NCBI RefSeq assembly: GCF_012163135.1
Contig: NZ_JAAVUP010000003.1
Coordinates: forward strand, 400,283-464,282
From: Neoroseomonas oryzicola
GTDB taxonomy: Bacteria > Pseudomonadota > Alphaproteobacteria > Acetobacterales > Acetobacteraceae
Reading direction: 5' to 3'
DNA length: 64,000 nt
Below, piece by piece: positions 1-64,000 of the stretch. Within the stretch, counting starts at the first letter, position 1; each line of letters opens with the position of its first letter. The translations under genes and the position numbers were made by a program. Below the pieces are notes generated by a model. The model was not told where the DNA came from. It worked only from the letters and a program-made list of their open reading frames with translations, and did no database searches.

Positions 1-1327
1 GCTGGTGCCGGTGCTCGGCGTCGTGGCCTACCTGCTGGTGGGCGAACCGCGGCTGACCCGGCGACTGCGGCACCGCGCGCTGGCCGCGGCCGACCGGCTG
101 GTGGTGCCGGCGCGCGCCGCCTGCGCCCCGGCCGTGGCGCCGCGGGAGGCGATCCCGGACCGCTTCCGCGCGGCCTTCCGCCTGTGCGAGGCGCTTTCGG
201 GCCTGCCGGCCGTGACGGGCAATGCGGCGACCCTCGCGCCGGATTCCAACGCCGCCATCGACGCCATGGTCGCGGCGATCGACGGGGCGGAACAGAGCGT
301 CCACATCTCCTTCTACATCTGGCTCACCGACACCAACGGGCTGAAGGTGGTCGAGGCGCTGCGCCGCGCGGCGCGGCGCGGCGTGACGTGCCGCGTCATG
401 GCCGACGGGCTCGGCTCCCGCGCGCTGGTGCGCTCGGAGCATTGGGCGGCGATGCACGCCGCCGGGGTGCGGCTGCAGAGCGCGCTGCCGATCGCCCGCG
501 GGGCGATCGCCTTCCTCGGCAACCGGGTCGACCTGCGCAACCACCGCAAGATCGTCGTCGTCGACAACCGCCTGACCTTCTGCGGCAGCCAGAACTGCGC
601 CGACCCCGAGTTCCGGGTGAAGCCGCGCTTCGCCCCCTGGGTCGACGTGATGCTGTCCTTCGAAGGGCCGGTGGTGCTGGAGAACCAGCTGCTGTTTGCC
701 AGCGACTGGATGGCCGAGACGGGGGAGGACCTGACGGGGCTGTTCGCCACGCCGCTCCCCGCGCCGGCGTCCGGGCAGGGCTTCCCCGCCATCGCCTTCG
801 GCACGGGACCGGATTCGCCGAAGGGGGCGATGTCGGACGTGTTCATCGCGCTGCTCGGCGCGGCGGAGCGCGAGGTGGTGATCTCGACCCCCTATTTCGT
901 GCCGGACACCCCGCTGCTGGCGGCGGTGGTGGCCTGCGCGCGGCGTGGCGTGGACACCCGGCTGATCCTGCCGGCGCGCAACGATTCCTGGGCGGTGGGC
1001 GCGATCAGCCGCGCCTGCTACCCGCAGCTGCTCGAGGCCGGGGTGCGGATATTCGAGTTCCACGGCGGGCTGCTGCACGCCAAGACCCTGGTGCCCGACC
1101 GCACCGTGGCCCTGGTCGGGTCGGCCAACATGGACCGGCGCAGCATCGACCTGAACTTCGAGAACAACATCCTGCTGTGCTCCGAGGCGGTGGCGCGGCA
1201 GGTGCGCGACCGGCAGGACGACTACCTGCGCAACGCGACCGAGATCCTGCCCGAGAGCCTGGGGAAGCGGTCCATTCCCCGCCGGCTGTGGGAGAACACA
1301 CTGACCATGTTCAGCCCCGTCCTGTGA
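1..1327 (+). CDS. cls: Cardiolipin synthase / phospholipase D family protein (5' end outside window)
   Basis: Condenses phosphatidyl donors to cardiolipin at the inner membrane. Two HKD catalytic motifs of the phospholipase D superfamily are visible: HRKIVVVD near residue 180 and HAKTLVPD near residue 358 (numbered from the GTG at position 5), each followed by the G-S-x-N signature (GSQN, GSANMD). The frame is open through the window edge and the visible N-terminus already reads as the end of a hydrophobic segment followed by a basic stretch, so the true start and probably one or two membrane helices lie upstream. The C-terminus RRLWENTLTMFSPVL is typical of bacterial Cls proteins. The separate cls paralogue types cannot be distinguished from this fragment. 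Confidence 0.9.
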   Translation, partial: LVPVLGVVAYLLVGEPRLTRRLRHRALAAADRLVVPARAACAPAVAPREAIPDRFRAAFRLCEALSGLPAVTGNAATLAPDSNAAIDAMVAAIDGAEQSVHISFYIWLTDTNGLKVVEALRRAARRGVTCRVMADGLGSRALVRSEHWAAMHAAGVRLQSALPIARGAIAFLGNRVDLRNHRKIVVVDNRLTFCGSQNCADPEFRVKPRFAPWVDVMLSFEGPVVLENQLLFASDWMAETGEDLTGLFATPLPAPASGQGFPAIAFGTGPDSPKGAMSDVFIALLGAAEREVVISTPYFVPDTPLLAAVVACARRGVDTRLILPARNDSWAVGAISRACYPQLLEAGVRIFEFHGGLLHAKTLVPDRTVALVGSANMDRRSIDLNFENNILLCSEAVARQVRDRQDDYLRNATEILPESLGKRSIPRRLWENTLTMFSPVL

Positions 1328-1513
1328 CGCCGTTCGCCCTCCCTGTGCCAAGGCATTGACGCCGCGCCCCTTTCCGCGACAACCATGTGGTGCTACCGGC
1401 CTTCCGAATCCGCTGGCTGTGGCCATATGGCCGATATCGCCCCGCGCAGACGGCCGGATCGACCCAGGCTGCGCCGTCATGTCCGGAAGCGCGCCTCGAA
1501 GCACGAAGAATGC

Positions 1514-2038
1514 ATGACCGAAATTGATCGAGTCTTCGCCCGGTTCACCGACAACAAGCAGGCCGCGGAAGACCGCCGCGAGACGCTGAGCATCCCCCGC
1601 CGAGGCGGTGCGACCGGCAGCCGGGCGGTGGAAGTGGTGCACGTGCGCTCGGCCGGCGGCCAGGCCGGCCAGGACCGCGCGCCCCGCAAGGATTTCCGGG
1701 TCCGCGCCCTGACCTGGGAAGGCGGCTTCCCGGCCCGCGAGAAGGCGCCCGCCCGTGCGCCGGAGCCGCTGCCCGCCGCCGCGGCGCCGGAACCGACCGC
1801 CCATGTGATGCCGGCCTGGGAGCCGGCCGTGGCCGAGCCCGCCCCGCCCGCCGAAGCGCCGGAACCCCCTCTCAGGGCCGTCGCACCGCGGCGGGAGAAG
1901 GCGCCACGCGCGGCCGAACGGCGTGTCGCCGACCCCTTCGACGCCGCCGATGACGGCGCGAACTGCATGCGCTGCGGCTACGCCATCGACCCGCTGCGGG
2001 AACGGCGCGGGCTGTTCACCTGCGCGGCCTGCGGCTGA
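1514..2038 (+). CDS. Hypothetical protein with C-terminal zinc ribbon
   Basis: A 174-residue protein of unknown function. The start chosen is the ATG opening MTEIDRVFARF; an in-frame ATG 129 bases upstream exists, but the extra residues look like translated non-coding sequence. The middle (about residues 80-150) is a low-complexity Ala/Pro/Glu-rich linker. The last 25 residues hold two CxxC pairs (CMRCG and CAACG) separated by about 18 residues, a likely structural zinc ribbon. It stands alone between the cls gene and a convergent operon. A protein-protein or nucleic-acid contact role is only a guess from the ribbon. Confidence 0.65.
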   Translation: MTEIDRVFARFTDNKQAAEDRRETLSIPRRGGATGSRAVEVVHVRSAGGQAGQDRAPRKDFRVRALTWEGGFPAREKAPARAPEPLPAAAAPEPTAHVMPAWEPAVAEPAPPAEAPEPPLRAVAPRREKAPRAAERRVADPFDAADDGANCMRCGYAIDPLRERRGLFTCAACG

Positions 2039-2103
2039 CGCCTTTCCCGGCCTGACGGCGCCGGGCGACCATCCGGTCCCGCTCTCGACGCGTGCGGTCG
2101 CCC

Positions 2104-2688
2104 TTATTGCCGCCCGCGGCGCCGCTGGCCCTGGGCGCCGCCCCAGCCCGATCGCTGGACGCGCCGGCGCACCACCTCCACGCGCAGCCCCGCCGGATCG
2201 CCCAGCGCAGCGAGCAGCGCATCCAGCTGCGCCTGCTTGATGCCGAAGCCCGCGGCGCTGCCGCCTGCGTTGCGACCGGTGCCGTGCAGCAGCACCGGCC
2301 GGTCCCCGCCCTCGGGCGCGAGCAGCATGGCGGTGGTCCCGAGCGCGCCGCGCAGCGCCTGCGCGAGGCGCGGATCGCCGGTGCCGAAGGCGTCTTCCCC
2401 GGCCAGGTCCACCGCGCCCAGGACGCGGTAGGTGCCGCTGCCGGTCACCGGCGCGGGCAGGGCGGCCATGCCCTCGGGCGGATCCCAGGCGACCGGGACC
2501 GGGCCGAAGGCCAGGCGGTCGCCGCGCCACAGCGCCAGGCGCGGCTCGTCCTGGCCGGGCATCGGGCCGATGCGCAGGCGTGTGGCCTCCGCCCGCACCC
2601 AATCCGGGTCCCGCGCCGCGCGCAGCCGCCGATAGGCCAGGACCAGGAAGGTGCCGCCGCCGAGCAGCAGCAGGATGCCGAGGATCAT
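2104..2688 (-). CDS. Uncharacterised membrane-anchored protein, last gene of the ATP-grasp/DUF350 operon
   Basis: 194 residues. The start is the ATG overlapping the stop of the upstream gene by four bases (ATGA), which opens directly into a hydrophobic segment, MILGILLLLGGGTFLVLAY, followed by positive residues, so the protein is anchored by one N-terminal helix. The remaining 165 residues form a soluble domain ending in a very basic tail (RRRVQRSGWGGAQGQRRRGRQ-like). I do not recognise the fold; a segment reading VLLHGTGRNAGG is glycine-rich but not a known catalytic motif to me. Its job is implied only by position: it is the distal member of a seven-gene unit with two ligases and DUF350/DUF1190 proteins. 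Confidence 0.7.
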   Translation of the reverse strand: MILGILLLLGGGTFLVLAYRRLRAARDPDWVRAEATRLRIGPMPGQDEPRLALWRGDRLAFGPVPVAWDPPEGMAALPAPVTGSGTYRVLGAVDLAGEDAFGTGDPRLAQALRGALGTTAMLLAPEGGDRPVLLHGTGRNAGGSAAGFGIKQAQLDALLAALGDPAGLRVEVVRRRVQRSGWGGAQGQRRRGRQ

Positions 2689-3020
2689 CGCGGCGCCGCC
2701 TGCGGCTTCTCGGTGGGCAACGGCGCGCCGCGCGGCACCTGTGCCGGTCGGGTGGGCAGGGACGGGATCTGGCGCAGGCGCTCCGTTGCCTCGATGGCGG
2801 CGCGCGCGGCGGGGGCGGGCAGGCTGCCCTCCGCCGGGGCCCAGTAGCGCATGCCGCCGGGCGGCGGCGGGGAGCGCGCGGCGAGCGCGGACGCCTCGAC
2901 GAAGGCGCGGTCGGTCTCGGCGCCGTTCCAGCGGCCGATCGCGACCAGCAGCCCGCCCAGGAAGATCATCGCGGCGCCGCCGACCAGGTAGAGCCGCACG
3001 CGGGGCAGGACGTCGTTCAT
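2685..3020 (-). CDS. Uncharacterised single-span membrane protein
   Basis: 111 residues, start MNDVLPRVRLYLV. One predicted helix at about residues 10-29 (LYLVGGAAMIFLGGLLVAIG), then an 80-residue Pro/Ala-rich domain that would be periplasmic by the positive-inside rule. It overlaps both neighbours by four bases (ATGA on each side), so translation of the three distal genes is coupled. No family recognised. The segment RYWAPAEGSLPAP contains the aromatic-proline pattern RYWALPAPV also seen in the DUF1190 protein of the same operon (both read R-Y-W-A-x-P), possibly coincidental. Confidence 0.65.
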   Translation of the reverse strand: MNDVLPRVRLYLVGGAAMIFLGGLLVAIGRWNGAETDRAFVEASALAARSPPPPGGMRYWAPAEGSLPAPAARAAIEATERLRQIPSLPTRPAQVPRGAPLPTEKPQAAPR

Positions 3021-3571
3021 CGTGCGCCCCCCGGCAGGGCGAGGCGGCGGGCGAGGTCCTCCGCCGCGCCGGCGGCCGTGGCGCCACCCGCGGCAAGGGC
3101 GGCGATCAGCCCCGGCAGGTCGCGCGCCAGGGCCTGGCGGGCCTCGCCCTCCGGCGCAGTGGCACCGGCCTCGACCAGGGCGAGGGCCGCGGCGCGTTCG
3201 CGCGGGGCCATGCGCGCGGCGGCGCCGGCGAGTTCCGCCAGCAGGACCGGCAGGATCGCGGTCTGCAGGGCGGCGCGCAGGGGCGGCGGCAGGGCGGCGG
3301 GCGTGGGTGGGCGCGGCGCCTCCTTCGGCGCGTCGCTGGCCATCAGCCGTGCTTCCAGCGCCCGGCCGGGACCGCCGGCGAGGACAAGGCCAAGCCCCCC
3401 GCCAAGCAGCGGCGCGACGATCACGGCGAGCCAGTAGAGGCCCCCCCGCGGCGGCACGAGCGCGCCGACCGCGGCGAGGGCGACACCCGCGAGCAGCAGC
3501 ACCAGCACCACGCGCCGCTGCCAATCCCCCATCAGGGCCGGTGCCGTGGGCGCGCGGGTCTTCGCGGCCAT
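3017..3571 (-). CDS. Uncharacterised two-span membrane protein
   Basis: 184 residues. Two hydrophobic segments are clear at about residues 20-40 (VVLVLLLAGVALAAVGALV) and 46-66 (LYWLAVIVAPLLGGGLGLVLA). The remaining two thirds is an Ala/Leu-rich, probably helical soluble domain. It starts three bases after the stop of the DUF1190 gene and overlaps the next gene by four bases. No family assignment is possible from inspection. The small size, the hydrophobic hairpin and the operon position suggest a structural or assembly partner of the other membrane proteins here; that is inference only. Confidence 0.65.
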   Translation of the reverse strand: MAAKTRAPTAPALMGDWQRRVVLVLLLAGVALAAVGALVPPRGGLYWLAVIVAPLLGGGLGLVLAGGPGRALEARLMASDAPKEAPRPPTPAALPPPLRAALQTAILPVLLAELAGAAARMAPRERAAALALVEAGATAPEGEARQALARDLPGLIAALAAGGATAAGAAEDLARRLALPGGAR

Positions 3572-3574
3572 CGC

Positions 3575-4657
3575 TCAGCCCCCCGAGGAATAGGCGCGGC
3601 CGGTCGAGCCGAAGCCTGCGCGGGAGATGGTGGAGGCGGGGCGGGAGACGGTGGTGCCGCTCACCCGCGACCCCGAGCCGCTGGAATAGACTGCCATGCG
3701 ATTGGCGGGGGCGAGGCGGCGTGTGCCGCTGTCCCAGGCCTGCAGCGGCCCGGTGCCGCTGGCCGGGCGATAGGCCGCGGTGGGCTGGCGGTCGGCCGTC
3801 CAGGTCCAACCCTGGTAGCGCGGCCCGATGCCGCGGGCATAGGTGCTGCGGTAGCCGGAATTGTAGCCGATCCACCAGCCCGCCCGCGACGCGGTGCCGG
3901 TGGTGCCTGCCGTGGTCGGTGGCGGCACGGTCTCGGCGACCGTCATGGTCAGCGCGCTTTCGGGCAGTTCCACCTCGACGCACTGGCCCCAGGCGGCGCG
4001 GCAGGAGTCCTGCGTCGCGAAGCGGTTGGGCAGCGGCACGGGGCTGCGCTCGCAGGCCTGCCATTCGGCGCTGCAGGTCGCCTCGTCCGGGTAGATCGGG
4101 GCGAGGCGGAGATAGGCGAAGGTCAGCGCCGCCGGGGTGGCGGCGCCGCTGGAGACCTGCGCCACCTGCACGTTGCGCGGCGCGGGCTGCGTCGCGAGGG
4201 CGGCGCCGGCCTGCTGCACCGGGGCGGGCAACGCCCAGTAGCGCGCGGCGCGGTCCTGCAGGACCGGTTCGAGCGTCCGCTGGTCCCCCGGCGCGTTGGT
4301 CCAGCCCGCCAGCACCGGGCGCCAGTTGGGGCCGGTGGCGGCGAGGGTCTCGCCCTCGCAGGCGCCGCGGCCGAAGGTCGCCTCGCAGGCCGCGACGGTG
4401 GTGAATTGCGGGCGCGTCGCCACCTGTTCGCGCGCGATCACCTGTTCGAGCACGTCGCAGCGCGCGGGATCCTCGCCGAGGCGGCGATGCGCGGCGCGGC
4501 AGGCATCGAGCCGCGCTTCCGCCTGGCCCGGCAGGTCGGGCGGCGGCGCTTCGTCGCAGGCGGTCGCGCCGATGCCGAGCGTGACCAGCGCCGCGGCCCG
4601 CACGGTGCGGGACCGGCGCCGGGCCACGCCGGCCGTTTCAGCCGGACATGACGGCAT
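3575..4657 (-). CDS. DUF1190 (YgiB/YjfM-like) lipoprotein with duplicated Cys repeats
   Basis: 360 residues. It belongs to the DUF1190 family (E. coli YgiB, YjfM), usually about 200-230 residues, so this one is long. After a basic N-terminus comes a hydrophobic stretch ending A-T-A-C, a plausible lipobox. Paired-Cys repeats follow: RPQFTTVAACEATFGRGAC, APIYPDEATCSAEWQAC and RFATQDSCRAAWGQC, matching the YgiB pattern of aromatic-T-x-x-x-C-x5-7-C. The Gly/Ser/Thr-rich tail ends GFGSTGRAYSSGG, like the family's RGGFG tail. The ATG used overlaps the DUF350 stop by 20 bases; a GTG 30 bases further in (giving an N-terminus VARRRSRTV) would avoid most of that overlap. Neighbouring DUF350 and ATP-grasp genes reproduce the yjfLMC/ygiBC pairing. 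Confidence 0.85.
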   Translation of the reverse strand: MPSCPAETAGVARRRSRTVRAAALVTLGIGATACDEAPPPDLPGQAEARLDACRAAHRRLGEDPARCDVLEQVIAREQVATRPQFTTVAACEATFGRGACEGETLAATGPNWRPVLAGWTNAPGDQRTLEPVLQDRAARYWALPAPVQQAGAALATQPAPRNVQVAQVSSGAATPAALTFAYLRLAPIYPDEATCSAEWQACERSPVPLPNRFATQDSCRAAWGQCVEVELPESALTMTVAETVPPPTTAGTTGTASRAGWWIGYNSGYRSTYARGIGPRYQGWTWTADRQPTAAYRPASGTGPLQAWDSGTRRLAPANRMAVYSSGSGSRVSGTTVSRPASTISRAGFGSTGRAYSSGG

Positions 4658-5063
4658 TGTTCAGGATCCCGGCGCCGACCTGCATGAAGGCGATGAAGAC
4701 CGCCGCACCACCGACCTTGTCCTCCTCGATCTCCTGCTTCAGACGGCCCGCGAGCAGCGTGGTCAGCACGAGATGCGCGAGCAGCTGCACCGCGATGGCG
4801 ACGATGCACCAGATCACCTGGTCGAGCGGCCCGGCCGCCGAGCGCGCCACCGCCGCGATCGGCAGCACCATGCCGACCGCCTTGCCGCCGAAGGCCAGCG
4901 CGCAGGGCAGGTTCCCCGCGCGCAGCAGCTCCAGTTCCTTCTGCGGCGTGATGAACGAGACGATGACGAGGCCCGCCACCCAGAACGCGGCGCCGAGCGA
5001 GAAGGCGACGAGGAAGCTGAGCAGGGTGGCGGGAAAATGAGCGAGGATCTCGGCGGCGGTCAT
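4638..5063 (-). CDS. DUF350 (YjfL-like) four-helix membrane protein
   Basis: 141 residues with four hydrophobic segments (about 12-37, 52-72, 82-104, 118-138) and the charged loop LAGRLKQEIEEDKVGGAAV before the last helix, as in DUF350/YjfL proteins. The start ATG is preceded by AAGGAAC at a good distance. In E. coli, yjfL sits with yjfM (DUF1190) and yjfC (ATP-grasp ligase); the same three partners are adjacent here. The biochemical role of DUF350 is not established; it is usually treated as part of a membrane-associated peptide or amine ligation system. Confidence 0.88.
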   Translation of the reverse strand: MTAAEILAHFPATLLSFLVAFSLGAAFWVAGLVIVSFITPQKELELLRAGNLPCALAFGGKAVGMVLPIAAVARSAAGPLDQVIWCIVAIAVQLLAHLVLTTLLAGRLKQEIEEDKVGGAAVFIAFMQVGAGILNNAVMSG

Positions 5064-5086
5064 CCCGGTCGTTCCTTCTTGGCGCG

Positions 5087-6271
5087 TCAGCCGCGCAGGA
5101 TATGGGGCACGAAGCGCGCGGCCGGGCCGGTGACGGGCCCGCGCGATTCCCGGAAGGACAGGCCGGCCGGCTGCCCGCCGACCATCCAGACCGAGGCCGC
5201 GCAATGCACCTGGCCGCGCGCCGAGGGGAAGACCGGCAGCGGGCAATGGGCCTGGTAGAGCAGCGGGCCGACCTCGGCCTCCGGCACCGGGCCGATCGGC
5301 TGGCCGGGGAGGAAGACGTGCTCGCCGTCCCAGCCGCGGCGCGGCTTGGCGACCACCTCCCCCTGCGGCGGGCGGTCGAGGAAGGTCGGCAGTAGGTTCG
5401 GCGCGCCGGGGAACATGTGCCAGAGCAACGCCATCATCGTCTTGTCGGCGAGCAGCCTTACCCAGGCGCCGGGATAGATGCGGGTGCGCGAGCGGGGCAG
5501 CACCTCGGCGTTCGGCTCGTCCTCCATCCAGTCCCAGGGATAGATCTTGATCATCGCATCCTGGGGTTCGTCGCGGTCGTCGGTGAAGCGCTGGGCATCG
5601 GCGTCCCAGCCGACCTGCTCGATCGAGCAGATGCGCGCAGCGAGGTTCGTCTTGCCCGCGATCTCCGCGAGGTATTCGGCGTCGAAGCGTTCCGTGGTGT
5701 CGGCGGGACGGCCGTTCGCTTCCGTCGCGCCGCCGCAGGCGATCATGAAGCGCGCGGGCAGGCCGATCTGCGGGATGTGCTCGGACAGCTTCTCGTAGAG
5801 CAGGTTTTCCTGCGAATCCCCGCTGCGTCCGCTGGCGGACTGCCAGGATTCGAACCATTCCCACTGCACGAAGGACGCCTCGGCGAGGCCGAAGGGCGAA
5901 TCCGCCTCGTAGTCCGTCAGCATGGGCGTGCCGTCGGGCGCGAAGGAGAAATCCATTCGCCCGTAGAGCGGGGCATCCTTGCTGCGCCAGGATTGCGCGA
6001 TGGCTTCCTGCATCGCGGGGCTCTGGATGCCGAAATAGGCGTAGTCGCCGGAGGCGACGAGTTCCTCGACCGCCTGGTAGCAGCGCGCCTGGATGCCCTT
6101 GGCGGCCTCGAGCAGCGCATCCGACGCCGCAGCGTCGATGAGGTAGGCGGCGTCCGTCACCCACCAGGGCTCGCCATCGGGGTTCGGCACGTTGAGGCCG
6201 AGCTCGCGCAGCCGACCCTCGAAGAGCGAGGGCGTCGTCACCGGTTCGCGCCGGAAGGGCGGATAGGGCAT
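5087..6271 (-). CDS. Glutathionylspermidine synthase-like ATP-grasp ligase (YgiC/YjfC type), copy 1
   Basis: 394 residues, close to the 386 of E. coli YgiC and YjfC. Family landmarks: LYGRMDFSF, IKIYPWDWM, LLWHMFPGAPNLLPT, VAKPRRGWDG and the C-terminal SVWMVGGQPAGLSFRES...RFVPHIL. These proteins carry the ATP-grasp synthetase half of GspS without the amidase half; the true substrates of YgiC/YjfC are not known. At the metal-binding strand this copy reads TDYEADSP where YgiC reads ENNADTP, so the usual Glu/Asn pair is changed to Asp/Glu. An 11-base gap separates it from the paralogous gene upstream. The start is the ATG at MPYPPFRREP. Confidence 0.88.
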   Translation of the reverse strand: MPYPPFRREPVTTPSLFEGRLRELGLNVPNPDGEPWWVTDAAYLIDAAASDALLEAAKGIQARCYQAVEELVASGDYAYFGIQSPAMQEAIAQSWRSKDAPLYGRMDFSFAPDGTPMLTDYEADSPFGLAEASFVQWEWFESWQSASGRSGDSQENLLYEKLSEHIPQIGLPARFMIACGGATEANGRPADTTERFDAEYLAEIAGKTNLAARICSIEQVGWDADAQRFTDDRDEPQDAMIKIYPWDWMEDEPNAEVLPRSRTRIYPGAWVRLLADKTMMALLWHMFPGAPNLLPTFLDRPPQGEVVAKPRRGWDGEHVFLPGQPIGPVPEAEVGPLLYQAHCPLPVFPSARGQVHCAASVWMVGGQPAGLSFRESRGPVTGPAARFVPHILRG

Positions 6272-6282
6272 GGCGGCCGCGT

Positions 6283-7443
6283 CTACAGGATGACGTGCGG
6301 CACGAAGCGGTCCTCGAAGGTCGTCACCCTGTCGTCCCCCTCCCGGATCCCGAGGCCGGCGGGTTCGTCGCCGACCATCCAGACGCCCATGACGGGATAG
6401 GCGAGGCCCTTCGGCGTCGCATGTCCCGGCAGCGGCGCCCATTGTTGCCAGATGGTGGGCGAGGGGGGCAAACCTTCCGCGACCTCGGTCGATTCATCCC
6501 GCGCGGTCCCCTCGACCGTCATGCCCCATCCTTCGAGCCCCAGCGCCGGCTTGCCGATGGCCGGCCCATCGATCGCCGCGCGGTCGAGCGAGGCGGGCAG
6601 CAGCAGAGGATGGCGCGGGAACATCTCCCAGAGTGTGACGAGGATCGCCTTGCTCGCGTGCAGCATCCGCCGCGCCGGTTCGATCCAGCGCGTGCGGCCG
6701 AGCGGCAGCAGGCGGCCGCCTTCCTCGGCATCGAGCCAGTCCCACGGGTAGAGCTTGAAGCAGGCGGCGAGCGGGGCGCCATCCGGCGTGACGAAGCCGG
6801 TCTCGGCCTGCCAGGAGATGTCGTCGACGGGCAGGAATTCGGCCTCGTGCCCCGCGGCGCGGGCGGTGGCCATGAGGTAGGCGACCTGGGCGATCTCGTC
6901 CTCCCGGTCGCGTTCGGCCGCGAAGTGGATCCGGCGCGGCAGACCCATCCGCGGCCAGCGCGCGACCAGCGCGTCGTCGATCGCGTTCCATTGGTCGCTG
7001 CCGGGTGCGTCGGGGGTTTCCTCGAACCAGGCGAGCTGCACCGTCGCGGCCTCGAGCAGCGCGGCGGGCGTCTCGGCGTTGAACTCATACAGCTTGACCG
7101 AACCGTCGGCGGGATCGAGGCGGAAGTCGAAGCGGCCGTAGAGCGAGGGTTCGCGCAGGCGGTGTGAGTCCTCGACGAGGGCGGCGAGGCGCGGGGTGAA
7201 GCCGAAGGCGGCGTAGTCGCCGCGCGCGACGACGCGGTCGACCGCCGCGGCGATCATGCCGTTCAGCTCGCGCGCGGCCGCCTCCATCGTCGCGACGGCT
7301 TCTGGCGTGACCGCGTAGCAGGCATCGCGCGCCCAGTATTCGCGACCGTCCGGGGTGTGGAAGGTGAAGCCGAGCGCCTCGGCGCGCAGGGGGAAGGCGT
7401 CGTCGCGCCGCAGCGCGCGGCGGGTGATGGCGGGGCTGGGCAT
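6283..7443 (-). CDS. Glutathionylspermidine synthase-like ATP-grasp ligase (YgiC/YjfC type), copy 2
   Basis: 386 residues, first gene of the operon and a diverged paralogue of the next gene. Shared landmarks are YWARDACYAV, SLYGRFDFRL, FKLYPWDWL, TLWEMFPRHPLLLPA, GKPALGLEGWG and GVWMVGDEPAGLGIREG...RFVPHVI, closer to YgiC than copy 1 is. It keeps the metal-site pattern YEFNAETP. Neither copy keeps the Arg of the YgiC KPxxxREG loop (this one reads KPALGLEG). The ATG at MPSPAITRR is only about 10 bases downstream of a good -10 box and lacks a Shine-Dalgarno sequence, so the message may be nearly leaderless. Two ligases could act in sequence or as a heterodimer. Confidence 0.88.
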   Translation of the reverse strand: MPSPAITRRALRRDDAFPLRAEALGFTFHTPDGREYWARDACYAVTPEAVATMEAAARELNGMIAAAVDRVVARGDYAAFGFTPRLAALVEDSHRLREPSLYGRFDFRLDPADGSVKLYEFNAETPAALLEAATVQLAWFEETPDAPGSDQWNAIDDALVARWPRMGLPRRIHFAAERDREDEIAQVAYLMATARAAGHEAEFLPVDDISWQAETGFVTPDGAPLAACFKLYPWDWLDAEEGGRLLPLGRTRWIEPARRMLHASKAILVTLWEMFPRHPLLLPASLDRAAIDGPAIGKPALGLEGWGMTVEGTARDESTEVAEGLPPSPTIWQQWAPLPGHATPKGLAYPVMGVWMVGDEPAGLGIREGDDRVTTFEDRFVPHVIL

Positions 7444-7453
7444 CGTCGCGCGC

Positions 7454-7459
7454 AGTATA
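7454..7459 (-). promoter_or_regulatory. Candidate -10 box of the ATP-grasp/DUF350 operon
   Basis: Read on the minus strand this is TATACT, five of six matches to TATAAT, ending 10 bases before the ATG of the first ligase gene. Transcription would start 2-4 bases before the codon. No convincing -35 box is visible at 16-18 bases upstream. Confidence 0.4.
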
Positions 7460-7476
7460 GGCGCAGGCGGAGGCGT

Positions 7477-7506
7477 TTGACCGCGGCGCATCCGCGCACC
7501 TAGGCT
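7477..7506 (+). promoter_or_regulatory. Candidate sigma-70 promoter of the first solute-binding protein gene
   Basis: TTGACC (7477-7482), an 18-base spacer, then TAGGCT (7501-7506), about 40 bases before the ATG at 7547. This is the only AT-richer pair in the 103-base divergent gap. The -10 match is weak (3 of 6), as often seen in GC-rich alphaproteobacteria. Confidence 0.4.
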
Positions 7507-7546
7507 CCGGTCCAATCGCCCCTGGGAAGAGAAGGCCGGAAACGCC

Positions 7547-9133
7547 ATGGACCGTCGCACGCTGCTGCAGGGCGCCGCCGCTGCAGCCTTTGCCTCCGCC
7601 GCGCCCGCCATCGCCCAGCCCGCCCGCACGGCGACGCTGCGCTTCGTGCCGCAGGCGAACCTCACGGCGCTGGACCCGATCTGGACCAGCGCCATCGTGA
7701 CGCAGATGCACGGCTACCACGTCTACGACACGCTCTATGCCGTGGACGGGAACCAGCAGCCCAAGCCGCAGATGGCCCAGGGGCACAGCGTCAGCCCCGA
7801 TTTCCGCGTTTGGCACATCCGCCTGCGCGAGGGGCTGCGCTTCCACGACGGCGAGCCCGTCCGCGCGCAGGACTGCGCCGCGAGCCTCGAGCGCTGGGCG
7901 AAGCGCGACCCCTTCGGCCAGATCCTCGCCGCCGTGGTGGACCGCTGGGGCGCGAGCGACGACCGCACCATCGAGATCCGCCTGAAGCGGCCCTTCCCGC
8001 TGCTGCTCGACGCACTGGCCAAGCCCGATGCGAACGTGCCCTTCGTCATGCCGGAGCGCCTGGCGCGGACCGACGCCAACACCCAGGTGTCCGAGGTCGT
8101 GGGGTCCGGCCCCTATCGCTTCGTGCGCGACGAGTTCGTCTCGGGCAGCCGCGTCGTCTATGCGAAGAACGATGCCTATGTGCCGCGGCAGGAGCCGTCG
8201 GACTGGGCCTCGGGCGGCAAGGTCGCCTATTTCCCGCGCATCGAGTGGCACATCCTGCCCGACCCCGCGACGGCGTCCGCCGCGCTGCAGAGCGGCGAGG
8301 TGGATTGGGTGGAGCAGCCGCTGTCGGACCTGATCCCGACGCTGCAGCGCAACCGCAACATCGCGATCGACATCCTGAACCCGGCCGGCCTGCTGTCGAT
8401 CATGCGCCTGAACCATCTGCAGGCGCCGTTCAACGACGTGAAGGTCCGGCAGGCGGTGGCGCTGTCGGTGGACCAGCCGGAATACATGCAGGCGACGCTC
8501 GGCAGCGACCGTTCGGTCTGGCGCGAATGCCGTAGCCTGTTTCCCTGCGGCACGCCCTTCGGCGTCGAGGACCTGTCGGAGTTCAACCGCGCGCCGCGCA
8601 GCCTCGATCGCGCGCGCGCGGCGCTGCAGGCCTCGGGCTACAAGGGCGAGAAGGTCGTCATCATCAACCCGACCGACTTCCCGCTGATCGGCCCGCATGG
8701 GCAGCTCACCGCCGACCGCCTGCGCCGCATCGGGATGAACGTGGAGCTCGCGGAAACCGATTGGGGCACCGTGGTGCAGCGCCGCGTGCGCAAGGAACCG
8801 GTCGAGCAGGGGGGGTGGAGCATCTTCCACACCTATGGCTCCTCCCTCGCCTACCTGAACCCGGCGGTTTCCTCGCTGGTGAAGGGGCCGGGGGCGAATG
8901 GCTGGTTCGGCTGGTACACCAGCCCGCGCGCCGAGGAGCTGATCCAGGCCTGGCTCGACGCCGGGGAGCCGGACCGCCAGCGCAGCCTCGCGAACGAGAT
9001 CAACAAGCTGGCGCAGGACGACGTCGCGACCATCCCGCTCGGCCAGTTCTACATCCGCACCGCCCATCGGCGCAGCATCACGGGCCTGGCGAAGGGCAGC
9101 ATGCCCTATCCCTGGGGCGTGCGGCCGGCCTGA
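7547..9133 (+). CDS. ABC transporter solute-binding protein, family 5 (peptide/nickel/opine type)
   Basis: 528 residues, a usual length for DppA/OppA-like proteins. N-terminal signal MDRRTLLQGAAAAAFASAAPAIAQPA has an R-R pair before a short hydrophobic run and an A-x-A cleavage site, compatible with Tat or Sec export to the periplasm. Family-5 features: LTALDPIW...VYDTLYAVD near the start, RLREGLRFHDGEPVRAQDC around residue 100, VGSGPYRF, and APFNDVKVRQAVALSVDQ in the second lobe. No permease or ATPase genes are adjacent, so it is an orphan receptor in this window. It is clearly paralogous to the protein at 13837-15417. The ligand cannot be told from sequence. Confidence 0.92.
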   Translation: MDRRTLLQGAAAAAFASAAPAIAQPARTATLRFVPQANLTALDPIWTSAIVTQMHGYHVYDTLYAVDGNQQPKPQMAQGHSVSPDFRVWHIRLREGLRFHDGEPVRAQDCAASLERWAKRDPFGQILAAVVDRWGASDDRTIEIRLKRPFPLLLDALAKPDANVPFVMPERLARTDANTQVSEVVGSGPYRFVRDEFVSGSRVVYAKNDAYVPRQEPSDWASGGKVAYFPRIEWHILPDPATASAALQSGEVDWVEQPLSDLIPTLQRNRNIAIDILNPAGLLSIMRLNHLQAPFNDVKVRQAVALSVDQPEYMQATLGSDRSVWRECRSLFPCGTPFGVEDLSEFNRAPRSLDRARAALQASGYKGEKVVIINPTDFPLIGPHGQLTADRLRRIGMNVELAETDWGTVVQRRVRKEPVEQGGWSIFHTYGSSLAYLNPAVSSLVKGPGANGWFGWYTSPRAEELIQAWLDAGEPDRQRSLANEINKLAQDDVATIPLGQFYIRTAHRRSITGLAKGSMPYPWGVRPA

Positions 9134-9144
9134 CCGGACGTCGG

Positions 9145-9537
9145 ATGCGCTTCAACCACGTCGCCAACCGCCTGGCGCGCGAGCACTTCGACACGGTCGT
9201 CGAGATGCTCGCGACCTGCCTCAGCTTCGTTCCGCTGCGGCGGACGGAACGCGCGATCTGGCTGCGCCAGCCGGGCAGCAACATCGACCTGCAGTTCAGC
9301 CGCAGCGACACGACGGGGCGGGATGCGGACAAGCTGCGCTCGCAGGTGTCCTTCCTGAGCGACACGCCGGAGCATGACCTGGTGGTGCTGCAGGGATGGC
9401 TCGAGGCGCGCGGCATCGCGGCGCAGGTCGGGGCCTATTCCGACCGGGAATTCTACCTCGACGCCCCCGCCGCCTTCGTCGACTTCGTCATCGAGGCGAT
9501 GACGCCCGATCTCGCGGAGTATGGCGTCGAGGTGTGA
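9145..9537 (+). CDS. VOC-like (glyoxalase-fold) small protein
   Basis: 130 residues starting MRFNHVANRLAREHFDTVVEM, 11 bases after the solute-binding protein stop, so probably cotranscribed. The pattern of an N-terminal beta-strand with N-H-V, an FYLDAPAAFVDF segment and the overall size suggest one vicinal-oxygen-chelate module, but the usual second metal ligand Glu is not obvious and no enzymatic class can be named. Followed immediately by a strong inverted repeat that probably ends this transcription unit. Confidence 0.6.
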   Translation: MRFNHVANRLAREHFDTVVEMLATCLSFVPLRRTERAIWLRQPGSNIDLQFSRSDTTGRDADKLRSQVSFLSDTPEHDLVVLQGWLEARGIAAQVGAYSDREFYLDAPAAFVDFVIEAMTPDLAEYGVEV

Positions 9538-9569
9538 GGCGCGCGCATGCGTCTGCTTGACGAGACCGG

Positions 9570-9633
9570 CCCGCACCCCCACCCGGCCACCCACGTCAGG
9601 ATCCTGGATTGGGTGGCCGGGTGGGGGTGCGGG
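9570..9633. terminator. Perfect 24-bp inverted repeat, likely bidirectional terminator
   Basis: Arms 9570-9593 and 9610-9633 are perfectly complementary, with a 16-base loop that itself contains AGGATCCT. It lies between the convergent VOC and monooxygenase genes. The stem is very GC-rich and has no trailing T-run, so a purely intrinsic terminator is uncertain; the arm length is unusual. Confidence 0.6.
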
Positions 9634-9657
9634 CAATGCGCCGTAAGGCGCATTGCC
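9632..9657. repeat. Second hairpin adjoining the 24-bp inverted repeat
   Basis: Arms 9632-9642 and 9647-9657 pair over 11 bases around the loop GTAA. It shares its first two bases with the end of the previous inverted repeat and ends 11 bases before the monooxygenase stop codon (read on the minus strand). Confidence 0.6.
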
Positions 9658-9667
9658 TGGCAAGCGC

Positions 9668-11296
9668 TCAGCGGAGCGCCACGCCCTCGTAGCCGCGTTC
9701 CGCGATGCCGTTCGCCCAGCCGCGATAGGTCGGCGCGCTGCCGGTGTACCGCGCGACGCGCCGCACCTGGCGGCCGGCGACGTTGATGTTCACGCCGGTC
9801 ATCCAGGAATCGACCTCCATGGAGAGCAGGCCCTGCGCCACCTCCATGACGTGGTCCATCCAGGTCTCGACCGCTTCGGACGTCGCCTCGGCCCGCGTCA
9901 GGCCATGGGTCTGCATGTGGCGCAGCAGCGCGGTGACCCAGTCGACGTTGAACTCGATGGATCGCGGGATGTTGCCCAGCGCCGTGTGCGGCCCGAGCAG
10001 CATGAACATGTTGGGGAAGCCGTCCTGCAGCATCCCCACCAGCGAGGTCGCGCCGTCCTTCCACAGCTCCTTCAGCGTCACGCCGTCCTTGCCGCGGAAG
10101 TCGATGCGGTCGAAGGCGCCGCGCAGGGCGTCGAAGCCGGTGGCGTAGATGATGATGTCGAAGTCGTATTCCGCATCGGAGGTCTTGATGCCGGTCGGCG
10201 TGATGCGCTCGATCGGCGTCGCCTTGCTGTCGACCAGCAGCACGTTGGGCTGGTTGTAGACCTCGTAGTAGCGGGTCTCGAGCGGGACGCGGCGGGTGCC
10301 GAAGCCGTGGTTCTTGGGGATCAGCAGCTCGGCGACCTTCGGGTCCTTCACCCGCTGGCGGATCTTGTTGGCGACGAAGTCCGAGATGACGCGGTTCGCC
10401 TCCCGGTTCGTCAGCATGTCCTTGAAGTTGCCGACCCAGATGCCGAAGCCGCGCTCGCCGTAGAGCTTCTCGAGGAAGGCGTTGCGCTCCTCCTCGCTCA
10501 CCTCGAAGGTGCCGCGCGGGTCGGGGGTGTGCAGGAAGCAGGAGAAGGTCTCGTTGCAGCGGGCGAAGATCTCGTCGTAGCGGGCGCGGATCGCCGCCAT
10601 CTCCTCCGCCGTGATCTTCCCGTTGTGCAGCGGCGCGCACCAGTTGGGCGTGCGCTGGAAGACGGTGAGCTGCGCCGCGGTCTTCGCGACTTCCTGGATG
10701 GTCTGCACGCCGGAGGCGCCAGTGCCGATCACCGCGACGCGCTTGCCGGCGAAGTCGACCGGTTCCTTCGGCCACAGCCCGGTGTGGAAGGACTGGCCCT
10801 TGAAATCCTCGATGCCCGGGAAGGTCGGCATGGTCGGCGCGGAGAGCGCGCCGATCGCGGTGATGAGGAAGCGGGTGCGGTAGCGGTTGCCGTCCTCGGT
10901 GCCGACGGTCCAGGTCAGGCTCGCCTCGTCCCAATGGGCGAAGGTGACGCGCGCGCGGAAGCGGATGTCGCGGCGCAGGTCGTACTTGTCCGCGACGCGG
11001 TTGAGGTAGCGCTCGGTCTCGGGCTGCGGGGCGAAATGCTCGCTCCAGCTCCATTCCTGCAGCAGGTCCTTGTCGAAGGAGAAGCCGTAGGAATAGCTCT
11101 CGGAATCGAAGCGGCAGCCGGGGTAGCGGTTCCAGTACCAGGTGCCGCCGACGCCGGTCCCCGCCTCGAGCACGAGGGAATTCAGGCCCAGTTCGCGCAG
11201 GCGGATGAGCTGATAGAGGCCGGACATGCCGGCGCCGATCACGAGCGCGTCATAGGTCTGCGTCGGCGCGGACGCCTCGGTGGCGGTGGCGGACAT
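9668..11296 (-). CDS. Flavin-containing Baeyer-Villiger-type monooxygenase
   Basis: 542 residues. Two Rossmann motifs: GAGMSG near residue 20 (FAD) and GTGASG near residue 185 (NADPH). Between them is FKGQSFHTGLWP, which matches the Baeyer-Villiger fingerprint FxGxxxHxxxW followed by P, so oxygen insertion next to a ketone (lactone or ester formation) is the likely chemistry, cofactor NADPH. The R-Y-P-G-C-R-x-D-S-E segment after the first motif is typical of cyclohexanone/phenylacetone monooxygenase relatives. The start ATG (MSATATEAS) is preceded by GGAGGAAC; an upstream in-frame ATG has no such site. Divergent from the bisC-like gene. Substrate unknown. Confidence 0.9.
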   Translation of the reverse strand: MSATATEASAPTQTYDALVIGAGMSGLYQLIRLRELGLNSLVLEAGTGVGGTWYWNRYPGCRFDSESYSYGFSFDKDLLQEWSWSEHFAPQPETERYLNRVADKYDLRRDIRFRARVTFAHWDEASLTWTVGTEDGNRYRTRFLITAIGALSAPTMPTFPGIEDFKGQSFHTGLWPKEPVDFAGKRVAVIGTGASGVQTIQEVAKTAAQLTVFQRTPNWCAPLHNGKITAEEMAAIRARYDEIFARCNETFSCFLHTPDPRGTFEVSEEERNAFLEKLYGERGFGIWVGNFKDMLTNREANRVISDFVANKIRQRVKDPKVAELLIPKNHGFGTRRVPLETRYYEVYNQPNVLLVDSKATPIERITPTGIKTSDAEYDFDIIIYATGFDALRGAFDRIDFRGKDGVTLKELWKDGATSLVGMLQDGFPNMFMLLGPHTALGNIPRSIEFNVDWVTALLRHMQTHGLTRAEATSEAVETWMDHVMEVAQGLLSMEVDSWMTGVNINVAGRQVRRVARYTGSAPTYRGWANGIAERGYEGVALR

Positions 11297-11368
11297 GGCG
11301 TTGGACTGTTCCTCCGTGGACGGCGCTCCGGCAGTCTTCTTGATGGGGCTGACGGGCCGTTGCGGTCT

Positions 11369-11382
11369 TTGACGGCGATCAA
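11369..11382. promoter_or_regulatory. FNR/NarR-type box between the monooxygenase and bisC-like genes
   Basis: TTGACGGCGATCAA matches TTGAT-N4-ATCAA at nine of ten defined positions. It lies 73 bases before the monooxygenase ATG and about 120 bases before the bisC-like ATG. Two further boxes of this type lie in the nar divergent region at 39743 and 39837. Confidence 0.5.
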
Positions 11383-11501
11383 GCCGCTGTATCGCCACGA
11401 TGCCGCGGCCCCGCCGCCCCGTCCAGCAGGGCTGGGGTGGATTGCCGCGGGCGGCTTCCGGTCGCTACGGTCGCCTTGGTCCCGCAGGAACGCCGACGCC
11501 G

Positions 11502-13793
11502 ATGAACGCACCACCCCGCCTCAAGCCGCATTCCTCGCATTGGGGCGTCTTCCGCGCCGGGTGGCAGGGCGACCGTCTGGTGGTCGAGCCGCATCCGAGC
11601 GACCCCGACCCCAACGGCATCCTGCAGAACTTCCCCGAGGCGCTGCGCCACCGCGCCCGCGTCGCCCAGCCGATGGTCCGGCGAGGCTGGCTCGAGAAGG
11701 GCCCCGGCGCGAGCGACAGGCGCGGGCGCGACACATTCGTGCCGGTGTCCTGGGAGAAGGCGCTCGACCTTCTCGCCGGCGAATTGGCCCGCGTGCGGGA
11801 CGCGCATGGCCCCGGCGCGATCTTCGGCGGGTCCTATGGCTGGTCGAGCGCGGGGCGCTTCCACCATGCGCAGAGCCAGGTGCACCGCTTCCTGAACGTC
11901 GCGCTCGGCGGCTACGTGAAGTCGGTGAATTCCTACAGCGCGGGCGCCTCTGCGGTGATCCTGCCGCACTTCCTCGGGCCGTTCGAGGCGGTGTCGCGTC
12001 GCAACGTCACCTGGGACCAGGTGGTGGCGCACAGCGAGATCGTCGTCGCCTTCGGCGGCATGGCGCTGAAGAACTCGATGGTCGCCTCGGGCGGCGTCAG
12101 CGCGCATGTCGAGCGGCGGTCCATGGCCGCGGCGGCGGCGCGCGGCTGCGCCTTCGTCAATGTCTCCCCGGTGCGGGACGACCTGCCGGAGGAGGCGCAT
12201 GCCGAATGGCTGGCGCCGGTGCCCAACACCGACACGGCGATGATGCTCGGCATGGCGCATACGCTGCTGACCGAGGGGCTGCACGACCGCGTCTTCATCG
12301 AACGCTACTGCTCCGGTTGGGCCGAATTCGAGGCCTACCTGACCGGCGCGTCCGACGGCGTGGCGAAGACGGCCGACTGGGCGGCGGCGATCTGCGGCCT
12401 GCCGGCGGCGACCATCGCGGGCCTCGCGCGGCGCATGGCGGGCAAGCGGTCGCTGATCGTCATGGCCCATTCGCTGCAGCGCGCCGAGCATGGCGAGCAG
12501 CCGGTGTGGATGGCGGGCGTGCTGGCGGCGATGCTGGGCCAGGTCGGCCTGCCGGGCGGCGGCTACAACTATGCGCTCGGTGCCATCGCGCATTACGGCA
12601 AGCGCTACAACGCGGTGCCGGCCGCGGCGCTGCCGCAGGGGAAGAACGGCGTCGGCGCCTTCATCCCGGTCGCGCGCATCTCCGACATGCTGCTGAACCC
12701 GGGCGCGGCCTTCGACTATGACGGCCAGAAGCTGACCTATCCCGACATCCGCCTGGTCTACTGGGCGGGCGGCAATCCCTTCCATCATCACCAGGACCTG
12801 AACCGGATGCGCCGCGCCTTCGCGACGGTCGACACGCTGGTGGTGCACGAGATCGCCTGGACCGCCACCGCGCGCCACGCCGACATCGTGCTGCCGACGA
12901 CGATGACGCTCGAGCGCGAGGATATCGGTGCCGCGCCGACCGACCCGCTGATGGTCGCTATGCACCGCATCGCGGAGCCCTTCGGCCAGGCGCGCGACGA
13001 CTACGCGATCTTCGCTGACCTCGCCGAACGACTGGGCAAGCAGGAGGCCTTCACCGAGGGGCGCGACGTGCAGGGCTGGTTGCGCAACCTCTATGAGCCG
13101 ACGCGCAAGGCGCTGGCGGAGAAGGGCCTGCCCGCGCCCTCCTTCGACGAATTCTGGGAGGCAGGGGAGCTCATCCTGCCGCAGGACGCCGACGATGGCG
13201 GCATCCTGCGCGCCTTCCGCGAGGACCCCGAAGGCGCGCCGCTGCCGACGCGCACGGGGAAGATCCAGCTTTCGTCTCCGACGATCGCGTCCTTCGGCTA
13301 CGACGACTGCCCCGGCCATCCGGCCTGGCTCGCGCCCTCGGACGCGCCGGCGGAAGGTCGTCCGCTGTGGCTGGTGGCGAACCAGCCGGCGACGCGGCTG
13401 CACAGCCAGTTCGACTTCGGGGGCCACAGCAGCGGCATGAAGCGACGCGGGCGGGAGGTGATGCGCATCCATCCGCGGGACGCCGCGCCGCGCGGCATCG
13501 CGGACGGCGACATCGTGCGGTTGTTCAACGCGCGCGGTGCCTGCCTTGCAACCGCCGCGGTGACCGAAGACGTGCGCGCGGGCGTCGTGCAACTGCCGAC
13601 CGGTGCCTGGTACGACCCGGAGGATCCGGAGGACGACAAGGCGCTCTGCGTCCACGGCAACCCGAACGTGCTGACGCGGGACGTGGGCACCTCGCGCCTC
13701 GCGCAGGGATGCACGGGGCAGCTGACGAGCGTCGAGGTGGAACGCTTCACCGGCAACCTGCCACCGATCCGCGCCTTCGATCCTCCCGCGTAA
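11502..13793 (+). CDS. bisC: Molybdopterin oxidoreductase, biotin/TMAO/DMSO sulfoxide reductase type
   Basis: 763 residues, near the 777 of E. coli BisC. There is no Tat signal and no N-terminal Cys cluster, so it is a cytoplasmic bis-MGD enzyme without a 4Fe-4S centre. Landmarks: SSHWGVFRAGWQGDRLVVEP at the start, GGSYGWSSAGRFHHAQSQ around residues 110-125 carrying the likely Ser ligand of molybdenum, NSYSAGASAVILPH, WAGGNPFHHHQDLNR near residue 425 and the C-terminal SQFDFG...MRIHPRDAAPRGI. The likely role is reduction of an S- or N-oxide such as biotin sulfoxide or methionine sulfoxide. A putative FNR-type box upstream suggests induction at low oxygen. Confidence 0.85.
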   Translation: MNAPPRLKPHSSHWGVFRAGWQGDRLVVEPHPSDPDPNGILQNFPEALRHRARVAQPMVRRGWLEKGPGASDRRGRDTFVPVSWEKALDLLAGELARVRDAHGPGAIFGGSYGWSSAGRFHHAQSQVHRFLNVALGGYVKSVNSYSAGASAVILPHFLGPFEAVSRRNVTWDQVVAHSEIVVAFGGMALKNSMVASGGVSAHVERRSMAAAAARGCAFVNVSPVRDDLPEEAHAEWLAPVPNTDTAMMLGMAHTLLTEGLHDRVFIERYCSGWAEFEAYLTGASDGVAKTADWAAAICGLPAATIAGLARRMAGKRSLIVMAHSLQRAEHGEQPVWMAGVLAAMLGQVGLPGGGYNYALGAIAHYGKRYNAVPAAALPQGKNGVGAFIPVARISDMLLNPGAAFDYDGQKLTYPDIRLVYWAGGNPFHHHQDLNRMRRAFATVDTLVVHEIAWTATARHADIVLPTTMTLEREDIGAAPTDPLMVAMHRIAEPFGQARDDYAIFADLAERLGKQEAFTEGRDVQGWLRNLYEPTRKALAEKGLPAPSFDEFWEAGELILPQDADDGGILRAFREDPEGAPLPTRTGKIQLSSPTIASFGYDDCPGHPAWLAPSDAPAEGRPLWLVANQPATRLHSQFDFGGHSSGMKRRGREVMRIHPRDAAPRGIADGDIVRLFNARGACLATAAVTEDVRAGVVQLPTGAWYDPEDPEDDKALCVHGNPNVLTRDVGTSRLAQGCTGQLTSVEVERFTGNLPPIRAFDPPA

Positions 13794-13800
13794 CCCCTGA

Positions 13801-13828
13801 CCGGCGCGCGCTGCGCAGCGCGCGCCGG
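13801..13828. terminator. Perfect 28-bp palindrome between convergent genes
   Basis: The whole 28-base stretch is its own reverse complement, starting CCGGCGCGCGCT, seven bases after the bisC-like stop and eight bases beyond the opposing stop. GC-rich with no T-run; probably a bidirectional terminator or a transcription-collision barrier. Confidence 0.6.
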
Positions 13829-13836
13829 CCGAAGGC

Positions 13837-15417
13837 TCAGCGCTTCTCCATGTTCCAGAAGAACTGCACGGGGGAGACGATCATCCCCGTGAGCGCCTTG
13901 CGATAGGCCATGGGCTGCTCGACCGACCCGGTCGGCACGAAGGGCACGGTCTCGAAGGCGCGTTCCTGCATCTCCTTCGCGATGCGCAGCTGCGCGGCCG
14001 CGTCGGAGGTCGCGAGCCACTGGTCGCGCAGCCCCTCGAGCGTCGGGTCGTCCGGCCAGCCAAGCCAGGCCGCCGTGCCATTGGCGCGGATCAGCGGATT
14101 GATCGCCGGGTTGGTCAGGTCGGCGCCGGACCACAGCGTGTGGAAGGCCGACCAGCCGCCCTGGTCCACCGGGCCGCGGTTGTTGCGGCGCGAGACGAAG
14201 CTCGCCCAGTCGGTGGTGATGAAGTCCACATTCATCCCGAGCCGCTTGAGCAGGTTCTCGCTGACCTGCGCCTGGTTGTAGGCGATCGGCTGGTCGGCGG
14301 GGGCCAGCAGCACGACCTTCTCGTTCGCGTAGCCGGCCTCGCGCAGCATCTGCCGCGCCCGCTCGACATTGGCGCCGACGGCCGCGGAGCCGACGTCGGA
14401 CGCGAGCGGCGTGCCGCAGGTGAAGAAGGATTTGCACGCCGCGTAGTATTCCGGCGAACCGGCCACCGCCTGCATGTAGTCGTCCTGGTTCACCGCCATC
14501 ATCACCGCCCGGCGGATCGCCGGATTGTTGAACGGCGCCTGCAGGTGGTTGAACCGCATCAGCAGCTTGAAGCCGAGCGGGACGTTCAGGATCTCGATGT
14601 TGCGGTCGCGCTTGAGCACCGGCAGCAGGTCCACCGGCGGCTGCTCCCACCAGTCGATCTCGCCCTGGCGCATCGCGCCGGCGGCGGCGGGCGCCTCGGT
14701 GATGCCGAGCCATTCGATGCGGTCGATCTTCGCGATCTTGCCGCCGGCGGCCCAGGAGGGCGCTTCGTCGCGCGGGACGTATTGCGCGAAGCGCTCATAG
14801 GCGGCGCGCTGGCCGGGATTCCATTCGCCGGGCAGGAAGCGCCAGGGACCGGAGCCGATCGCCTCGGTGATCGGGCGCGAGGGATCGGTCGCCGCGATGC
14901 GTTCCGGCATGATGAAGGGCACGTTGGAGGAGAGCTTGCCCAGTGCCTCGAGCATCAGGGGGAAGGGGCGCTTCAGCCGGATGGTGAAGGTGCGGGCGTC
15001 CTTTGCCTCATAGCCTTCGACCGACGCTGCCATGGTCTGGCCGAAGGCATCGCGCGCGGACCAGCGCCGAATGGAGGCGATGCAGTCGGCACTCGTGACC
15101 GGCGCACCGTCGTGGAAGACGAGCCGGTCGCGCAGCGCGAATGTCCAGGCGAGGCCGTCGGCCGCCGTCTCCCAGTTCGCCACCATCTGCGGGCGGACGC
15201 GGTAGGTCTCGTCGGTCGCGAAGAGCGTGTCGTAGACGAGGTAGCCGTGGTTGCGGATGACGTAGCTGGTCGCGACGATGGGATCGAGCGCCGGCAGCGG
15301 CGTCGACGGCACGAAGCGCAGCGGCGCCGGACGCTGCGCCCGCGCCGTGCCGATGACGGCGCCGGGCAGCGCGAGCCCGGCACCGCCGGCGAGAAGGGAA
15401 CGACGGCTGAAAGTCAT
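13837..15417 (-). CDS. ABC transporter solute-binding protein, family 5, Tat-type signal
   Basis: 526 residues. N-terminus MTFSRRSLLAGGAGLALPGAVIG has the S-R-R-S-L-L twin-arginine pattern and an A-R-A cleavage site. It aligns along its length with the protein at 7547-9133: LRFVPSTPLPALDPI, HGYLVYDTLFATDE, LRDRLVFHDGAPVTSADCIASI, RLKRPFPLMLEAL, NHLQAPFNNPAIRRAVMMAVN, FFTCGTPLASD. GGAGG lies six bases before the ATG. It follows the DapA-like gene on the same strand with a 107-base gap, so both may belong to one uptake and catabolic unit under the GntR regulator. No permease genes are nearby. Confidence 0.92.
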   Translation of the reverse strand: MTFSRRSLLAGGAGLALPGAVIGTARAQRPAPLRFVPSTPLPALDPIVATSYVIRNHGYLVYDTLFATDETYRVRPQMVANWETAADGLAWTFALRDRLVFHDGAPVTSADCIASIRRWSARDAFGQTMAASVEGYEAKDARTFTIRLKRPFPLMLEALGKLSSNVPFIMPERIAATDPSRPITEAIGSGPWRFLPGEWNPGQRAAYERFAQYVPRDEAPSWAAGGKIAKIDRIEWLGITEAPAAAGAMRQGEIDWWEQPPVDLLPVLKRDRNIEILNVPLGFKLLMRFNHLQAPFNNPAIRRAVMMAVNQDDYMQAVAGSPEYYAACKSFFTCGTPLASDVGSAAVGANVERARQMLREAGYANEKVVLLAPADQPIAYNQAQVSENLLKRLGMNVDFITTDWASFVSRRNNRGPVDQGGWSAFHTLWSGADLTNPAINPLIRANGTAAWLGWPDDPTLEGLRDQWLATSDAAAQLRIAKEMQERAFETVPFVPTGSVEQPMAYRKALTGMIVSPVQFFWNMEKR

Positions 15418-15524
15418 GTGAGCCTCCGGATCGAAGTGTCGCCCGGTGGCTGGCTGCTCCGTTGCCCCTGCCGCTCTTGCCGGCGGCCGGGGCTGTCAGT
15501 CGGTGTGCGCGCCGCGCGGGCCGG

Positions 15525-16442
15525 TCAGGCCGCGAGTGCGGGCAGAGAGGGCCTCTTGGCGAGGGCGGAGGCCATGAGGGCCTCGACCTCGCGGCGGTCG
15601 GCGTCGGGCAGGGGCAGGCGGGGCGGGCGGGTGAGCGCGGAGCCGCGGCCCATGATCTGCTCGCAGAGCTTGATGCATTGCACGAGGTCGGGTCGCGCAT
15701 CGAGGTGCAGCAGCGGCATGAACCAGTCGTAGAGCGCGCGGGCTTCCGCGTAGCGCCCGGCGGCGGCCAGGCGGAACAGCGCCTCGCCTTCCTGGGGGAA
15801 GGCGTTCGACATGCCCGACACCCAGCCCACGGCGCCGAGCATGATGCTCTCGACCACGGTGTCGTCGAGGCCGGCGAAGAGCGTGAAGCGATCGCCGACC
15901 ATGTTGCGCAGGTCGGTGAAGGCGCGGGTGTCGCCCGAGGAGTCCTTGAAGGCCTGGATGGTCTCGACATCGGCGAGCGAGGCGAGGATCTCGGGCGTCA
16001 CCGCGTTCTTGTAAATGGGGGGGTTGTTGTAGACCATCAGCGGCAGGTCGATGGCGGTGCCGACGGTGCGGTAATGCGCGGCGGTCTCGTGCGGCTTGGC
16101 GGAATAGACCAGGGCGGGCATCAGCATGATGCCGTCGACGCCTGCCTTCCGCGCGGCGCGGGCGGTGTCGATGGCGAAGGCGGTGGTGAATTCGGCGACG
16201 CCGGCGACGACGGGGACCTTGCCCTTGGCGACGTCGACGGCGGCCTCGATGACCTGGACCTTCTCGGCGGTGGAGAGCGAGCAGTTCTCGCCGACGGTGC
16301 CGCAGACGACGAGGCCGGAGACGCCGTCGCGGATGAGGCCGGCGATGACCTTCCGCGTGGCGTCGACGTCGAGCGAGAAATCGTCGCGGAACTGCGTTGT
16401 CACGGCGGGGAAGACGCCCCGCCAGCTTACCTTCTGCGCCAT
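15525..16442 (-). CDS. Dihydrodipicolinate synthase / N-acetylneuraminate lyase family aldolase
   Basis: 305 residues, a TIM-barrel class I aldolase. The Schiff-base lysine is in the FKDSSGD segment (about residue 167) and the YNNPP motif, with the catalytic Tyr, lies about 28 residues earlier, as in DapA/NanA relatives; the substrate-entry motif reads CGTVGENCSLS in place of the DapA GTTGE. It is therefore a family member acting on some 2-keto acid, not a demonstrated lysine-biosynthesis DapA. GAAGGAGG precedes the ATG. Divergent from a GntR gene, with two palindromes in the gap, it is probably a catabolic enzyme induced by its pathway substrate. Confidence 0.85.
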   Translation of the reverse strand: MAQKVSWRGVFPAVTTQFRDDFSLDVDATRKVIAGLIRDGVSGLVVCGTVGENCSLSTAEKVQVIEAAVDVAKGKVPVVAGVAEFTTAFAIDTARAARKAGVDGIMLMPALVYSAKPHETAAHYRTVGTAIDLPLMVYNNPPIYKNAVTPEILASLADVETIQAFKDSSGDTRAFTDLRNMVGDRFTLFAGLDDTVVESIMLGAVGWVSGMSNAFPQEGEALFRLAAAGRYAEARALYDWFMPLLHLDARPDLVQCIKLCEQIMGRGSALTRPPRLPLPDADRREVEALMASALAKRPSLPALAA

Positions 16443-16474
16443 CGCCAGTCCCTCCTTCGGGTGTGGCGCTGTGT

Positions 16475-16515
16475 AGAATTTATAAATTGCTGTCGTCAAG
16501 CAGAATTTATAAATT
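16475..16515. promoter_or_regulatory. Two tandem copies of a 12-bp palindromic operator
   Basis: AGAATTTATAAATT occurs exactly twice, at 16475-16488 and 16502-16515, each containing the perfect palindrome AATTTATAAATT (16477-16488 and 16504-16515), 27 bases apart. They fill the 98-base gap between the DapA-like gene and the GntR gene and stand out as the only strongly AT-rich DNA nearby. They are the obvious binding sites for the adjacent GntR/FCD regulator and may overlap both promoters. Confidence 0.75.
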
Positions 16516-16540
16516 CACCGAACACAACGGATCCAACGAC

Positions 16541-17230
16541 ATGGGACGCCGCGCCGCGCGCACCGCCACCCTCGGGGAAGGCCACAAGACCGTCACCGGC
16601 GCGCTTGCCGAGGCGATCCGGCGCCGCATCCTGGACGGCAGCTACGCCACGGGAATGAAGCTGCAGCAGGACATGCTGGCGGCGGAGTTCGGCGTCAGCC
16701 GCATCCCGGTGCGCGAGGCGCTGTTCCAGCTCGACGCCGAGGGTCTGGTCACGATCGAGCCGCAGCGCGGCGCCACCGTCTCCTCCCTTTCGCCCGAGCG
16801 GATGACGGAGACGCTGGAGCTGCGCGCGATCCTCGAGCCCTACCTGCTGCGCTGCTCCGCGCCGCGGCTTACCGATGAGGACTTCGCCGCGCTCGACCGG
16901 CTGCTTGCGGACTATGCCGCGGCGATCGAGGCGCATGCGGTGAACCGGTGGGGCGAGCTGAACACGACGTTCCACCTCGGCCTCTATGCGCGCGCGGGGC
17001 GGCCGCGGGCGGTAGCGACGGTGGCGACGCTGCTGCGCGAATCCGACCGCTACACCCGCGTGCAGCTCGCCGCGAGCGCGGAATACCAGCGCCGCGCGCA
17101 GGCCGAGCACCTCGAGCTGCTGCGCCTGTGCCGCGCGGGGGAGGTCGAGGCCGCCGCCACGCTCCTCCAGAGCCATGTCAGCCATGTGCGCGAGACGCTG
17201 GGGCGCATCCTCGGTGCGGCGCAGGTGTAA
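16541..17230 (+). CDS. GntR family transcriptional regulator, FadR/FCD subfamily
   Basis: 229 residues. The winged helix spans about residues 18-80: ALAEAIRRRILDGSYATGMKL, then EFGVSRIPVREALFQLDAEGLV and the wing IEPQRGATVS. The all-helical FCD effector domain follows (LRAILEPYLL, NTTFHLGLY, HLELLRLCRAGEVEAAATLL). The ATG at MGRRAARTAT is chosen because the upstream in-frame extension would overlap the operator palindromes. It probably represses the divergent aldolase gene and itself until a carboxylate effector binds. Confidence 0.9.
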   Translation: MGRRAARTATLGEGHKTVTGALAEAIRRRILDGSYATGMKLQQDMLAAEFGVSRIPVREALFQLDAEGLVTIEPQRGATVSSLSPERMTETLELRAILEPYLLRCSAPRLTDEDFAALDRLLADYAAAIEAHAVNRWGELNTTFHLGLYARAGRPRAVATVATLLRESDRYTRVQLAASAEYQRRAQAEHLELLRLCRAGEVEAAATLLQSHVSHVRETLGRILGAAQV

Positions 17231-17233
17231 GGC

Positions 17234-18355
17234 TCAGGCCATCTTGCCGACCGTCGAGCGGAACCGCGCCAGCGCATAGCCGAACAGCGCGGCGCCGATC
17301 CCGCCCAGCCAGAGGAATTGCGGCCAGACCACCGACAACCCGGCGCCGCGGTACAGGATGCCCTGCGCGAGCATCACGTAGTGCGTCGTCGGCGCGGCCA
17401 TCATCACCAGCTGCACGCCCTGCGGCATGCTCTCGCGCGGCGTCTCCCCGCCCGACAGCATCTGCAGCGGCAGCAGGACCAGGATCACCAGCAGGCCGAA
17501 TTGCGGCATCGACCGCGCGACGGTGCCGAGGAAGATGCCCATCGAGGTGGTGGCGAAGACATGCAGCGCCGTCCCGGCGAGGAACAGCGCGAGCGAACCG
17601 TGAATCGGCACGCGCAGCACGCCCTGGACCACGACCAGCATGGCCATCGCGGTCGCGGCGACAACCACCAGGCCCATGGCCCAGACCTTGGCCGTCATGA
17701 TCTCGAACGGCGTGACGGGCATGACGAGCAGGTGCTCGATCGTGCCGTGTTCCCGTTCGCGGATCAGTGCCGCGCCGGCCAGCACGATCGACAGCAGGGT
17801 GACGTGGTTGATCACTTCCATGATCGCGCCGAACCATGCGGGTTCGAGCTGCGGGTTGAAGCGCGCGCGCAGCACCAGATCCACCGGGGCCTGGTCCACC
17901 GCGCGGTAGCGGCGCGCGAAGTCCGTCACCTCCCCGGTCACGATGGACTGGATGTAGCCGGCGCCGGTGAAGGCCTGGCTCATGCGCGTCGCATCCACGT
18001 TCAACTGGATGGTCGGGTTGCGACCGGCCAGCAGGTCGCGCTGGAAATCAGGCGGGATGTCGAGCGCGAAGGTGTCCTGCCCGGCATCCATGCGCGCATC
18101 CATCTCCCCCTGGGTGATCGCGACGGGGGGCAGGAAGAAGGGCGGGTAGAAGGCGCCGGCGATGCGGTTGGCGACCGGGGAACGGTCCTCGTCCACGATG
18201 GCGACGGCCGCGCGGCTCAGCGTCTCGGGCATCGCGGTGGCGGCGGCGTGGATCGCGACGGTGAAGGAATAGACGATGAGGATGAGCAGCACCGGGTCGC
18301 GCAGCAGGCTGCGCAGTTCCTTGACGCCCAGATTGCCGATGTTGGCCACGCGCAT
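17234..18355 (-). CDS. yhhJ: ABC-2 type exporter permease (YhhJ-like)
   Basis: 373 residues with an N-terminal helix (about 22-42), a large periplasmic loop, and five helices from about residue 178 onwards, including the ABC-2 signature LIREREHGTIEHLLVMPVTP. Same architecture and gene order (HlyD-like, RbbA-like, YhhJ-like) as E. coli yhiI-rbbA-yhhJ. It starts three bases after the end of the RbbA-like gene and probably forms the membrane channel together with the permease half fused to that protein. It ends three bases from the convergent gntR stop. Confidence 0.88.
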   Translation of the reverse strand: MRVANIGNLGVKELRSLLRDPVLLILIVYSFTVAIHAAATAMPETLSRAAVAIVDEDRSPVANRIAGAFYPPFFLPPVAITQGEMDARMDAGQDTFALDIPPDFQRDLLAGRNPTIQLNVDATRMSQAFTGAGYIQSIVTGEVTDFARRYRAVDQAPVDLVLRARFNPQLEPAWFGAIMEVINHVTLLSIVLAGAALIREREHGTIEHLLVMPVTPFEIMTAKVWAMGLVVVAATAMAMLVVVQGVLRVPIHGSLALFLAGTALHVFATTSMGIFLGTVARSMPQFGLLVILVLLPLQMLSGGETPRESMPQGVQLVMMAAPTTHYVMLAQGILYRGAGLSVVWPQFLWLGGIGAALFGYALARFRSTVGKMA

Positions 18356-18358
18356 CGC

Positions 18359-21076
18359 TCAGCGCTCCTGCTTGCGCAGCCGTGCCGCGCTGAGGGCGAT
18401 CAGCACCGGGCCCGCCGCCGCCAGCGGCAGGATCGCCGGCCATAGGTCGCCGAAATCCAGCGCCTTCGAGAAGGTCCCGCGCGCGATCGTGACGTAGTAG
18501 GCCGTCGGGTAGATGTGGCCGATGACGGCGCCGACCCCTTCCATCGAGGCCACCGGATCGATCACGCCGGAGAACTGCACCGCGGGCAGGATGGTGACGA
18601 TGGCGGTGGCGAAGATCGCCGCGATCTGGCTGCGCAGGAAGGTCGAGCACAGCAGCCCCAGCGCAGTCGCCGCGCCCAGGTAGAGCAGCGTGGCCAGGAC
18701 CAGCGCCGGCAGGCTGCCCTTCAGCGGCACGGCGAACAGCGTCAGCGCCAGGATCACCATCAGCAGGAAGTTCAGCATCCCCAGCGCCAGGTAGGGCAGC
18801 TGCTTGCCGAGCAGGAATTCGAGCCGCGTGACCGGCGTGACGTAGAAGTTGACGATCGAGCCCAGCTCCTTCTCCCGCACCACGCTGAGCGCGGTGAGCA
18901 TGGCGGGGATCATCATCAGCAGGATGGGGATGATCGCCGGCACCATGGCGACCAGGCTGCGGACGTCGGGGTTGTAGCGGTAGCGCGTCTCGATGGTGAA
19001 CAGCGGCGTGGCGCTGCCCTGGACGGACAGCGCGGCGCGCTGCGCCAGCCATTGCGCGTGCATGCCCTGGACGTAGCCGCGGATGGTCTGGCCGCGGGAT
19101 GGCATGGCGCCGTCGATCCAGGCGGCGACCTTGGCCGGGCGGCCGCGTGCGATGTCGCGGGCGAAGCCGGGCGGGATCTCGATGGCGAGCGTCACCTCGC
19201 CCGACTGCATCCGCCGGTCGAGCTCCTCGTAATCGGTGATCGGCGGGCGTTCCGTGAAGTAGCGCGACCCCGCGATGTTCAGCGTGTAGTCGCGGCTGGT
19301 CGTGGTCTGATCGCGGTCGAGCACGGCGAAGGTCAGGTCCTCGACATCCAGCGTGATGCCGTAGCCCATGATGACCATCAGGATGACGGTGCCGAGCAGG
19401 GCGAGCGTGGCGCGGACCGGATCGCGGCGCAGTTCCAGCGCCTCCCGCCGCGCATAGCTGCCCATGCGGCGCGGGTCGAAGCGGCGGCGCGGCGGCGGCG
19501 GGGCGGCGGGCGCCGCGACGGGCGCGGCGGCGGGGGCCTCCGCCGCGCCGGTCGCGTCCTGGAGGTAGCCGATGAAGGCGTCCTCGAGCGTCGCGACACC
19601 GCGCCTCGCCTTCAGCGCCACGGGCGTGTCGCTGACCAGCACCTTGCCCGCATGCATGAAGGAGACGCGGTCGCAGCGCTCGGCCTCGTTCATGAAGTGG
19701 GTCGAGATGAAGATGGTCACGCCGTCGCGGCGCGACAGCTCGACCAGCATGCGCCAGAAGCCGTCGCGCGCGACCGGGTCGACGCCCGAGGTCGGCTCGT
19801 CGAGGATCAGCATCTCTGGCCCGTGGATCATCGCGACAGCGAGCGAGAGCCGCTGCCGCTGGCCGAGCGGCAGCGCGTCCGGCAGCGCATCCATGATGCC
19901 ACCGAGGCCGAAGCGCGCGGCCATCTCCTCGATGCGCGCGGGGATCGCCGCGTGCGGCATGCCGAAGAGCCGCGCATGGAGGTCGAGGTTCTGCCGCACC
20001 GTCAGCTCGCTGTAGAGCGAGAAGCCCTGCGACATGTAGCCGACGCGCCGGCGCGTCCCGAGGTCGCGGGCATCCACCTGGCGGCCGAACAGCCAGGCCT
20101 CGCCCTCGCTGGCCGGCAGCAGGCCGGTCAGCATCTTCATCGTCGTGGTCTTGCCGCAGCCGTTGGAGCCGAGGAAGCCGAAGATCTCCCCCCGCCCGAT
20201 GCGGAAGGAGACCTGGTCCACCGCGGTGAAGTCGCCGAAGCGCATGGTCAGGCCGCGGGCCTCGATCGCCGTCTCACCGTCCAGCGCCGCGGGCCGGGGC
20301 GGGATGTCGATCGTGCTGTGGCCGTTCCGACGGTCTTCGGGCAGCAACGCGACGAAGGCGGCTTCAAGGGTCGCCGTTCCGCTGCGCGCGAGCAGGTCGC
20401 CCGGCGTGCCGGTGGCGAGCACGCGCCCGCCATCCATCGCCGCCAGCCAGTCGAAGCGCGCCGCTTCCTCCATGTAGGCGGTCGCGACCAGCACGCTCAT
20501 CCCCGGGCGGCCGGCGCGGATGCGCTCGATCAGCTCCCAGAACTGGCGCCGGGAGAGCGGGTCGACGCCCGTCGTCGGCTCGTCGAGGATCAGCAGGTCC
20601 GGGTCGTGTATGAGCGAGCAGCAGAGGCTGAGCTTCTGCTTCATCCCGCCCGACAGCTTGCCCGCCGGCCGGTCCAGGAAGGGGGCGAGGCCCGTCGCCT
20701 CGGTCAGCGTCGCTATGCGGCGCTCGCGTTCGGCCCGGTCGTGGCCAAAGAGGCGGCCGAAGAAGTCGATGTTCTCCGCGACCGAGAGCGTCGGATAGAG
20801 GTTCCGCCCGAGCCCCTGCGGCATGTAGGCGATGCGCGGGCCGACCTCGGCGCGATGGCGGGCGCGGCGCATGTCGCCGCCGAGGACCTCCACGCTGCCC
20901 GCCTGCATCGCCCGCGCGCCGGCGACGAGGGCGAGCAGGCTCGACTTGCCGACGCCGTCCGGGCCGATCAGCCCCGCCATGCAGCCCGCCGGGATGTCGA
21001 GGCTGACGGCGTCGAGCGCGACGGTGCGGCCGTAGCGCAGCCCGACCTCGCGGAGCCTCGCGACCGGCGCGGTCAT
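18359..21076 (-). CDS. rbbA: RbbA-like tandem ABC ATPase fused to an ABC-2 permease
   Basis: 905 residues, close to the 911 of E. coli RbbA (YhiH). Three parts: ABC domain 1 (about 5-225; Walker A GPDGVGKS, signature LSGGMKQ, Walker [14 protein letters not shown]), ABC domain 2 (about 265-490; Walker A GSNGCGKT, signature LPLGQRQ, Walker [14 protein letters not shown]), an Ala/Pro linker, then a permease half with a long periplasmic loop and the [19 protein letters not shown] signature. The second signature deviates from LSGGQ. The ATG overlaps the HlyD stop (ATGA). In E. coli RbbA is described as ribosome-associated; here the operon suggests an efflux pump. Confidence 0.9.
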
Positions 21077-22155
21077 GGCCGGGGCAGCCGCACCTGCAGG
21101 CGCGCGGGCCATTCGACGCGCGGGTCGACGCGCACATAGGCCACGCCCGGCAGGCCGGTCTTGACCTGGCTGGCGTGCTCGCGGAGCAGCTCGGGGCTGA
21201 TGCGCGCGCGCACGCGGAACATCAGCTTCAGGCGTTCCTCCGCCGTCTCGACCGTGCGCGGGGTGAACTGCGCGACGTCGGAGACAAGCGAGACCTGCGC
21301 CGGGATGACGAATTGCGGCACGGCGTCGAGCACGAGGCGCACCTCGGTGCCCAGCGCGACGCGCCCGGCATCGGTCGTGGGCAGGAAGAAGGTCATGTAG
21401 ACGTCGGCCAGGTCGACCAGGTTCACCACGCGGCCGCCGGCGGCGATCACCTCCCCGGCTTCGGCCACGCGGTATTGGACGCGGCCGGCGCGCGGGGCGC
21501 GCAGGGCGCTGTCGTCGATGTCGACCTGGATGCGCTGCATGGTGGCGCGCGCGGCCTCGGCCTCGGCATCCGCGCCGACCACCAGGGCGCGGGCGGAGCT
21601 GATTGCAGCGTCGGCCGCCGCGACCTGGGCGCGCGCGGCACCCTGGGCGGCGCGGGCGCCTTCGAAGGTGGCGCGGTCGTCGTCAAGCGTCTGCTGCGGC
21701 GCGTTGCCGCGGGCGGCGAGCTCCTCGGTGCGCGATAGGCGACGCCGCGCGGCGTCGAGCTGCGCGTCGCGCTGCGCGACCACGGCCTGGGCGGCGCCGC
21801 GCTCGGCCTCGCGCTGCACGACAAGGGCGTTGGCGGTCTCGATGCCGATCATGGCGCGCCGCAGCCGGGCCTCCGCCTCGCGCAGCTGGGCCTCGAGGGC
21901 GGCGGTGTCCATCCGGGCGACGACCTGGCCGGCGGCGACGACGTCGCCCTCGTTCACCAGCACCTCGGCGATGCGGCCGGCGATCTTGGCGGCGACGTCG
22001 ATCTCTACCGCCTCCAGCCGTCCATTGCCGCGGGCGATGCCGGGCGGCAGCGGCGCGGGCCGCACGGATTCCCAGCCGACATAGGCTGCCGCCGCAGCCG
22101 CGGCGAGCAGCACCGCGACCACGAGCGTGTTGAGGATGGGGTGGCGTGACCTCAC
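21073..22155 (-). CDS. yhiI: HlyD/EmrA-type periplasmic adaptor (YhiI-like)
   Basis: 360 residues. One N-terminal membrane anchor (about 9-27), a biotinyl-lipoyl-like half motif [24 protein letters not shown], a long coiled-coil hairpin (about residues 80-205, rich in Ala, Gln, Arg, Glu), the second lipoyl half [25 protein letters not shown], and a beta-barrel segment. First gene of a three-gene unit with the RbbA-like and YhhJ-like proteins; it would bridge the inner-membrane ABC transporter to an outer membrane channel, possibly the NodT protein encoded just upstream. Confidence 0.9.
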
Positions 22156-22212
22156 GGGCAGCGTCCGGCACGGTTGGGGTTGCGAAGCGCTTAGTCCCGG
22201 CGCGGCGTGGCG

Positions 22213-22232
22213 GCCTTGCGTGAGCGCAAGGC
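22213..22232 (-). terminator. Hairpin after the tetR gene
   Basis: GCCTTGCG and CGCAAGGC pair over eight bases around a four-base loop, starting nine bases beyond the tetR stop and well before the yhiI start. It would separate the RND pump operon from the ABC exporter operon. No T-run follows. Confidence 0.45.
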
Positions 22233-22240
22233 GGGGCGGG

Positions 22241-27506
<5,266 letters not shown>

Positions 27507-27519
27507 GGGGATGCCTCGA

Positions 27520-28710
27520 TCAGCCGCCGGTGCGGGCGGGGGTGGCCTCGGCGGTGGCCGCAGCCTCGGTGGCGTTCACGCGGGCGCCCGGGCGGATGCG
27601 CAGCACGCCTTCCGTCACCACGCGGTCGCCTGGATTGAGGCCGGCCGAGACCAGCCAGTTCGTGCCGACGGCGCGGCCCGCCTGCAGGATGCGCTGCTCG
27701 ACCACGCCCTCGGCGTTCACGACATAGGCCATGGGCTCGCCGCGCGGGGTGCGCTGCACCGCCTGCTGCGGCACCAGCAGCGCCTGGTCGACCACGCCTT
27801 CCTCGACCCGGGCGCGCACGAACATCCCCGGCATCAGCAGGCCGTCCGGGTTGGGGAAGACCGCGCGCAGCGTGACCGAGCCGGTGCCCTGGTCGACGAT
27901 CACCTCGGAGAACTGGATCTCCCCGCGATGGGCGTATTCGGTCCCGTCCTCCAGGATCAGCGCGGCGGAGGCGCGGTCGGCGGAATCGCGCCGCAGCACG
28001 CCTTCGGCAATGTCACGACGCTGGCGCAGCAGCGCGGCACTCGGCTGGGTCAGGTCGACATAGATCGGGTCGAGCTGCGTGACGGTGACGAGCGCATTGG
28101 CCTGGCTCGCCGTGACCAGCGCGCCGACGGTGACGGAGGATCGCCCGGTGCGCCCGGCGATCGGCGAGTTCACCACCGTGTAGCCGAGGTTGATCCGCGC
28201 CGTGTCGACCGCTGCCTGGGCCGAGGCGACATCCGCCTGGGCCTGGCGCAGCGCGGCCTCGGCGGTGTCGAAATCCTGCTGGCTGACGGCGCGCGCGCCG
28301 ACCAGCGGGCGGTAGCGGTTGACCGTCGTTTGCGCCTGGTCGGCGGAGGCCTTGGCGCGGGCGAGCGCGGCCTCCGCGGTCTCGAGCGCCGCCTGGAAGG
28401 GGGCGGGGTCGATGCGGAAGAGCGGCTGGCCGGCGGTCACCTCCTGCCCTTCGGTGAACAGGCGTTCGCGCAGCACGCCGCCGACCTGGGGGCGGACCTC
28501 GGCGACGCGGAAGGCGCTGGTGCGGCCCGGCAGCACGGTGGTCATCGGCACCGCCTGGCGCCGCAGCGTCACCACCGTGACGGAGGGCGGCGGCGGAGGC
28601 GTGGGCGCGGCATTGGCGGCGCCCGCGCCGGGGCCCTGGTCACAGGCGGCGAGGAGGAGCAGGCCGGCCAGCAGGGCGCCGCGACGGGCGGGAAGGGTCC
28701 GGTGGGGCAT
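27520..28710 (-). CDS. RND periplasmic adaptor lipoprotein, AcrA/MexA type
   Basis: 396 residues. Lipobox LAAC with Cys at about residue 23, a Pro-rich linker, first lipoyl half [32 protein letters not shown], an alpha-helical hairpin (about 105-165), second lipoyl half [21 protein letters not shown] and the C-terminal barrel and membrane-proximal domains. The first gene of the pump operon; the next gene starts 13 bases downstream. Only 61 bases separate its start from the hemerythrin gene end, and these carry the operator. Confidence 0.94.
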
Positions 28711-28722
28711 GGGGCCTCGAAG

Positions 28723-28766
28723 GAAACTCGTCGGTTTTCATTTTGGAAACTGACAAGTTTCTTGTC
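28723..28766. promoter_or_regulatory. Overlapping palindromes, probable TetR operator of the RND pump
   Basis: GAAACTGACAAGTTTC (28746-28761, arms of six around GACA) overlaps GACAAGTTTCTTGTC (28752-28766, arms of six around TTT). A degenerate copy, GAAACTCGTCGGTTTTC, lies at 28723-28739. Overlapping half-sites of this type are usual for TetR-family repressors binding as a pair of dimers. The cluster lies 13-56 bases before the adaptor ATG and would cover its promoter. Confidence 0.65.
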
Positions 28767-28771
28767 GGCCG

Positions 28772-29314
28772 TCAATCCGGCTTGCTGCGCTGCAACAAAT
28801 CGATACCGACCGTTCGCCGCGCAATCTCGGCCCCGACCTCGGCGAGGTCATCGGGCGCGAGCGCCTGGCGCGCGATCGGCAGGATGTCGGATTCCTCGAA
28901 GGCGAGCAGGCGCCGCAGCGCCTCGGCGAAGCGCAGCACCGCGGCGCCGAAGCCCGGCAGGGGCGGGTGATGCGCGGCGACGAGGCGCAGCCCGGCCAGC
29001 ACCGCCTCCCGGTCCTCGCGCGCGGCCTGCAGCAGGCGGTCCAGGCGGGCGAGCGCACTGGCCCGGTCGGCCGGCGCCAGGCGGGGATGGAGGCAGTGCG
29101 CCTCGGCGGCGAGGTGGCGGGGGAGTTCCCCGCCCAGCCAGCCGGCCAGCGCCCGCGCCAGGGCGACGGTCCCGGGTGCCCCGGGCGCCCGCGCCACCCG
29201 TTCGAGGTGGCGCAGCAGCGCCCGCTGGCGTGCGTGCTCCGCGCTCAGGAAGGCGAGCGGATCGGCGAGGAGCCCGGCATCCAGTGGCCCGAACTCCGCG
29301 CCGCGCCGGCGCAT
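28772..29314 (-). CDS. Hemerythrin-like (HHE) protein, last gene of the nar operon
   Basis: 180 residues. Helical throughout, with spaced His and acidic residues that fit an HHE four-helix bundle: the segment SAEHARQRALLRHLE, then PRHLAAEAHCLHPRL, LVAAHHPPLPG and FEESDILPIARQAL. These could ligate a di-iron site. The ATG (MRRRGAEFG) lies seven bases beyond the ppiC stop. Hemerythrin-like proteins next to nitrate or nitric-oxide metabolism genes are commonly linked to oxygen or NO sensing or scavenging; which applies here is unknown. Confidence 0.7.
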   Translation of the reverse strand: MRRRGAEFGPLDAGLLADPLAFLSAEHARQRALLRHLERVARAPGAPGTVALARALAGWLGGELPRHLAAEAHCLHPRLAPADRASALARLDRLLQAAREDREAVLAGLRLVAAHHPPLPGFGAAVLRFAEALRRLLAFEESDILPIARQALAPDDLAEVGAEIARRTVGIDLLQRSKPD

Positions 29315-29321
29315 GGCCGTC

Positions 29322-30149
29322 CTACTGCACCAGCGGCCCGTCGGCCGCGGCGAAGTCGAAGCCTTCGATCCGCGCGCGCCCGGCGAGCACCGCGATGTAT
29401 TGCCGCACGGCGGCGCGCCAGGCCTGGGCGCGGAGGTCGGCGGCGACCCGGTCGGCCACCGCCTCGTAGGGCGTGCGCGTGGCCGGCGCGTGGGCGTGCA
29501 GCTGCACCACATGCATCCCGTAGCGGGACTTCACCACGACCGGGCAGACCTGGCCGGGCGAGAGGCTCGCGAGGACGGTCTCGAACTCCGGCACGGTGCT
29601 GCCGCGCGCGACCTGGCCGAGATGGCCGCCCTGGTCGCGCGAGGGGCAGGCCGAGTGCAGGCGCGCCAAGGCGGGCAGGCTGTCCGGGTCGGCCTGGACC
29701 TGGGCGAGGATCTCCTCGGCGCGTGCCAGGGCGGCGACGCGTTCGGCTTCGTCCTCGGGGTCGGCGGCGATGAGGATGTGGCTCGCCTCCCAGAGGTCCG
29801 GGGCGCCGAAGCGTTCGGGATGGGCGGCATGCCAGCGGCGCGCAGCGGCCTCGTCGAGCGCAGGGACGGTGATCTCGGCCTCGAGCAGCGCGTCGAGCGC
29901 GCCGTCATCCTCGGGATCGAGGCCACGCGCGGCCGCCGCATCCTGCAGCAGGCGGCGGATGACCAGCGCCTGCGCCGCGGCATTCCAGGCGGCCTCGGCG
30001 GTGTCGGCGGGGTGGTGCTGCATCTCGGCGGCGACCTCGCGCGCCGTGATGGGGGTGCCGTCGACCAGGATGTCCTGTTCGGGCAGGTCCGGGCCCTGCC
30101 GCGCGGGTTCGGCGGGGCGTTCCGGCGGGGCGTGAAAGTGCACGGCCAT
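29322..30149 (-). CDS. Parvulin-type peptidyl-prolyl isomerase (NifM/PpiC-like)
   Basis: 275 residues, start MAVHFHAPPER, five bases beyond the narI stop. The C-terminal half (about residues 135-235) is a parvulin domain: ASHILIAADPEDEAE, FARLHSACPSRDQGGHLGQVARG-like core and SPVVKSRYGMHVVQLHA ending. The N-terminal helical half resembles NifM and SurA helper regions. No signal peptide, so cytoplasmic. Such genes are often found directly after narI and presumably help fold or mature the nitrate reductase subunits. Confidence 0.85.
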   Translation of the reverse strand: MAVHFHAPPERPAEPARQGPDLPEQDILVDGTPITAREVAAEMQHHPADTAEAAWNAAAQALVIRRLLQDAAAARGLDPEDDGALDALLEAEITVPALDEAAARRWHAAHPERFGAPDLWEASHILIAADPEDEAERVAALARAEEILAQVQADPDSLPALARLHSACPSRDQGGHLGQVARGSTVPEFETVLASLSPGQVCPVVVKSRYGMHVVQLHAHAPATRTPYEAVADRVAADLRAQAWRAAVRQYIAVLAGRARIEGFDFAAADGPLVQ

Positions 30150-30154
30150 GGCGC

Positions 30155-30910
30155 CTACTCCGCCGGACCGGCATGCGGCGCGGCGACGGGGCCGGGCCGG
30201 GCGGTCGCGCCGCCGCGGCGGCGGACGATCTGCCAGTTGCGCCCGAGGTACCAGACGGGTGCGGAGAAGATGTGCACCAGGCGCGAGAAGGGCGTGAGCA
30301 GGAACAGCGTCATGCCCATGACCATGTGCAGCTGGAACACCCAATCCGCCCCGCGCACATACTCGGCGGCACCGCCGCGGAAGGTGACGATGTGCTGCGC
30401 CCAGGCCGAGAGCTGCAGCATCATCCCGCCGTCGCGATGCCCGATCGAGAAGGGCAGCGTGATGATGCCGAGGCAGAGCTGCACCCACAGCATCGCCAGG
30501 ATGACGATGTCGATGGTGGTCGAGGTGCGGCGGATCCGCTCGTCGAAGAGGCGCCGGTGCAGCAGCAGCGACAGGCCGATGAAGCAGAAGAAGCCGGCGA
30601 TGCCGCCAGCGGTGATGGCGAGCACCTGCTTCTGCTGCACGGTGATGAAGTGCTCATAGAGCGCATGCGGCGTCAGCAGGCCCACCAGGTGGCCGAAGAA
30701 GATGAACAGGATGCCGAGGTGAAACAGGTTCGACCCGATGCGGAACTGCTTCGCACGCAGCAGCTGCGAGGATCCCGAGCGCCAGGTGTACTGGTCGCGG
30801 TCGAAGCGGATCAGGCTGCCGATGAAGAAGACGCCGGCGCAGATGTAGGGATAGATGCCGAAGAGGAAGGTGTGCAGGTAGTCGGTGAAGCCGTTCCAGA
30901 GGGCGGACAT
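30155..30910 (-). CDS. narI: Respiratory nitrate reductase gamma subunit (cytochrome b)
   Basis: 251 residues. Five helices; the four haem-ligating histidines are at 64, 74, 195 and 213, each offset by exactly eight from the E. coli NarI ligands (56, 66, 187, 205). It takes electrons from quinol at the membrane and passes them to NarH. The C-terminal 25 residues form an Ala/Pro-rich extension. A 12-base gap separates it from narJ. Confidence 0.97.
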   Translation of the reverse strand: MSALWNGFTDYLHTFLFGIYPYICAGVFFIGSLIRFDRDQYTWRSGSSQLLRAKQFRIGSNLFHLGILFIFFGHLVGLLTPHALYEHFITVQQKQVLAITAGGIAGFFCFIGLSLLLHRRLFDERIRRTSTTIDIVILAMLWVQLCLGIITLPFSIGHRDGGMMLQLSAWAQHIVTFRGGAAEYVRGADWVFQLHMVMGMTLFLLTPFSRLVHIFSAPVWYLGRNWQIVRRRGGATARPGPVAAPHAGPAE

Positions 30911-30922
30911 CGCGGCTCTCCT

Positions 30923-31630
30923 TCAATGCTTGGCGGCGGCCTGGCGCACGGAGCGCAGGCGCTGGATCATGGCGGCGACCTTGGCGCGGGCGCCTTGCTG
31001 GTCGGGGTCGGATTCCGGCCCGAAGACCACGGGCTGGTCCTCGTAGGCGGCATCGATGGCGGCGAGGTCGTCCTCGTCCGCCTGGTCCTGCGCGTCGGTC
31101 GGCAGGGTGGTGGGGGCGAGCCGTACCTCCGACAGCACGGCGGCGAGCACCGCGGCATAGCCGCGGGACGACGGCAGCCCGCGCGAGAGCAGCTTCGCGT
31201 GGATCTGCTGCAGCAGCGGCCCGGCCTGGGAGAGCAGGTTCGCCGCCGTTTCCGCCGGCGCGACCGCGCAGAATTCGAGCACGAGCGGCAGGTAGTCCGG
31301 CAGCTCATTCCCCGACATGGCGAAGCCGTTCGCGTCGTAGATCGCGACCAGTTCCACCATGGCCGGGCCGCGGTTCCGGGTGTCGCCATGGACGTGTTCG
31401 AAGAGATGCAGGCTGGTCGAGCGGCCTCGGTCGAAGAGCCGCACGAAATCCTCCTGCCGGTCGAGCGGGTCGCCGGCCGCGAGCCGGCGCGCGAGCCGTT
31501 CGAGCGCGCGGCGGTCGCGGTCGGCGAAGCCCGCCGTGGCGATCGAGGACAGCACGTCCGGCAGGTCGGAGCGCAGCGCCTCGTCCGGATAGCGCAGCAG
31601 GGTCGAGAGGATGGCGAGGCGCGTGTTCAC
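30923..31630 (-). CDS. narJ: Nitrate reductase assembly chaperone NarJ
   Basis: 235 residues of the TorD/DmsD/NarJ helical chaperone family; motifs LLRYPDEAL, RLFDRGRSTSLHLFEHVHGD and LPDYLPLVLEFCA are characteristic. The start is a GTG that overlaps the narH stop by four bases (GTGA), giving MNTRLAILSTLL. It guides molybdenum-cofactor insertion into NarG and is not part of the final enzyme. Confidence 0.95.
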   Translation of the reverse strand: MNTRLAILSTLLRYPDEALRSDLPDVLSSIATAGFADRDRRALERLARRLAAGDPLDRQEDFVRLFDRGRSTSLHLFEHVHGDTRNRGPAMVELVAIYDANGFAMSGNELPDYLPLVLEFCAVAPAETAANLLSQAGPLLQQIHAKLLSRGLPSSRGYAAVLAAVLSEVRLAPTTLPTDAQDQADEDDLAAIDAAYEDQPVVFGPESDPDQQGARAKVAAMIQRLRSVRQAAAKH

Positions 31631-33186
31631 TTCGCGGCCTCCTTCTTCGCGTCTTCCGCCTCGCGGATGCGGGGCGGCGCCATGCGCCCGGCCGAGGGGC
31701 CGGAGGCGCTGAACAGGTTGCCCACCGTGCGGCCGTCGTAGCAGCCCTGGCCGAAGGAGAAGCCGCAGGACGACTTCAGGTCGAAGGCGTTCTCGGCGTA
31801 CTCGCGGTGGGTGGTCGGGATGACGTAGCGATCCTCGTAATTCGCGATCGCCAGCGTCTGGTACATGTCGTCCACCTGCTCCTTGGTCAGGCCGACCTTC
31901 TCCAGGATCTCCATGTCGTCGCGGTTCTCGACGGTGCGCGCGCGCATGTGCATGCGCATCGCCATCATGCGCTGCAGCGCGAGCACGATCGGGGTTTCCG
32001 CGCCCGCCGTCAGCAGGTTGGCGAGGTACTTCACCGGGATGCGCAGCGAGGAGATGTCCGGCAGCCCGTCCTTCCAGCCGACATGGCCGGCCTCGACCGC
32101 CGACTGCACGGGCGAGAGCGGCGGCACGTACCAGACCATCGGCAGCGTGCGGTATTCGGGGTGCAGCGGGAAGGCGATCTGCCAGTCGATGCACATCTTG
32201 TGCGCCGGGCTCTTGCGCGCCGCTTCCAGCCAGGCTTCCGGCACGCCATCCTTGCGTGCCTGCTCGATCACCTTGGGGTCGTGCGGGTCGCAGAAGATGT
32301 CGAGCTGGCTGCGATAGAGCTGCTGGTCGTTCTCGACCGACGCCGCTTCCTCGATGCGGTCGGCATCATAGAGCAGCACGCCGAGGTAGCGGATGCGGCC
32401 GACGCAGGTCTCGGAGCACACGGTCGGCTCGCCCGCCTCGATGCGCGGGTAGCAGAAGATGCACTTCTCGGCCTTACCGGACTGCCAGTTGTAGTAGATC
32501 TTCTTGTAGGGGCAGGCGGAGACGCACATGCGCCAGCCGCGGCACTTCTCCTGGTCGATGAGGACGATGCCGTCCTCCTCGCGCTTGTAGATCGACCCCG
32601 AGGGGCAGGAGGCGACGCAGGCCGGGTTGAGGCAGTGCTCGCAGAGCCGCGGCAGGTAGAACATGAAGGTGTTCTCGAACTGCCCGTAGATCTGCTTCTG
32701 GATGCCCTCGAAGTTGCGGTCGGCGGAGCGCTTGCGGAACTCCGTGCCCAGGATCTCCTCCCAGTTCGGGCCCCACTTGATCTCCATCCGCTCGCCGGTG
32801 ATGAGCGAGACGGGCCGCGCGACCGGCATCGCTTCCGATTCAGGCGCCGTCTGCAGGTGCGTGTAGTCGAAGGTGAAGGGCTCGTAGTAGTCGTCGATCT
32901 CCGGCAGGTTCGGATTGGCGAAGATGTTCGCCAGGATCCGCCACTTGCCGCCGATCTTGGGCTGGATCTTGCCGTTGCGCTTGCGCGTCCAGCCGCCCTT
33001 CCACTTGTCCTGGTTCTCCCAGTCCTTCGGATAGCCGATGCCGGGCTTGGTCTCCACGTTGTTGAACCAGGCGTATTCGACGCCCTCGCGGCTGGTCCAC
33101 ACCTGCTTGCAGGTGACGGAGCAGGTGTGGCAGCCGATGCACTTGTCCAGGTTCAGGACCATCGCGATCTGAGCGCGGATCTTCAT
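31627..33186 (-). CDS. narH: Respiratory nitrate reductase beta subunit (iron-sulfur)
   Basis: 519 residues. Four Cys groups: C16-x2-C19-x2-C22-x3-C26 near the start, CEHCLNPACVASCP, CRGWRMCVSACP in which Trp replaces one Cys and marks the 3Fe-4S cluster, and CIFCYPRIEAGEPTVCSETC. These give one 3Fe-4S and three 4Fe-4S centres that conduct electrons from NarI haems to NarG. It starts five bases beyond the narG stop. Confidence 0.97.
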   Translation of the reverse strand: MKIRAQIAMVLNLDKCIGCHTCSVTCKQVWTSREGVEYAWFNNVETKPGIGYPKDWENQDKWKGGWTRKRNGKIQPKIGGKWRILANIFANPNLPEIDDYYEPFTFDYTHLQTAPESEAMPVARPVSLITGERMEIKWGPNWEEILGTEFRKRSADRNFEGIQKQIYGQFENTFMFYLPRLCEHCLNPACVASCPSGSIYKREEDGIVLIDQEKCRGWRMCVSACPYKKIYYNWQSGKAEKCIFCYPRIEAGEPTVCSETCVGRIRYLGVLLYDADRIEEAASVENDQQLYRSQLDIFCDPHDPKVIEQARKDGVPEAWLEAARKSPAHKMCIDWQIAFPLHPEYRTLPMVWYVPPLSPVQSAVEAGHVGWKDGLPDISSLRIPVKYLANLLTAGAETPIVLALQRMMAMRMHMRARTVENRDDMEILEKVGLTKEQVDDMYQTLAIANYEDRYVIPTTHREYAENAFDLKSSCGFSFGQGCYDGRTVGNLFSASGPSAGRMAPPRIREAEDAKKEAAK

Positions 33187-33191
33187 GGCCG

Positions 33192-36100
33192 TTACTCCGC
33201 CGCCTTGAGGTCAGCCGCCTGGGGTGTCACCCGCGGCCCGTCCAGCCACTCGACATTCGCCATCTTCCGCACGAGCACGAACTCGTCGCGGTTGGTGCCG
33301 ATCGTGCCGTAGTAGTTGAAGCCGTAGGCGAGCTGCGCGTAGCCGCCGATCATGTGCGTCGGCTTGATCGTGCAGCGCGTGACCGAGTTGTGGATGCCGC
33401 CGCGGGCATGCGTGATCTCGCTGCCCGGGACGTTCACGATCTTCTCCTGCGCGTGGTACATCATGACCATCCCCTTCGGGACGCGCTGGGAGACGACCGC
33501 GCGGGCGCAGAGCGCACCGTTGGTGTTGAACGCCTCGATCCAGTCGTTGTCCTCGATGCCGGCGTCCGCCGCGTCGACCTCGGACAGCCAGACGATCGGC
33601 CCGCCGCGCGAGAGGGTGAGCATCAGCAGGTTGTCCGTGTAGACGCTGTGGATGCCCCACTTCTGGTGCGGGGTGATGAAGTTGAGCGCGATCTCCTTGT
33701 TGCCGTTCGGCTTCACGCCATGCATCGGCCCCGTGGCCCGCAGGTCGACCGGCGGGCGGTAGAGGCACAGCGCCTCCCCGAAGGCGAGCATCCACGGGTG
33801 ATCCTGATACAGCTGCTGTCGGCCCGTCAGGGTCCGCCAGGGGATGAGCTCATGCACGTTGGTGTAGCCGGCGTTGTAGCAGACATCCTCGCTCTCCAGC
33901 CCCGACCAGATCGGCGAGGAGATGATCTTGCGCGGCTGCGCCTGCACGTCGCGGAAGCGGATCGCCTCGTGTTCCTTCGGAAGCGCGAGGTGCGTGTGGT
34001 CGCGCCCGGTGAACTTGCCGAGCGCCTCCCACGCCTTCACGGCGACATGGCCGTTGGTCTCCGGCGCCAGGTGCATCAGCGTCTCGCAGGCGTCGATGTC
34101 GGATTCCATCTTCGCCAGCTTGCCCTCGACGCCGGGGACCTCGACCTCGCCGTTGAGGTGGCGGAGGAACTCCACCTCGTGCCCGGTCTTCCAGGCCATG
34201 CCCTTGCCGTTGTTGCCCAGCTTGTCCATCAGCGGACCGAGCGAGGTGAAGCGGGCATGGGTGTTCGGGTAGTCGCGCTCGACCACCGTCACCGCCGGCA
34301 TGGTCTTGCCGGGGATGGGCTCGACGTCGCCCTTCTTCCATTCCTTCACCAGGTGCGTCTGGCCGAGCTCGGCTGGGCTGTCATGCATCAGCGGGGTCAG
34401 GACGGTGTCCTTCTCCTTGCCGAGATGACCGTTGCAGAGCGCCGAGAAGCGCTTCGCGATGCCCCGGAAGATCGCCCAGTCGGTGCGGCTCTCCCACGCC
34501 GGATCCACCGCGGCCGAGAGCGGGTGGATGAAGGGGTGCATATCCGAGGTGTTGAGGTCGTGCTTCTCGTACCAGGTGGCCGTCGGCAGCACGATGTCGG
34601 AGTACATGCAGGTGGTGCTCATGCGGAAGTCGAGCGTCACCAGCAGGTCGAGCTTGCCCTTCGGCGCCTCGTCATGCCAGGCGGCTTCCTCGGGTTTCGC
34701 GGCACCCTGCTCGCCGAGGTCCTTGCCCTGCACGCCGTGCTGCGTGCCGAGCAGGTGCTTGAGGAAATACTCGTGCCCCTTGCCCGAGGAGCCGAGCAGG
34801 TTCGACCGCCACACGAACAGGTTGCGCGGCCAGTTCGCGGGATGGTCGGGGTCCTCGCAGGACATCTCGAGCGTGCCGGACATCAGCGACTGCGCCACGT
34901 ACTGCGGCACCGGCATGCCGACGGCCTCGGCTTCCGCGGCGATGGTCAGCGGATTGCGCGCGAGCTGCGGCGCGGAGGGCAGCCAGCCCATCCGCTCGGC
35001 ACGGATGTTGAAGTCGATCAGCGTGCCGGTCAGCGCCTTCGGAGCGGTGGGCGAGAGGATGTCCTTCACCTGCACCGTCTCGTAGCGCCACTGGTCGGTG
35101 TGCGCGTACCAGAAGGAGGTCGAGTTCTGCTGCCGCGGCGGGCGGGCCCAGTCGGTCGCGAAGGCCACCGGGATCCAGCCCGATTGCGGGCGCAGCTTCT
35201 CCTGGCCCACATAATGCGCCCAGCCGCCGCCCGACTGGCCGATGCAGCCGCACATCACCAACAGGTTGATGATGCCGCGGTAGTTCATGTCCGAGTGGTA
35301 CCAGTGGTTCAGCGCCGCCCCGAGGATGACCATGGACTTGCCCTTGGTCTTCTCGGCGTTGTCGGCGAATTCCCGCGCCACGGTGACGATCTGCTGGCGC
35401 GGCACGCCGCAGACGGCCTCGGCCCAGGCCGGCGTATAGGGGGCCATCGTGTCGTAGTTCGTGGAACCGTCACGCGCCACGCCGTAGTTGGCGAGGAACA
35501 GGTCATAGACGGTGGCGACCTTCGCGGTGCTGCCGTCCGCGAGCGCGACCGACTTCACCGGCACCTCATGCGTGACGGTGTCGCCAAGCTGAGTCGGGTT
35601 GAAGAAGGCCGTCGCGCCATCGCCGAAATACGGGAAGGTCACGGCCGCCGTCTGGTCACCTTGCAGCGACAGGCGCGGCGTCACCGCCTCCAGCGTCTTG
35701 GCGTCGCGGCCCTCGAGGTTCCACTTGCCCTGCTCGCCCCAGCGGAAGCCGATCGAACCCGTCGGGACGTAGAGATTGCCCGTGGCGTCATCGATCGCGA
35801 TGGTCTTCCAATCCGGGTTGTTGGCCTCGCCCGCATTGCCGACGAGATCCGACGCGCGCAGCTGCCGGTCGGGCACCAGGCGCCCGTCCTTCTCGGTCAG
35901 CATGACCAGCATCGGCATGTCGGAATAGCGGCGGCAGTAGTCGAGGAAATAGTCGCCGCGTCCCTTCGCGTGCCACTCGGACAGGATCACATGGCCCATC
36001 GCCAGCGCGAGCGCGGCATCGGTGCCCTGCTTCGGGTGCAGCCACAGGTCGGCGAACTTCGACGCCTCGGAATAGTCGGGCGTGACGGTCACCACCTTGG

Positions 36101-36926
36101 TGCCGCGGTAGCGGGCCTCGGCCATGAAGTGCGCGTCCGGCGTGCGCGTCTGCGGCACGTTGGACCCCCACATCATGATGAAGCCGGCATTGTACCAGTC
36201 GGCGGATTCAGGAACGTCGGTCTGCTCGCCCCAGGTCTGCGGCGAGGACGGGGGCAGGTCGCAGTACCAGTCGTAGAAGGACATGCAGACGCCGCCGATC
36301 AGCGAGAGATACCGGCTGCCCGCGGCGTAGGAGACCATCGACATCGCCGGGATCGGCGAGAAGCCGATGACGCGGTCCGGCCCATGCTGCTTCACGGTAT
36401 GCACGTTGGCGGCGGCGACGAGCTCCTCTGCCTCCTCCCAGGTCACGCGCACGAAGCCGCCGAGGCCGCGCGCCGACTGGTATTCCTTCCGCTTCGCCGG
36501 ATCGTCCTGGATCGACTTCCACGCCGCGACCGGATCGGCGTACTGCGCCTTCGCCGCGCGCCACAGCCGGACCAGGCGCTTGCGCATCATCGGGTACTTG
36601 ATGCGGTTCGCGCTGTAGAGATACCAGGAGTAGGAGGCGCCGCGCGAACAGCCGCGCGGTTCATGGTTCGGCAGGCCGGGCCGCGTGCGCGGATAGTCGG
36701 TCTGCTGCGTCTCCCACGTCACGATCCCGCCCTTGACGTAGATCTTCCAGGAGCACGACCCGGTGCAGTTCGCCCCATGGGTGGAGCGCACGATCTTGTC
36801 GTGCGCCCAGCGGGACCTGTAGGCGTCCTCCCAGGCGCGGCTCTCGGTCGTCACGTCGCCGTGGCCGTTCGAGAAGGTGCCGGCGTACTTCTTGAAGTAG
36901 GTCAGACGATCCAGGAAATGGCTCAT
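33192..36926 (-). CDS. narG: Respiratory nitrate reductase alpha subunit
   Basis: 1244 residues, as in E. coli NarG (1247). H50-x3-C54-x3-C58 and a Cys near 93 bind the FS0 cluster; the region WYCDLPPSSPQTWGEQTDVP contains the Asp ligand of molybdenum found in membrane-bound NarG. No Tat-like export signal beyond the vestigial N-terminus, so it faces the cytoplasm. Reduces nitrate to nitrite during anaerobic respiration. It lies 19 bases downstream of the narK fusion gene. Confidence 0.98.
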   Translation of the reverse strand: MSHFLDRLTYFKKYAGTFSNGHGDVTTESRAWEDAYRSRWAHDKIVRSTHGANCTGSCSWKIYVKGGIVTWETQQTDYPRTRPGLPNHEPRGCSRGASYSWYLYSANRIKYPMMRKRLVRLWRAAKAQYADPVAAWKSIQDDPAKRKEYQSARGLGGFVRVTWEEAEELVAAANVHTVKQHGPDRVIGFSPIPAMSMVSYAAGSRYLSLIGGVCMSFYDWYCDLPPSSPQTWGEQTDVPESADWYNAGFIMMWGSNVPQTRTPDAHFMAEARYRGTKVVTVTPDYSEASKFADLWLHPKQGTDAALALAMGHVILSEWHAKGRGDYFLDYCRRYSDMPMLVMLTEKDGRLVPDRQLRASDLVGNAGEANNPDWKTIAIDDATGNLYVPTGSIGFRWGEQGKWNLEGRDAKTLEAVTPRLSLQGDQTAAVTFPYFGDGATAFFNPTQLGDTVTHEVPVKSVALADGSTAKVATVYDLFLANYGVARDGSTNYDTMAPYTPAWAEAVCGVPRQQIVTVAREFADNAEKTKGKSMVILGAALNHWYHSDMNYRGIINLLVMCGCIGQSGGGWAHYVGQEKLRPQSGWIPVAFATDWARPPRQQNSTSFWYAHTDQWRYETVQVKDILSPTAPKALTGTLIDFNIRAERMGWLPSAPQLARNPLTIAAEAEAVGMPVPQYVAQSLMSGTLEMSCEDPDHPANWPRNLFVWRSNLLGSSGKGHEYFLKHLLGTQHGVQGKDLGEQGAAKPEEAAWHDEAPKGKLDLLVTLDFRMSTTCMYSDIVLPTATWYEKHDLNTSDMHPFIHPLSAAVDPAWESRTDWAIFRGIAKRFSALCNGHLGKEKDTVLTPLMHDSPAELGQTHLVKEWKKGDVEPIPGKTMPAVTVVERDYPNTHARFTSLGPLMDKLGNNGKGMAWKTGHEVEFLRHLNGEVEVPGVEGKLAKMESDIDACETLMHLAPETNGHVAVKAWEALGKFTGRDHTHLALPKEHEAIRFRDVQAQPRKIISSPIWSGLESEDVCYNAGYTNVHELIPWRTLTGRQQLYQDHPWMLAFGEALCLYRPPVDLRATGPMHGVKPNGNKEIALNFITPHQKWGIHSVYTDNLLMLTLSRGGPIVWLSEVDAADAGIEDNDWIEAFNTNGALCARAVVSQRVPKGMVMMYHAQEKIVNVPGSEITHARGGIHNSVTRCTIKPTHMIGGYAQLAYGFNYYGTIGTNRDEFVLVRKMANVEWLDGPRVTPQAADLKAAE

Positions 36927-36945
36927 CGTCTTTGTTCCTTCCCGG

Positions 36946-39681
36946 TCAGGCGTTCACGGCGGGGCCGGGGGTCCGGCCGCGCTCGATGTCGTGCAGCAGG
37001 CCGCCGCGGCGGGTGTAGACGCCCCAGGTCACGGCGATGCACAGCAGGTAGAAGATGAAGAAACCCCAGAGTGCCGCGAGCGGGCTGCCGGTCATCGCGA
37101 TCGAGGTGCCGTAGCTCTTGGGGATGAAGAAGGCGCCATAGGCCGCGATGGCGGAGGTGAAGCCGATGATGGCCGCACTTTCCTTCTCGGCCTGGGCACG
37201 GCGCGCGATGCTGTCCACATCCGGCATCAGCCGCCCGATCTCCTTGCCCATGATCGCGGGGATCATCTGGAAGGTGGAGGCGTTGCCCACGCCGCTCGCG
37301 AAGAAGAGCAGCATGAAGCAGCCGAAGAAGCCCCAGAACGCGCCGGGCTCGCCCTTGATGCCGAGGAAGTGGATGACGCCGTAGACGCCGATGGCCATCA
37401 GCGCGAAGACCCAGAAGGTCACGCGCCCGCCGCCCCACTTGTCCGACACCCAGCCGGTCAGCGAGCGCGACAGCGCGCCCACCAGCGGCCCGAGGAAGGC
37501 GTATTGCAGCGCGTCCACCTCGGGGAACTGGGTGCGGGCCAGCAGCGGGAAGCCTGCGGAGTAGCCGATGAAGGACCCGAAGGTGCCGGTGTAGAGGAAG
37601 CACATGATCCAGTTGTGCTTGCGCTGGAAGATCACCGCCTGGTCGGCGAAGGACGCCTTCATGGTGGCGAGGTCGTCCATCTTGAACCAGGCGGCGAAGG
37701 CCGCAGCCGCGATGAACGGCACCCAGATGAAGCCGGCATTCTGCAGCCACAGGCTGCCGCCGGTGCCGACCGCCTGCGGGTCGCCGCCCAGCCAGCCGAA
37801 GACGCCGGCGGTGATCGCCATCGGGACCACGAACTGCACCACGCTGACGCCGAGGTTGCCGAGGCCGGCGTTGAGCGCGAGCGCGTTGCCCTTCTCCCGC
37901 TTCGGGAAGAAGAAGGAGATGTTGGCCATGGAGGAGGCGAAGTTGCCGCCGCCGAAGCCGCAGAGCAGCGCGAGGAGCAGGAACACCCAGTAGGGCGTGT
38001 TCGGGTTCTGCACCGCGAAGCCGATGCCGAGCGCGGGCAGGATCAGCGACCAGGTCGCGAGCGTGGTCCAAAGCCGCCCGCCGAAGATGGGCGGCATGAA
38101 GGAATAGAAGATGCGCAGCGTCGCGCCCGACAGGCCGGGGAGTGCGGCGAGCCAGAACAACTCATCCGTGGTGAAGCGGAAGCCGACCTGCGGCAGCTTC
38201 GCCACCACCACCGACCAGACCATCCACACCGCGAAGGCGAGCAGCAGGCAGGGGATCGAGACCCAGAGATTGCGCCTGGCGATGGCGCGGCCCTTTTCGT
38301 CCCAGAAGGTGGGATCCTCGGGTCGCCAGTCCTGGATGGCGCCGCCGCGCAGCGCGCCTTCCTGCGCCGGGCCGTGGATGGGCTGCATCTCGGGCAGCGC
38401 CGGCAGCTTCTCGAGCACCGGGGCGGCCGCTTCGCGTTCCATCCGCAGGATGGCGAAGTGCATCCACACCAGCGCCACGGCGCTGATCGCGAACAGCAGC
38501 ATGAAGCAGGATTGCCGGATGCCGGTCAGGTCGTTCAGCAGGCCGAAGGCCATGGGCAGCACGAAGCCGCCGAGGCCGCCGATCAGGCCGACGATGCCGC
38601 CCACCGCGCCGACGCGGTTCGGGTAGTAGACCGGGATGTGCTTGTAGACCGCGGCCTTGCCCAGGCTCATGAAGAAGCCGAGCACGAAGACCAGCACGAT
38701 GAAGGCGGTCACCCCGGTTTCGAGGTGGAAGCGCATCGGACCGCCGATGCCCTGCACGACGTAGTCGGTCGGCGGGTAGGACAGGATGAAGGTCACGATG
38801 ACCGAGACGCCGAGCGTCCAGTACATCACGCGCCGCGCGCCGTAGCGGTCCGAGAGGTGCCCGCCATAGGCGCGGAACAGGCTCGCCGGCACCGAGTAGG
38901 CCGCGCCGATCATGCCCGCGGTCTTGATGTCGAAGCCGTAGGTTTCGATGATGTAGCGCGGCAGCCAGAGCGCCAGCGCGACGAAGGCACCGAAGACGAA
39001 GAAGTAGTAGAGGCTGAAGCGCCAGACCTGGACGTTCTTCAGCGGCTCCATCATCGCGGCGAAGGATTCCGGCTTGGTGCCGGAGGCCTTGCGCGCCGCG
39101 AGGTCGGGGTCGTCCTTCGTGAACAGGAAGAAGACGACCGCCATGACGACCAGCGCGGCGGCCCAGATCAGCGCCACCGCCTTCCAGCCCATCGCCACCA
39201 TCACGAAGGGCGCGAGGAACTTGGTCACCGCCGCGCCGACATTGCCGGCGCCGAAGATGCCGAGCGCGGTGCCCTGCTTCTCCTTTGGGAACCACTTCGA
39301 CACATAGGCAATGCCGACGGCGAAGGAGCCGCCGGCGATGCCGACGCCGAGTGCCGCGATCAGGAAGGTGGTGTAATCGTAGGCGAGGCTCAGCAGCGCG
39401 GTGGCCGCGGCCGCCGAGAGCATCACCGCCGTGTAGACGATCCGTCCGCCATACTGGTCGGTCCAGACGCCCAGGACGAGGCGGATCAGGCTGCCCGTCA
39501 GGATCGGCGTGCCGATCAGCAGGCCGAACTGGAACTCGGTCAGGCCGAGGTCGCGTTTGATCTGGATGCCGATGATCGAGAAGATCGTCCAGGCGGCGAA
39601 GCAGATCGTGAAGGCGATGGTCGACAGCCAGAGTGCGCGCGATTGCGCTCCGGGGTCGGGTGGCGAGGCTGACTGGGACAT
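36946..39681 (-). CDS. narK: Fused NarK1-NarK2 nitrate/nitrite transporter
   Basis: 911 residues, about twice a single MFS protein, with 24 expected helices. Two complete NarK modules: about 1-440 (type I, nitrate/proton symport) and about 485-905 (type II, nitrate/nitrite exchange). Each has a nitrate signature, GGSFAVGIAYVSKWFP...GIFGAGNVG in the first and GGGNFASSMANISFFFP...NAGLGNLG in the second. Such fusions are known from Paracoccus. The ATG at MSQSASPPD is preceded by GGAGG; an in-frame ATG 18 bases earlier lacks one. First gene of the nar operon. Confidence 0.93.
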   Translation of the reverse strand: MSQSASPPDPGAQSRALWLSTIAFTICFAAWTIFSIIGIQIKRDLGLTEFQFGLLIGTPILTGSLIRLVLGVWTDQYGGRIVYTAVMLSAAAATALLSLAYDYTTFLIAALGVGIAGGSFAVGIAYVSKWFPKEKQGTALGIFGAGNVGAAVTKFLAPFVMVAMGWKAVALIWAAALVVMAVVFFLFTKDDPDLAARKASGTKPESFAAMMEPLKNVQVWRFSLYYFFVFGAFVALALWLPRYIIETYGFDIKTAGMIGAAYSVPASLFRAYGGHLSDRYGARRVMYWTLGVSVIVTFILSYPPTDYVVQGIGGPMRFHLETGVTAFIVLVFVLGFFMSLGKAAVYKHIPVYYPNRVGAVGGIVGLIGGLGGFVLPMAFGLLNDLTGIRQSCFMLLFAISAVALVWMHFAILRMEREAAAPVLEKLPALPEMQPIHGPAQEGALRGGAIQDWRPEDPTFWDEKGRAIARRNLWVSIPCLLLAFAVWMVWSVVVAKLPQVGFRFTTDELFWLAALPGLSGATLRIFYSFMPPIFGGRLWTTLATWSLILPALGIGFAVQNPNTPYWVFLLLALLCGFGGGNFASSMANISFFFPKREKGNALALNAGLGNLGVSVVQFVVPMAITAGVFGWLGGDPQAVGTGGSLWLQNAGFIWVPFIAAAAFAAWFKMDDLATMKASFADQAVIFQRKHNWIMCFLYTGTFGSFIGYSAGFPLLARTQFPEVDALQYAFLGPLVGALSRSLTGWVSDKWGGGRVTFWVFALMAIGVYGVIHFLGIKGEPGAFWGFFGCFMLLFFASGVGNASTFQMIPAIMGKEIGRLMPDVDSIARRAQAEKESAAIIGFTSAIAAYGAFFIPKSYGTSIAMTGSPLAALWGFFIFYLLCIAVTWGVYTRRGGLLHDIERGRTPGPAVNA

Positions 39682-39742
39682 GCCGTCCTCCGTGCTCATG
39701 CGGCGGCACGGGCAGAGGTGACGGGGGGAGGGCGCCGGAAGC

Positions 39743-39756
39743 TTGAGCAGGATCAA
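39743..39756. promoter_or_regulatory. FNR/NarR-type box in front of narK
   Basis: TTGAGCAGGATCAA matches TTGAT-N4-ATCAA at nine of ten positions, 62 bases before the narK ATG. The position would suit activation of a narK promoter at about -41.5 if the leader is about 25 bases. Confidence 0.6.
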
Positions 39757-39836
39757 GTCGAAACGCGCGGCGCCAGGAAAATCCGCGCGGACGCCAAATG
39801 AAACAACGGAAGCGATGACGGGTGCCGCCGACGTCA

Positions 39837-39850
39837 TTGATCTGGATCAA
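39837..39850. promoter_or_regulatory. Perfect FNR/NarR-type box in front of the Crp/Fnr gene
   Basis: TTGATCTGGATCAA is a perfect match to TTGAT-N4-ATCAA, ending 53 bases before the ATG of the regulator gene and about 160 bases before narK. It could serve autoregulation, narK activation at a distance, or both. Confidence 0.7.
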
Positions 39851-39903
39851 CGCAAGGGCCGGGCGCCGCCCGCTTCATGGTCCAAAGCCCGGGGAGAACC
39901 GTC

Positions 39904-40578
39904 ATGCCGCAGCCATCGCGTGCCACGGCGCTGATCGAACGATCGCCCTTCTTCCAGGCCGCCGGCCCGGCGGCGATGGCCGACCTGCTGCGCCCGAGCT
40001 TCACGCAGATCCTGCCGCGCGGCGCCGTGCTGTTTGAGGAAGGCGACGACCCGGACTTCCTGCACGTGGTCCTCGAGGGCCGCGTCGGCCTGCAGGCAAG
40101 CGTCCCCGACCGCGGCAAGACCATGGTCGAGCTGTTCGGCCCGGGCGAGCTCTGCCTCGCCGCCGCCGTGGTGCTGCGGCTGCCCTACCTCGCGACCGCG
40201 GTGGCGCTGACCGAGATCCGGGTGCTGATGATCCCGGGCGAGGTGTTCCGCGACACCATCTCGCGCTCCCGCGAACTGTGCCAGGCGACGACCGAACTGC
40301 TGGCGCGGCATTGGCGGCTGATGGTGGACCAGGTGGTCGACCTGAAGCTGCGCAGCGCGGAGGACCGGCTCGCCCGCTTCATCGCCCGGCGCGTGGACGA
40401 GGAGAGCGGCACCGGCGTGGTGGACCTGCCCGAGCCGCGCACTGCCATCGCCGCGCGGCTCGGCATGACGCCGGAGACGCTGTCCCGCGCCTTCGCCGAG
40501 TTGGAGCGCAAGGGCAAGCTGCGGCGCGGGCCGGACGGGGCCACCGTGGTCCCGGACCGCGCCGCCTTGATCCCCTGA
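39904..40578 (+). CDS. Crp/Fnr family regulator, NarR/DNR-like, without Fe-S cysteines
   Basis: 224 residues. An N-terminal cyclic-nucleotide-binding-fold domain is followed by a C-terminal winged helix (about 170-215). The recognition helix LGMTPETLSRAFAELERKGKL keeps the E-x-x-S-R triad of FNR, which fits the TTGAT half-sites nearby. The FNR-type N-terminal Cys cluster is absent, so the signal is probably not sensed through 4Fe-4S. In Paracoccus the Cys-less NarR is encoded next to narKGHJI and answers to nitrate/nitrite; DNR types sense NO through haem. The ATG at MPQPSRATAL is preceded by GGGGAGAA. Confidence 0.85.
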   Translation: MPQPSRATALIERSPFFQAAGPAAMADLLRPSFTQILPRGAVLFEEGDDPDFLHVVLEGRVGLQASVPDRGKTMVELFGPGELCLAAAVVLRLPYLATAVALTEIRVLMIPGEVFRDTISRSRELCQATTELLARHWRLMVDQVVDLKLRSAEDRLARFIARRVDEESGTGVVDLPEPRTAIAARLGMTPETLSRAFAELERKGKLRRGPDGATVVPDRAALIP

Positions 40579-40623
40579 CCCGGCGGGGGTGACCGCCGCG
40601 GCGCGGCGTCCCTATGCTGGGGC

Positions 40624-41358
40624 ATGCGCCTCGCCGTCATCGCCGATATCCACGGCAATTGCCTCGCCCTCGACGCCGTCCTCGCTGACATTGCGCGGCG
40701 CGGCGTGCGGGACATCGTCAACCTCGGCGACGTCGCCTCCGGGCCGATGCGCCCGCGGGAGACGGTGGAACGGATCCGCGCCGCCGGCATCCCGACCGTG
40801 CGCGGCAACCACGACCGCTGGGTAGCCGAAGGCACGACCGGCGGGTCGGATGCCTTCGCGCGGGACCGGCTCGATGCCGCGCAACGGGCCTGGCTCGGTG
40901 CCCTGCCCGTGACGCTCGCGCCGGCGCCCGGCGTGCTGGCCTTCCATGCGCGACCGGATGACGACAACGCCTATCTGCTCGAGGAGGTGGCGGATGGCCG
41001 GATGCGGCCTTCGCCGGCCGCGGTGGTGGCGGCGCGGCTGCCGGCGCTGGAGGCGACGCTGCTGCTGTGCGGCCACAGCCACCTGGCGGGGCTGATCACC
41101 CTGCCGGACGGGACGATGGTGCTGAACCCGGGCAGCGTCGGCTGCCCCGGCTATGTCGACGACACCGACCCGGCGCATGTCTGCGAGGTCGGGTCGCCCT
41201 TCGCCCGCTACGCCATCGCCGAGATCGCGGATGGCCGTCTGCTTGGCTGCGAGTTGCTGGCGATCCCCTACGACCACGAGGCGGCGGCGGCGGAGGCCGA
41301 GGCGGCGGGCCGGCCGGGTTGGGCACATGCCCTGCGCACCGGCCGCATGCCGGGCTGA
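40624..41358 (+). CDS. Calcineurin-like metallophosphoesterase (YfcE/MJ0936 type)
   Basis: 244 residues. All metal-ligand motifs of the class are present in order: DIHGN (8-12), GDVASG (about 35), GNHDR (about 61) and GHSHLAG (about 150), with NPGSVG following as in YfcE-type phosphodiesterases. Cytoplasmic. It follows the Crp/Fnr gene by 45 bases on the same strand and its stop is one base from the convergent putA stop. Substrate unknown. Confidence 0.88.
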   Translation: MRLAVIADIHGNCLALDAVLADIARRGVRDIVNLGDVASGPMRPRETVERIRAAGIPTVRGNHDRWVAEGTTGGSDAFARDRLDAAQRAWLGALPVTLAPAPGVLAFHARPDDDNAYLLEEVADGRMRPSPAAVVAARLPALEATLLLCGHSHLAGLITLPDGTMVLNPGSVGCPGYVDDTDPAHVCEVGSPFARYAIAEIADGRLLGCELLAIPYDHEAAAAEAEAAGRPGWAHALRTGRMPG

Positions 41359-41359
41359 C

Positions 41360-44300
41360 TCACTCGAGGCTCATCAGGCTCGCATTCCCGCCTGCGGCGG
41401 CGGTGTTGATGCTGACGGAGCGTTCGGAGAGCAGGAATTCCAGCGGCGCCGGATGCGCCGCGTCGACGCGGAGGACCGGCCGCAGCGGGCCGGGCAGGGC
41501 GGCGATGATGGGACACGCCTCGGCCAGCGCCGCGCCTTCCACCAGCGCCACGGACCATGGGCCGGGGCCGATCGCCGGCGCGGCCGTCACCTGGGCGCGC
41601 TGGCCGGGCGGCAGGGCGTCGTGCAGCGCGGCCGGGGCGACCAGCCGCACACGGTTCCCGGCCGCGAGCGCCGCATCGACCTGGGCGCGCAGCCCGGCCT
41701 CGGTCGTGGCGACGCACAGCACCTCTCCGCGCGGTTCCAGCCGGTATTCGTTGCGCTCGCCCACCGGGCCGGGCAGCAGCGTGACGGGCGGCGGCGGCGG
41801 CATCGCGGGGGCGCGCGAGAGGAGCCGCCGCAGGTAGAGCGGCCCGCCCGCCTTCGGCCCGGTGCCCGACAGCCCATGGCCGCCGAAGGGCTGCACGCCG
41901 ACCACCGCGCCGATCAGGTTGCGGTTGACGTAAACATTCCCGGCCGGCGCCGCGGCGACCAGGTGGTCGATCGTCTCGTCGATGCGGGAATGCACGCCGA
42001 AAGTCAGGCCGTAGCCGGTGGCGGCGATGGCGGCGATCAGCGCCTCGGTCTCCTCGCGCCGGTAGCGCAGGACGTGCAGCACGGGGCCGAAGACCTCGCG
42101 CTGCACATCGGCGATGGCACCGATCCCGATCAGCGTTGGCGCGACGAAGGTGCCGTGCGCGCAGGCCTCGGGGAGCGGCAGGGCGTGGACTGCGTGGCCC
42201 TTGGCGCGCATCGCCTCGACGTGGCGCAGGATGGTGTCGCGCGCCTCGGCCGTGATGACCGGGCCGACATCGACCGGCAGCCGGTCCGGCACGCCGATCG
42301 TCAGTTCCGCCATCGCGCCCTTCAGCATCGTGACCACGCGATCCGCGATGTCCTCCTGCAGGCACAGGACACGCAGCGCCGAGCAGCGCTGCCCCGCGCT
42401 GTCGAAGGCGGAGGCGAGCACGTCCGCGACCACCTGCTCCGGCAGCGCGGAACTGTCGACCACCAGCGCGTTCTGCCCGCCGGTTTCGGCGACCAGCGGC
42501 ACGGGGCTGCCGTGGCCGCGCAGCCGCCGCGCGAGCTCGGTGTTGATCAGCCGCGCCACTTCGGTCGACCCGGTGAACATCACGCCCTGGATGCGCGGAT
42601 CAGCCACCAGCCGCGCGCCCACCGCGCCGTCGCCCGGCAGCAGCTGCACGACGGCGGGCGGCACCCCGGCCTCCCGCAGCAGGGCGACGGCCAGGCTGCC
42701 GATGATGGGCACTTCCTCGGCCGGCTTCGCCAGCACCGGATTGCCCGCCGCCAGCGCCGCTGCCACCTGGCCGGTGAAGATCGCGAGGGGGAAGTTCCAC
42801 GGCGAGATGCAGGCGATGGGGCCGAGCGGCACCGCGCCGTCCAGCCCGCGCACCCCGGCCGCGTAGTAGCGCAGGAAGTCGACCGCCTCCCGCACCTCGG
42901 AGATGGCGTTGGGCAGGGACTTGCCGGCCTCGCGCACGATGGGTCCGATCAGCGCGTCCATGCGCGCTTCCATCAGCGCGGCGGCGCGGTCCAGCAGCGC
43001 GGCGCGCGCGGCGGGCGGCGTCGCGGCCCATCCGCGCGCGGCGGCCTCGGCCTGCGCGATGGCGCGGTCGACCGTCGCGGCATCGGCTTCGACCACATGG
43101 CCGACCAGGTCGCGGTGGTCGGCGGGGTTGCGGACCTCGCGCGCCGCGCCGCCCGCCGCGCCGTCGCCGAGCAGCGGCACCGCCCGCAGCGGTGTCGCCG
43201 CGCCCGCCGCCAGCGTCGCGGCCAGGGCCGCGAGCCGGTCCTCGTTTGCCAGGTCGAGCCCCGCCGAATTGCGCCGTTCCACCCCGAACAGCGCCGGCGG
43301 CGCGGCGATGCGGTCATGTGGGCGGCCGACCGGGACCAGCGCCTCGGCCGCCGCGACGGGGTCTTCCAGCAGCGCGTCCACCGGCACCTCCGGATCATGG
43401 ATGCGATGCACGAAGGAGGAATTCGCCCCGTTCTCCAGCAGCCGCCGCACGAGATAGGCGAGCAGCGTCTCATGCGTGCCAACGGGGGCGTAGATGCGGC
43501 AGGCACGGTTCAGCTTTGCCGGGCCGACCACCTCCTCGTAGAGCGGTTCGCCCATGCCGTGCAGGCACTGGAACTCGTAGCGTGCATCCGGTCCCGCCAT
43601 GGCGTGGATGGCGGCCAGCGTCTGCGCGTTGTGCGTCGCGAACTGCGGGAACACCGCATCCTGCGCCGCGAGCAGCCGCCGCGCGCAGGCGAGGTACGAC
43701 ACGTCCGTATGCAGCTTGCGCGTGAAGACCGGGAAGTCGTCCAGCCCGTCCACCTGCGCGCGCTTGATCTCGCTGTCCCAATAGGCGCCCTTGACCAGGC
43801 GCACCATCATCCGCCGCCCGGTGCGGCGGGCCATGTCCACCACCACGTCCACCACGAAGGGCGCGCGGCGCTGATAGGCCTGGATGACGAAGCCGACGCC
43901 GTCCCAGCCCGCCAGGGCCGCGTCGTGGCAAAGCGCTTCCAGAAGGTCGAGGGAGAGCTCGAGCCGCTCGCTCTCCTCCGCATCGATGTTGAGCCCGATG
44001 TCGTAGCGCTTCGCGAGCCGCGCGAGATGCGCGAGGCGCGGCAGCAATTCTCCCATCACCCGCGCCCGCTGCGCGCGCGCATAGCGCGGGGGCAGCGCCG
44101 ACAGCTTCACCGAGATCCCCGGCCCCGCCTCGATCCCGCGCCCGGCCGAGGCCGTGCCGATCGCATGGATCGCCTGCTCATAGGCCGCGAGGTAGCGGGC
44201 GGCGTCGGCGGCCGTCATCGCCGCCTCGCCGAGCATGTCGTAGGAATAGCGGAAGCCCTTGGCTTCCATCGCGCGGGCGCGGGCCAGCGCCTCCTCGATC

Positions 44301-44869
44301 GTCTGGCCGGTCACGAACTGCTCGCCCATCATGCGCATGGCGAGGTCGACGCCGCGGCGGATCACCGGTTCCCCCGCGCGGGCGATCAGCCGGGTCAGCG
44401 CGGCGCCGAGGCCCGCCTCGTTGCCCGTCGCCGTCAGTCGCCCGGTGATCACCAGGCCCCAGGTCGCCGCGTTCACGAACATCGACGGCGAATGCCCCAG
44501 ATGTGCCGCCCAATCCCCGCCGCCGATCTTGTCGCGGATCAGCGCGTCCCGCGTCGCGGTGTCGGGGATGCGCAGCAGCGCCTCGGCGAGGCACATCAGC
44601 GCGACGCCCTCCTGGCTCGAGAGGGAGAATTCCTGCACCAGCGCCTCGACCCCGCCCTTGCGCGGATGGGCGCGCAGCGCGGTGATCAGGCGGCGGGCGA
44701 GGGCCGTGGCCTGGTCCCGCTCCGGCGCCGTCAGCCTTGCGGCGGCGATCAGCGGCGGCAGGCAGTCGGGCTCCGGCCGGCGATGGGCGGCGGTCACGGC
44801 GCGGCGCAGCGCGTCGCGCGGGACGCTGTCGCGGACCAGGTCGGCGAAGGGGGCGGGCGGGGCGGTCAC
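41360..44869 (-). CDS. putA: Bifunctional proline dehydrogenase / glutamate-semialdehyde dehydrogenase
   Basis: 1169 residues. The PRODH barrel (FAD) covers about 120-470 and the aldehyde dehydrogenase domain about 500-970, with the catalytic Cys in FDSAGQRCSALRVL and the general-base Glu in VAETGGQN. About 190 further residues form the C-terminal domain of long PutAs. The N-terminal ribbon-helix-helix domain of enterobacterial PutA is missing, so the protein is not its own repressor. It oxidises proline to glutamate, passing electrons to the quinone pool. The start is a GTG (VTAPPAPFADLV) with AGGAAGGA upstream; no nearer ATG fits. Confidence 0.93.
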   Translation of the reverse strand: MTAPPAPFADLVRDSVPRDALRRAVTAAHRRPEPDCLPPLIAAARLTAPERDQATALARRLITALRAHPRKGGVEALVQEFSLSSQEGVALMCLAEALLRIPDTATRDALIRDKIGGGDWAAHLGHSPSMFVNAATWGLVITGRLTATGNEAGLGAALTRLIARAGEPVIRRGVDLAMRMMGEQFVTGQTIEEALARARAMEAKGFRYSYDMLGEAAMTAADAARYLAAYEQAIHAIGTASAGRGIEAGPGISVKLSALPPRYARAQRARVMGELLPRLAHLARLAKRYDIGLNIDAEESERLELSLDLLEALCHDAALAGWDGVGFVIQAYQRRAPFVVDVVVDMARRTGRRMMVRLVKGAYWDSEIKRAQVDGLDDFPVFTRKLHTDVSYLACARRLLAAQDAVFPQFATHNAQTLAAIHAMAGPDARYEFQCLHGMGEPLYEEVVGPAKLNRACRIYAPVGTHETLLAYLVRRLLENGANSSFVHRIHDPEVPVDALLEDPVAAAEALVPVGRPHDRIAAPPALFGVERRNSAGLDLANEDRLAALAATLAAGAATPLRAVPLLGDGAAGGAAREVRNPADHRDLVGHVVEADAATVDRAIAQAEAAARGWAATPPAARAALLDRAAALMEARMDALIGPIVREAGKSLPNAISEVREAVDFLRYYAAGVRGLDGAVPLGPIACISPWNFPLAIFTGQVAAALAAGNPVLAKPAEEVPIIGSLAVALLREAGVPPAVVQLLPGDGAVGARLVADPRIQGVMFTGSTEVARLINTELARRLRGHGSPVPLVAETGGQNALVVDSSALPEQVVADVLASAFDSAGQRCSALRVLCLQEDIADRVVTMLKGAMAELTIGVPDRLPVDVGPVITAEARDTILRHVEAMRAKGHAVHALPLPEACAHGTFVAPTLIGIGAIADVQREVFGPVLHVLRYRREETEALIAAIAATGYGLTFGVHSRIDETIDHLVAAAPAGNVYVNRNLIGAVVGVQPFGGHGLSGTGPKAGGPLYLRRLLSRAPAMPPPPPVTLLPGPVGERNEYRLEPRGEVLCVATTEAGLRAQVDAALAAGNRVRLVAPAALHDALPPGQRAQVTAAPAIGPGPWSVALVEGAALAEACPIIAALPGPLRPVLRVDAAHPAPLEFLLSERSVSINTAAAGGNASLMSLE

Positions 44870-44963
44870 GGCGGGCAGTCCTTCCTCGGGCGGCGCGAGC
44901 AGCCTATGGCCCGCGGCGCCGAATAGGCATGCGGCAGTTCGCCCTGTATGCCGTAGGATTGAT

Positions 44964-44977
44964 TGCCAAATGCCAAA
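44964..44977. promoter_or_regulatory. Tandem TGCCAAA repeats in the putA-putR divergent region
   Basis: TGCCAAATGCCAAA, two direct heptamers, is the most AT-rich part of the 129-base gap between the putA and putR starts, and lies 22 bases before the putR ATG. It may be part of a PutR (Lrp-type) binding site or a promoter element. Confidence 0.35.
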
Positions 44978-44998
44978 ATATCCGAGAGACCGTCGCCC

Positions 44999-45457
44999 AT
45001 GGACAAGATCGACCTGCGCATCCTGGACATCCTCCAGCGCGACGGACGCATCACGAACCTGGACCTCGCCGAGCGCATCGGCCTGTCCCCTGCCGCCACC
45101 AGCGACCGCTTCCGCCGCCTGCTGAAGGAAGGCTACGTCACCGGCTTCGGCGCGCGGCTGGACCACCGGAAGCTCGGCTTCGGCCTGCTCGCCTTCGTCG
45201 AGGTGCTGCTCGACAAGACCACCCCCGACGTCTTCGCCCGCTTCGCCGAGGCGGCGAACCGCGCGCCGGAGGTCCTCGAATGCCACATGGTCGCCGGCGG
45301 CTTCGACTACCTGGTCAAGGCACGGCTGAAGGACATGGGCGCCTATCGCCGCTTCCTGGGCGAGGTGCTGCTGAGCCTGCCCGGCGTGAAGGAAACCCGG
45401 ACCTATGCGGTGATGGAGGAGGTCAAGAACGACGGTCCCCTGCCGCTGCTGCGATGA
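44999..45457 (+). CDS. putR: Lrp/AsnC family regulator, probable PutR
   Basis: 152 residues. Helix-turn-helix at about 20-45 (TNLDLAERIGLSPAATSDRFRRL), then the RAM/AsnC ligand-binding domain (VEVLLDKTTPDVF, VLECHMVAGGFDYLVKARLKDMGAYRRFL, LPGVKETRTYAVMEEVK). Divergent from putA. In Alphaproteobacteria such as Agrobacterium and Rhodobacter an Lrp-type PutR activates putA in response to proline. Its last 35 bases overlap the convergent zntA coding sequence. Confidence 0.92.
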   Translation: MDKIDLRILDILQRDGRITNLDLAERIGLSPAATSDRFRRLLKEGYVTGFGARLDHRKLGFGLLAFVEVLLDKTTPDVFARFAEAANRAPEVLECHMVAGGFDYLVKARLKDMGAYRRFLGEVLLSLPGVKETRTYAVMEEVKNDGPLPLLR

Positions 45458-47678
45458 CGGGCCGCCAGCCCAGCAGCCGCAGCGCGTTCAGCGTCACCAG
45501 CACCGTCGCGCCGGTGTCGGCCAGGATCGCCGGCCACAGCCCCGTCACGCCCGCCATGGTGGTGACGAGGAACAGCCCCTTCAGCCCCACCGCCACGGCG
45601 ACGTTCTGCTTCACATTTGACATGGTCGCGCGCGACAGCGCGACGAGCTCCGCGACACCGGTCACGCGGTCCTTCAGCACGGCGGCGTCCGCGGTCTCGA
45701 GCGCGACATCGGTACCGCCGCCCATCGCCACGCCGACATCGGCGGCAGCGAGGGCCGGCGCGTCGTTGATGCCGTCGCCGACCATGATGACCGGCCCGGC
45801 CTTCCGCAGCGCGGCGATCTCGCGCTGTTTCTCCTCCGGCAGCAGTTCGGTCCGCGCTTCCAGGCCCAGCGCGGCGGCGATGGCGCCGCCGGTGCGGCCA
45901 TTGTCGCCCGTCAGCATGACGGGCCGCAGCCCGAGTGCCGTGAGCGCCGCGACGCCCTGCACGGCATCCGCGCGCGGTTCGTCGCGCAGCGCGATGACGC
46001 CGACCGGCTGGCGATCGGCCAGGACCACGGCGATGGTCTTGCCCGCTTCCTCCAGCGACCCGATCGCGGCGGCGAGGTCGCCGAGCGCCGCGCCCTGCTC
46101 CGCGGCATGGCGTGGGCTGCCGACGCTGACGCGCCGCCCGGCGACGCTGCCCGCCACGGCGCGGCCCGGGATCGCCGCCTGCTTCGTGGCCGTCGGTACG
46201 GCCACGCCGCGCGCTGCCGCCTCGGCCAGGATCGCCCGGGCCAGCGGATGGGCGGATCCCTGCTCGACCGCCGCGGCGTCCGCCAGCACGTCTTCCGCCG
46301 CATGGCCCGGCGCGGGGAGGATGTCGGTGACGCGGGGGTTGCCCGCGGTCAGCGTGCCCGTCTTGTCGAAGGCGACGATCCGCGCCGCGCCCATCGCCTC
46401 GAGCGCCGCGCCACCCTTCACCAGCAGCCCGCGCCGCGCCCCGGCCGACAACCCCGAGGCCATGGCCGCCGGCACCGAGATCACCAGCGCGCAGGGGCAG
46501 GCGATCAGCAGCACCGCCAGGCCGCGATAGAGGCTCGTCCACCAGTCCCAGCCCAGCAGGAAGGGCGGCAGCAGGATCGCGAGCAAGGCCACCGCCATCG
46601 CGCCCGGCGTCCACCAGGCGGCGAAGCGTTCGATGAAGCGCTGCGTCGGTGCGCGTGACGCGGTGGCGTCCTCCACCATGCGGATGATGCGCGCGATGGT
46701 GTTGTCGGCCGCGGCGCGCGTGACGCGCACGCGGAAGGCGCCGTCGGCGTTGATGCTGCCGGCCACCACCGCGTCGCCGGGGCCGCGGGCGACGGGAATG
46801 CTCTCCCCGGTCACGGGGCTTTCGTCGATCGCGGAGCTGCCCTCCGCGATCACGCCGTCGCAGGGAACGCGGTCGCCGGGGCGGACCAGCACCAGGTCGC
46901 CGGGGGCGAGGGCTTCGGGCTTCACCTCCTCGGGGGTGCCGTCCGCGCGCAGGCGCAACGCGGTGCGCGGCATGAGCTCGGCCAGCGCCCGGATGCCGTC
47001 CCGCGCGCGGCCCGCGGCGACGGTCTCGAGCAGCTCGCCCACGGCGAACAGCAGCACGACGACGGCTGCTTCCTCCGCCGCGCCGATCACCGCCGCGCCG
47101 ATGGCGGCGGTGCACATCAGCGTCTCGATGCTGAAGGGGCTGCCGGCGCGGGCCAGGGCGACGGCGCGGCACCCGAAGGGCACCAGGGCGACCAGCGTCG
47201 CGATCAGGAAGACCGCGTCGGTCAGCCGCTGCGGCAGCGCGAGGGACAGGGCATAGGCGCCGAGCACCAGCGCGCCCAGAACCCAGACCAGCCGCGCCTT
47301 GCCGGTGCGCCACCAGGGCAGGCCGGCCTCGGCGGGGTCGTCATGGTCGTGGCCGTGCCCGGCAGGACCGTGGTCGTGGTCGTGACGATGGTCGTGATCG
47401 TGGCCGTGGCCACCGACTGCCTCGGCATGGCGCGGCCCCTGCCCGGCCTGCAGCGGCGCCACGCTGTAGCCGAGGGCGGCGACCTGCCGTTCCACGCCGT
47501 CCGGCGGCGTCGTGCCGGGCGCAAGGGTCAGGGACAGCCGCTCGGCCATCAGGTTGACCTCGACGGCGGAAACGCCGGGCAGGCGTTCGACCGCCTTGGT
47601 CACCTTCGCGACGCAGGCGGCGCAGTCCATGCCGCCCACCCGCCATTGCAGCCTCGATTCCGCAGCCATGCCCGGCAT
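45423..47678 (-). CDS. zntA: Zn/Cd/Pb-exporting P1B-type ATPase
   Basis: 751 residues. An N-terminal heavy-metal domain with GMDCAAC (C19, C22), then a His-rich loop with ten His between 91 and 112 in a Gly-His-Asp pattern. Core motifs: LIACPCALVIS (helix 6), DKTGTLT with the phosphorylated Asp, SAHPLA and GDGINDAPAL. NVAVAVGLKGLFLV and LADTGATVLVTLNALRLL contain the Lys and Asp that define the P1B-2 zinc/cadmium/lead group, which argues against copper. A GGAGG lies six bases before this ATG; an inner ATG nine bases on is discussed under the MerR-type dyad. Confidence 0.95.
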   Translation of the reverse strand: MPGMAAESRLQWRVGGMDCAACVAKVTKAVERLPGVSAVEVNLMAERLSLTLAPGTTPPDGVERQVAALGYSVAPLQAGQGPRHAEAVGGHGHDHDHRHDHDHGPAGHGHDHDDPAEAGLPWWRTGKARLVWVLGALVLGAYALSLALPQRLTDAVFLIATLVALVPFGCRAVALARAGSPFSIETLMCTAAIGAAVIGAAEEAAVVVLLFAVGELLETVAAGRARDGIRALAELMPRTALRLRADGTPEEVKPEALAPGDLVLVRPGDRVPCDGVIAEGSSAIDESPVTGESIPVARGPGDAVVAGSINADGAFRVRVTRAAADNTIARIIRMVEDATASRAPTQRFIERFAAWWTPGAMAVALLAILLPPFLLGWDWWTSLYRGLAVLLIACPCALVISVPAAMASGLSAGARRGLLVKGGAALEAMGAARIVAFDKTGTLTAGNPRVTDILPAPGHAAEDVLADAAAVEQGSAHPLARAILAEAAARGVAVPTATKQAAIPGRAVAGSVAGRRVSVGSPRHAAEQGAALGDLAAAIGSLEEAGKTIAVVLADRQPVGVIALRDEPRADAVQGVAALTALGLRPVMLTGDNGRTGGAIAAALGLEARTELLPEEKQREIAALRKAGPVIMVGDGINDAPALAAADVGVAMGGGTDVALETADAAVLKDRVTGVAELVALSRATMSNVKQNVAVAVGLKGLFLVTTMAGVTGLWPAILADTGATVLVTLNALRLLGWRPVIAAAAGDRRS

Positions 47679-47680
47679 AT

Positions 47681-47706
47681 GGGACCTCCAGCCGCTGGAG
47701 GTTCAA
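47681..47706 (-). promoter_or_regulatory. MerR-type dyad and promoter in front of zntA
   Basis: On the minus strand TTGAAC (47706-47701) is followed by 19 bases and then CATATG. The spacer holds the near-perfect dyad ACCTCCAGCGGCTGGAGGT (47702-47684, arms of eight). A dyad inside an over-long 19-20 base spacer is the hallmark of MerR-family promoters, and a MerR-family gene lies 1.9 kb away. The same dyad could be read as a terminator hairpin for mntH, whose stop is 12 bases upstream. Confidence 0.55.
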
Positions 47707-47713
47707 GGCCCTT

Positions 47714-49039
47714 TCAATCGCCGAGCAGCGCGTCCCCCAGCACCTTCAGGTTCAGCGCCACGATCAGCGCCGCGGAGGCCCAGCCCAGCACCAGCTGCCA
47801 GCGCGGCGCCGCCAGCGCGCCGAGCCGCCCCTTGTCCGAGGCGAACATCATCAGCGGGATCACCGCGAAGGGCAGCTGCATGGACAGGATCACCTGGGAC
47901 AGGATCAGCAGCTGCGCCGTGCCCGACGCGCCATAGTACCAGGTGACGATCACCGCCGGGACGATGGCGATCAGCCGCGTCACCAGCCGCCGCATGACCG
48001 GGGAGAGGCGGAAGCGCAGGAAGCCTTCCATCACCACCTGGCCCGATAGCGTCGCCGTCACCGTCGCGTTCAGCCCGCACAGCAGCAACGCGACCGCGAA
48101 CAGCGTCGCAGCCAGCGTGCCGCCGAGCAGCGGCGACATCAGCTGGTAGGCTTCCTGGATCTCCGCCACCTCGGTGTTGCCGGAGGTATGGAAGATCGCC
48201 GCGGCGGTGATCAGGATCGCCGAGTTCACCAGCAGCGCCAGCGCCAGGGCCAGGGTGCTGTCGATGGTCGCGAAGCGGATCGCCTCCTTCTTCCCGGCCT
48301 CGTCGTCCTGCCAGGCGCGGGACTGCACCACGGCGGTGTGCAGGTAGAGGTTGTGGGGCATCACGGTGGCGCCGAGGATGCCCATGGCGATGTAGAGCTG
48401 CGTCTGGTCCGTCACGATCGTGGCGGAGGGGACATAGCCGCGCAGCACGTCCCCCCAGACCGGGTCGGACAGCACGATCTGCACCGCGAAGCAGCCGAAG
48501 ATCAGCATGATGAAGCCGAAGATCAGGGCTTCCAGCCAGCGCACGCCCTTGTTCTGCAGCCACAGGATCAGGAAGGCGTCGAGCGCGGTGAGCATCACGC
48601 CGAAGATCAGTGGGATGCCGAACAGCAGCTGCAGCGCGATGGCGGTGCCGATCAGCTCCGCGAGGTCGGTGGCGCAGATCGCCACCTCCGCGAGGAACCA
48701 GAGCGGATAGGCGACCGGCTTGGGGAAGCGTTCGCGGCACAGCTGCGCGAGGTCGCGGCCCGTCGCGATGCCGATGCGCGCGCAGAGCGCCTGCAGCAGG
48801 ATCGCCATCAGCGAGGAGACCAGCGCGACGGAGAGCAGCGTGTAGCCGAAGGCCGACCCGCCCGCGAGCGCGGTCGCCCAGTTGCCCGGGTCCATGTAGC
48901 CGACCGCGACCAGGTAGCCCGGCCCCATGAAGGCGAAGAGCTTGCGCAGGAAGCCCGCGGAATTCGGGACTGCGACGCTGCGATGCACCTCCGGCAGGCT
49001 GGGGGGGCTGGCGGCGACGGCCTCCGAGGGCGGGTTCAT
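47714..49039 (-). CDS. mntH: Nramp-type Mn(II)/H+ symporter
   Basis: 441 residues with eleven expected helices. Metal-binding motifs are [10 protein letters not shown] in helix 1 and [15 protein letters not shown] in helix 6, both diagnostic of MntH/Nramp. Imports manganese (also iron and cadmium in some members) driven by protons. It reads toward zntA on the same strand, 35 bases away, and is divergent from mntR with a perfect palindrome in between. Confidence 0.96.
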
Positions 49040-49055
49040 GCGGGACCTCCGAAAG

Positions 49056-49069
49056 TTAGCCTAGGCTAA
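49056..49069. promoter_or_regulatory. MntR-box-like perfect palindrome
   Basis: TTAGCCTAGGCTAA is a perfect 14-base palindrome, 17-30 bases before the mntH ATG and 52 bases before mntR. It stands out in GC-rich surroundings and is the natural candidate operator for the adjacent DtxR-type MntR repressor, covering the mntH promoter or start site. Confidence 0.75.
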
Positions 49070-49120
49070 GAAGTGATTGGGTCGCTATCAAGGCCTTCAA
49101 GACCGGATTCCGACAGCCCC

Positions 49121-49573
49121 ATGCGACGCACCCCCGCCCCGCGCCCCCTGCCCCCCGCCGAGGACCAGGCGGCCCGCTTCGCCCGCCAGCGCGAGGCCGA
49201 CCGCACCGCCACGGCCGAGGACTATGTCGAGCTCATCGCCGACCTGCTGCGCGCGGACGGGGAGGCGCGGGCGGTCGACATCGCGCGGCGCATGGGCGTC
49301 TCCCAGGCGACGGTCACCGCCACCATCGGCCGGCTGCAGCGCGACGGGCTGGTCGAGACCAAGCCCTATCGCGGCCTGTTCCTGACCGATGCCGGGCGGG
49401 ACATGGCGCAGGCCGCCAAGGCGCGGCACGAGCTTGTGGTGCGGTTCCTGATCGCCGTCGGCCTCGACGCCGAGACGGCCGAGCAGGACGCGGAAGGCAT
49501 CGAGCACCACGCCAGCGAAGCCGCGCTGCAGGCCTTCGAGCGCTTCCTCGCCGCGCGGAAGGCCGGGGGATGA
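49121..49573 (+). CDS. mntR: DtxR-family manganese regulator MntR
   Basis: 150 residues. The winged helix (about 45-85) reads VDIARRMGVSQATVTATIGRLQRDGLVETKPYRGLFLT. The dimerisation and metal domain has the E-x-x-E-H-like segment DAEGIEHHASEAAL, the C-terminal ligand cluster of MntR, and no SH3-like domain, so it is the short MntR type. The ATG at MRRTPAPRPL is chosen; an in-frame GTG 48 bases upstream lies just four bases beyond the palindrome. Divergent from mntH and translationally coupled to the following merR gene. Confidence 0.9.
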   Translation: MRRTPAPRPLPPAEDQAARFARQREADRTATAEDYVELIADLLRADGEARAVDIARRMGVSQATVTATIGRLQRDGLVETKPYRGLFLTDAGRDMAQAAKARHELVVRFLIAVGLDAETAEQDAEGIEHHASEAALQAFERFLAARKAGG

Positions 49574-50010
49574 GTGCCGCCTATTCCATCGGCGACCTGG
49601 CGCGCGCGACGGGGGTGAAGCCGACCACCATCCGCTGGTACGAACAGGAAGGCTGGCTGCCGCCGGCGGCGCGGACCGCGGGCGGGCATCGCGCCTATGG
49701 GCCGGCGCATCTGCGGCGGCTCGGCTTCATCCGCCATGCGCGGGAGCTCGGCTTCGAGAGCGAGGCGATCCGCGCGCTGCTCGACCTCGCTGACCATCCG
49801 GAGGCCGATTGCGGCGACGCGCACCGGCTGGCGACGGACCAGATCCGGGAGATCGACGCGCGGATGCGGCGCCTCGCCGCGCTGCGGGCGGAACTGGCGC
49901 GCATGGCCGAGGAATGTGCGGGCGGGACGATCGGCCATTGCCGGATCATCGAGACGCTCGCGGATTTCGACCACGGGCACTGCGCGGATCCGGGGCACGG
50001 GCGCGATTGA
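49570..50010 (+). CDS. MerR-family metal-responsive regulator (ZntR/CadR-like)
   Basis: 146 residues. DNA-binding part: YSIGDLARATGVKPTTIRWYEQEG and the wing GGHRAYGPAHLRRL, followed by the dimerisation helix (about 80-115). Cysteines at 81, 116, 124 and 138 plus His in the tail (HGHCADPGHG) fit a divalent metal site like that of ZntR (C79, C114, C124). The ATG overlaps the mntR stop (ATGA). The zntA gene with a MerR-type dyad 1.9 kb away is the likely target. Confidence 0.85.
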   Translation: MSAAYSIGDLARATGVKPTTIRWYEQEGWLPPAARTAGGHRAYGPAHLRRLGFIRHARELGFESEAIRALLDLADHPEADCGDAHRLATDQIREIDARMRRLAALRAELARMAEECAGGTIGHCRIIETLADFDHGHCADPGHGRD

Positions 50011-50045
50011 GGCGGAGCGCGACGCCGCCCCGCTCCTGAGCTCGT

Positions 50046-50113
50046 GATGGTTTCCAAAGGCCCTTCGGCCTTTGGTGGGGTGAGCCCGAGAGGGGCAAAG
50101 CCCCTCTCGGCCC
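50046..50113 (+). repeat. Intergenic double-hairpin repeat, copy A
   Basis: Hairpin 1: CCAAAGGCC (50054-50062) pairs with 50067-50075 over a four-base loop. After the spacer TGGGGTGAGC, hairpin 2: arms 50086-50096 and 50100-50110, loop AAA. The element begins GGTTTCC and closely matches copies at 60206-60272 and 63424-63490. It follows the merR gene by 36 bases and may also end that transcript. Confidence 0.8.
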
Positions 50114-50195
50114 TTGCCCCCGCCTTCGCGGGTGCCCATTCCAGGAATGACCGCCCTGCCGTGCCGGGGCTCCCCCCGACACGACCGGATGCTTC

Positions 50196-51374
50196 ATGCC
50201 CCGCTGGCTACCCTTGCTTCTCGGCTTCCTGACCGCCGTGGGGCCGCTGTCCACCGACATGTACCTGCCGGCCTTCCCGGCCATCGAGGCCGAGCTCGGC
50301 ACCGCCCGGGGCAGCGTCGAGATCACGCTGGCGGCCTGGTTCGCCGGCCTCGCCGTGGGGCAGCTGGTCCAGGGCACGCTGGCGGACCGGCTCGGCCGCC
50401 GCGGGCCGCTGATCGTGGGCACGACGATCTACACCCTGGCCTCGGTGGGCTGCGCCATGGCGGGCGACATGGCGACGCTCGCCGCCTGGCGCTGCGTCGC
50501 GGCCTTCGGCGGCGCGGCGAGCGCGGTGATCCCCCGCGCCATGGTGCGCGACTTGGCCGAGGGGCTCGAGGCCGCGCGGCTGATGTCGAAGCTGATGCTG
50601 GTGATGGGCGCGGCGCCGATCCTGGCACCCACGCTGGGCGGGCTGCTGCTGGGCGCCGGCGGGTGGCGGATGATCTTCTGGGCCTGCGTCGCCTATGGCG
50701 CGCTGTCCTGCCTGCTCGCCGCGCTGCTGCTGCCCGAGACGCTGCCGCCCGACCGCCGCCCGCGCCGCTCCGCCATCGCGCTGCTGGCCGATTTCATCGA
50801 GATCGGGCGCGAGCGCGGCTTCATCAGCCATGCGCTGATGGGCGCGATGGCGATGTTCGCGGTCTTCGCCTTCATCGGCGGCGCGCCGGACGTCTACATC
50901 GCGCATTTCGGCATTCCGGCGAGCCGTTTCGGCCTGCTCTTCGCCGTCAGCGCGACGGGCTTCATCGCGGCGTCGCAGTTCAACCCGACCCTGCTGCGCC
51001 GCTTCGGGCCGCGCCGCGTGCCGTCGATGGCGTTGCGCGTCAGCGCCGTCGCGGCCAGCGGCGTGCTGGTGGCGGCCTTCACCGGCTGGGGCGGCATCTG
51101 GGGCGTCTTCGTCCCGGCGGCGATCGCGCTGGCGGCGACGGGGCTGATCTTTCCCAACGCGGCGGTGGGCGCGCTGGCGCGGCATCCGGCGCGGGCGGGC
51201 AGCGCCTCGGCGCTGCTGGGCACGCTGCAATTCACCTGCGCCGCACTCGGCAGCGCGCTGGTGGGCGCGCTGGCCGACGGCACGCCGCGGCCGATGGCGC
51301 TGCTGATGCTGGGCGGGGCGCTCGCCGCGCTCGCCGCCGGGACGCTGCGCCCGGCCGCGCGCCCGCCGGGGTGA
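50196..51374 (+). CDS. Bcr/CflA-family multidrug MFS transporter
   Basis: 392 residues with twelve hydrophobic segments. The Bcr/CflA group is shown by the N-terminus LLLGFLTAVGPLSTDMYLPAFPAI (acidic residue and YLPA in helix 1) and LVQGTLADRLGRRGPLI in loop 2-3; RAMVRDLAE matches the family's R-x-x-V-R-D motif before helix 5. A drug/proton antiporter of the inner membrane. Stands alone after the repeat element. Confidence 0.9.
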   Translation: MPRWLPLLLGFLTAVGPLSTDMYLPAFPAIEAELGTARGSVEITLAAWFAGLAVGQLVQGTLADRLGRRGPLIVGTTIYTLASVGCAMAGDMATLAAWRCVAAFGGAASAVIPRAMVRDLAEGLEAARLMSKLMLVMGAAPILAPTLGGLLLGAGGWRMIFWACVAYGALSCLLAALLLPETLPPDRRPRRSAIALLADFIEIGRERGFISHALMGAMAMFAVFAFIGGAPDVYIAHFGIPASRFGLLFAVSATGFIAASQFNPTLLRRFGPRRVPSMALRVSAVAASGVLVAAFTGWGGIWGVFVPAAIALAATGLIFPNAAVGALARHPARAGSASALLGTLQFTCAALGSALVGALADGTPRPMALLMLGGALAALAAGTLRPAARPPG

Positions 51375-51412
51375 GGGCCGCTCAGCGCGGGTGAGGAGAA
51401 CTCGGTTCCCCG

Positions 51413-51429
51413 CCCGCGCCCTGCGCGGG
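51413..51429 (+). terminator. Short GC hairpin after the Bcr/CflA gene
   Basis: CCCGCGC pairs with GCGCGGG around a three-base loop, 39 bases beyond the stop. No T-run follows. Confidence 0.35.
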
Positions 51430-51595
51430 ACCATCGCCCGGCATGACGGCGGTCCCGGCCTTTTCGCGCAGACCTTCGCGGCCCTTGGGCCGCCGCGCGA
51501 CGGTCCGCACCCGCCGCCCCGAGACCCTGCGACGAGGCCTGCATCGGTTCGCCATCGCCGACGCGTGTGTTCCTCCCGACCAGGGCCTGACTTCC

Positions 51596-51772
51596 ATGTC
51601 CGTTGTTTCCGCCTGCGTCGCCTGGCTGCGGCGTCTGTTCCGTGCCGCGCCGCCGATGCCCCAGGCCGAGGAACTCGACCCGCAGGGCCGCCGCGATGTC
51701 GGCCTGCCGCCCGCCCCGCGCAGCGCCGAGACCGAGCAGGCGCGCCTGCTGCAATACGGCCCCTTCTGGTGA
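51596..51772 (+). CDS. Small hypothetical protein
   Basis: 58 residues, MSVVSACVAWLRRLFRAAPPM to the end GPFW. It has a short amphipathic N-terminus and no recognisable domain. The stop lies four bases before the ATG of the next MFS gene, so it could be a leader or upstream small protein. If it is not real, the gap 51375-51776 (402 bases) contains only the short hairpin at 51413 and no other signal I can see. Confidence 0.35.
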   Translation: MSVVSACVAWLRRLFRAAPPMPQAEELDPQGRRDVGLPPAPRSAETEQARLLQYGPFW

Positions 51773-51776
51773 TCCC

Positions 51777-52985
51777 ATGACCGCCGGCCCGTCGCTCCGC
51801 ACGGTGGTGATCGTCGCCGCCCTGGTCATGTCCGTCTCGATGGGGCTGCGGCAGTGCTTCGGCCTGTTCCTCGGCCCGGTGGGGGAGGATCTTGGCGTCG
51901 CCGCGGCGTCCTTCGGCTTCGCGGTGGCGCTACACAACCTGGTCTGGGGCCTGGCGCAGCCCTTCGTCGGCGCGCTGGGGGATCGCTTCGGACCGCGGCC
52001 GGTGCTGCTCGGCTGCGGGGTGCTCTATGCGGCGGGGCTGCTGCTGATGGCGACCTCGCGCACGCCCTGGATCGGGCTCGACCTCGGCATGGGCGTGCTG
52101 ACGGGGCTCGGCATCGCCGGGACCGGGTTCGGCGTGCTGCTCGGCGCGGTGTCGCGGGCCGCGCCGCCGGAACGGCGCAGCGCGCTGCTGGGGCTGGTCT
52201 CGGGCGCGGGGTCGATGGGGATCCTGGTGCTCGCACCGGCGGGCGACGTGATGATCGCCGCCTTCGGCTGGCGCGGCGCGGTGCTCGGCTACGCCGCGGC
52301 CTGCGGGGCGATGGTCGCGGTGTCGGTCTTCATCGGCGGCGCGCCGCGCGGGCCGGCGGTGCGCGTGCCGGCGCTGCCGCTCGGGGCGACGCTGCGGGCG
52401 GCGCTGGCGCATCGCGGCTTCGTCGTGATGTCGGTCGCCTTCTTCGCCTGCGGCTTCCAGCTGATGTTCATCACCACGCACCTGCCGCGCTTCCTCGGCC
52501 TGTGCGGCCTCGCCCCGGCGGTGGGGGCGCAGGCGCTGGCAGTGATCGGCGTGTGCAACGCTTTCGGCTCCTACGGCTTCGGGCTGCTCGGGCAGCGCTT
52601 CAGCCCGAAGCGGCTGCTCGCGGGCATCTATGCCATCCGCACCATCGCGATCGTGGCGTATCTGTCGGCGCCGGTCTCGGCGGCGAGCACGCTGGTCTTC
52701 GCCGCGGTGATGGGCGCGACCTGGCTCGGGGTGGTGCCGCTGGTCTCGGCGCTGATCGGGCGGCTGTTCGGCCTGGCGCGGTTCAACATGCTGTTCGGCG
52801 TGGTGTTCCTCGGGCACCAGCTGGGGGGCTTCGCGGGGGCCTGGATGGGCGGCCTCGTGCTGGATGCGACGGGCGGCTACGCTGCGGCCTGGTGGGCGCT
52901 GGTGGCAGTGGGCGCGACGGCGGCCCTGCTGCAATGGCCGATGGACGACCGTCCGCGCCCGATGCCCGGAGTTGCCCCCGCATGA
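51777..52985 (+). CDS. MFS transporter
   Basis: 402 residues, twelve hydrophobic segments. The MFS loop 2-3 motif reads GALGDRFGPRPVLL; the second half carries a similar GLLGQRFSPKRLLA. The pattern SMGLRQCFGLFLGPVGEDLG in helix 1 and the overall shape resemble the monocarboxylate/oxalate-formate antiporter group. First gene of a run in which the next two genes overlap by four bases each. Substrate unknown. Confidence 0.88.
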   Translation: MTAGPSLRTVVIVAALVMSVSMGLRQCFGLFLGPVGEDLGVAAASFGFAVALHNLVWGLAQPFVGALGDRFGPRPVLLGCGVLYAAGLLLMATSRTPWIGLDLGMGVLTGLGIAGTGFGVLLGAVSRAAPPERRSALLGLVSGAGSMGILVLAPAGDVMIAAFGWRGAVLGYAAACGAMVAVSVFIGGAPRGPAVRVPALPLGATLRAALAHRGFVVMSVAFFACGFQLMFITTHLPRFLGLCGLAPAVGAQALAVIGVCNAFGSYGFGLLGQRFSPKRLLAGIYAIRTIAIVAYLSAPVSAASTLVFAAVMGATWLGVVPLVSALIGRLFGLARFNMLFGVVFLGHQLGGFAGAWMGGLVLDATGGYAAAWWALVAVGATAALLQWPMDDRPRPMPGVAPA

Positions 52986-53608
52986 GCCTGCTGATCCACG
53001 TCGCCCCCGGAACCTGCGCCCTCGCGACGCTGATCGCGCTCGAGGAAGCCGGCGCGGACTATACCGCGCGGCGCGTCGACTTCGCCGCGGGCGAGCAGCG
53101 CTCGCCGGACTTCCTCGCGGTGAACCCCAAGGGCCGCGTGCCGGCGCTGGTGACCGAAGACGGCGTGCTGACCGAGACGCCGGCGCTGCTCACCTACGTC
53201 GCGCAGCGCTTCCCCGAAGCCGTGCTCGCGCCCTTCGACGACCCCTTCGCCTTCGCGCGGATGCAGGAGTTCAACGCCTATCTCTGCTCGACGGTCCATG
53301 TCGCGCATGCCCACCGGATGCGCGGGCATCGCTGGGTGGACGACCCGGACGCGATGACCGCGATGCAGCGCAAGGTGCCGGAGAACATGGCCGCCTGCTT
53401 CGACCTGATCGAGACGACGATGCTGCGCGGCCCCTGGGTGCTCGGCGATCGCTACAGCCTGGCGGATGGCTATCTGCACACCATCGCGCGCTGGCTGCCC
53501 TCGGACGGCGTCGATCCCGCGCGCTTCCCGCGCGTCGCCGACCACGGCGCGCGCATGGCAGCGCGCCCCGCGGTGCAGCGCGCCCTGGCGCGGGAGAATG
53601 GCGGATGA
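52982..53608 (+). CDS. Glutathione S-transferase, beta-class-like
   Basis: 208 residues. The N-terminal thioredoxin-fold half has LIHVAPGTCALATLIALEEAG, with Cys12 in the place of the beta-class catalytic Cys, and the cis-Pro/gamma-Glu-binding segment NPKGRVPALV...LTETPALLTYVAQRFP. The C-terminal half is helical with LGDRYSLADGYL, the N-capping box of GSTs. The ATG overlaps the MFS stop (ATGA). Confidence 0.9.
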   Translation: MSLLIHVAPGTCALATLIALEEAGADYTARRVDFAAGEQRSPDFLAVNPKGRVPALVTEDGVLTETPALLTYVAQRFPEAVLAPFDDPFAFARMQEFNAYLCSTVHVAHAHRMRGHRWVDDPDAMTAMQRKVPENMAACFDLIETTMLRGPWVLGDRYSLADGYLHTIARWLPSDGVDPARFPRVADHGARMAARPAVQRALARENGG

Positions 53609-54162
53609 GCCGCCCCGCACTGCGCCGCACCGACAAGGCGATGACGCCGCACGACATCGCCGCGCTGCTCGCCACCGCGCGCGTCGTGAACCTCGCCACC
53701 GTCGGCGCCGATGGCGTGCCCTATGTCGTGCCCAACCTCTTCATCTGGGAGGACGGGGCGATGCGCGTGCACACCACCTCGGCGCAGGGGCATTTCGCCC
53801 GCAACCTGGCGGCCAGCCCGCGCGTCTGCTTCGCGGTGCACGAGGCCGGGGAGGTGTTTCCCTATGGCGAATTCGACTGCGACACCTCGATGGCCTTCCG
53901 CAGCGTGATCGGCTGGGGCACCGCGACGATCGAGGATGCCGAGGCCGACAAGGCCCGCTTCTTCGACGGGCTGATGGCGAAGTACGGCGACCCGTCCTGG
54001 CAGCGCCCGCCCGGCTTCTATCCGCGGCTCGGGGAGGTGACGGTCTTCCGCATCGCGGTCGAGGAACTCACGGGCAAGTCCGGCCCGCTGCCCGGCCCGG
54101 CCGAACGCTGGCCGGCGGTCAACGCGACGCGGTCCCCCGGCGCCGTGCCGCCGCGGCGCTGA
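53605..54162 (+). CDS. Pyridoxamine 5'-phosphate oxidase-family FMN-binding protein
   Basis: 185 residues. Split-barrel flavin fold: ARVVNLATVGADGVPYVVPNLFIWEDGAMRVHTT, GHFARNLAASPRVCFAVHEAGEVF and SVIGWGTATIEDAEADK. This pattern is the PNPOx-like family that includes NimA-type and pyridoxamine-oxidase-related proteins; it is too short and diverged to be true PdxH. The ATG overlaps the GST stop by four bases. Confidence 0.82.
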   Translation: MSRPALRRTDKAMTPHDIAALLATARVVNLATVGADGVPYVVPNLFIWEDGAMRVHTTSAQGHFARNLAASPRVCFAVHEAGEVFPYGEFDCDTSMAFRSVIGWGTATIEDAEADKARFFDGLMAKYGDPSWQRPPGFYPRLGEVTVFRIAVEELTGKSGPLPGPAERWPAVNATRSPGAVPPRR

Positions 54163-54165
54163 CCG

Positions 54166-54777
54166 ATGGATGCCGCCTTCCCGCCCGGGCTCGGCGCGAT
54201 GCTCCTCGCCGCCGCGGCGCTGATGGGCAGCCCGGGGCCGTCGACCATCAGCGTCACCGCGGTGGGCGCCGCCTTCGGGTTGCGACGGGCTATGCCCTAT
54301 GTGGCGGGGCTGATCCTCGGCACCACCGCCGTGCTGCTGGCGGTGGCGACGGGGCTCTTCGCCGCGCTCGCGGCGGTGCCGCAGGCCGCGCCGGTGCTGA
54401 CGGCCGCCGCGGCGCTCTACATCCTGTGGCTCGCCGTGCGGATCGCCCGCGCGCCGCCGCTCGCGCGCGACGATCCTTCCGTGCCCGCACCGTCGCTGGT
54501 CGGCGGGTTGCTGCTCGCAACCGCCAATCCGAAGGCCTGGATCGCGATCGGAGCGGTCTTCGCGGCGTCCCGGCTGCAGGGCCTGCCGCCGGTCGCCGAG
54601 GCAATTGCCAAGACCCTCGCGCTGACGGCGATGATCGTGGCGATCCACCTCGCCTGGCTGCTGGTCGGCGCGTCGCTGGCGCGGTTGCTCGCGCATCCCG
54701 TCGCCTCGCGCGCTGTGAACCTCGCGCTCGCCGCGGCGCTCGTCGTCACCACCGCCTGGGCCCTGCTGCCGCGTTGA
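54166..54777 (+). CDS. LysE/RhtB-family amino acid exporter
   Basis: 203 residues, six hydrophobic segments. The N-terminal GSPGPSTISVTAVGAAFG matches the family's G-x-x-x-P-G-P signature and TANPKAWIAIGAVF the central N-P-K motif. Exports amino acids or homoserine-like compounds. It begins three bases after the preceding stop, so probably in the same operon. Confidence 0.88.
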   Translation: MDAAFPPGLGAMLLAAAALMGSPGPSTISVTAVGAAFGLRRAMPYVAGLILGTTAVLLAVATGLFAALAAVPQAAPVLTAAAALYILWLAVRIARAPPLARDDPSVPAPSLVGGLLLATANPKAWIAIGAVFAASRLQGLPPVAEAIAKTLALTAMIVAIHLAWLLVGASLARLLAHPVASRAVNLALAAALVVTTAWALLPR

Positions 54778-54790
54778 CCGGAGACGCCCG

Positions 54791-55393
54791 ATGACCGCCC
54801 CGATCGCCTTCTGGTTCGACTTCGCCTCCCCCTTCGCCTGGATCGCGTCGACGCAGATCGAGGACCTCGCGCGCCGCAATGGCCGCAGCGTCGATTGGCG
54901 CGCCATCCTGCTCGGCGTGGTGTTCCGCACGACGGGGATGGCGCCGATCCTCGACCAGCCGCTGCGGCGGGATTACGTGCCGCACGACCTCGCGCGCGTG
55001 GCGCGGCGGCAGGGGCTGGCGCTGGCGCGGCCGCTCGCGCCGCCGGGCACCTCGCTGGCCTGCGCGCGGGTGTTCCACGCCATTGCGCTGGAGGATCCGG
55101 CGCTGGCCGGCCGCTTTGCCCGCGCGGCGATGACGGCGATCTTTGGGCAGGGGGCGGACCTCGACACCGCCCCGGCCGCCCAGGCCTTCGCCGCGACGCT
55201 CGGGGGTGAGGCCGCGCGCCTCGCCGCGCAATCCGAGGCTCCGCCCGCGCGCGACGCCTTGCGCGCCGCGACGCAGGACGCGATCGCCCGGGGCGTCTTC
55301 GGCGCGCCCTTCATCGTCGTGGACGGCGAGCCCTTCTGGGGCCAGGACCGCCTGCCCATGGTCGAGGCCTGGCTGCGCGAAGGCCCCTGGTAG
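54791..55393 (+). CDS. 2-hydroxychromene-2-carboxylate isomerase-like protein (DsbA fold)
   Basis: 200 residues. FWFDFASPFAWIAS at the start places a Ser-Pro-Phe where DsbA proteins have CxxC, as in NahD-type glutathione-dependent isomerases; VFGAPFIVVDGEPFWGQDRLPMVEAWL at the end carries the cis-Pro and W-G-x-D-R motif. Probably a GSH-dependent isomerase or transferase of aromatic compound breakdown. Last gene of the MFS-GST-PNPOx-LysE run. Confidence 0.88.
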   Translation: MTAPIAFWFDFASPFAWIASTQIEDLARRNGRSVDWRAILLGVVFRTTGMAPILDQPLRRDYVPHDLARVARRQGLALARPLAPPGTSLACARVFHAIALEDPALAGRFARAAMTAIFGQGADLDTAPAAQAFAATLGGEAARLAAQSEAPPARDALRAATQDAIARGVFGAPFIVVDGEPFWGQDRLPMVEAWLREGPW

Positions 55394-55461
55394 TCCGCGC
55401 AGCCCCGCCCTGCGCTGTGCGCGAGGCGCTTTCCGCGCCGCCGGTGCTACGGTCGCGCGCG

Positions 55462-56358
55462 ATGGAGAGACTTCCGCACAGGCTGCCGCCGCTCGCCGCG
55501 CTCCGGCTCTTCGAGGCCGCGGGCCGCCATGCCAGCTTCGCCGGCGCCGCGGGGGAGTTGGGCGTGACGCCAAGCGCCGTCAGCCATGCGGTGCGCACGC
55601 TGGAAGACCGGCTCGGCCTGCCGCTGTTCCGCCGCGATGCGCGCACCCTGGCGCTGACGCCGGCGGGCGAGGAACTGCTCGCGGAAGCGACCCGTGCCTT
55701 CGAAGGCCTGACGCGGGTGATGGATCGCCTCGACGGCGCGCGGCACCAGGCGGGGCTGCGCGTCAGCGCCGCGCCGACCTTCGCTGCGCGCTGGCTGGTG
55801 CCGCGCCTGCCCCGCCTGCGCCGCGACCATCCAGGCCTGACGGTTGCCATCAGCAGCGAGCAAGGCTGGGTGGAGCTCGGCGACGGGCGCTACGACTTCG
55901 CCATCCGCATGGCGCGCGAACCCTCCGGTGCGGGGGAATGGCAGCACCTGTCCGACATCCGCCTGGTGCCGGTCGCGGCGCCGCGCTTCGCGGGGCAGGC
56001 GCTGGCCGCGGTGCTGGCTCGGCTGCCGGCGCTGCACGTCACCTCGACGCAGGAGGATTGGGACGCCTTTGCCGCCGCGCGCGGCGCGCCGCCGCCGGAC
56101 CGCGCGCGCGGCCTGCGCTTCGACACGGTGCACATGGCGGTGGATGCGGCGGCGCAGGGCCTTGGCGTCGCGCTCGCGCGCCTGCCGGTCTGCGCCGATG
56201 ACCTCGCGACCGGCCGCGTCGTCGCGCTGGATGAACCGGTTCAGGCGGGTGTCGCCTATTGGCTGGTCGCGCGGCCGGGCGCGCTGCGCCAGGCGGAGGG
56301 TCGGACCTTCGTCGCCTGGTTGCGGCGGGAACTCGCGGGCGAGCCCGTCCCGGCCTAG
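55462..56358 (+). CDS. LysR-family regulator, GcvA-like
   Basis: 298 residues. N-terminal winged helix: [45 protein letters not shown]. The effector-binding half starts LRVSAAPTFAARWLVPRLPRL, which is typical of the GcvA/AmpR group. The ATG at MERLPHRLPP is used; an ATG 45 bases upstream is less likely. It lies 68 bases after the isomerase gene and could control that run. Its stop codon interlocks with the opposing gene's stop through CTAG. Confidence 0.9.
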   Translation: MERLPHRLPPLAALRLFEAAGRHASFAGAAGELGVTPSAVSHAVRTLEDRLGLPLFRRDARTLALTPAGEELLAEATRAFEGLTRVMDRLDGARHQAGLRVSAAPTFAARWLVPRLPRLRRDHPGLTVAISSEQGWVELGDGRYDFAIRMAREPSGAGEWQHLSDIRLVPVAAPRFAGQALAAVLARLPALHVTSTQEDWDAFAAARGAPPPDRARGLRFDTVHMAVDAAAQGLGVALARLPVCADDLATGRVVALDEPVQAGVAYWLVARPGALRQAEGRTFVAWLRRELAGEPVPA

Positions 56359-56678
56359 GCGACCGCGGCCTCGGCCAGCATCCCGCTGCCGAAGTGTTCC
56401 AGCTCGATGCCGGACAGCGAGGCACCCGCCACGCGGCATTCGCGCACCACCGCCTGGCCGCGATGCAGCACCAGCAGCAGCCGGTCGCCTTCGCGCAGCC
56501 CGGTCACGCCGCCGATCACCGCGCGGGTGGTGGACAGCATCCGCAACACCGCCTCGCGCCGCTGCCAGCCGAGCAGCACCGTGCAGGGTTCGTCGAAGGC
56601 ATAGAGCGTCGGGACGGGTGTTGCGCCGGGAAGGTCCTGGCGCGGGCGCAGCGCATCGCGCGCGGGCATGTTCGTCAT
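56355..56678 (-). CDS. Small PilZ-like protein (tentative)
   Basis: 107 residues. A beta-rich region RREAVLRMLSTTRAVIGGVTGLREGDRLLLVLHRGQAVVRECRVAGASLSGIELE-like has the strand order of a PilZ domain, with R-E-x-V near the start and A-x-L-S-G-I-E-L resembling the D-x-S-x-x-G-x box; the Arg pair that binds c-di-GMP is not convincing. AGGAGG lies seven bases before the ATG. Other assignments remain open. Confidence 0.55.
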   Translation of the reverse strand: MTNMPARDALRPRQDLPGATPVPTLYAFDEPCTVLLGWQRREAVLRMLSTTRAVIGGVTGLREGDRLLLVLHRGQAVVRECRVAGASLSGIELEHFGSGMLAEAAVA

Positions 56679-56764
56679 CTGGGGCCTCCTGCCGCCGGGT
56701 GCGCCACCAGGGGCGCCGCCGGCAGCATGGGCAGGGAGGCCTTAACGAAGCGTCGCCGGCGGGA

Positions 56765-57784
56765 TCACCCGCCGGCGGGAACGCCCTTCGACGTGGAGTA
56801 TTCGAAGTGCAGCGCCTCGCCGGGGAAGACGCGCGGATGGATGGCGTGCGCGGCCATCGCCGCCTCGCTGAAGCCCTGCAGGATCAGCTTCAGCTTGCCC
56901 GGATAGGTCGCGATGTCGCCGATGGCGAAGACGCCATCGACATTCGTCGCGCAGGTCGCGGGTTCCACCCGGATGTGGTTGTGGTCGAGCCCCAGCCCCC
57001 AGGACGCGATCGGGCCGAGCTCCATCGACAGACCGAAGAAGGCCAGCAGGTGGTCGGCGGGGATGTCGCGTTCCTCGCCCTTCAACGTGGCGAGCGTGAC
57101 CGCTTCCAGCCGCGACCCGTCGCCCTTCAGCCCGTGCAGCTGATAGGGGATCGCCATCTCGATCTCGCCGCGTTCGGCGGCGGCTTCGAGCTGGGCCGAG
57201 GTCTCCGGCGCGGCGCGGAACTTCGGGCGGCGATGCACCACCGTCACCTTCGCCGCCACGTCCTTCAGCGACAGCGCCCAATCCACCGCGCTGTCGCCGC
57301 CGCCGGCGATCACCACGCGCTTGCCGCGGAATTCCTCCCGCCGCGCGACCAGGTAGCGCACGGCGCCCGAGGCTTCGTAGCCCGGCAGCCCATCCAGCGG
57401 CGGGCGGTTCGGGCCGAAGGCGCCGGCGCCGGCGGCGATCACCACCGCCTTGCAGCGCACCGTGTCGCCCGCGCTGGTGCCGAGCACGATCGTCCCGTCC
57501 TCCCGCGCCAGCGTCTCGACCCGACGGCCGAGCAGGAGGGTCGGCGCGAACGGCTCGATCTGCTTCTCGAGGTGGCCGATCAGGTCCGCCGCCGCGATCG
57601 CGGGATGCGCGGGGATGTCGTAGATCGGCTTTTCCGGATAGAGCGCGGTGCATTGCCCGCCCACGGCGTCCAGCGCATCGATCACCACCGATTTCATGCG
57701 CAGCATGCCGCATTCGAAGACGGCGAACAGGCCCACAGGCCCCGCGCCGATGATCGCGACATCCGTTTCGATGACGGCCGCCAT
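56765..57784 (-). CDS. Thioredoxin-reductase-like ferredoxin-NADP+ reductase
   Basis: 339 residues. FAD motif IIGAGPVGLFAVFECGM at the start, then DALDAVGGQCTALYPEKPIYDIPA, NADPH motif VVIAGGGDSAVDWAL (about 165) and FAIGDIATYPGKLKLILQGFSEAAMA. The redox CxxC of thioredoxin reductases is absent and the C-terminal extension HFEYSTSKGVP is characteristic of the YumC/FNR type. Shuttles electrons between NADPH and ferredoxin. GGGGGAG precedes the ATG. Divergent from tsaE. Confidence 0.92.
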   Translation of the reverse strand: MAAVIETDVAIIGAGPVGLFAVFECGMLRMKSVVIDALDAVGGQCTALYPEKPIYDIPAHPAIAAADLIGHLEKQIEPFAPTLLLGRRVETLAREDGTIVLGTSAGDTVRCKAVVIAAGAGAFGPNRPPLDGLPGYEASGAVRYLVARREEFRGKRVVIAGGGDSAVDWALSLKDVAAKVTVVHRRPKFRAAPETSAQLEAAAERGEIEMAIPYQLHGLKGDGSRLEAVTLATLKGEERDIPADHLLAFFGLSMELGPIASWGLGLDHNHIRVEPATCATNVDGVFAIGDIATYPGKLKLILQGFSEAAMAAHAIHPRVFPGEALHFEYSTSKGVPAGG

Positions 57785-57859
57785 GGCCACTCCCCCGAAT
57801 CCTGGGCCGCGTGATAGACGGAAGCGCCCAAGGATCATAGCGGGCCGCACCCCCCTTTC

Positions 57860-58318
57860 ATGCCCCGGACCGTCACCCTGGACCTGCCCGACCTTTCCTC
57901 CACCCATGCCCTGGCCGCGCGGCTGGCCGGGCTGCTGCGCGCGGGGGATGCGGTGCTGCTGGAAGGGCCGCTGGGGGCCGGGAAGTCGGAACTGGCCCGC
58001 GCCGTGCTGCGCGCCGCGGCCGGGGACCCGGCCCTGGAAGTGCCGAGCCCGACCTTCACCCTGGTCCAGTCCTACGACCTGCCCGCGGGGCCGGCGCATC
58101 ATTTCGACCTCTACCGCCTCGACGGGCCCGAGGGCCTCGCCGAACTGGGCTGGGAGGAAGCGCGGGAGGGCATCGTGCTGGTGGAATGGCCCGAACGGCT
58201 CGGCAACGAACGGCCGGCGGGCGCGCTGACCGTGACCCTCGAACCGCTGGCGGTGGAGGAGGCGCGGCGCGTCACCCTGTCCGGCTGGGACGAACGGCTC
58301 GGGGCGCTGGCGGCATGA
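57860..58318 (+). CDS. tsaE: tRNA t6A biosynthesis ATPase TsaE
   Basis: 152 residues. Walker A GPLGAGKSELARAVL (about 34-48), SPTFTLVQSYD and HHFDLYRLDGPEGLAELGWEEA are the diagnostic TsaE motifs. It works with TsaB and TsaD in threonylcarbamoylation of A37 in ANN-decoding tRNAs. First gene of a coupled run with amgK and murU, an arrangement found in many Alpha- and Gammaproteobacteria. Confidence 0.96.
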   Translation: MPRTVTLDLPDLSSTHALAARLAGLLRAGDAVLLEGPLGAGKSELARAVLRAAAGDPALEVPSPTFTLVQSYDLPAGPAHHFDLYRLDGPEGLAELGWEEAREGIVLVEWPERLGNERPAGALTVTLEPLAVEEARRVTLSGWDERLGALAA

Positions 58319-59304
58319 GGGACGCGACCGCCTTCCTGCGGGCCGCGGGCTTCGGCGCGGCGCGGATCGATCCGCTGCCGGCCGATGCCTCCTTTCGCAA
58401 ATACGCCCGGCTGACCGGCGGCCCGGCCCCCGCGCTGCTGATGGATGCCCCGCCGCCCGAGGATGTCCGTCCCTTCCTCGCGGTCCAGCGCCACATCGCG
58501 GGCATCGGCCTTTCGGCGCCGTCGATCCTTGCGGCCGACGAGGCGAACGGCTTCCTGCTGCTCGAGGATTTCGGCAACGCCACCCACGCCGCGCTGCTCG
58601 ATGCCGGCGAGGATGCGCTGCCGCTCTACCTCGAAGCCGCCGAGACGCTCGCCGCGCTGCACGCCGCCCCGCCGCCCGCGCACCTGCCCGCCTGGGGCGC
58701 GGCGCGCATGGCCGAGACGACGGCGGCGACCTTCCTCGACTGGTGGTGGCCCGCCACCTTCGGCACGCCGGCCGACGCCGCGACGCGCGCGGAGCTCGCC
58801 GAGGCCATCACGACGATGGTCACGCCCTTCACGACGGCCGGATGCTTCGTCCATCGCGACTACTTCCCGGCCAACCTGATGCGCCTGGCCGCGCGCCCCA
58901 GCCCACGCCGCACCGGGCTGATCGACTTCCAGGACGCCGCGCACGGGTCGCCCGCCTACGACCTGGTCTCGCTGGTCGAGGATGCGCGCCGCGACGTCGC
59001 GCCCGGGATCCGAAGCGCGGCCGTCGCGCGCTACCTCGACGCCCGCGGCGACCTCGACCGCCAGGACTTCGCCGCCGCCATGGCCGCCTGCGCCGCGCAG
59101 CGGCACCTGCGCGTCGCAGCACTCTGGGTGCGGCTCGACCGGCGCGATTCCAAGCCGCACTACCTGGTGCACGGGCCGCGCTGCTGGCGCCTCCTCGCCG
59201 CCGCGCTGGAGCACCCCGCGACGCGCCCGCTGCGCGACTTCCTCGACGCGCGCGTCCCGCCCGCGCTGCGCCGCAACCCCGTGGCCGTGACGGAGCCCGC
59301 ATGA
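58315..59304 (+). CDS. amgK: N-acetylmuramate/N-acetylglucosamine kinase AmgK
   Basis: 329 residues of the aminoglycoside-phosphotransferase fold. Catalytic loop VHRDYFPANLM and metal-binding GLIDFQDAAHGSPAYDLVSL are clear; ADASFRKYARL at the start is typical of AmgK. It phosphorylates the anomeric carbon of MurNAc or GlcNAc in peptidoglycan recycling, bypassing MurQ and giving intrinsic fosfomycin tolerance in organisms that have it. ATGA overlaps with both neighbours. Confidence 0.93.
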   Translation: MRDATAFLRAAGFGAARIDPLPADASFRKYARLTGGPAPALLMDAPPPEDVRPFLAVQRHIAGIGLSAPSILAADEANGFLLLEDFGNATHAALLDAGEDALPLYLEAAETLAALHAAPPPAHLPAWGAARMAETTAATFLDWWWPATFGTPADAATRAELAEAITTMVTPFTTAGCFVHRDYFPANLMRLAARPSPRRTGLIDFQDAAHGSPAYDLVSLVEDARRDVAPGIRSAAVARYLDARGDLDRQDFAAAMAACAAQRHLRVAALWVRLDRRDSKPHYLVHGPRCWRLLAAALEHPATRPLRDFLDARVPPALRRNPVAVTEPA

Positions 59305-60029
59305 TCACCCTGACCCACGGCATGGTCCTGGCCGCCGGCCTCGGCACGCGCATGCGGCCCCTCACCGACGACCGGCCCAAGCCGCTGCTCGAACTCGACG
59401 GGCGATCGCTGCTCGACCATGCGCTCGACCGGCTGCAGGCCGCCGGGGTGCAGCAGGCGGTGGTCAACGCGCATTGGCATGCCGACCAGATCGCGGTCGC
59501 GATGTCTCTCCGCGCCGACCCCTGCATCACCCTGCAGAAGGAAGACACGCTGCTCGAGACCGGCGGCGGCGTGACCCTCGCCCTGCCGAACCTCGGCGCC
59601 GGACCCTTCGCCGTGGTGAACGGGGACGCCTTCTGGCTCGACGGCCCGACCCCCGCGCTGACCCGCCTCGCCGCCGCCTTCGACCCCGAGCAGATGGACG
59701 CGCTGCTGCTGATGGTCCGCACCACCCAGGTGGACGGCGCCGTCGGGCATGGCGACTTCCTGCTCGATCCGCTGGGCCGCATGCGCCGTCCGAAGGAGCG
59801 CGAGATCGCGCCCTACCTCTACGCCGGCGTGCAGATCCTCTCCCCGGCCCTCTTCGCCGATGCTCCCACCGGCGCCTTCAGCCTTAACCGCCTCTACAAC
59901 CAGGCGATGGAGAACGGCCGCCTCTTCGGCCTGGTCCATGACGGCGCCTGGTTCCACCTCTCCACGCCCGAAGACCTGCACCACGCGGAAGAGACGCTGC
60001 GGGCAGGACTGGCGCGGGCGCTGTTCTGA
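59301..60029 (+). CDS. murU: N-acetylmuramate-1-phosphate uridylyltransferase MurU
   Basis: 242 residues. The nucleotidyltransferase motif is MVLAAGLGTRMRPLTDDRPKP, followed by VVNAHWHADQI, LLETGGGV and VVNGDAFWLDGP. It converts MurNAc-1-P to UDP-MurNAc, completing the recycling step begun by AmgK. The ATG overlaps the amgK stop (ATGA). Followed by a 263-base gap filled with hairpin repeats. Confidence 0.93.
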   Translation: MITLTHGMVLAAGLGTRMRPLTDDRPKPLLELDGRSLLDHALDRLQAAGVQQAVVNAHWHADQIAVAMSLRADPCITLQKEDTLLETGGGVTLALPNLGAGPFAVVNGDAFWLDGPTPALTRLAAAFDPEQMDALLLMVRTTQVDGAVGHGDFLLDPLGRMRRPKEREIAPYLYAGVQILSPALFADAPTGAFSLNRLYNQAMENGRLFGLVHDGAWFHLSTPEDLHHAEETLRAGLARALF

Positions 60030-60047
60030 ATGGGGGACGCGGCGCGG

Positions 60048-60106
60048 CGGGGGAGGGCGCTGCCCTCCCCCGGACCCCCACCCGCCAGAGGCCGAAAGGC
60101 CTCTGG
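60048..60106 (-). repeat. Intergenic double-hairpin repeat, copy D (inverted)
   Basis: Hairpin arms 60048-60058 and 60062-60072, then arms 60085-60093 (CCAGAGGCC) and 60098-60106 around GAAA. Same two-hairpin plan as copy A but in the opposite orientation and with diverged stems. It faces copy B across a long inverted repeat. Confidence 0.65.
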
Positions 60107-60121
60107 ACACCAGGACTTGAT

Positions 60122-60195
60122 CGGGGATTTCGGGGAGGGGCATGGCATGCGCGTCGCGCCGGGCGCACCGGTAATGCCCCTCCCCGAAATCCCCG
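60122..60195. repeat. Perfect 22-bp inverted repeat between copies D and B
   Basis: Arms 60122-60143 and 60174-60195 are exactly complementary, with a 30-base loop containing GGCATGC. With the flanking repeats it gives the 263-base murU-addB gap an overall mirror symmetry. Confidence 0.75.
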
Positions 60196-60205
60196 GTGAA
60201 TCAAA

Positions 60206-60272
60206 CGGTTTCCAAAGGCCTTTCGGCCTTTGGTGGGGTGAGGTCCGGAGAGGGGCAAAGCCCCTCTCCGCC
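60206..60272 (+). repeat. Intergenic double-hairpin repeat, copy B
   Basis: Hairpin 1 arms 60212-60220 and 60225-60233, hairpin 2 arms 60246-60256 and 60260-60270. Nearly identical to copy A over the first hairpin and the TGGGGTGAG spacer. It ends about 20 bases before the addB start. Confidence 0.8.
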
Positions 60273-60292
60273 AGCACCGGGTTCCCCCGTTC

Positions 60293-63200
60293 ATGACGCT
60301 CCACGCCATCCCTCCGCAGGTCCCGTTCCTCGAGGCGCTGGCCCTTGGCGTGCTGGACCGGGTGCCCGGCGGCGCCGAGGCCTTGGCGCGGGTGACGGTG
60401 TTGTTGCCGACGCGGCGTGCGGCGCGTGGGTTGCGGGAGGCGTTCCTGCGCGCGGCGGGGGGCCGGGCGTTGTTGTTGCCGCGGATGCGGGCGCTGGCGG
60501 GCTTGTCGACGGAGGAGGCGGAGGAGCTGGCGCTGCCGGACCTGCTCGATCTGCCGCCGGCGGTGGCGCCGCTGGCGCGGCAGTCGGTGCTGGCGGCGAT
60601 GGCGCAGCGGATTCCGACGCGGGCGGGCGGGCCGGCGACGCCGGAACAGGCCTGGCTGCTGGCCGGCGAGCTGGCGCGGCTGTTCGACGAGATCGCGCTC
60701 GAGGAGGCGGATGTCGCGATGCTGGAGCGCGAGCCGCCGGAACGCTTTGCCGAGGTGTGGCTGGCGCGGCTGGATGGCCTGGTGCCGGAGAAGCACGCGA
60801 CGCATTGGCAGATCACGACGACGGTGCTGCGCGCGGTCGCGACCGACTGGAACGACTGGCTGAAGGATCGCGGGCTGCTCGATATCGGCGTGCGGCGCGT
60901 GAAGGCGCTGGCAGCGCAGGCGGCGGCCTGGCAGCGCGATCCGCCGGCGGAGATGACGGTCGCGGCGGGCATCGGCGCGGGCGGCACGATCCCGGCGGCG
61001 GCGGAACTGCTGCGCGTGCTGGCGGCGGCGCCGCAGGGCCATGTGGTGCTGCAGGGATTGCCGGAGCCGGTGGATGACGCGCTGTGGGAGGCGATCCGCG
61101 TGGCGCCGACGCACCCGTTGGCGGGCCAGGCGCGACTGCTGAAGGCGCTGGGTGCGGTGCCGGCGGATCTGACGCCGTGGCATGACGGCGTGCCCGCGAC
61201 GGCGCCGCGCGATCGCGCGGTGCTGCTCGGTCGCGCGCTGCATCCGGCAGAGGGGCTGTCGAGCTGGACCGAGCGCGACCCGGCGCGCTGGCGCGATGCG
61301 GTGCGCGGCGTGACGCGGCTGCATGCGGCGGAGGCGCAGCAGGAAGCCGCCGCCATCGCGCTGCTGCTGCGAGAGGCGATGGAAACGCCCGAGGCGCGCG
61401 CCGCGCTGATCACGCCGGATCGCGACCTGGCGCGGCGGGTGTCGGCGGAACTCGCGCGCCACGGCATCACGGCGGACGATTCCGCGGGCGAGCCGCTGGC
61501 CGAGACGCCGGCGGCCGCCTTCCTGCGCCTGATCGCGCGGATGGTGGCGGAGGATTTCGCGCCGGTGCCGCTGCTCGCGGTGCTGAAGCATCCGCTCTGC
61601 GCGGGCGGGATGGAGCGCGCGGACTGGCTGGCGGCGGCACGGGCGCTGGAACGCGCGGCGCTGCGCGGGCCGCGGCCGGCGCCGGGGTTGTCCGGATTGC
61701 GCGCGAGCCTGACAGCGACGCGCGGTGCGGCGACGGGGTCGGTGACGGCGCTGCTCGATGCGCTGGAGGCCGCACTCGCGGGCTTCGACGTGCTGCCGCA
61801 ATCGCCGGCGCGGCCGCCGGCGGATCTGCTGGCGGCGCATATGGCGGCGGCCGAGGCGCTGGCGGCGACGCCGGACCTGCCGGGCGGGCTGCGGCTCTAT
61901 GCCGGGGAGGAAGGCGAACCGCTCGCCCGCCACCTGCACGACCTGTCCGAGGCGCTTCCGCACCTGCCGCCCATGGCGCCGGCCGATTGGCCGGACCTGT
62001 TCGAGGCCTCGCTCGCCGGGCCGGTCGCGCCGTCGCTGCGCGCGGTGCGGAACCGGGGCGACGCGCCGCATCCGCGCATCGCGATCCTCGGCCTGCTGGA
62101 AGCGCGGCTGCAATCCTTCGACCGGGTGATCCTCGGGGCCTTGGAGGAATCCGTCTGGCCCCAGGCGACCGAGCCTGGCCCGTGGATGAGCCGCCCGATG
62201 CGCGGCGAATTCGGCCTGCCGGAACCCGAGGCCCGCATCGGCCGGGTCGCGGCGGATTTCCTCTATGCCGCGGCGGCGGCGCCGGAGGTGGTGCTGTCCT
62301 CGGCCGCGCGGCGCGGCGGGGCGCCGACGGTGCAGGCGCGCTGGCTGACGCGACTGGATACCTTCCTCGCGGGGCAGGGCGGGCTGGCGCTGGAGGCCTC
62401 GCCGGCGGCGGGATGGGCGGCGGCGCTGGATGCGCCCGCGACCGTGACGCCGGTGCCGCGCCCGATGCCTGCGCCGCCGGCCGAGCTGCGCCCGCGCCGC
62501 CTGACGGTGTCCGACGCGCAGCAACTGATCGCCGATCCCTACGCCTTCTATGCGCGGCGCGTCCTGGGGCTGACGGCGCTGAAGGACCTCGACCTCGATG
62601 TCGGCGCCATCGAGTACGGCACGCTGGTGCATGACGCGATGGCGGGCTTCCTGCGCGCGCTCGGCACCGCCTGGCCCGGGCATGACGCCGCGCGCGCCGC
62701 CTGGGACCGCGCGGCGGCGGCGGCGTTGGACAAGCACGCCGACCGCCCGGGGATCCTGGCCTTCTGGGGGCCGCGCCTGTCGAACATCGGTGGCTTCGTC
62801 ATCGAGGAGGAGGCCCGGCTGCGCGCCGGCGGCGGCCTGCTCGCCTGCCTGGTCGAGACCAAGGGCGTCGCCAGGCTCCGCATGGCCGAGGGCGAGGTCG
62901 AGATCGAGGCGCGCGCCGACCGGCTGGACCACCTGAGCCGCGGCGGCTGGCGGGTGGTGGACTACAAGACCGGCACGGTGCCGCGGGAGAAGGACCTGCT
63001 GGAAGGTGCGGCCCCGCAATTGCCGATCGAGGCCTGGCTGCTCGCCGAGGGCGCCTTCGCCGACGCGCAGGGCGAGGCCGCCGAACTGCTCTACTGGAGC
63101 CTGACCGGCGGCGAGCAGGCCGGCGAGGTCAAGCGCATGAAGGCCGACGAGGACTACGCGGCGCTGGCGCGGGAGAGGCTGATGGCCCTCGCGGCGCGCT

Positions 63201-63319
63201 GGCTGCTGGGGGGGGCGCCCTTCGCGTCACGGCCCCACCCGGCGCGCAGCGCGGCGGGCGGGGATTACGATCACCTGGCGCGGATCGAGGAATGGTCGGC
63301 GGGGACGGGCGAGGGGTGA
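60293..63319 (+). CDS. addB: Double-strand break repair nuclease/helicase subunit AddB (alphaproteobacterial type)
   Basis: 1008 residues. The N-terminal UvrD-like but degenerate helicase region includes LPTRRAARGLREAFL and GRALLLPRMRAL. The C-terminal PDDEXK nuclease (about 735-1000) has LIADPYAFYARRVLGL, YGTLVHDAMAGFL, ARADRLDHLS and WRVVDYKTGTVP. The Fe-S cysteines of Bacillus AddB are absent, as usual in Alphaproteobacteria; the end DYDHLARIEEWSAG is typical of that clade. With AddA it resects broken ends. addA normally follows but is not in this window. The stretch is rich in CGG/GCG codons. Confidence 0.93.
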   Translation: MTLHAIPPQVPFLEALALGVLDRVPGGAEALARVTVLLPTRRAARGLREAFLRAAGGRALLLPRMRALAGLSTEEAEELALPDLLDLPPAVAPLARQSVLAAMAQRIPTRAGGPATPEQAWLLAGELARLFDEIALEEADVAMLEREPPERFAEVWLARLDGLVPEKHATHWQITTTVLRAVATDWNDWLKDRGLLDIGVRRVKALAAQAAAWQRDPPAEMTVAAGIGAGGTIPAAAELLRVLAAAPQGHVVLQGLPEPVDDALWEAIRVAPTHPLAGQARLLKALGAVPADLTPWHDGVPATAPRDRAVLLGRALHPAEGLSSWTERDPARWRDAVRGVTRLHAAEAQQEAAAIALLLREAMETPEARAALITPDRDLARRVSAELARHGITADDSAGEPLAETPAAAFLRLIARMVAEDFAPVPLLAVLKHPLCAGGMERADWLAAARALERAALRGPRPAPGLSGLRASLTATRGAATGSVTALLDALEAALAGFDVLPQSPARPPADLLAAHMAAAEALAATPDLPGGLRLYAGEEGEPLARHLHDLSEALPHLPPMAPADWPDLFEASLAGPVAPSLRAVRNRGDAPHPRIAILGLLEARLQSFDRVILGALEESVWPQATEPGPWMSRPMRGEFGLPEPEARIGRVAADFLYAAAAAPEVVLSSAARRGGAPTVQARWLTRLDTFLAGQGGLALEASPAAGWAAALDAPATVTPVPRPMPAPPAELRPRRLTVSDAQQLIADPYAFYARRVLGLTALKDLDLDVGAIEYGTLVHDAMAGFLRALGTAWPGHDAARAAWDRAAAAALDKHADRPGILAFWGPRLSNIGGFVIEEEARLRAGGGLLACLVETKGVARLRMAEGEVEIEARADRLDHLSRGGWRVVDYKTGTVPREKDLLEGAAPQLPIEAWLLAEGAFADAQGEAAELLYWSLTGGEQAGEVKRMKADEDYAALARERLMALAARWLLGGAPFASRPHPARSAAGGDYDHLARIEEWSAGTGEG

Positions 63320-63325
63320 GACGAA

Positions 63326-63383
63326 TTGGAGGGGCTCTGCCCCTCCAAGCCTCCCCGCCAAACGCCGAAAGGCGTTTGGAAAC
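63326..63383 (-). repeat. Intergenic double-hairpin repeat, copy C' (inverted)
   Basis: Arms 63326-63335 and 63339-63348 form one hairpin; CCAAACGCC (63358-63366) and 63371-63379 form the other around GAAA, then GGTTTCC read on the minus strand. It begins seven bases beyond the addB stop and mirrors copy C. Confidence 0.75.
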
Positions 63384-63423
63384 CGTGACTTAAGGGGGCG
63401 CGAGCTTCGGACGTCTTCCCGGG

Positions 63424-63490
63424 GATGGTTCCCAAGGCCTTTCGGCCTTTGGCGGGGTGAGCCCGAGAGGGGCGGCGCCCCTCTCGGCCC
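63424..63490 (+). repeat. Intergenic double-hairpin repeat, copy C
   Basis: AAGGCC (63434-63439) with GGCCTT (63444-63449), then the GGGGTGAGC spacer and arms 63463-63473 with 63477-63487. It ends at the stop of the small secreted protein gene, so it may also be that gene's terminator. Confidence 0.75.
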
Positions 63491-63491
63491 G

Positions 63492-63686
63492 TCATCCTTC
63501 GGCGCGCTCCGCCTCGGCCTCGTCCTCGCGATCCTCCTCGCGCACCAGGGCCGGGCGTTCGGGGCCGTAGATCCCGCTGCGCGCCTCCGCCCCCGCGGCT
63601 GGCGCGCGATCGGCCGCCGCCGCGCCCAGCGGCGCGAGCCACAGCGCGAACAGGCCGGTGACGGCAGCGCGGCGAATGGGTCGCAT
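63492..63686 (-). CDS. Small secreted or periplasmic hypothetical protein
   Basis: 64 residues. MRPIRRAAVTGLFALWLAPLG followed by A-A-A is a Sec signal peptide, leaving about 40 residues that end in a highly charged Glu/Asp/Arg stretch ([15 protein letters not shown]). GGGGAG lies nine bases before the ATG. No family recognised. Confidence 0.55.
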   Translation of the reverse strand: MRPIRRAAVTGLFALWLAPLGAAAADRAPAAGAEARSGIYGPERPALVREEDREDEAEAERAEG

Positions 63687-63846
63687 GGTGAGGCACTCCC
63701 CTGTTCCTCACGATCAGCCTCGGCAGGCTAGGCGACCCTCAGGGGGCGGAAGAAGGGCGGAAACATGGCGCCCTGTAACGTTTCAGTGCAGCAGGTTACA
63801 GGCTTCGCTTCGCGCTGGCCGGCAAGGTGGGGATGTGCCAGCGCGA

Positions 63847-64000
63847 TCAGGCGCGCTCGGTGACGCCCTCGGCGAAGCCCGCCACCAGTTCGCGGATGCG
63901 CGCGGGGTCGGACTGTTCCATCACCCGCCGCGCGAAGCGCGCGCAATCGCCGATGTCGAGCGCGCGCACCGCCTGCTTCACCCGCGGCAGGGCGGAGGCG
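63847..64000 (-). CDS. C-terminal fragment of an unidentified protein, possibly PTS enzyme I/PtsP-like
   Basis: The last 51 residues of a gene entering from beyond the window. The text LPRVKQAVRALDIGDCARFARRVMEQSDPARIREL resembles the helical C-terminus of PEP-utilising enzyme I proteins (pattern P-x-V-K-x-x-I-R-x-L...A-R-x-V-x-x-x-x-x-A-x-x-I-R-x-L), but 51 residues do not decide it. Between its stop and the small secreted protein gene (63687-63846) I see no other feature. Confidence 0.4.
   Translation of the reverse strand, partial: ASALPRVKQAVRALDIGDCARFARRVMEQSDPARIRELVAGFAEGVTERA

Follow-up and report, generated by a model that had tools for sequence, protein, structure and literature searches.

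A YgiC/YjfC-type two-ligase locus in Neoroseomonas oryzicola and a ligase-linked C-terminal tail as a candidate acceptor

We found that a C-terminal protein tail with an xGFG core accompanies ATP-grasp ligases of the YgiC/YjfC type whatever protein body carries it, and the tail is a strong candidate for what these ligases modify. The tail is encoded in a seven-gene locus of Neoroseomonas oryzicola that lies within the window, the whole stretch of 64,000 nucleotides that was analyzed. On balance, we favor the reading that the peptide-polyamine ligase system of the YgiC/YjfC type was elaborated in this lineage to give the present locus, in which the ligases would amidate the tail with a polyamine, the second ligase (LigB) would perform a further or different coupling, and three further membrane proteins (m5, m6, and m7) would handle the tailed protein. 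The features of the locus are as follows.

6283 to 7443, minus strand: LigA, YgiC/YjfC-type ATP-grasp ligase, 386 amino acids (Pfam PF03738, E 2e-100)
5087 to 6271, minus strand: LigB, second, divergent ligase paralogue, 394 amino acids (Pfam PF03738, E 3e-71)
5906 to 5914, minus strand: LigB metal-site codons D120-Y121-E122, where E330/N332 of GspS are replaced by D/E (residue table)
4638 to 5063, minus strand: DUF350 (YjfL-like) membrane protein, 141 amino acids (Pfam PF03994, E 2e-26)
3575 to 4657, minus strand: DUF1190 (YgiB/YjfM-like) protein (Pfam PF06693, E 2e-12, two stretches)
3578 to 3622, minus strand: tail RAGFGSTGRAYSSGG, proposed ligase acceptor (alignment and tail-pattern counts)
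3017 to 3571, minus strand: m5, two predicted transmembrane helices followed by a helical domain, 184 amino acids, unplaced (AF2 model, pLDDT 84)
2685 to 3020, minus strand: m6, one predicted transmembrane helix and a Pro-rich tail, 111 amino acids, unplaced (sequence)
2104 to 2688, minus strand: m7, N-terminal transmembrane helix and a predicted L,D-transpeptidase (YkuD) fold, 194 amino acids (AF2 model, pLDDT 81)
2236 to 2289, minus strand: m7 degenerate active-site segment LHGTGRNAGGSAAGFGIK, canonical form LHGT...S-x-G-C-[IV]-R (hhalign register)

As evident from the ORF calls, the seven ORFs from 7443 to 2104 on the minus strand form one unit, as an earlier note on this DNA had described with gaps of at most 23 bases; the spacing was 11 bases for LigA/LigB, 23 for LigB/DUF350, and 3 for DUF1190/m5. 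The same note had counted three 4-base overlaps, of which we found two, m5/m6 and m6/m7. The DUF1190 gene overlaps the DUF350 gene by 20 bases if it starts at ATG 4657 and is separated from it by 10 bases if it starts at GTG 4627; the GTG is better conserved and is probably the start. The seven-gene set and its order were kept in all 14 relatives with enough assembled sequence (L004-L008, L010-L014, L016, L018, L020, and L022, all retrieved via LigA; L009, L015, L017, and L019 stop at a contig edge and lie outside this count), and both 4-base overlaps were the same in most of these. Additionally, dN/dS was below 1 for all seven genes, m5-m7 being the fastest evolving. The conserved order and the dN/dS values together indicate that the operon is not a chance arrangement. 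The Pseudoroseomonas cervicalis locus (L021) was considered as one without the small genes and was rejected, because an N assembly gap follows directly after its DUF350 gene. A promoter and terminator scan of the locus revealed nothing above chance, the divergent solute-binding protein gene at 7547 was not a constant neighbor among the loci of the relatives, and none of the seven genes was a PspA or CesT/Tir-like (DUF2170) gene.

The three small genes were expected in the earlier note to occur together with the ligase pair, and this expectation was borne out; they were neither absent nor scattered in the 14 complete pair loci. Among 150 genomes of the host family, the pair was present in three, m7 was detected in exactly those three, and m5 was detected in those three and as two marginal fragments elsewhere. 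In this sample, m5 and m7 are restricted to ligase-pair genomes, apart from the two marginal m5 fragments.

The GSP_synth profile spanned the full length of both ligases (residues 21-385 of LigA and 21-391 of LigB), and the earlier assignment of two ligases, a DUF350 protein, and a DUF1190 protein was confirmed by the Pfam matches (GSP_synth twice, PF03994, and PF06693). E. coli YgiC and YjfC were the closest solved structures to LigA and LigB, the nearest PDB entry being YgiC 7uk8 (E 8e-56 for LigA and 2e-48 for LigB), and a structure-database search revealed a distant similarity of LigA to trypanothione synthetase. In a phylogenetic tree, the LigA clade and the LigB clade were each monophyletic with support of 100; the two join on long branches, so their status as sisters is unsure. 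LigA and LigB are two old paralogues that are always paired and jointly inherited. The 5.3 Mb genome of the host, which is closest to N. marina, contains a third GSP_synth gene outside the window, giving three ligases in two loci overall.

We compared both ligases with GspS at the positions R316, D318, E330, N332, K498, K533, and R598, which we take to be catalytic from the GspS structure. All seven were kept in 22 of 22 LigA rows, the rows of both ligases comprising the orthologues plus a small number of duplicate entries for the proteins of the window itself. In LigB, R316, D318, K498, K533, and R598 were kept in all rows, and the metal site differed: Asp occupied the E330 position and Glu the N332 position in 22 of 22 rows, compared with Glu and Asn in all 76 other aligned ligases. 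Arg538 of GspS was missing from both paralogues (Leu in 22 of 22 LigA rows; Trp, Gly, or Asp in LigB), and it was retained by 53 of 54 other family members. The dN/dS of LigB was 0.04-0.31, which, together with the five kept residues, indicated that LigB is not decaying. By its sequence LigB is a member of the GSP_synth family with putative catalytic activity, and we lean toward a metal site that was rebuilt rather than lost.

In the alignment, the DUF350 protein and E. coli YjfL were 30% identical. The DUF1190 protein scored 48.1 bits against PF06693, compared with a cut-off of 22, and all 15 orthologues matched this family. With Cys34 followed by Asp, it is likely an inner-membrane lipoprotein. 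When its two Cys segments were compared as a duplication, the support was weak (P 0.0026).

The C-terminus of the DUF1190 protein, SRAGFGSTGRAYSSGG, was nearly invariant across the orthologues. The corresponding E. coli proteins end similarly, YgiB in RGGFG...MGG and YjfM in SRGGYGRSSSARGHWGG. To count such tails, we searched beside the ligase for a same-strand ORF ending in [RSTQ][GASQ]GFG followed by 3-38 residues, in 70 ligase loci of which 65 were decidable. A tail-bearing ORF adjoined the ligase in 63 of the 65, and the same pattern occurred in 9 of the 10,279 other ORFs from those ligase loci. The two loci off the pattern were L048, which has the variant SHGGFG, and L060, in which the tailed DUF1190 gene lies on the opposite strand. 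The proposal in the earlier note of an envelope-linked ligation is supported, with the lipoprotein as its likely target. Among 52 distinct tails, including the two from E. coli, the last residue was Gly in 35, Ser in 14, Thr in 2, and Ala in 1; as one third end in Ser, Thr, or Ala, Gly is not required. Beyond xGFG, Ser made up 35% and Gly 25% of the residues, and only 2 of 568 were acidic. The core was RAGFG in the ligase-pair loci and RGGFG in nearly all others, a few having RSGFG. No description of the tail was found in the literature searched, which did not extend to the full text of Pederick 2023, and we claim no priority for it.

The association of ligase and tail spans several phyla, and the tail is often carried by bodies unlike DUF1190. 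Partners with the same tail and no Pfam family were found in Verrucomicrobium, Gemmataceae, an Actinomycetota MAG, genome G335, and the second-type Roseomonas loci, the three loci from other phyla having come from the LigA-based locus retrieval. In the second-type Roseomonas loci, which include that of the host's third ligase, the gene directly upstream of the ligase encodes a tailed, membrane-anchored protein of approximately 90-110 amino acids. A pattern search of the host genome that allowed CGN arginine codons only gave 60 sites, two of them C-terminal in tail-type proteins; the host thus has two tail proteins found, one per ligase locus. Five loci of 13-19 kb each contained a ligase and a tail without DUF350. 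In a Pseudomonadota sample, DUF1190 matches with an adjoining ligase had the tail. Four DUF1190 matches (L101, L102, L105, and L106) lay in 3-kb loci without a ligase and had no tail; the source genome of L101 (G235) contained no GSP_synth gene at all, and the other three were weak DUF1190 matches from G335, where the real tail protein is encoded next to the ligase.

The proteins m5, m6, and m7 gave no Pfam or NCBIfam match, and the earlier note had called all three unplaceable. This still holds for m5 and m6, the structure search with the m5 model having returned only unspecific helical-repeat and designed proteins, and no longer for m7. In the m7 model, the best 50 VIA rows were all L,D-transpeptidases with Z-scores of 9.4-12.5, and the top superposition (Z 12.5) had a deviation of 2.7 Å over 111 residues; the best Foldseek E value was 0.005. 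PF03734 gave no match at E up to 10 in any of the 15 orthologues. Profile comparison with the L,D-transpeptidases of relatives placed the active-site segment in the right register with a weak match (P 0.046), which leaves the model as the basis for assigning the fold. In m7, the LHG strand is retained, as is the Ser of the active-site loop, and the position of the catalytic Cys is Gly (G147) in 15 of 15 orthologues. We predict from this model that m7 is a membrane-anchored protein of the L,D-transpeptidase fold with its catalytic Cys replaced. Additionally, there is no Lys or Arg ahead of its helix and there are five behind it, a charge pattern that suggests a cytosolic domain, unlike that of an ordinary L,D-transpeptidase.

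GspS joins spermidine to the Gly carboxylate of glutathione. By comparison, we infer a scheme that covers the amide bond on the tail, the nature of the amine, the sequence of steps, and what LigB and m5-m7 do. In it, the ligases would phosphorylate the C-terminal Gly or Ser carboxylate of the tail, and the activated carboxylate would be coupled to spermidine or a similar polyamine, in analogy to the GspS reaction at the Gly of glutathione. The coupling would be cytosolic and would precede or accompany export, so that the protein, anchored in the membrane, would end in a cationic amide at its C-terminus. LigB, with a metal site that was presumably rebuilt, might carry out a further coupling, or a different one, on that tail. 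The proteins m5, m6, and m7 might be involved in holding, delivering, or sensing the protein that bears the tail, and m7 might do so as an L,D-transpeptidase fold that binds peptides without catalysis. A polyamine supply is encoded in the host genome, which contains a homologue of the spermidine synthase SpeE (E 6e-53) and genes of the ornithine/arginine-decarboxylase type. The chief difficulty for the tail as an acceptor is topology: the lipobox or N-terminal anchor should place the mature tail outside the cytoplasm, and an ATP-grasp ligase is expected in the cytosol, so the modification must precede export.

This difficulty is one of two points in favor of a different role for the tail, namely that it serves in docking, sorting, or regulation, with either the ligase or some other protein as the partner, and that a different peptide or metabolite is the amidated substrate. 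Mature tails outside the cytoplasm would be apart from the ATP-dependent enzyme, and a Ser/Gly-rich segment with low information outside xGFG is as expected of a flexible binding motif. However, the conserved segment is the extreme C-terminus, and in 52 of 52 distinct tails the last residue is a small one whose carboxylate is free, which fits a GspS-type acceptor better than an internal docking motif; we consider this role rather unlikely. A soluble thiol as the product of the LigA/LigB pair, for example glutathionylspermidine or a trypanothione-like compound, has hardly any probability in our view. It is suggested by the name of the Pfam family and by the distant trypanothione synthetase similarity, but the amidase domain is absent, the neighbors are membrane proteins, and YgiC does not make glutathionylspermidine according to Sui 2012, as cited in PMC12506659.

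LigB may have no catalytic activity and act on LigA as a regulator or scaffold, leaving a single reaction, and we take this as a serious contender that falls somewhat short of even. The replacements E330D and N332E, which could just as well mean that catalysis was lost, affect metal-site residues that every other aligned member of the family keeps, and LigB always occurs with LigA; on the other side, both replacements are acidic and invariant, the five remaining GspS positions are kept in every row, and the low dN/dS given above is not that of a decaying gene. The earlier note had seen a channel or assembly module in the small membrane proteins, which found no support here. A membrane channel or assembly machine made of m5, m6, m7, and DUF350 would suit the transmembrane helices predicted in all four and the constant company of the three small genes, but m6 has only one helix and m5 two, the soluble domain of m7 is predicted to be a dead L,D-transpeptidase fold, and the structure searches revealed no resemblance to a known channel; we judge it improbable.

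The tail on dissimilar membrane-anchored proteins provides a specific substrate hypothesis for the YgiC/YjfC ligases. More broadly, and with some reserve, YgiC-type ligases of several phyla could carry out C-terminal polyamination of RGGFG-tailed, membrane-anchored proteins, the present locus being a version with two ligases, one tail, and a dead L,D-transpeptidase fold. If true, this would amount to protein C-terminal polyamination of the bacterial envelope. The twin-ligase operon offers a natural experiment in which an enzyme pair and its tail (RGGFG to RAGFG) changed together. As pure speculation, two ligases acting on one tail might even link a pair of lipoproteins through a single polyamine, much as two glutathiones are joined in trypanothione.

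The earlier note had proposed a candidate undescribed system, but its core has been published, as has the activity of ligases of this type. The core of ATP-grasp ligase, DUF350, and DUF1190 is the YgiBC / YjfLMC system described alongside PspA operons (PMC11237479). The statement in the note that no substrate was proven is outdated as far as activity is concerned: Pederick 2023, as cited in PMC12568646 and PMC10948618, gives peptide-spermidine ligase activity for both YgiC and YjfC of E. coli, and their RefSeq product name agrees with it. For YgiC, glutathionylspermidine synthesis was excluded by Sui 2012, again as cited in PMC12506659. No physiological peptide of these ligases was found in the literature searched.

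Upon comparison with known systems, we found the locus to be similar to its E. coli counterparts but not identical. In ygiBC, the same ligase family occurs with a DUF1190 partner that ends in RGGFG...MGG; in contrast to the present locus, there is one ligase, DUF350 is not adjacent, m5-m7 are missing, and the DUF1190 protein has 223 amino acids instead of 360. In yjfIJKLMC, DUF350 (YjfL), a tailed DUF1190 protein (YjfM), and the ligase (YjfC) are adjacent as they are here, whereas that operon has genes for PspA-like YjfJ, DUF2170, and DUF2491, a single ligase, and no m5-m7. The PSP-linked operon class (PMC11237479) likewise has the three core families together; the Neoroseomonas unit differs from it in having no PspA, chaperone, or potassium-channel gene, and in having two ligases and three further membrane proteins. 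As for m7, its model superposes on L,D-transpeptidases of the YkuD family with Z-scores of up to 12.5, sharing the His-Gly strand and the loop Ser, and it differs from them in the Gly that replaces the catalytic Cys (15/15), in having no Pfam match, and in a charge pattern that suggests a cytosolic domain. The core is thus already known, and what is new here is the ancient LigA/LigB pair, the predicted fold of m7, and the ligase-linked tail.

Comparison of the operon with its counterpart in N. marina (locus L004) revealed that divergence was uneven along its length; m5-m7, the genes of the three small membrane proteins (window 2104-3571), showed dS values of 0.23-0.40, whereas the four genes upstream of them showed values of 0.05-0.15. 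This difference in dS may be a sign of recombination within the operon. The DUF1190 protein (window 3575-4657) had a body that exceeded the usual length by about 120 aa and contained a second four-cysteine segment with weak similarity to the first (P 0.0026).

The operon was flanked by the following genes:

2-1327, + strand: cardiolipin synthase (TIGR04265), truncated by the window start
1385-2038, + strand: 217-aa Ala/Pro-rich protein with a four-cysteine zinc-ribbon-like motif at its C-terminus
7547-9133, + strand: solute-binding protein of family 5 (peptide type), in divergent orientation to LigA

The first two genes were convergent with the operon, an arrangement also present in N. marina L004, and no family matched the 217-aa protein above the cut-off. 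The solute-binding protein gene adjoined the operon in some relatives only.

The genome that holds the operon contained a third GSP_synth ligase:

near 1162033 of G000:C1 (locus L001): ligase of the canonical type

This ligase gene was preceded by a gene for a mini-protein with an xGFG Ser/Gly-rich C-terminal tail and followed by DUF350; in sister species, the corresponding locus adjoined genes that appeared sdhCDAB-like.
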